Shown piece after piece: positions 1 through 21,114 of a stretch of DNA of 21,114 nucleotides (positions are counted from its first letter, which is position 1; every line of letters begins with the position of its first letter). The DNA lies in IMG/VR virus record IMGVR_UViG_3300030406_001046, positions 1 to 21,114 of that record. The stretch is one strand, 5' to 3'. Below the pieces are notes generated by a model that saw only the letters and a program-made list of their open reading frames with translations, made no database searches and was not told where the DNA came from. The position numbers were made by a program, and so were the translations under genes. This stretch comes from a virus.

Positions 1-1433
1 AAAGTATAAAAAGAACTTTCTCTAATAGACCTTTTATTAATGCAGAAGAAAAGAAACTTATAGATAATATTTATGAGAGTTTTACTGTTTTAAATGAAAA
101 AACAGGTAGAAGAAAACTCAAACCTTTATCCTTGAGAATAATAAGTGATAACTTAAAAGATTTAAGAAGATTAGAAAGACAAGCATACTTAAAAGCAAGG
201 ACAGGAACTGATGCTCCTTATGCAGATACTTTAACTAATTTAATTGATAAATTAGAAAAAACTCGTAATAGAGTATTATCTAGGAAAGGTGCTCCAGATA
301 CATTAGTTGATGAATTAAAAGCATTAGATGATGGGTTTTCTGCATTTTCTGTAAAATTTAAAAACGCTAATACATCAGCGATAGCAAAAATTAGAAAGTC
401 TTTAGCACCAGAAGATGCTTTTAATGTTTTATTTACTAAAGACGCAACAGGAAAAAGTAAATTACTAGAATTAACTAATGAATTAAAAAAGAATAATAAC
501 AAAGAGTTATTTGAATATGTTAGTGATTCTATAAGAAAGCGATGGCTTAGTGAGGTGGTTACACGAGATAAATCAGGTGTAATTACTGGTGTAAATATGA
601 ATAGACATAAAGCGTTTTTGGAAAAACATGGAACTATATTTAATGAATTTTTAAGTGAAGCAGAAAAAAGAGCTTTATCAACTGGAACTGTTAAAGAGTT
701 TGGAGAAGAATTAGTAAAAACGCAAGGATTAAAAAGAGATGCTTATAGAGAAGTAGAAAATATTTTAAAACTAGAAGGTGGTCGATTAGATAAACCAGAA
801 ACACTTTTTCAAGAGATTTGGCGATCTAATGAAATATCTAAATTTAATAAAACGATACCAATAATAAGACAAAATGAAGAAGTATTTAATTCATTTAAAT
901 CTTTAATTTTTAAAGATATGTTCGATCCATCTAAAAATAGAGTAGTAAAACAAGGTAACATTATTGTTCCTAATGTTGATTTAATAGAAACATATATAGC
1001 TGAAAATAAACAAAAGTTAGTTAGTACTTTCGGTAGTCAGTATTTAAAAAATTTAGAAGATACATTAAAAGCAGTAAGACCAGCTTTATCTAGTGTAAAA
1101 CCTGTTGCAACAAGAGAAGATAATAATATTATTACTACTGCACTAAGAAGTTTTGTTGGTGTGTTTACTCGTCCAGGAAGAATCTTAACAGCTATAAATA
1201 AAGCTAGAGGAAGATTAAGAGAAGATGCGTTAGTACAAGGATTAATAAATCCTGAAAAATTAGCATTAATGGCAAAAGCAAGTAGTTATTCTCCTGAACA
1301 CTCTGAAGCTGTAAAACTTTTAGGAAGAATATTTTTTACAGGTGATCGTACTTTTGCAACAGAAGAAGAAACAAATATAGAATCAGTATCAAATGCAAAG
1401 GCTCTTTTAGAACAACTTGAAAACAACAGGTAA
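1..1433 (+). CDS. C-terminal part of a large lysine-rich virion-type protein (5' truncated)
   Basis: The reading frame is open from the first complete codon at position 3 to the TAA ending at 1433, with no stop upstream, so the gene begins outside the window. The TTG at 132 is only an internal Leu codon and lacks a good ribosome binding site. The roughly 476 visible residues are charged, rich in Lys, Glu, Asn and Leu, and look almost entirely alpha-helical. There is no membrane segment and no enzymatic motif that I recognise. In tailed phages, the end of the structural module just before the lysis genes often holds very large helical internal-virion or ejection proteins, and that is my best guess. 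Identity as an internal virion protein is inferred from composition and position only. Confidence 0.6.
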   Translation, partial: SIKRTFSNRPFINAEEKKLIDNIYESFTVLNEKTGRRKLKPLSLRIISDNLKDLRRLERQAYLKARTGTDAPYADTLTNLIDKLEKTRNRVLSRKGAPDTLVDELKALDDGFSAFSVKFKNANTSAIAKIRKSLAPEDAFNVLFTKDATGKSKLLELTNELKKNNNKELFEYVSDSIRKRWLSEVVTRDKSGVITGVNMNRHKAFLEKHGTIFNEFLSEAEKRALSTGTVKEFGEELVKTQGLKRDAYREVENILKLEGGRLDKPETLFQEIWRSNEISKFNKTIPIIRQNEEVFNSFKSLIFKDMFDPSKNRVVKQGNIIVPNVDLIETYIAENKQKLVSTFGSQYLKNLEDTLKAVRPALSSVKPVATREDNNIITTALRSFVGVFTRPGRILTAINKARGRLREDALVQGLINPEKLALMAKASSYSPEHSEAVKLLGRIFFTGDRTFATEEETNIESVSNAKALLEQLENNR

Positions 1434-1438
1434 CGCTT

Positions 1439-2200
1439 ATGGTTGTCGCAGAAGTTCTCACTGGCATAGCATTAGTCAAGAAAAGTGTTGACTTTATAAA
1501 AGAAAATATTTCCACAGTTCAAGATATTCAAGGTATAGCTAAACAAATAGATGGCTTTTTTGAGGGTGAAGCTCAAATGAATAAGAAAGGTGGAAAGATT
1601 GGTTTAAAAGAACAATTCGGTATTGAATCTACAGCTAACGATTTTATTGATAGGAAGTTATTAGAAGAAAAACGTAACGAACTAAAAATGATTATTAATA
1701 TGAGATTTGGTCCAACTGCATGGGATCAAATAATTAAAGAAAGAGCTGATAGAATAAATGAAGCGAAAGAAGCTGAACGCTTACGCAAAGTTGAAGCAAG
1801 ACAAAAACAAAAGGAGATTATAGATGCCTTACAAACTATGGGTATTGTATTTTGTATTGTTGCTGTTCTCGTTATTATTACAGCTTTATATTTCAAAGCA
1901 TTCTCAACGGCATATGCAGAGGGTAAAATCTACAATGCACCCAAAGATTATACGAGAAAACAAAAAATACAACGAGGTGAAATAATTTTACCAATTATGA
2001 CTACTTGTAGGTTGATGAAACAAAAAGTTTATAAAGGTAAAATGGCTTGTATATATCGTGGGGCAAATAAAACATATGAACTTGAATTTACAGATATTCG
2101 AGTAGGTTGCCCTAAAAAATATAAATGTGTTTTAAACCCTAATGGTAAAGAGCCAAATATAGATGATATTATGGAAAGTTTAAGAAGCATTGCCAAATGA
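1439..2200 (+). CDS. Unknown membrane protein with central transmembrane helix and Cys-containing C-terminal domain
   Basis: A 253-aa protein starting at ATG 1439, just after the preceding stop. Residues 1-135 are helical and highly charged, including a probable coiled coil around 85-130 rich in Lys, Glu, Arg and Ala. A single strong hydrophobic helix lies at about 137-156 (core IVFCIVAVLVII). The C-terminal 90 residues form a separate domain with four Cys residues (around 189, 201, 221 and 227). An N-terminal cytoplasmic or virion-internal part and an exported Cys domain would fit. The stop overlaps the start of the next gene by four bases (ATGA), so the two are probably translated together. 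No family recognised; a role in virion, host-membrane interaction or lysis is possible but unproven. Confidence 0.75.
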   Translation: MVVAEVLTGIALVKKSVDFIKENISTVQDIQGIAKQIDGFFEGEAQMNKKGGKIGLKEQFGIESTANDFIDRKLLEEKRNELKMIINMRFGPTAWDQIIKERADRINEAKEAERLRKVEARQKQKEIIDALQTMGIVFCIVAVLVIITALYFKAFSTAYAEGKIYNAPKDYTRKQKIQRGEIILPIMTTCRLMKQKVYKGKMACIYRGANKTYELEFTDIRVGCPKKYKCVLNPNGKEPNIDDIMESLRSIAK

Positions 2201-2394
2201 AACCAGCTTTTTTGTTAATGTGTTACTTATCGGGTATTTCCTCTGGATCCATACACTTTGCTAGTATAAATGACTGTTTATATTATAAAGATAGATTAGA
2301 TGGACAATCTGTAAAAGTAAGTGGAGAACAAAAAGTTTATGATTGTTATTGTAAATTAGTTATGGTAAACTCAAATAAAGTAACTATTTATTGA
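2197..2394 (+). CDS. Small secreted or membrane-anchored Cys-containing protein
   Basis: A 65-aa protein starting within an ATGA overlap with the preceding gene. Residues 2-24 (starting MKPAFLLMCYLSG) resemble a signal peptide or weak membrane anchor. The remainder carries Cys residues at about 27, 50 and 52 that could form disulfides after export. Residues around Cys9 do not match a standard lipobox, so I do not call it a lipoprotein. The tight coupling to a membrane protein with its own Cys domain suggests that the two work at the envelope. Function unknown. Confidence 0.65.
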   Translation: MKPAFLLMCYLSGISSGSIHFASINDCLYYKDRLDGQSVKVSGEQKVYDCYCKLVMVNSNKVTIY

Positions 2395-2404
2395 GGAGGG
2401 CATA

Positions 2405-2770
2405 TTGGTAAAGATCTTAAAAGATATTATAACAGCTACCCAAGCTGGTGGTGCTAGTGCAATGACAAAAAACGTCAAAGTAAAAAAAGATCAAACATTA
2501 AGTGATATAGCTAAAGCAAATAATACCACATTACAAAAATTGATGAAATTAAATCCTAAATTTAAAACTGGTCAAGATAAAGGTTCTCCAACAAAAGGAA
2601 CAAAAAAACAAAAAACTATGAAAGTTGGTAGTATAGTAAAAGTTCCTGATCCACATACTTTTAAAAAAGGTAAACTAACACCTGTAAAATCAAAAACTAA
2701 AAAAGATGTCTATAAGAAGATTACCAAAAAACAATTTAAAGAAATGAACGTTCCTTTAAAAAAGAAGTAA
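2405..2770 (+). CDS. LysM-domain basic protein
   Basis: A 121-aa protein. The TTG start at 2405 is supported by a strong GGAGGG site at 2395-2400, four bases upstream. Residues about 21-80 form a LysM-like module: DQTLSDIAKAN, then TTLQKLMKLNP, then after a basic insertion MKVGSIVKVP, the usual final strand. LysM modules bind N-acetylglucosamine-containing glycans such as peptidoglycan. The C-terminal 40 residues are Lys-rich with no enzymatic domain. A structural or peptidoglycan-anchoring part of the virion, or a helper of lysis, fits its place before the holin. The domain call is fairly secure; the role is inferred. Confidence 0.75.
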   Translation: MVKILKDIITATQAGGASAMTKNVKVKKDQTLSDIAKANNTTLQKLMKLNPKFKTGQDKGSPTKGTKKQKTMKVGSIVKVPDPHTFKKGKLTPVKSKTKKDVYKKITKKQFKEMNVPLKKK

Positions 2771-2771
2771 G

Positions 2772-3077
2772 ATGACCAAAAAGAAAAAAGATCCTAAAGT
2801 TGGAACAGGAAAAAAACCAAAAGGCAGTGGGAGACGCTTATACACAGATGAGAACCCAAAAGATACAGTTCGTATTAAATTTGCCACAGAAGCAGACGCA
2901 AGAGCTACGGTTGCGAAAGTTAAGAGAGTCAGTAAACCTTTTGCGAGAAAGATACAAATACTTACTGTCGGTGAGCAAAGAGCAAAAGTAATGGGTAAAA
3001 GTAAAGTAGCTAGTATTTTTAAAAGAGGAAAAGAAGCTATAAGAAAAGCTCACGGAAAAAAGAAGAAAACTACATAA
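2772..3077 (+). CDS. Small strongly basic protein of unknown function
   Basis: A 101-aa protein with a start one base after the preceding stop, ending in a TAATG overlap with the next gene. Both ends are Lys-rich (MTKKKKDPKVGTGKK at the start, HGKKKKTT at the end). A middle part, residues about 33-67, alternates hydrophobic and charged residues like a small alpha/beta fold (DTVRIKFATEADARATVAKV). The high charge would suit binding nucleic acid or another acidic polymer, but no known motif is visible. Overlapping smaller frames on both strands in this stretch lack its ribosome-site context and were set aside. Confidence 0.7.
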   Translation: MTKKKKDPKVGTGKKPKGSGRRLYTDENPKDTVRIKFATEADARATVAKVKRVSKPFARKIQILTVGEQRAKVMGKSKVASIFKRGKEAIRKAHGKKKKTT

Positions 3078-3775
3078 TGTCTAGTTTGATATGTAACCTC
3101 CCAGCTCAACATGTATGGGTACGAAAAGAATACCTCATGGATCATGAATCAGGTCATGGTGAATATGTAAAAGGTATTTGGATTAGTGCTAAATCTATTC
3201 CTGGTCGTGCTTTTTATTTTGAAACATATCTTCCTGATTATGGTGCTATGTTTGATAAATTACCAATAAGTGCTTTTTTATCAGAACCATCAAAACCTGA
3301 TCCTGATATGTCCTTACCTAATTTACAGTTTTGGAACTGCATGGATTACGATGTTACTTGTATATATAAACAATTTATTGGATCCATGGACTTTGAAGCA
3401 TTTACTAGGGATCATGGATTCCAAGCTGGAACGTATATTTGTACATTAGATAATTATCATAGAGATCCAGATACAATAGATTATAGTACGAGTGAACAAC
3501 CAGATGAACATAAATCTTTTAACTTATTAGAATTAGATAATGGTCAATATTGTTTATATCCTAATAATAGAATGAGAATATATGATAATTCATTAACCCC
3601 AGAAAAACCCTTTACACCTGATTTTAAAGTAAGCACAATATATTATCAAGTAGAAAGTGGTAACAATACTAGATTAGGAGATACAGATGAATACTACTGG
3701 AAAACAAAAAAAGAAAACAAAGAAGCTATCACCAAAGCAGATGAAGATAGCAAGAGTCGCTCCTCCAAGAAATAA
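3077..3775 (+). CDS. Unknown 232-aa phage protein
   Basis: The start codon overlaps the preceding stop (TAATG at 3075-3079), implying coupled translation. The protein is mixed alpha/beta, rich in Tyr, Asp, Pro and aromatic residues, with no signal peptide or membrane helix. Its first part (residues 1-75) holds VWVRKEYLMDH and GIWISAKSIPGRAFYFE; the last 25 residues are a disordered Lys/Glu/Ser tail. The composition resembles a globular virion-associated protein rather than an enzyme. I do not recognise the family. Its position between the structural end and the holin suggests a late gene. Confidence 0.7.
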   Translation: MSSLICNLPAQHVWVRKEYLMDHESGHGEYVKGIWISAKSIPGRAFYFETYLPDYGAMFDKLPISAFLSEPSKPDPDMSLPNLQFWNCMDYDVTCIYKQFIGSMDFEAFTRDHGFQAGTYICTLDNYHRDPDTIDYSTSEQPDEHKSFNLLELDNGQYCLYPNNRMRIYDNSLTPEKPFTPDFKVSTIYYQVESGNNTRLGDTDEYYWKTKKENKEAITKADEDSKSRSSKK

Positions 3776-3818
3776 AATTACTGGAGCAGATTTTAAAAAG
3801 TTAAGAAAGAAAAAGTAG
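3741..3818 (+). CDS. 25-residue basic micro-ORF overlapping the preceding gene
   Basis: The frame runs from ATG 3741 to TAG 3816-3818 and encodes MKIARVAPPRNKITGADF followed by KKLRKKK. It overlaps the end of the preceding gene in a different frame. Its stop overlaps the GTG start of the EF-hand protein (TAGTG), the same coupling style used throughout this strand, which is the main reason for listing it. It also accounts for the otherwise empty 42 bases between its neighbours. No clear ribosome binding site precedes it. It could be a small structural or regulatory peptide, or a chance frame that couples the next gene. Confidence 0.45.
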   Translation: MKIARVAPPRNKITGADFKKLRKKK

Positions 3819-4141
3819 TGACTCAAAAAAAGTTACAAAAAGATTCAATACTAAATGAGTATGATCTTGATGGTGATGATACGATTACCAATGAAGAATT
3901 AAAACAAGCTAAAGAAATAAAAGAAACAGAGACAAAGCTAAGAAAAAACTTAGCACAACTGCGTATGGCTAGATATACTTTGATAGGCATGGGCGTATTT
4001 ACAGTAGCAATGTTTATAGTTCCTATAGAGCGTGTCGAAGCCCTAAGTGATATATCGAACTTGTTCTATATTTCAGGAGCAGGTATCGTAGGAACATACA
4101 TGGGAACATCTGCATACATGGCAAAGAATGGAGTAAAATAA
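3818..4141 (+). CDS. EF-hand protein with two transmembrane helices
   Basis: A 107-aa protein with a GTG start coupled to the preceding micro-ORF stop. Residues 16-27 form an EF-hand calcium loop (DLDGDDTITNEE) with acidic ligands at loop positions 1, 3, 5 and 12 and Ile at position 8; position 6 is Asp instead of the usual Gly. A charged helix follows (29-48). Two hydrophobic segments lie at about 50-66 and 76-97. The small size, two membrane spans and position just before the holin suggest a holin partner, antiholin or envelope regulator that could respond to calcium. That role is inferred; a lone EF-hand may also be only structural. The stop overlaps the next start (TAATG). Confidence 0.7.
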   Translation: MTQKKLQKDSILNEYDLDGDDTITNEELKQAKEIKETETKLRKNLAQLRMARYTLIGMGVFTVAMFIVPIERVEALSDISNLFYISGAGIVGTYMGTSAYMAKNGVK

Positions 4142-4536
4142 TGTTAACAGCGTTGATAGGACCAGTAAGTAATCTTCTAGGAAAATTTATAGAAGATAAA
4201 GATATGAAAAATAAGTTGGCACATGAAGTGGCAACTATGGCAGAAAACCATGCTCAAGAATTAGCAAAGGGTCAACTAGAAGTTAATAAAGCAGAGGCTC
4301 AACATAAATCTATATTTGTTGCTGGATGGCGACCATTTATTGGTTGGACATGTGGTATAGCTTTATGTTGGCACTTCGTTCTTGCTCCAGTAACCATGTT
4401 CCTTTGTGCTTATATAGGTGTAGCTATACCTGATCTTCCAACTTTCGATATGGGAAGTCTTATGACAGTTTTAATGGGTATGTTAGGATTAGGAGGATTA
4501 AGGACATATGAGAAACAAAAAGGATTGACTAAGTAG
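4141..4536 (+). CDS. 3TM-type phage holin
   Basis: A 131-aa protein resembling the 'holin of 3TMs, for gene-transfer release' family typical of alphaproteobacterial phages and gene transfer agents. An N-terminal amphipathic part (MLTALIGPVSNLLGKFIEDK) leads into a charged helix (residues 20-55). The family-typical AGWRPFIGWTCGIALCW then begins the first clear membrane span, with further spans at about 80-95 and 104-122, and a short basic tail. It would permeabilise the inner membrane at the end of infection so that the endolysin can reach peptidoglycan. It is the last + strand late gene; its stop lies inside the 3' end of the lysozyme gene on the other strand. Confidence 0.8.
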   Translation: MLTALIGPVSNLLGKFIEDKDMKNKLAHEVATMAENHAQELAKGQLEVNKAEAQHKSIFVAGWRPFIGWTCGIALCWHFVLAPVTMFLCAYIGVAIPDLPTFDMGSLMTVLMGMLGLGGLRTYEKQKGLTK

Positions 4537-4993
4537 GTATTTGATATATTTTACCTAATGTTTCCATTCGTTCTATTAAACGATTTGCTCTATTAGGAAC
4601 TTGTTTATGCCACCTAGAGTCTTCCATTTGAACTGCTGCTTCAAACCAATCTTCATTAGCTATAGCTTCGTTCATTTTCTTAAACTTAGAGAGACGAGGT
4701 CTACCCATATTAAACATCATATTACATAAGATATAACGAGCTTCTAATGGTATTTGCTCAAAGTTGTCATATAGTTTTCTACACTCCTCAATAGTGACGT
4801 GTACATCTTTTTCGAAACAACTATTTACTCTATCTTCAGATATTTTTGTACCAACAGGTTTTTGATATTCTTCATCCCATTCTGTAACTAAATGACCAAT
4901 TCCAAAAGTAGGAAGACCAAGATGATCTAAATAGATCTCATATTTACAGCCCTCATCTTTTTCTATTTCTACTCTTAATTTATTAATATCCAT
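4529..4993 (-). CDS. T4-type lysozyme (GH24 endolysin)
   Basis: A 154-aa endolysin that should cleave the N-acetylmuramic acid to N-acetylglucosamine bond of peptidoglycan. The catalytic segment matches T4 lysozyme: KDEGCKYEIYLDHLGLPTFG carries Glu14, Asp23 and Thr29, equivalent to T4 Glu11, Asp20 and Thr26, followed by IGHLVT. The C-terminal lobe has the usual ALCNMMFNMG-like helix (ILCNMMFNMGRP) and a WHKQVPNRANRLIERM end. There is no signal peptide, so release depends on the holin. The ATG at 4993 is preceded by GAGG. It is the last gene of the - strand group and overlaps the holin stop by 8 bases. Confidence 0.92.
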   Translation of the reverse strand: MDINKLRVEIEKDEGCKYEIYLDHLGLPTFGIGHLVTEWDEEYQKPVGTKISEDRVNSCFEKDVHVTIEECRKLYDNFEQIPLEARYILCNMMFNMGRPRLSKFKKMNEAIANEDWFEAAVQMEDSRWHKQVPNRANRLIERMETLGKIYQIPT

Positions 4994-4996
4994 TAC

Positions 4997-5233
4997 TTAC
5001 CTCATTAAATGTCCGTTGTCACCATAATATGGAACTGTGTCTTTTGGTTTAATTTGTAGTTCATATCCCATTTTATTTAAAACTTCGTTAAAGTTTCTTA
5101 GAGTAGGCTGTCTCATTTTAGACTCCCAACTATAAATTGTCATACCACTAACTTTTGTTCCCTCTGCTAATTCTTTATGAGAATAACTTTTATATTTTCT
5201 TATGTCTTTAAACTTTTCAATTATATCAGCCAT
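4997..5233 (-). CDS. XRE/Cro-type helix-turn-helix regulator
   Basis: A 78-aa protein starting at ATG 5233; a frame can be extended to a TTG at 5242, but the ATG is better placed behind the AGGAGAAG at about 5246-5253. Residues about 7-60 form a classic XRE DNA-binding domain: SHKELAEGTKVSGMTIYSWE is the helix-turn-helix, followed by MRQPTLRNFNEVLNKMGYEL, the last helices of the domain. The start overlaps the end of the upstream helicase gene by 13 bases. As the only clear transcription regulator in the window, and one placed beside the divergent control region, it is the obvious candidate to repress or switch the outward promoters there. Target and effector are unknown. Confidence 0.85.
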   Translation of the reverse strand: MADIIEKFKDIRKYKSYSHKELAEGTKVSGMTIYSWESKMRQPTLRNFNEVLNKMGYELQIKPKDTVPYYGDNGHLMR

Positions 5234-6678
5234 TTTTTCCAATCTTCTCCTAATACTTGAGTAGCTAAGTTTATTTTTTGTCTTAATGCTTTTACTATTA
5301 TTTCATCTACAGTTTTTTCTGCAACTAAATCAATATATGTAACTTTAGCCTTTTGGCTTATTCTATGTACTCTATCTTCTGATTGCAACCTTACTTCAAG
5401 ATCATACGAATTACTATAATAAATTACTGTATTAGCAGCAGTCAGTGTAAGACCATATCCTCCAGTTCTTGGTTGACCAATAAAAAATCTTAAATCTTTA
5501 TTGTGTTGGAAATTTTCTACTATTTCTTGTCTCTTCTCTCCTGGAGTATCTCCATAATAACTTTCTACTGCAGTTTCGCCATATTTATCTTTTAATACTT
5601 TTTCTAACATTTGTATGTCGTGTCTATAGTTAGCCCATATAAGGGCTTTCCCATTTACTTCTTCTAATATTTCTAATAGTTCTGTTAATCTATTACTTTT
5701 TAATTCTATTACAGATCCAGAATCTGTATTTACAAAGCCACAACTTATTTGATGTAGTCTTAGTAGCTGTGTAATAACTGCATTTGCTGTAACTTGTTCC
5801 ATATTATCAAGAAGAGAAACAGCATTTTTCTTCATATCTTGATATACTTTTTTCTGTTCAGGAGTTAATTCGATAACTCTTTTTGTATAAGTTTTTTCTG
5901 GAAGATCCAAACACTGTTCCTTTGTAACTCTATATGAATGTGGTTTAATAAGAGTAGTTAGTTCATCTAAATTACGAAAACCAATAATATGATTATATTG
6001 GTGAGACCCTGCTGATCTTCTTATCATATCTGCGAACCGACTACAAAAAGAATAGTAAGATCGAAAGCCTAATAATTCTTCCCCTAAAAAAGCGAACTGT
6101 GAGTATAAATCTAAAGGTGATTTAGTAATCGGAGAACCTGTTAATATTCTTTTATACTTCGCACTTTTTCCTAATTCTATAGCGTTCTTAGTTCTTAATG
6201 CTCTATGGTTTTTTATTACAGTAGATTCATCTATAGCTAATAAACTACCCTCATTATGTATTCCATTTTTATGATTAAAGATAAATCGTTTTGCTACCTC
6301 TAATCCTTTTTTAGTAGATAATGCTTCAATGTTCATAACAAATATATGTAAATCAAAATCTCCTTGCCATATCGCTTTTATACCTTTTTTTATTTTTTCT
6401 GTTAAAGGAGAACTCCAATACGCTATCTTATATTCTATATGGTCTGGTAAATGTGTAGGTATTTCTTGCCCTACCCAGTTTTTATAAACACCTTTCGGTG
6501 CAAGTATAAAAGCTGAATTAATTTCACCAGCATCGTATAGATAAGCAATAGTATCTATTAATACTTTCGATTTTCCTGTACCCATATCCATTAACAATGC
6601 ATATTCATCTTTTTCACAAGATGTTTCTAATGCATCAAGTTGATGTTTATAAGGTTTTGTTTTAAACCTATACTTCAA
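5221..6678 (-). CDS. SNF2-family (SF2) ATP-dependent DNA helicase/translocase
   Basis: A 485-aa two-domain SF2 motor. The Q-like motif YKHQLDALE is followed by Walker A MGTGKS (residues 32-37), then LAPKGVYKNW (motif Ia region), motif II IDEST (149-153, in place of the DEAH form), motif III LTGSPI, and in the second domain ALIWANY, GGYGLTLTAAN (motif V) and the diagnostic SNF2 motif VI QSEDRVHRISQ. Such phage proteins translocate on DNA to remodel replication forks, strip proteins or process recombination intermediates. No nuclease domain is fused and no VRR-NUC partner is seen next to it. The start appears to be TTG 6678, because an in-frame stop lies shortly upstream at 6703-6705 and no ATG lies between. 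It leads the - strand group. Confidence 0.92.
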   Translation of the reverse strand: MKYRFKTKPYKHQLDALETSCEKDEYALLMDMGTGKSKVLIDTIAYLYDAGEINSAFILAPKGVYKNWVGQEIPTHLPDHIEYKIAYWSSPLTEKIKKGIKAIWQGDFDLHIFVMNIEALSTKKGLEVAKRFIFNHKNGIHNEGSLLAIDESTVIKNHRALRTKNAIELGKSAKYKRILTGSPITKSPLDLYSQFAFLGEELLGFRSYYSFCSRFADMIRRSAGSHQYNHIIGFRNLDELTTLIKPHSYRVTKEQCLDLPEKTYTKRVIELTPEQKKVYQDMKKNAVSLLDNMEQVTANAVITQLLRLHQISCGFVNTDSGSVIELKSNRLTELLEILEEVNGKALIWANYRHDIQMLEKVLKDKYGETAVESYYGDTPGEKRQEIVENFQHNKDLRFFIGQPRTGGYGLTLTAANTVIYYSNSYDLEVRLQSEDRVHRISQKAKVTYIDLVAEKTVDEIIVKALRQKINLATQVLGEDWKKWLI

Positions 6679-6722
6679 TATTACTTCTACTTTCTTAGTT
6701 TTTTAAAAGTCTACTATATAAT

Positions 6723-6728
6723 ATTATA
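6723..6728 (-). promoter_or_regulatory. Candidate -10 box for the leftward operon
   Basis: On the - strand this reads TATAAT, a perfect sigma70 -10 hexamer, about 45 bases upstream of the TTG start of the helicase gene. The -35 is weak (TTTCAT with an 18-base spacer at best), so an activator or an upstream AT-rich element may be needed. In DNA this AT-rich a chance hit is possible. Confidence 0.4.
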
Positions 6729-6775
6729 ACAATATATAAATATTTTATGAAAAAAGTTGCTCACGACCCTTTATC

Positions 6776-6802
6776 TATGATAATTTGAAAATAAATATCA
6801 TA
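6776..6802. repeat. 7-bp inverted repeat, operator-like
   Basis: TATGATA (6776-6782) and TATCATA (6796-6802) form a perfect inverted repeat separated by 13 bases, giving a centre-to-centre distance of 20 bp, about two helical turns. This layout suits a dimeric helix-turn-helix repressor. The XRE-type protein encoded nearby is a candidate binder, by inference only. Confidence 0.45.
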
Positions 6803-6840
6803 CTGTACTTATTTAATAAAAACAAATACTTAACCCTGTT

Positions 6841-6864
6841 ATTATGAGATTATGAGATTATGAC
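6841..6864 (+). repeat. Triple 8-bp tandem repeat (iteron-like)
   Basis: Three consecutive 8-mers occur here: ATTATGAG, ATTATGAG and ATTATGAC. The exact repetition in a non-coding control region suggests a multi-protein binding site, either for a regulator or as iterons of a replication origin. It lies about 50 bp upstream of the rightward promoter candidate. Confidence 0.6.
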
Positions 6865-6911
6865 GAGACTTTTATATTTTAAAACATTAAAAACGATTTA
6901 ATATGACAATG

Positions 6912-6941
6912 TTGCATAAAATAAAGGTTTATTATTATATT
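6912..6941 (+). promoter_or_regulatory. Candidate rightward early promoter
   Basis: TTGCAT (6912-6917) and TATATT (6936-6941) are sigma70-like -35 and -10 hexamers separated by 18 bases. A transcript would start about 30 bases before the ATG at 6979, which has its own AGGAG at 6966-6970. It would drive the SSB and replication genes. Confidence 0.5.
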
Positions 6942-6978
6942 AATAAAGTATAAACTAATTTAGTTAGGAGAAAGTAGA

Positions 6979-7326
6979 ATGGATAATAAACAACCTACAG
7001 TATATGTAGTACAAGACTTTGGCACTAAGAATATCTCTGGTGCTTTAAGATTTGGTCAAATAAAAGTTTTACTTCCACCCAACAGACAAATCGTTTTAAG
7101 TTCTGCTCCAACTGTCGCAAGACTAAGAGAAGGCTTAAATGGTTTTTCAGACGAAGACTATCTATTATTAATGGGGGATCCTGCTGCAATAGGTATAGCT
7201 TGTAGTATTGCATCTCATATTAATGCTGGAAAGTTTAAAATGTTAAAGTGGGATAGACAAGAAGCATTGTATCTTCCCATCAATATTAACCTAAAATACT
7301 TTGGAGAGTATGATGAACAATCTTGA
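6979..7326 (+). CDS. Unknown 115-aa early protein
   Basis: The first gene of the rightward replication group, with ATG 6979 behind AGGAG. It is a compact mixed alpha/beta protein. Residues 5-50 are largely beta (TVYVVQDFG, SGALRFGQIKVLLPP). The middle, around 50-84, has FSDEDYLLLMGDPAAIGIA followed by a helix, and the end has LYLPININLKYFG. There is no catalytic motif or membrane helix. The end overlaps the start of the next gene. Placement just before the coiled-coil protein and SSB suggests an early role in replication or host takeover; family not recognised. Confidence 0.7.
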   Translation: MDNKQPTVYVVQDFGTKNISGALRFGQIKVLLPPNRQIVLSSAPTVARLREGLNGFSDEDYLLLMGDPAAIGIACSIASHINAGKFKMLKWDRQEALYLPININLKYFGEYDEQS

Positions 7327-7873
7327 CGACATCCTCAGTGGTGAGGCTATAAACACCATAAATGTCAAGGCAACACCTGATGAATTAAACAGGTTGAGCA
7401 GATTGGCAAACGAGCTTATCCATAAACAAAACGAAGTAAAAGAATTCGAAGAATCTATTAAATCGTTTAAAGATAGGATAAGACAAATCTCCGAACAAGA
7501 GATACCAGACCTTTTAGCAGAGGTAGGGCTTTCTAGTTTTGAGTTAAAAGATGGAACTAAAATTAAAGTTGAACCTTTCGTAAGGGCTCATATATCAAAA
7601 GACCGAGCAAAAGAAGCTCATGCTTGGTTAGATGATAATGGTTTTGGTGAAATTATTAAAAAAGAAATAAACTGTAAATTTGGTAGAGGGGATAATAGAT
7701 TTACCGAAGTATTAAGTCAGCTTGATACATTAGGTATTGATACGACTACTAAAGAATCAGTTCACCATTCAACTTTAAATTCTTTCTGTAAAGAGCAAAT
7801 GGAAAAAGGAACAGATATTCCTGTAACTACTTTTGGTCTTTATAGTGGATTTGTAACTAAAATAAATAAATAA
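7313..7873 (+). CDS. Coiled-coil early protein next to SSB
   Basis: I choose ATG 7313 because GGAGAG at 7303-7308 sits at good spacing from it; ATG 7310 and TTG 7301 are possible but too close to, or ahead of, that site. This gives 186 aa. Residues about 15-65 form a long charged helix or coiled coil (ELNRLSRLANELIHKQNEVK and onward). A second domain follows (70-130) with FELKDGTKIKVEPF and a basic stretch CKFGRGDNR, then a helical end. No known enzyme motif. The gene order, immediately ahead of SSB, suggests a DNA-metabolism accessory protein, for example an adaptor or recombination helper. That is inference. Confidence 0.75.
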   Translation: MNNLDDILSGEAINTINVKATPDELNRLSRLANELIHKQNEVKEFEESIKSFKDRIRQISEQEIPDLLAEVGLSSFELKDGTKIKVEPFVRAHISKDRAKEAHAWLDDNGFGEIIKKEINCKFGRGDNRFTEVLSQLDTLGIDTTTKESVHHSTLNSFCKEQMEKGTDIPVTTFGLYSGFVTKINK

Positions 7874-7883
7874 GGAGGACAAT

Positions 7884-8672
7884 ATGTCAGATAAAGCAGT
7901 TGCAAGAAAAGAAGAAACATCAGTCTTAATGGTTGATGATGAGATACTAGCTAATGGTACAGGTCTTGAAGATACAAGTTCTGAAGACTTTGCTATTCCG
8001 TTTATCAGAATATTACAATCTGGTAGCCCACAAGTAAAAAAGTCAGAGGGTAAATATATCAAAGGTGCTGAAGAAGGCGATATATTAAATACTGTGACTA
8101 ATGATCTTGTTAAAGGTGACGATGGAATTATTGTAGTTCCTGTATATTATCAGAAAAAATATATCGAATGGAAGCCACGAGATTCTGGAGGTGGACTAGT
8201 AAATGCTGACCATGAAAGATCTATACTTAACCAATGTGTTAGAGACGAAAAGAAAAAATTCGTTTTAGATAATGGTAATTATATAGACGAAACGGCACAG
8301 TTTTATGTCATGGTTACTAATGAAGATGAAACAGAGTGGCAACAAGCAGTTATTAGTATGTCGTCTACTCAGTTAGGTAAAGCTAGAAAATGGTTAAGCA
8401 CTATGAAGCAAAGACGTGTGAAAAATAGCGAGGGTACTCCAGTAGAAGCACCGATGTTTATGTTTCGTTATTTAGCTAAAACTACACCAGAGTCAAATGA
8501 TTTAGGAAGTTGGTGTGGTTGGTCTATAGGTCTTGATGGTCCTGTAAAGGAAAGGTCTTTTATGTTAGAAGCAAGTCGCTTTTTGAAAAGTATTCGTGCT
8601 GGTGATGTAAAAGTTAAACAAGACGATGTTAACGAAGACACAACTGCTAAAGATGAAGAAGTACCATTTTAA
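7884..8672 (+). CDS. Phage single-stranded DNA-binding protein
   Basis: A 262-aa protein with an excellent start (AAGGAGG at 7872-7878 before ATG 7884). The best evidence is the C-terminus: a disordered acidic tail ending DEEVPF, almost the DDDIPF tip by which bacterial SSBs recruit partner proteins. The body (residues 30-235) is beta-rich with conserved aromatics (PVYYQKKYIEWKPRD, TAQFYVMVTNEDETEWQ, MFMFRYLAKTTPESNDLGSW) as expected for an OB-fold-type binder. It should coat single-stranded DNA at phage forks and dock the primase, polymerase and helicase encoded downstream. A strong terminator directly follows, so it may be made in excess over the enzymes. Confidence 0.75.
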   Translation: MSDKAVARKEETSVLMVDDEILANGTGLEDTSSEDFAIPFIRILQSGSPQVKKSEGKYIKGAEEGDILNTVTNDLVKGDDGIIVVPVYYQKKYIEWKPRDSGGGLVNADHERSILNQCVRDEKKKFVLDNGNYIDETAQFYVMVTNEDETEWQQAVISMSSTQLGKARKWLSTMKQRRVKNSEGTPVEAPMFMFRYLAKTTPESNDLGSWCGWSIGLDGPVKERSFMLEASRFLKSIRAGDVKVKQDDVNEDTTAKDEEVPF

Positions 8673-8676
8673 TCTA

Positions 8677-8696
8677 GGGGGCGAAAGCCCCCTTTT
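8677..8696 (+). terminator. Rho-independent terminator after SSB
   Basis: A perfect 6-bp GC stem GGGGGC / GCCCCC (8677-8682 and 8687-8692) closed by a GAAA tetraloop, followed by TTTT (8693-8696). It begins four bases after the SSB stop. Partial read-through would set a lower dose for the downstream primase and helicase. Confidence 0.92.
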
Positions 8697-8713
8697 ATCA
8701 TTTGGAGAAAAAT

Positions 8714-8944
8714 ATGGCAACATCATATAGTAAAATTAAAGGTAGATCTAAAGGTCATCGATATCGTAATTCAATAGTAGAGTTACAACGTGAACTCTAC
8801 AAACGTAATTCCAAGATGACACCAAGGGAACTAGGAGAAGATGAACGATTCGAAGATGATCCGAGGGCTTTAAGAGAACAAGATTATGGTAAAGTAAATC
8901 GAATACCAACATCTTCTTTACATAATCGTAGACATGACGTCTAA
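8714..8944 (+). CDS. Small basic protein upstream of primase
   Basis: A 76-aa protein starting at ATG 8714, six bases after GGAG at 8704-8707; the TTG at 8702 lies within that site and is not the start. It is charged and Arg-rich, probably helical (VELQRELYKRNSKMTPREL), with acidic and basic patches and a basic end (SSLHNRRHDV). It overlaps the primase start by 11 bases, so translation is coupled. Function unknown; a primase partner or nucleic-acid-binding accessory protein would fit. Confidence 0.7.
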   Translation: MATSYSKIKGRSKGHRYRNSIVELQRELYKRNSKMTPRELGEDERFEDDPRALREQDYGKVNRIPTSSLHNRRHDV

Positions 8945-10469
8945 GGATGTAAAAGAATTTGCTACTCTTTTTTCTGGATTAAAAAAAGCATATGGAAGTT
9001 ATTCTCCAGAAGAGAGCAACGGAGTTGGTAAAGAAAAAGGTAGATATCGAATTATATCAGAAGATATAGACGAAGATCGGTTACTTGAACTATGGAAAGA
9101 ACATCTTACAGGTAAAAACTCTTTAGGTATAATACCAATACAAGAAGATAATACTTGTACATGGGGTGCTATTGATATTGATCAATATCCTCTTAACCAT
9201 ACAGAACTTGTAATACGACTTATTCAAACAAATGAATTACCTGTAGTTATTGCACGATCTAAATCTGGTGGTGCACATATATATTTCTTTTTAAAAGAAC
9301 GAGTTAGTTGTGCAATAGTACAAAATAAATTAAAAGAAATTGCTTCTATTCTTGGTTATGCTACTGCTGAAATATTCCCGAAACAAACTAAATTACTTTT
9401 AGAAAAAGGTGATCGAGGTAGTGTATTAAATATGCCTTATTACGGAGGTAGTCGAACAACGAGATATGCACATGATGATCAAGGCATAGCTATAACAGAT
9501 TTAAAAGAATTTATTACTTTTGCTAAAACAAAAGCGATTAGTAAAGCAGAACTTGAAAGTTTAAAAATAAAGTCACAGGAACTAACTGATAAAGATTTAG
9601 ATGGTTGTCCACCTTGCATAAAAGTTTTATGTACTATGGGCTTTCCACAAGGCACAAGAAATAATGGTTTATTTAATATAGGAGTATTCCTTCGTAAGAA
9701 GTTTGCAGACGATTGGGAAAAGCGAGTAGAACAAAAGAACTTCGAATATATGAAACCCCCTCTTGGTGCAACAGAAGTATTAACAGTAATTAAAGCCTTA
9801 AACAATAAAGATTATCAATATAAGTGTAATGACCAACCTATAGCTTCACATTGTAATGCTGCAGTATGTAGAACTTGTGAATATGGTGTTGGTTCGTCTG
9901 GGGGATTACCACAGTTTAGTAATCTACAAAAACAAGATTCTACACCACCAATTTGGTTTTTAGATGTAGAGGGTCATCGTATAGAGTTAACTACTGACGA
10001 ACTACAAAATCAAACTAAATTTCAAAGAAGATGTATGGATGAGTTAAATTTTATGCCTGTAACTATGCGACAACAAAACTGGAGAACCGTCGTTCAACAA
10101 TTATTAGATAGTGTTTCTATAATAGAAGTACCAGCAGATGTATCTTTACAGGGTCAGTTTAAAGAATTATTAGAATCCTTTTGCACAGAACGAGCACAAG
10201 CCTTATCGAAAGATGAAATATTATTAGGAAAGTCTTGGACAGAGGAAGGAAAAACTTACTTTAGATTAAAAGATTTAATAGACTATTTTAATCGACAACA
10301 ATTTAGAGATTATGGAAGAAATCATATTGCTGCACGACTCAGGGATCTTGGTGGTGGGGATCACTTCTTTCATATAAAAGGTAAAGGTGTAACAGTTTGG
10401 TATGTTCCAGAGTTTAGTAGTCAACAAGAGGGTTATGATATCCCTGATATGAAAGGCGATCCGTTTTGA
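8934..10469 (+). CDS. TOTE-type archaeo-eukaryotic primase
   Basis: A 511-aa primase. The AEP catalytic signature is visible: TWGAIDIDQY with Asp81 and Asp83, then ARSKSGGAHIYFFLKE with the S-x-x-x-H pattern (Ser111, His115), then GDRGSVLNMPYYGGSRTTRY at about 159-178, typical of the TOTE-type branch. Two Cys clusters follow (Cys225, 228 and 233; Cys298, 307, 312 and 315), probable zinc-binding or PriCT-like elements. The last 170 residues are helical with a winged-helix-like end. It would synthesise primers, and possibly extend them, for the family A polymerase downstream. The start overlaps the previous gene, and its stop overlaps the helicase TTG start (TTGA). Confidence 0.88.
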   Translation: MTSKDVKEFATLFSGLKKAYGSYSPEESNGVGKEKGRYRIISEDIDEDRLLELWKEHLTGKNSLGIIPIQEDNTCTWGAIDIDQYPLNHTELVIRLIQTNELPVVIARSKSGGAHIYFFLKERVSCAIVQNKLKEIASILGYATAEIFPKQTKLLLEKGDRGSVLNMPYYGGSRTTRYAHDDQGIAITDLKEFITFAKTKAISKAELESLKIKSQELTDKDLDGCPPCIKVLCTMGFPQGTRNNGLFNIGVFLRKKFADDWEKRVEQKNFEYMKPPLGATEVLTVIKALNNKDYQYKCNDQPIASHCNAAVCRTCEYGVGSSGGLPQFSNLQKQDSTPPIWFLDVEGHRIELTTDELQNQTKFQRRCMDELNFMPVTMRQQNWRTVVQQLLDSVSIIEVPADVSLQGQFKELLESFCTERAQALSKDEILLGKSWTEEGKTYFRLKDLIDYFNRQQFRDYGRNHIAARLRDLGGGDHFFHIKGKGVTVWYVPEFSSQQEGYDIPDMKGDPF

Positions 10470-11968
10470 GTGAGGATACAGATACTTGGTCTATTATTCT
10501 TGGTCCTCCAGGAACAGGAAAGACAACAACTATTTTAAACCTTATTGAAATAGAAATGGAAAAAGGAACACCTCCTGATAAAATAGGCTACTTTGCTTTT
10601 ACTAAGAAAGCCTCAGAAGAGGGCAAAGAACGAACAATGTCTCGTTTTTCTTTATTAGGAAAAGATATACCTAATTTTAGAACATTACATTCTTTATGTT
10701 ATCGAATGCTAGGTTTATCTCGAGAGTCAGTCATGGGTAGATCAAACTATAGAGAGTTTAACGATATAATGGGATTACGATTAACAGGTGAGATGACTCT
10801 TGAAGAAGGATCTATTTCTATGTTATCTAAAGATGATAAACTAAAATTTGTTGAGGGTTTATCTCGTCTTCGATGTGTTGGATTAAGAGAAGAATGGCAA
10901 AAGCACCACGATGAAGATATTGATTGGCATATGTTAGAAAGGTTTTCTTTAGGGCTACAACAATTTAAAAAAGCTCGTGGCTTATATGATTTTACAGATA
11001 TGTTAGACTTATGTGTAACTAAAGAGTTAGCACCAAAATTAGAAGTAATGTTTGTAGACGAAGCTCAAGATCTAAGTCCATTACAATGGCAACTAATAAA
11101 AGTTCTCGCAAAGAATTCTAAGAGAGTCTATATCGCTGGTGACGATGACCAAGCTATCTTCAGATGGGCAGGAGCAGACGTTAACTTTTTGATTAATATT
11201 TCCCATGATGCTCGTGTTTTGGAAAAGAGTTATAGAATCCCAAGGAGAATATTTAATGTGGCTAATCAAGTAATAAGACGAGTAAAAACAAGAACAGATA
11301 AAACTTGGCAACCAAGGGAGGATCTGGGAGATGTCGTAACTGAAACACATTTCGAGCATGTTGATATAACCTCTGGTGAATGGTTAATACTATCACGATC
11401 TAATTATTTTTTAAATGAAGTTGAAGCACATTGTAGAGGATTAGGTGTTTATTTTGAAAGAAAGAATAATCCATCTATTTCTCAGAAAAAAGTAGATGCA
11501 GTTAAGAATTGGGAAAAATTAAGAAAAGGCGAGTTTATATTCCCTGATCAAGCTAGTGATGTTGTTCAATATATAAAGGGGGCTAAACGAAAAGTATTTG
11601 ATGATTTAGATCAATCACAAAAACTTACTTTAAAAGAGGTAAGAAATAAAGCAGAACTTCCAGAGGCAAAAATATGGCACGATATGTTTACAGGGTTAAG
11701 TCCTCATGAAAGAAGTTATATTCTTGCTATGTTACGGAAAGGTGAAAAGATTACTAAAAAACCAAGAATAACTTTATCAACTATACACTCAGCAAAAGGT
11801 GGTGAAGCTGATAACGTAATTCTTTTTACAGATATACCTCATAGAACATGGAAAGCATATGAAAAAGAGCCAGACGATGATACTCGTGTGTTTTATGTAG
11901 GTTTAACAAGGGCTAAACAAAAGTTGCATATTATACAACCGACAACCAATAAATATTTTATGGTATGA
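10466..11968 (+). CDS. UvrD/PcrA-family SF1 helicase
   Basis: A 500-aa superfamily 1A helicase, compact compared with bacterial UvrD at about 720 aa. Motifs in order: Walker A GPPGTGKT (13-20), FAFTKKASEEG (Ia), LHSLCYRML, Walker B VDEAQD (197-202), GDDDQAIFRWAGAD (225 on, motif III), SYRIPRRIFNVA (IV), STIHSAKGGEADNV (V) and VFYVGLTRAKQKLH (VI). It should move 3' to 5' on single-stranded DNA to unwind duplexes. The 1B and 2B subdomains look reduced. TTG 10466 is the likely start, sharing bases with the primase stop. With no DnaB-type helicase in this window it is the prime candidate for the fork helicase. Confidence 0.93.
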   Translation: MSEDTDTWSIILGPPGTGKTTTILNLIEIEMEKGTPPDKIGYFAFTKKASEEGKERTMSRFSLLGKDIPNFRTLHSLCYRMLGLSRESVMGRSNYREFNDIMGLRLTGEMTLEEGSISMLSKDDKLKFVEGLSRLRCVGLREEWQKHHDEDIDWHMLERFSLGLQQFKKARGLYDFTDMLDLCVTKELAPKLEVMFVDEAQDLSPLQWQLIKVLAKNSKRVYIAGDDDQAIFRWAGADVNFLINISHDARVLEKSYRIPRRIFNVANQVIRRVKTRTDKTWQPREDLGDVVTETHFEHVDITSGEWLILSRSNYFLNEVEAHCRGLGVYFERKNNPSISQKKVDAVKNWEKLRKGEFIFPDQASDVVQYIKGAKRKVFDDLDQSQKLTLKEVRNKAELPEAKIWHDMFTGLSPHERSYILAMLRKGEKITKKPRITLSTIHSAKGGEADNVILFTDIPHRTWKAYEKEPDDDTRVFYVGLTRAKQKLHIIQPTTNKYFMV

Positions 11969-11983
11969 TAAAAAAGAACTTTA

Positions 11984-12016
11984 TTGATTTTTAAAAAAGG
12001 TTTATCTTATTATAGT
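11984..12016 (+). promoter_or_regulatory. Candidate promoter before the modification operon
   Basis: In the 77-bp gap after the helicase, TTGATT (11984-11989) and TATTAT (12008-12013) are 18 bases apart. Alternatively ATCTT (12004-12008) lies two bases before TATAGT (12011-12016), a pattern seen again at about 17790, 18580 and 20520. Confidence 0.4.
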
Positions 12017-12045
12017 AAATTTTTATTTTTAGAAAGGATGAATTT

Positions 12046-12330
12046 ATGTCAGAAGATACTAAAACTCTTGGTATAGAAATAGAAGATGATATTCCTGTAC
12101 CTCCAGGATCTGATCGTAGATCTGTTGAAAGAAAATATCCATTATCTGAATTAAAAGTAGGTCAATCTTTTTTCCTACCTTTAGAAGAGGGTGATGATAT
12201 AAAACGTATGGCTAACCGTCTAAGTCAGGCTAGGCAAACATATCAAAAGAAGCATGAGGGTGTTCGTCTTACTCAACGTATGTGGGAAAAAGATGAACAG
12301 ATTGGTATAAGAATTTGGCGTGTTGAATAA
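12046..12330 (+). CDS. Small conserved-type phage protein
   Basis: A 94-aa protein with ATG 12046 behind AGAAAGGA. The acidic N-terminus (MSEDTKTLGIEIEDDIPVPP) looks disordered. The core has PLSELKVGQSFFLPLEEGDD, a helix (IKRMANRLSQARQTYQKKH), then LTQRMWEKDEQ and a closing IGIRIWRVE strand. This beta-helix-beta layout with 'kvGqSFf' near the start and 'RiWRv' at the end is one I associate with small phage proteins of unknown role. No catalytic residues are evident. It is the first gene of the group that leads to the methyltransferase. Confidence 0.75.
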   Translation: MSEDTKTLGIEIEDDIPVPPGSDRRSVERKYPLSELKVGQSFFLPLEEGDDIKRMANRLSQARQTYQKKHEGVRLTQRMWEKDEQIGIRIWRVE

Positions 12331-12332
12331 AC

Positions 12333-12719
12333 ATGTCAAAGATTACTTTTCCTGATGGATTTTGGCAAGAATACATGCCTGGATGTTTTCGTAAATGGCA
12401 CCCAGAAGAACTTGAAAAAGAAGCTAACTGGAGAGATGAGGTCATTAAACAAAGTTCTAACTCTACAGAAGTAAAAAGATCTTTATTTAGATTTGACCCA
12501 CAAGCAGAAATTGTTTACAATAAACATCCAGACAGTAAGGCATCTCAAATGACAATCCTTTTAGATATATTAAAGAAACACGGTCAGCCTATTAGTATTG
12601 AAGATTTTATAACTCTTGCAGAAAAAAGTAAAAAGATTCAAACTACTCAGTCCGTTGCAAAAATCTATAAGCATTATCATAAGAAGATGTTAGAGAAGCA
12701 ATATATAAAATATGAATAG
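12333..12719 (+). CDS. Small protein with a C-terminal winged-helix-like part
   Basis: A 128-aa protein starting two bases after the previous stop. The N-terminal 60 residues are Trp-rich (FWQEYMPGCFRKWHPEELEK). Residues about 70-128 (SQMTILLDILKKHGQPISIE, then helices ending MLEKQYIKYE) have the rhythm of a winged helix: helix, turn, helix and a final basic helix. It may bind DNA or act as an adaptor for the following modification enzymes. Family unknown; the domain call rests on pattern alone. Confidence 0.65.
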   Translation: MSKITFPDGFWQEYMPGCFRKWHPEELEKEANWRDEVIKQSSNSTEVKRSLFRFDPQAEIVYNKHPDSKASQMTILLDILKKHGQPISIEDFITLAEKSKKIQTTQSVAKIYKHYHKKMLEKQYIKYE

Positions 12720-12728
12720 GAGGATGTA

Positions 12729-13568
12729 ATGGCTTCGATAAGAAAGAAACTTGCAGTTAATGCAAATGATTCTAAAAATACAAGAATGGATATTGCAGGT
12801 GCTGGGGTACTAGCAAACTGGAGACCAGATGAATTAGCTCATATTAGTCGTTTTTGTAAAATGGGGCAATTAATAATGGATAAAGCTAAAACACTTGGAC
12901 GACCAGTCGATGTATTAGAAATAGGTTGTGGCGAAGTTTGGACACTTCGATATTTATATAAAGCGTTTGTTTCGAAAAAAGCAACAATAATAAATAGTTA
13001 TGTTGGTATGGATATCGACCCTGTTATTTTAGATGATTGGTGGGTAAACGATGATTTACCGTTAACGAAACATAAATGGTTTCAAACTATGACTGGTGGA
13101 AAAGGACAAATAGTTCTTCAAGATTTAACGGTAGATCCTGAACCACCTGTTGAAGATGAATCTATAGATGTATTTATGACAACAGAAGTTATAGAACATA
13201 TGGGTAGAGAGTTTATCGAGCCATGGATTGAAGCTTCTGCAAGAAAGCTACGTCCAGGAGGGATTGCTTATATCTCTACACCTAATCACGATGGTTCTAA
13301 TGATAAATTACCTAAAGATCATGTTTATGAGTGGGGTTATCAAGAATTAAAAGACTTATTAGAAAAACATTTCGTATTAGAACGACATTATGGAACTTTT
13401 ACTCAAAGCCATAACTTTAATAAAAACCATCGTGCTAATATGAGATGGTCACAAAATGTTATTGACGATATTAAAAATAGGTTCGATAAACATTGGCAAC
13501 GAGTTATATTAGCAACGGCTTATCCTGAAACTGCTAATAATGTTAATTGGCATTTAAGGAAGAAATAA
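12729..13568 (+). CDS. Class I SAM-dependent methyltransferase
   Basis: A 279-aa Rossmann methyltransferase with AGGAGG in front of ATG 12729. Motif I is VLEIGCGEVWTL (from residue 62), acidic motif II is YVGMDID (about 94-100), motif IV region is FMTTEVIEHM, and the post-motif is LRPGGIAYISTPNHDG. This resembles UbiG-type or Methyltransf_11 enzymes that act on small molecules, not the DPPY or PC motifs of adenine- or cytosine-DNA methylases. The last 80 residues (from NFNKNHRANMRWSQ) are an added domain. Its stop overlaps the start of the hypermodification protein (TAATG), so it may methylate a modified base side chain or precursor. That substrate is inferred. Confidence 0.88.
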   Translation: MASIRKKLAVNANDSKNTRMDIAGAGVLANWRPDELAHISRFCKMGQLIMDKAKTLGRPVDVLEIGCGEVWTLRYLYKAFVSKKATIINSYVGMDIDPVILDDWWVNDDLPLTKHKWFQTMTGGKGQIVLQDLTVDPEPPVEDESIDVFMTTEVIEHMGREFIEPWIEASARKLRPGGIAYISTPNHDGSNDKLPKDHVYEWGYQELKDLLEKHFVLERHYGTFTQSHNFNKNHRANMRWSQNVIDDIKNRFDKHWQRVILATAYPETANNVNWHLRKK

Positions 13569-14398
13569 TGGAGCCATATAAAAGATTTTTCTGGTGGATT
13601 GAGGAAAGACATGATATCTTTAAGAAAAAAGAACAAGGTCTTCCTCGCCCTTGGACAACGGATAAGATTTTAGATACATATCGATTTACTAATCCGTTTC
13701 GAGAAAACGATAAGACAACTGTTTGGTTTCGAGAAAATATGAGACAACCTCTCCATAACCAAGAAGAAGTATTTATGGCTACAGTTATTTTTCGTTGGTT
13801 TAATCTTATTGAGACAGGAAAAACTTTATTAAACCATAATCTTCATATTGATTGGGATCCTAAACTTGCTAGAGAAGAAATAAAGAAACAAAAGAAATAT
13901 GTTACTGGAGGATATATAATAAAAACTCCAGATGGTATGGATAAAGTTGATGGTGTTATTTGGTGTATAGAAAGAATATGGAATAGACGAGGTTGGTTAG
14001 CAGAAGATTTAATAGAAAACACAGAAACGCTAAGACGTGCTCATATTCTTCTTCAACAATTTCCATATTTAGGTCATTTTATGGCATATGAACTTGTTAC
14101 TGATCTAAGACATACGATGTTTTTAAACTCAGCTAAAGATATAAATACTTGGGCTAATGCAGGTCCAGGAGCAATGAGAGGATTAAATAGAATATTTGGT
14201 AGAGAGTTAGATTGGAAAAGTTCTAAACATAAATGGAATGATGATATGTTAACTTTATTTAATTGGAGGCATGATTATTTACCAAAAGAAATAGCTGACG
14301 CTATGGAGATGAGAGAAATAGAACATAGTCTTTGTGAGTTTGATAAATATGAACGAGTCCGTTTAGGACAAGGTACACCAAGAGGGAGATATAAGTGA
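13568..14398 (+). CDS. aGPT-Pplase/HMUDK_hel family thymine-hypermodification protein
   Basis: A 276-aa protein starting at ATG 13568 within the TAATG overlap (AAGGAAG upstream); a TTG at 13547 is less likely. It matches the helical family described as alpha-glutamyl/putrescinyl thymine pyrophosphorylase or 5-hmdU kinase helical domain: FFWWIEERHDIFKKKEQG, PWTTDKILDTYRFTNPFRE, then a helix-hairpin-helix-like PYLGHFMAYELVTDL (166 on) and AGPGAMRGLNRIFG (198 on). Members have a DNA-glycosylase-like fold and act on 5-hydroxymethyluracil in phage DNA, for example in amino-group transfer to an activated base. No P-loop is present here, so the kinase activity, if needed, is elsewhere. GTGA couples it to the next gene. 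Confidence 0.8.
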   Translation: MEPYKRFFWWIEERHDIFKKKEQGLPRPWTTDKILDTYRFTNPFRENDKTTVWFRENMRQPLHNQEEVFMATVIFRWFNLIETGKTLLNHNLHIDWDPKLAREEIKKQKKYVTGGYIIKTPDGMDKVDGVIWCIERIWNRRGWLAEDLIENTETLRRAHILLQQFPYLGHFMAYELVTDLRHTMFLNSAKDINTWANAGPGAMRGLNRIFGRELDWKSSKHKWNDDMLTLFNWRHDYLPKEIADAMEMREIEHSLCEFDKYERVRLGQGTPRGRYK

Positions 14399-15459
14399 TA
14401 ACATTTCGTGGGGATAACGTAGAAGAAGTATTTCAAATAGCAGTAATGTCATTAAGAGAACCATATAATATGGTAAAGATACCAAGTAGAAATGGTGATG
14501 TCTTAATGTTTAAAGATCCTGTTTGTTCTACTTATAACTTTCCAAGAGAACGAGTAATGTTCCTTCCTGAAAGAAATTGTAATCCTTTTTTCCATTTTAT
14601 AGAAGGATTATGGATGTTAGCTGGACGAAGAGACGTAGAACCATTAGCAAGATTCGTAAAAAGAATGAAAGAGTTTTCTGATGATGGTAACTTTTTATAT
14701 GGCTCTTATGGTTATCGTTGGCGAAACCAGTTTGGTTACGATCAATTATATGATGTTATTCAAAAGCTAAAAGATAATAAATGGGATAGACGAATAGTTT
14801 TATCAATGTGGGATCCTATTCATGATTTAAAATATAAAGGCAAAGATGTTCCTTGTAATACTCAAATATATTTTAAAGCCTATCCAACAAAAGAATTAGG
14901 TGAAGAAAATAATCAAATCAAATTAGATATGACTGTTTGTTGTAGATCTAATGATTTAATTTGGGGTGCATATGGTGCTAATGCAGTTCACTTTAGTATG
15001 CTTCATGAATATATAGCAACTATGTCAGGATTAAGTGTAGGTTGTTATCATCAAATTAGTAATAATGCTCATGTTTATTTAGATGTTTGGAATGAACTAG
15101 ATAAGAAACTTTCTAAAGGTATCGCTCCTCATGGTTATGAAACAGATCCAGATATGACTTGGCTAGACTTAGTACAGGATAAACAAAACTTTGATAAAGA
15201 TTTAAATTATTTCTTTAATTTATTTTGTTCTAGTAAAAATAATGAAGAACTAGGTGGTATGTGGATAACCCCTGATCATTTTAGTAATATGAATACATTT
15301 GCTTATACAGCGATACCTTTAGTTGAAGCATGGAATTATTATAAACAAAAAGATTATAAGAATGCTATTTTACAAGCGTCAACTATAAAAGCACCAGATT
15401 GGAAAAGAGCATGTGTAGAGTGGCTACAAAGAAAGGAAGAGAGGTCAAAAAATGTCTAA
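14395..15459 (+). CDS. Thymidylate synthase homologue, probable dUMP hydroxymethylase
   Basis: A 354-aa thymidylate-synthase-fold enzyme with GTG start 14395 (AGAGGGAG upstream). Landmarks: NPFFHFIEGLWMLAG (early helix), GSYGYRWR (ThyA 'YG..WR'), DRRIVLSMWDP, the catalytic Cys154 in DVPCNTQIYF, RSNDLIWGAYGAN (184-196) and AHVYLDVW (His226 and Tyr228, matching E. coli His207 and Tyr209). The His after the catalytic Cys in ThyA is Asn here, and the LGLPFN loop is remodelled but seems to keep Asn196, the dUMP-type residue (dCMP hydroxymethylases have Asp). Sequence divergence and coupling to the hypermodification gene favour hydroxymethyl-dUMP over dTMP as product; a plain thymidylate synthase remains possible. 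Confidence 0.85.
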   Translation: MITFRGDNVEEVFQIAVMSLREPYNMVKIPSRNGDVLMFKDPVCSTYNFPRERVMFLPERNCNPFFHFIEGLWMLAGRRDVEPLARFVKRMKEFSDDGNFLYGSYGYRWRNQFGYDQLYDVIQKLKDNKWDRRIVLSMWDPIHDLKYKGKDVPCNTQIYFKAYPTKELGEENNQIKLDMTVCCRSNDLIWGAYGANAVHFSMLHEYIATMSGLSVGCYHQISNNAHVYLDVWNELDKKLSKGIAPHGYETDPDMTWLDLVQDKQNFDKDLNYFFNLFCSSKNNEELGGMWITPDHFSNMNTFAYTAIPLVEAWNYYKQKDYKNAILQASTIKAPDWKRACVEWLQRKEERSKNV

Positions 15460-15763
15460 AGAACAAAGAAGTAAAATAATACAAAGAGTTAATGTATTAG
15501 CTAGTGAAGATGTAAAAGGTCTACATAACGCAGAACAATCCTATGGAGATAGTTGGAAAAAGCGAGGTGGTATAGGTGCTTTTATGATGTTAGCTAGGAA
15601 GTGGGATCGTATAGAAAAACAATCCTGTGATTATACTTACGATATCTTTTTAGCTTTAGAAGAAGATAAGAGACCAGAGGGGCTTATAGACGATATAAGA
15701 GACCTTAGACGGTATCTCCTTTTAGTAGAAGCAGAAATGGCTTTACAAAATAATGATAAATAA
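15452..15763 (+). CDS. Small helical protein, possible nucleotide-modification accessory (Nmad1/MazG-like)
   Basis: A 103-aa all-alpha protein overlapping the previous gene by 8 bases and the polymerase by 11. Core pattern: YGDSWKKRGGIGAFMMLARK followed by WDRIE, then after a short loop GLIDDIRDLRRYLLLVEAEM. The order 'YG-W-R', 'ARKWDRI' and a final helix with 'D-D-RDL-YL' recalls the DUF1599 (nucleotide modification associated domain 1) and all-alpha pyrophosphohydrolase folds, but I cannot align it with confidence. In this setting it might bind or hydrolyse a modified pyrimidine nucleotide. The family assignment is tentative. Confidence 0.7.
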   Translation: MSKEQRSKIIQRVNVLASEDVKGLHNAEQSYGDSWKKRGGIGAFMMLARKWDRIEKQSCDYTYDIFLALEEDKRPEGLIDDIRDLRRYLLLVEAEMALQNNDK

Positions 15764-17753
15764 GGTAAACTCTTCTCAGCAGAAAGGGAAGAAAGCATTG
15801 CCTAAATATAAAAACCCTTTACAAGATCCGTTGTTTCCTCCTGATAGTTCATGGACAGTTCCAGAAGTATTACCAGATTTATCAGAAGCTAAAGAAATAG
15901 CTATTGACCTTGAAACATGGGATCCTAACTTACGATCTAAAGGTGCAGGTTGGGCGAAAAAAGATGGACATATTGTTGGTATCGCTATAGCCACTGATGG
16001 TTGGGAAGGTTATTTTCCTATAAGACATAGGTCAGGAGGTAACTTAGATGAAAAAGTTGTATTTAATTGGTTAAAAGAAACGGTATCTACAAAAGCAGAT
16101 AAAATATGTCATAATGCTTCTTATGATATTGGTTGGCTAAAAGCAGAGGGTATTAATGTACAAGGTCGTATAATTGATACTATGATTGGTGCTCCTCTAA
16201 TAGATGAAAATAGGTTTAGCTATGCTTTAAACGCATTAGGTAAACATTACTTACAAGAAACAAAAAGTGAAGACCTGTTACGTGATGCTGCAGAAGCATG
16301 GAACGTAGATCCAAAAGCAGATATATCAGAACTACCACCTATGTATGTCGGTCCATATGCAGAGCAAGATGCTGCTATGACTTTACGTTTATGGAAGTTT
16401 CAAAAACAAGAATTATCGAGACAAGATTTATGGTCGATATTTAATTTAGAAACATCGATACTACCACTACTTATCGAAATGAGATTTAGAGGTGTTCGTA
16501 TTGATTTAGACCACGCAGAACGTATGTCTAAAATGTTCAGGGCTAAAGAAGAAGATGCTCTATTACAAATAAAGAAATTAGTTGGTTCAAATATAGAAAT
16601 ATGGGCGAATGCATCTATAGAAAAAGCATTTAAGAAATTAAAACTACCATATAACTTTACAGAAAAAGGATCACCCTCCTTTCAACAATCATGGTTAGAA
16701 AACCATAAGCACGAAGTTCCAAAACTAATTGTTAAAGCACGAAAGATGAATAAAGCAAGAACAACATTTATCGATGGAATGCTTATGAGTAATCAACAAT
16801 CAGGTCGTTTACATGCTGAACTTCATCCACTTCGTTCAGATGATGGGGGTACTGTTACAGGTCGTTTTAGTTATAGTAACCCAAACTTACAACAAGTTCC
16901 AGCAAGAGATCCTGAAATAGGAACAGCCATCCGATCATTATTTATTCCTGAAGAAGGATGTCAGTGGGGTGCATTTGATTATTCTCAGCAAGAACCAAGG
17001 CTCGTTGTTCATTACGCAGAGATGATGGAACTTCGTGGTGCTAAAGATGCTGGAGATGCTTTTAGAACAGGAGATGCAGATTTCCATCAAGTCGTAGCTG
17101 ATATGGCAGGCATACCAAGGAAACAAGCTAAGAATATAAACTTAGGATTATTTTATTCAATGGGTGTTCAAAAGTTATCTGATAGTCTTGGTTTAACATT
17201 AGAAGAAGGAAAGGAGTTATTTAGTCAATATCATGAACGAGTTCCTTTTGTAAAAGCACTTAGTGAACGAGCTATAAGACGTGCTGCAGAACAAGGAAAT
17301 ATAAGAACATTATTAGGAAGACGTTGTCGGTTTGATAAATGGGAACCTTCGCAGTTTGGCACACGAAAAATTATGGATCATAAAACTGCTTATGCTGAGC
17401 ATGGTAATGCTATTAAAAGGGCTTTTACACATAAAGCTATGAATAGATTAATACAAGGTAGTGCTGCAGATATGACTAAAAAAGCAATGCAATTATTATT
17501 CGAAGAAGGAATTATACCACATATACAAGTTCATGACGAGTTAGATTTTTCTGTAGAATCAGAAGAGCAAGCAGTAAAGATAAAAGAAATTATGGAACAT
17601 TGTGTAGAGATAAAAGTACCTGTAAAAGTAGACGTAGAACTTGGTCCAAACTGGGGCGAGGCTAAAGATGCTTCAAAAGTTATTGCTCATGCAGAGTCTG
17701 TAAGAGGTTGGACGAGGGGCTCAGAATCCGATTATACTAAGCAAGCAGTATAA
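15753..17753 (+). CDS. polA: Family A DNA polymerase with 3'-5' exonuclease
   Basis: A 666-aa phage Pol I-type replicase. The 3'-5' exonuclease has all three motifs: IDLETWD (Asp52, Glu54), CHNASYDIGWL (Asp125) and YAEQDAAMTLRL (Tyr202, Asp206). The polymerase has motif A FDYSQQEPR (Asp409), motif B RKQAKNINLGLFYSMG and motif C QVHDELDF (His594, Asp595). There is no 5'-3' nuclease domain, as usual for phage enzymes. Motif B has Leu464 where E. coli Pol I has Phe762. ATG 15753 overlaps the previous gene; TTG 15798 with AGGGAAG six bases upstream is a credible alternative that removes 15 residues. It should copy the genome, possibly incorporating modified dUTP. Confidence 0.96.
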   Translation: MINKVNSSQQKGKKALPKYKNPLQDPLFPPDSSWTVPEVLPDLSEAKEIAIDLETWDPNLRSKGAGWAKKDGHIVGIAIATDGWEGYFPIRHRSGGNLDEKVVFNWLKETVSTKADKICHNASYDIGWLKAEGINVQGRIIDTMIGAPLIDENRFSYALNALGKHYLQETKSEDLLRDAAEAWNVDPKADISELPPMYVGPYAEQDAAMTLRLWKFQKQELSRQDLWSIFNLETSILPLLIEMRFRGVRIDLDHAERMSKMFRAKEEDALLQIKKLVGSNIEIWANASIEKAFKKLKLPYNFTEKGSPSFQQSWLENHKHEVPKLIVKARKMNKARTTFIDGMLMSNQQSGRLHAELHPLRSDDGGTVTGRFSYSNPNLQQVPARDPEIGTAIRSLFIPEEGCQWGAFDYSQQEPRLVVHYAEMMELRGAKDAGDAFRTGDADFHQVVADMAGIPRKQAKNINLGLFYSMGVQKLSDSLGLTLEEGKELFSQYHERVPFVKALSERAIRRAAEQGNIRTLLGRRCRFDKWEPSQFGTRKIMDHKTAYAEHGNAIKRAFTHKAMNRLIQGSAADMTKKAMQLLFEEGIIPHIQVHDELDFSVESEEQAVKIKEIMEHCVEIKVPVKVDVELGPNWGEAKDASKVIAHAESVRGWTRGSESDYTKQAV

Positions 17754-17780
17754 ACATTATTTTCTTATTTAATTCTAATT

Positions 17781-17796
17781 TTATCTTAAATATAAT
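17781..17796 (+). promoter_or_regulatory. Candidate promoter (TATAAT box)
   Basis: In the 62-bp gap after polA, ATCTT (17783-17787) is followed three bases later by TATAAT (17791-17796). No good -35 hexamer is seen. The next gene starts 19 bases after the box, so the leader would be about 12 bases and carry AAGGAG. Confidence 0.45.
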
Positions 17797-17815
17797 AAAA
17801 TAAAAGGAGTTCGTA

Positions 17816-18079
17816 ATGAGCGAAACTATAAAAATGCCAGTAGTTATGGCTTTAGTTGCATGGCGAAAGCTACGAGAAGTGGGGGCTAAAAACGAAGCAG
17901 ACCTCATTGCATCTAACTTAATAGGACAAGGTATTGAGATTGATGGTTCGGCTGACGAAACTTTCGATTTTTATTCGGAGTATTTAATTACACACGGATT
18001 ATTATCGGTAGAGACTGCAAAAGAAGATTATAAAAATACTTGGCGAATTATACACGGAAAAGGAGAAAGTGATGAATGA
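17816..18079 (+). CDS. Unknown 87-aa accessory protein
   Basis: ATG 17816 follows AAGGAG at ideal spacing. The protein is mostly helical: MPVVMALVAWRKLREVGAKN is a first amphipathic helix pair, followed by EADLIASNLIGQGIEIDGS and an aromatic-rich stretch FDFYSEYLITHGLLS, ending in a charged tail. There is no membrane segment or catalytic motif. It starts the downstream accessory group under its own promoter candidate and overlaps the next small gene by 8 bases. Family not recognised. Confidence 0.65.
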   Translation: MSETIKMPVVMALVAWRKLREVGAKNEADLIASNLIGQGIEIDGSADETFDFYSEYLITHGLLSVETAKEDYKNTWRIIHGKGESDE

Positions 18080-18233
18080 AAAAATAAAGAAACTAGAAAG
18101 TGTTTTAAAAAAATTAGAGGCACTTTATAGTGAAGCCCATGCCGTGTGTGAAGACTCTGCACATGCAATTAGTGTCGCAGAAGATACAATAACAAACTCA
18201 ATTAGATATATGAAAGGAACTGATTATGAGTGA
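18072..18233 (+). CDS. 53-residue helical small protein
   Basis: A short gene from ATG 18072 to TGA 18231-18233. AGGAG (18061-18065) is six bases before the ATG, and the gene overlaps both neighbours by 8 bases, fully bridging the space between them, so it is probably real. Residues 2-22 (NEKIKKLESVLKKLEALYSE) have a strong heptad pattern typical of a coiled coil; the second half is Ala- and His-containing and probably also helical (AHAVCEDSAHAISVAEDT). It may oligomerise or bind a partner protein. Function unknown. Confidence 0.75.
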   Translation: MNEKIKKLESVLKKLEALYSEAHAVCEDSAHAISVAEDTITNSIRYMKGTDYE

Positions 18234-18531
18234 AGAAGAAAAAATAGAAAGAAGAAATTGGATGAGTAAAGAACAAAAAGTTCTTACTGCTAGAAAATTA
18301 TTCGCAAGTATGCGAGGTCAATATATAATTGGTCAAGCCCTTTACGTTGCAATAAAAGAACTAGATAAAGTTCCTGGAGCAATGAAAGAAGTATCAAATA
18401 TAGAAGATATGAAATTATTAATGCATACCTTATTTCCTATTTATAATGATACGATGAGTATAGATGAAGAAGAAAAGAATATCGTTAGTGAGTTTCCGAC
18501 AACTCAGAGTCCATACGACGATCCAGCTTAA
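18226..18531 (+). CDS. Unknown 101-aa helical protein
   Basis: ATG 18226 overlaps the previous stop; AAGGA lies about 8 bases upstream. The protein is helical with a charged start (MSEEEKIERRNWMSKEQK), a central region ARKLFASMRGQYIIGQALYV that resembles a small DNA- or protein-binding helix bundle, and an acidic Pro-containing tail (SEFPTTQSPYDDPA). It is the last gene before the 208-bp gap containing the structured RNA. No family recognised. Confidence 0.65.
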   Translation: MSEEEKIERRNWMSKEQKVLTARKLFASMRGQYIIGQALYVAIKELDKVPGAMKEVSNIEDMKLLMHTLFPIYNDTMSIDEEEKNIVSEFPTTQSPYDDPA

Positions 18532-18557
18532 CTCATAAAAAACATTACTTTTAGTTT

Positions 18558-18584
18558 TTAACATTTTAAAATATTTACTATAAT
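18558..18584 (+). promoter_or_regulatory. Candidate promoter of the structured RNA
   Basis: TTAACA (18558-18563, one mismatch to TTGACA) and a perfect TATAAT (18579-18584) are 15 bases apart, a short spacer. Transcription would start near the GGG at 18589-18591, exactly where the first predicted RNA hairpin begins. Confidence 0.5.
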
Positions 18585-18588
18585 AAAA

Positions 18589-18726
18589 GGGTAATATGGG
18601 ATTGTTACCTCCAGTCTCATGTTATTTGTTAGATGGCAACAGAGTAGGGTGCTATGAGGTTGAGTACAACAGATAGCTTAATGAGGGGCAAAATACTTGC
18701 ATACCGACCCCTCGCCCTACACTTTT
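18589..18726 (+). ncRNA. Candidate structured RNA with a three-way junction
   Basis: About 138 bases between genes, about 45% G+C over 18601-18720, clearly above the AT-rich surroundings. I can fold it by hand. Hairpin A: GGGTAATA 18589-18596 with TTGTTACCT-type partner 18603-18610. Hairpin B: TTGTT 18626-18630 with GGCAA 18635-18639. Junction stem P1: GTAGGGT 18644-18650 with GCCCTAC 18714-18720. P2: GCTAT 18651-18655 with ATAGC 18673-18677, continued by GTTG/CAAC closing an AGTA loop. P3: GAGGGG 18683-18688 with CCCCTC 18708-18713. P1 abuts P2 and P3 without unpaired bases. TTTT at 18723-18726 may end it. It is either a separate RNA or the leader of the next gene. I recognise no known family. 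Confidence 0.65.
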
Positions 18727-18739
18727 AGAAAGGAAGAAT

Positions 18740-18976
18740 ATGTCAGATCTTTACGAGTTAGAAGCAAAGTACGAAGTTCATTCCTGTTGGGAATTAGACT
18801 TCGATGTTAAAGACGTTCATGCTTGGTGGATAAAGTATGATCGATTATATGTTATTCACCAAGACGGTGAAGATATAAAAGAATATCCTCCAACATATTC
18901 AGGTCGAACAAATGATCTTAAACGTGCAGAGTGTTATTATCTAAATGCAGCACCTGTAGAAGAAAAAACATTATAG
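18740..18976 (+). CDS. Unknown 78-aa acidic, aromatic-rich protein
   Basis: ATG 18740 behind AGAAAGGAAG, directly downstream of the structured RNA region, which could therefore act as its leader. The protein is acidic and rich in Tyr and Trp (CWELDFDVKDVHAWWIKYDR, then LYVIHQDGEDIKEYPP), probably a small beta-sheet fold. No signal, membrane helix or catalytic motif is seen. Its RLYVIHQDGEDI segment loosely resembles the 'y-I..n.L..y' strand pair in the next two proteins, but similarity is too weak to call a relationship. Confidence 0.65.
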   Translation: MSDLYELEAKYEVHSCWELDFDVKDVHAWWIKYDRLYVIHQDGEDIKEYPPTYSGRTNDLKRAECYYLNAAPVEEKTL

Positions 18977-18988
18977 AAAGGAAGAATA

Positions 18989-19276
18989 ATGGAACATCAA
19001 AAACAAAAACCTTTTGGTCGTTCAAGAGGTATAGCCTCTGATCTTTTAGAACAAATTATTAAACAAAATTGGAAAAGTTTATCAGCAAGTGATCTACAAA
19101 CTTTCCAAGGTGTAGAATCAGATGGGGCAAGAATATTAGAAACAGACCATTTTACATATATTTTACATCAAAATACTTTAGAAGTTTACTCACATGAAGA
19201 TCGTAGTATTATTATATATGAACTTAAATTAGTTAATAGATTAGTGGAGGCAGAAGATGACAATAGCATGTCCTAA
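18989..19276 (+). CDS. Unknown 95-aa protein, paralogue of its downstream neighbour
   Basis: ATG 18989 follows the same AGAAAGGAAGAAT leader as the previous gene. After a basic start (KQKPFGRSRG), residues about 18-75 contain LLEQIIKQNWKSL, then GVESDGARILET, then YILHQNTLEVYSHE. The next protein repeats this order (ILELVVAFDWRTL, MDGARALET, FIINNMTLYCFE), so the two seem to be tandem paralogues. The shared unit looks like helix, turn and a beta hairpin. Function unknown. Its end overlaps the next gene by 20 bases. Confidence 0.7.
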   Translation: MEHQKQKPFGRSRGIASDLLEQIIKQNWKSLSASDLQTFQGVESDGARILETDHFTYILHQNTLEVYSHEDRSIIIYELKLVNRLVEAEDDNSMS

Positions 19277-19553
19277 ATGTGGTTATAAGCTACATCAGTT
19301 TGATATGACTCCATTTAAAATTTTAGAATTAGTCGTTGCTTTCGATTGGCGAACTCTAAATGAAGATGAGACTATTCGTTATAAACCTGTATTTGGTAAT
19401 ATTCCTATGGATGGTGCAAGGGCTTTAGAAACATCAGATGGTGATCGTTTATTTATTATTAATAATATGACTTTATATTGTTTCGAAACTGGCACTACAG
19501 TTTCTCATGGTAAATGGGTCTTGTTTCATGTAGCTAATGAGGAGAGTGTATAA
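19257..19553 (+). CDS. Unknown 98-aa protein with N-terminal Cys pair, paralogue of upstream neighbour
   Basis: ATG 19257, preceded by GGAGG, lies within the previous gene. Residues 5-9 are CPKCGY, half of a zinc ribbon; no second Cys pair is close (the only other Cys is near residue 74), so zinc binding might need dimerisation. The remainder repeats the unit of the upstream protein: ILELVVAFDWRTL, PMDGARALET, FIINNMTLYCFETG. The stop overlaps the MazG-like gene start (TAATG). A small regulatory or host-interaction protein is possible. Confidence 0.7.
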   Translation: MTIACPKCGYKLHQFDMTPFKILELVVAFDWRTLNEDETIRYKPVFGNIPMDGARALETSDGDRLFIINNMTLYCFETGTTVSHGKWVLFHVANEESV

Positions 19554-19894
19554 TGAAAGTACCTTATGATTATTATACTCTCGAGAGTTTGATAAGAAAA
19601 TGGCATGAAGATCGTAACCTTATCGAAGGAAGCACAAGTAAAGATCAAGTTTTAAAACTTTTAGAAGAACTAGGAGAATTATCTCAAGCCGTTGTTCAAG
19701 CTGATTCTTACGATACACCAGAAGTTCCAAAGGCTTTGATAGCAGATGCTATTGGTGATATGTTAGTTATTATGATTAATATTTGTATGAGAAATAAGAT
19801 GTCTTTAGTTTCTTGTATGGATTATGCTTACGAAGAAATTAAAGATAGAAAAGGAAAATTGGTTAACGGATTATATATAAAAGAGGAGGATTAA
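19553..19894 (+). CDS. MazG-type nucleotide pyrophosphohydrolase
   Basis: A 113-aa all-alpha NTP pyrophosphohydrolase. The metal-binding signature is clear: LKLLEELGELSQAV supplies E-E-x-x-E (Glu38, 39 and 42), ADAIGDMLVIM supplies D-x-x-x-D (Asp65, Asp69), and the C-terminal EEIKDRKGKLVNG is the usual MazG ending. Such enzymes convert (d)NTPs to NMPs plus pyrophosphate. In phages, roles include reshaping the nucleotide pool and altering ppGpp-type signalling. Here it could remove unmodified nucleotides competing with a hydroxymethylated one, but nothing in the sequence shows the substrate. Coupled to the preceding gene by TAATG. Confidence 0.9.
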   Translation: MKVPYDYYTLESLIRKWHEDRNLIEGSTSKDQVLKLLEELGELSQAVVQADSYDTPEVPKALIADAIGDMLVIMINICMRNKMSLVSCMDYAYEEIKDRKGKLVNGLYIKEED

Positions 19895-19895
19895 A

Positions 19896-20279
19896 ATGCC
19901 AATGGATTTAACAACAAGAAAAATTAAGAAAGCATTAGTAGAAGCTGATCAAAGAGATTTAGCAGGGATTTTATATGATGCTCATACTATTTGGGATACA
20001 AAAACATTTACTGATTTAGGGTTCCCACCAAAATATATAAAGAGTTTTATTCATCTGTATAAATCTGACGGATCTCATAAAGGAAATATTTATGCAGACG
20101 ATGGTTCAGTTATAAAAGAAGTAGCAGGAGTTTCATCGCATAGAATTGTAGCTGATATTGCAAAACGATTTAATCTTAATGATGCTCTTGATGCATCGTA
20201 TATGAAAGCAGGTCGTGGTAGTTCATTAGCCGTTATTACCGATGCAGTGTTGAAACATGTAAAGGAGGTTAGAGTATGA
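19896..20279 (+). CDS. Unknown 127-aa protein
   Basis: ATG 19896 is behind a strong AGGAGGA at 19884-19890, one base after the MazG stop. The first half is helical (TRKIKKALVEADQRDLAGIL), the middle has FTDLGFPPKYIKSFIHLYKS and a short beta part GNIYADDGSVIKEV. The second half (VSSHRIVADIAKRFNLNDAL) has a helix-turn-helix-like rhythm that could bind DNA, but the match is loose. No catalytic motif. The end overlaps the next gene (ATGA). Family not recognised. Confidence 0.68.
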   Translation: MPMDLTTRKIKKALVEADQRDLAGILYDAHTIWDTKTFTDLGFPPKYIKSFIHLYKSDGSHKGNIYADDGSVIKEVAGVSSHRIVADIAKRFNLNDALDASYMKAGRGSSLAVITDAVLKHVKEVRV

Positions 20280-20500
20280 TACTTACAACAAAAGGTTATT
20301 ATCGAATCCGTATAAAAAGAAGAGGTGACCACGGTTCATCATTCATTGGTTCGTATCGGACAAGAGAAGAGGCAGAAAAAAGGGTAGAAGGATTGACTGC
20401 CCCATTAAAAAATAGAAACTTCTATTCAATAAATATTGAAGAGATGTCTGATGGATTAAGGTACGAGTTTAACGATAAAAAACAGGGTTTTCTTATTTAG
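20276..20500 (+). CDS. Small basic protein, unknown
   Basis: A 74-aa protein starting in an ATGA overlap; AGGAGG is upstream at about 20263. Beta-rich start YYRIRIKRRGDHGSSFIGSY is followed by a helix (TREEAEKRVEGL) and another strand (NFYSINIEEM). The 'Y-i-G-y-xT-rEEA' layout resembles small beta-beta-alpha DNA-binding folds such as AP2/integrase-N-type domains, but I cannot confirm this. It is followed by a promoter-bearing gap. Confidence 0.65.
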   Translation: MILTTKGYYRIRIKRRGDHGSSFIGSYRTREEAEKRVEGLTAPLKNRNFYSINIEEMSDGLRYEFNDKKQGFLI

Positions 20501-20509
20501 TCCTTTTTA

Positions 20510-20524
20510 ATCTTTAGCTATAAT
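20510..20524 (+). promoter_or_regulatory. Candidate promoter (TATAAT box)
   Basis: In the 55-bp gap, ATCTT (20510-20514) is followed four bases later by TATAAT (20519-20524). No good -35 hexamer. The zinc-finger gene start lies 32 bases after the box, behind AGAAAGGAG. Confidence 0.45.
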
Positions 20525-20555
20525 ATAAATAAAGAAAGTAGAAAGGAGATCGTTT

Positions 20556-20747
20556 ATGTATTGTAAGTTATGCGATGATATTATTTCGCCACCTCGTAGG
20601 GCTTCTCTTGGGTACGATACTTGTTTATCTTGTGGTGATAAAGAAGCTAAACAAAAAGTTCATACTGTTGTTCCCATGCATAAGTCTAATTATGTAGTAA
20701 TTACTAATTTATCAGAGTTAGTTAATATAAATACGAAAGGAGCTTGA
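20556..20747 (+). CDS. DksA/TraR-like zinc-finger mini-protein
   Basis: A 63-aa protein with ATG 20556 behind AGAAAGGAG. Two Cys pairs, CKLC (3-6) and CLSC (23-26), are separated by 16 residues and frame PPRRASLGYDT, very like the C4 finger of DksA/TraR regulators (C-x2-C, then P-x-RR-A-P/L-G, then C-x2-C, then a helix with E-A). DksA-type proteins bind in the RNA polymerase secondary channel. The N-terminal coiled coil is missing and the tail (HKSNYVVITNLSELVNIN) differs, so a general zinc-finger binding protein is as likely. Role inferred. Confidence 0.75.
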   Translation: MYCKLCDDIISPPRRASLGYDTCLSCGDKEAKQKVHTVVPMHKSNYVVITNLSELVNINTKGA

Positions 20748-20748
20748 T

Positions 20749-21009
20749 ATGGCATGGAAAGTATTAGAGGAGGGTCATGGTTTCGGTTACGTCGAATATT
20801 GGCACCCAGAAGATATTGCTCACCCAGAGCATCCTGGAGAGATACCAGAAGATTTCGAAGATGATAAATCTAATTTAGTTGGTATTGCAGGTTTATTCGA
20901 TATCTATAAGTGGCTTGATCAAAATTATGTTTATATTATTCATGTGCATTCAGAAACATATAATTATTTTAGATATGAAAATGAAAGAGGAGCAACTAAT
21001 GATAGGTAA
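20749..21009 (+). CDS. Unknown 86-aa acidic protein
   Basis: ATG 20749 one base after the previous stop, with AAAGGAG at 20738-20744. Strongly acidic with many aromatic and His residues (YVEYWHPEDIAHPEHPGEIP, then a helix-strand end YVYIIHVHSETYNYFRYENE). There is no Cys, signal or membrane helix. The His/Asp/Glu richness may be incidental or metal-related; no catalytic pattern is evident. It overlaps the next start by 11 bases. Confidence 0.65.
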   Translation: MAWKVLEEGHGFGYVEYWHPEDIAHPEHPGEIPEDFEDDKSNLVGIAGLFDIYKWLDQNYVYIIHVHSETYNYFRYENERGATNDR

Positions 21010-21114
21010 TCCAGATGATGTATCTAATCAAGTAATTGCAAAGATAGAACGATGGTTAAAACATGAGATTAGCCATCAAGCCCCTGTAGTAGATGGTGAG
21101 GAAATTCTTACTGA
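20999..21114 (+). CDS. Unknown protein, truncated at the right edge
   Basis: ATG 20999 lies in the end of the preceding gene, behind GAGGAG, and the frame stays open to the window end. The visible 38 residues begin MIGNPDDVSNQVIAKIERWL and look helical. Too little is present to assign a function. Confidence 0.6.
   Translation, partial: MIGNPDDVSNQVIAKIERWLKHEISHQAPVVDGEEILT

Follow-up and report, generated by a model that had tools for sequence, protein, structure and literature searches.

The segment 18589-18726 fills the gap in front of gene X, the first gene of an operon, on the plus strand of a 21,114-nucleotide stretch of viral DNA (IMG/VR record IMGVR_UViG_3300030406_001046; hereafter the window, meaning that stretch at its full length). 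A promoter precedes the segment, which carries a hairpin (hp1) followed by a three-way-junction RNA (module A), which is separated by 6 nt from the downstream Shine-Dalgarno region of gene X (Table 1).

Table 1. Coordinates of the features in front of and including gene X (window numbering)
Feature	Position	Strand	Basis or remark
Promoter	18544..18584	+	upstream motif ATTACTTT 35 bp before extended -10 TTTACTATAAT; TATAAT 18579-18584
hp1, 5'-terminal hairpin	18589..18627	+	begins at predicted transcription start
Module A, three-way-junction RNA	18644..18720	+	RNAfold, RNAalifold, alignment
P1, 7 bp	18644-18650/18714-18720	+	module A fold
P2a, 5 bp	18651-18655/18673-18677	+	module A fold
P2b, 4 bp, loop AGTA	18659-18662/18667-18670	+	module A fold
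J2/3, TTAAT	18678-18682	+	sole joiner of P2 and P3
P3, 6 bp	18683-18688/18708-18713	+	module A fold
L3, 19-nt loop of P3	18689..18707	+	alignment A6; invariant save 18694 T/C
Shine-Dalgarno region of gene X, AGAAAGGAAG	18727..18736	+	unpaired to modules
Gene X, 78-aa protein	18740..18976	+	ORF; first operon gene behind leader

The locus and its promoter

The family A DNA polymerase encoded in the window has its best isolate match in phage 023Pt_psg01 (56%), followed here by phage DSL-LC04 (52.5%) and the Pelagibacter phages HTVC023P and HTVC027P (50-51%). The window belongs to an uncultured HTVC023P-like phage. Near-identical contigs from other samples are present in IMG/VR (L001, L002), so module A is not an assembly artefact. 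Homologous gaps were gathered through three anchors, namely gene X, the DNA polymerase and DNA patterns taken from three portions of the element; the resulting sample is small and drawn from one phage group. No tRNA or tmRNA was detected in the window.

Gene X has homologues in 15 IMG/VR contigs, near-identical ones counted, and no PHROG, Pfam or isolate-phage match. Its AlphaFold model has a mean pLDDT of 57 and is not interpretable. A strong hairpin lies within its coding sequence (18812-18877, MFE -21.8) and persists in a weaker form in some relatives; no tile of the window has a lower z than the one that starts at 18761 (-4.9).

The preliminary description of this DNA had placed a TATAAT just before a GGG start, and both are there, the GGG at 18589. 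The same promoter layout, with identical spacing, stands upstream of gene X in L003, L008 and L014, and a related layout was aligned visually in L025, L229, L234 and L235. Scanning found no canonical -35 at this promoter. The promoter is conserved in all leader variants, with the structured element always just downstream, and we place the predicted transcription start at about 18589. This type of promoter, a ATTATTTT-like motif upstream of TTTACTATAAT without a canonical -35, recurs in many gaps of L011-L039 as well as at 18544-18584; its spacing is 35 bp in the window, L003, L008 and L014.

Structure of the leader

RNAfold reproduced to the base the junction drawn earlier for this segment (P1 of 7 bp; P2 of 5+4 bp with an AGTA loop; TTAAT; P3 of 6 bp with a 19-nt loop). 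The junction proper begins at 18644 rather than 18589. Folding of 18589-18726 gave an MFE of -43.1 kcal/mol with z -2.40, and 5 of 200 shuffles were as stable; in the proposed comparison, most dinucleotide shuffles were thus less stable than the segment. The 77-nt junction alone reached z -3.03 (10/1000 shuffles). When the contig was tiled in 150 windows of 138 nt, none matched the MFE of the segment, the next being -38.0. Stability alone is nevertheless not decisive, since equal or lower z values occur in 7 of these 150 tiles.

Module A is represented by four distinct IMG/VR sequences (window/L001/L002, L008, L025 and L207), too few for significant covariation. From these RNAalifold recovered the core junction, and all consensus pairs are invariant except 18686-18710 in P3, which is G-C in the window and a compensated A-U in L008, L025 and L207. 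The three outermost pairs of P1, and the top one of P2a, are lost in some copies. The proposed covariation check on P1-P3 was passed only weakly, with one compensatory pair set against four that are broken in some copies. The number of junction pairs is not above that of shuffles (120 of 500 do as well for the four distinct sequences) because the copies differ too little. Folded singly, L008 module A adopts a different structure and z reaches only about -0.9 for the L025/L207 copies, so the junction rests on the consensus and not on single sequences. Conservation is higher in the loops than in the outer part of P1. Kissing of L2 and L3 (AGUA with UACU), possible in the window, was considered and set aside, as it is weakened by the T-to-C change, the one substitution seen in L3. 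A 24-codon frame runs through module A (18644-18733), and its substitutions in relatives show an excess at third positions.

The pairing upstream of the junction, first described as two hairpins, is present and is better drawn as the single 16-bp hairpin hp1 (18589-18627). This hairpin has an MFE of -15.5 and z -4.1, and none of 1000 shuffles was as stable. Its 10-bp core is kept across four distinct sequences (window, L003, L014, L008), the exception being one U-U in L008, and two pairs run through A-U, G-U and G-C in these same sequences; the stem was aligned by hand because of a loop insert in L008. From these alignments, covariation supports hp1 better than the junction. A general habit of this phage group of beginning transcripts with hairpins was tried as an explanation and rejected: no excess of 5' hairpins was seen at 28 promoter-like sites of the group (mean z -0.9), and controls were no less structured.

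We compared the element with known families and outside sequences. Rfam gave no match in the window, and Rfam 15 gave none at 18500-18760 up to E 5; the L008 leader gave only a chance snoRNA match and module C gave none. The earlier statement that no family matches the element thus holds, as no Rfam 15 family reaches its gathering threshold and permissive thresholds add none. Among isolate phages there were no DNA homologues of the element, only chance matches that fell mostly in the AT-rich promoter part, and bacterial genomes yielded two chance matches, both lacking the structure. A descriptor of P2 was found in 116 contigs; the rest of module A occurred only in the known copies.

Exchange of elements in relatives

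Relatives carry different elements in the slot between promoter and gene X. It holds hp1 and module A in the window, L001 and L002; hp1 and module B in L003, L004 and L014; hp1, B and A in L008 and L009; module A alone in L025 and L207; and a short hairpin in L005-L007. An unrelated, strongly folded RNA leader of about 200 nt, module C, occupies the slot in L017 and L019. In L234/L235 (the L020/L021 contigs) the slot is empty, with a mere 27 nt separating the predicted start from the ATG. Module B is an RNA of about 107 nt, unrelated to A, with a 16-bp closing stem and z values of -3.6 (L003), -1.8 (L014) and -4.5 (L008). The module C leader has an MFE of -72.7 (240-nt leader plus 33 nt of gene, L017/L019 type). 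It lies at about 9511-9738 in L017 and at the same place in L019; the two copies are 98% identical and differ by 1-nt indels, so module C is not coding.

The pairs L234/L226 and L235/L225 each oppose an empty to a filled site within near-identical flanks, and such empty sites indicate that module A also comes and goes. Covariance-model and DNA searches of whole records (up to 60 kb) found each module once per record and in this slot only. All four distinct module A copies lie between the promoter and the Shine-Dalgarno of gene X homologues. In L014, neither gene X nor the gene after it was found; around 8868, hp1 and B stand directly before a zinc-ribbon-like gene, a homologue of the third operon gene of the window (19257).

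Module A is far more similar between genomes than its surroundings. Between the window and L008, 86 of 90 module A bases are identical (95%), against 63% for the gene X protein and 59% for its third positions (Fisher p 4e-9 for module A versus third positions); L008 and L025 share 70 of 74 module A core bases against 49% of third positions. Hence the module is either under strong constraint or mobile between genomes. That close relatives have this slot empty or filled with unrelated folded RNAs suggests an exchangeable RNA control element.

The sister clade holds another non-coding RNA candidate, at L026 10424-10490, L027 10258-10325, L029 10600-10663 (after a tRNA-Leu), L033 10507-10569, L034 8842-8906 and L035 10067-10127. 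Its core reads GGGCGGGGUGCC..GGUUUG..CCUCGUCC, and 4 of its 19 consensus pairs show compensatory changes. There was no Rfam match at the gathering threshold in any of the five loci, out of these six, that were searched.

Interpretation

We give a probability of about one half to the reading that 18589-18726 acts in cis, as the exchangeable 5' leader RNA of an early operon, with different structured RNAs swapped between phages. Transcription would start at about 18589, placing hp1 at the first nucleotides of the message with module A behind it and close before the Shine-Dalgarno region, and the leader would act in cis on the operon message. It probably controls mRNA stability or a post-initiation step and is not a riboswitch that masks the Shine-Dalgarno. 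Most likely hp1 would shield the 5' end from 5'-end-dependent decay, and the junction with its conserved loops would be a folded platform for a host or phage protein or enzyme that tunes stability or processing. Shielding would apply to hp1 and not to module A, since in L025 module A begins several nt past the predicted start. The slot itself would accept A, B, B+A, C, a short hairpin or nothing, exchanged between phages. On our analysis this cis-acting leader is the reading that needs least. Against it stand the L234/L235 relatives, which live without any element, and the survey of 28 promoter-like sites with its lack of a general 5'-hairpin excess.

The preliminary description had called the segment a deliberate transcript, either a trans-acting RNA or a riboswitch-like leader. 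The structured RNA, the conserved promoter in front of it and the phage context bear this out, while its transcription, its early timing, its action in cis, its binder and its effect on stability are things we infer. A leader fits better than a free-standing RNA because all four copies precede the gene X Shine-Dalgarno with no conserved terminator between. The TTTT reported after the last stem is present in the window, but the U-run is missing from other module A copies (CAACTATAG in L025/L207), and it is thus not a conserved terminator. The leader part of the earlier proposal is the better fit, and the classical riboswitch part is not supported.

Another possibility, which we consider unlikely, is that the slot works as a cassette site whose RNAs act in trans, being cut from the operon message or transcribed apart from it. 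These would hit host or rival-phage targets, for example as decoys, sponges or anti-defence agents, and would be swapped like accessory genes. Unrelated RNAs exchanged in one slot are to be expected of interchangeable leaders and of swapped trans-acting RNAs alike, and exchange of whole RNAs, together with loops conserved beyond the needs of stability, also fits RNAs acting in trans. The near identity of module A in genomes with diverged flanks, its loops more conserved than the outer P1, and the retention of module B in L014, where gene X was not found, would agree with such a role. Against it, the element always lies close before a Shine-Dalgarno and nowhere else in the records, no conserved terminator would free the RNA, and any target is putative. 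We are more doubtful still of the fuller version, in which the gap is a hypervariable non-coding RNA slot behind a conserved early promoter, its RNAs exchanged among HTVC023P-like marine phages and acting in trans on the host or its defences.

It appears improbable that the element works like HK022 put, as an antitermination or anti-pausing RNA that targets RNA polymerase on its way out of the early promoter. Lambdoid phages carry alternative elements in equivalent positions (nut versus put), which counts for this reading. So does the place, as putL is likewise a folded RNA of about 70 nt just downstream of an early phage promoter (PMC9378689). The put RNA consists of two stem-loops, however, rather than a junction (PMC9378689). 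Moreover, a single plus-strand terminator-like candidate was found behind gene X, inside the next gene, which is about the chance number; with few such sites there would be little to read through. Relatives without the element also speak against it.

A ligand-binding riboswitch controlling gene X would account for the three-way-junction shape, the conserved loops and the leader position, but we regard it as quite improbable, as no expression platform could be found. Partition-function folds of all leader types never showed a module paired with the Shine-Dalgarno, and the U-run behind P1 is missing from some copies; together these remove both standard platforms. In addition, the gene behind module B in L014 is a different one, some relatives lack the element altogether, and the single L3 substitution costs the L2-L3 pairing AGUA/UACU one of its pairs. 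Autoregulation by the gene X protein is likewise disfavoured, because L014 keeps module B and gene X was not found there.

It is very doubtful that module A encodes a short peptide, either solely or in addition to folding as RNA (M R L S T T D S L M R G K I/T L A Y R P L A L..., to a TAG before the Shine-Dalgarno). From column 14 of alignment A6, seven of nine substitutions fall at third codon positions, for a hand-computed nominal binomial p of about 0.008 before correction for frames. Of these seven, however, two belong to the P3 pair that changes in a compensatory way, and the linker behind P1 accounts for most of the others. Two of the four copies, L025 and L207, have lost the ATG, and a similar peptide was sought in phages without success. 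Frame-breaking indels in modules B and C, and an overlapping hp1 frame broken in L014 (judged by eye), also weigh against this reading. The coding alternative for module A is therefore weak. Finally, a miniature mobile palindromic DNA element without RNA function is highly unlikely: insertions are clean relative to empty sites and TTTTTAG repeats flank module A in L008, yet, unlike MITE- or REP-type palindromes with their several copies at different sites, the element is present once, here and nowhere else, in every searched record that carries it (whole records, up to 60 kb), with no constant target-site duplication and with invariant loops.

One promoter-proximal slot with interchangeable structured RNAs would open a clear way into the study of how these phages exert control through RNA. 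The transcriptome of HTVC027P, an HTVC023P-type phage, has already been profiled in infected SAR11 cells, a precedent for the type of experiment required.

Comparison with known systems

Like purine-riboswitch-type three-way junctions, module A has a P1-P2-P3 junction with two arms able to approach each other. It differs from them in having no Rfam match, no conserved loop-loop pairing and no expression platform. It also resembles the RNA motifs found by comparative genomics (PMC2864571) in being a candidate structured RNA by conservation and position only; unlike those motifs, it is restricted to one phage group, in which exchange and empty sites are documented.

In E. coli, 5'-terminal base pairing is an established mRNA stabiliser, according to work of Belasco's group as cited in PMC3997798. 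Stabilisers of this kind have a stem at or near the 5' end and an unblocked Shine-Dalgarno, and hp1 has both in the window, L002, L003, L014 and L008, with the start being a predicted one. As in the ompA/papA-type stem-loops, the nucleotides with which the predicted transcript opens are base-paired in hp1, and the hairpin leaves the Shine-Dalgarno free. Module A differs from that type, being a junction with invariant loops that starts several nt past the predicted start in L025.

HK022 put RNA, two stem-loops of about 70 nt, binds RNA polymerase and suppresses terminators (PMC9378689). Like putL and putR (PMC9378689), the element described here is a folded phage RNA, about 70 nt long, that heads an operon and lies just past a promoter, in the present case a putatively early one. 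It differs in its closed three-way junction, in having no sequence match to put, in the few candidate terminators behind it and in being optional in relatives. In our assessment, put would be the nearest functional parallel, by place and size and not by fold.
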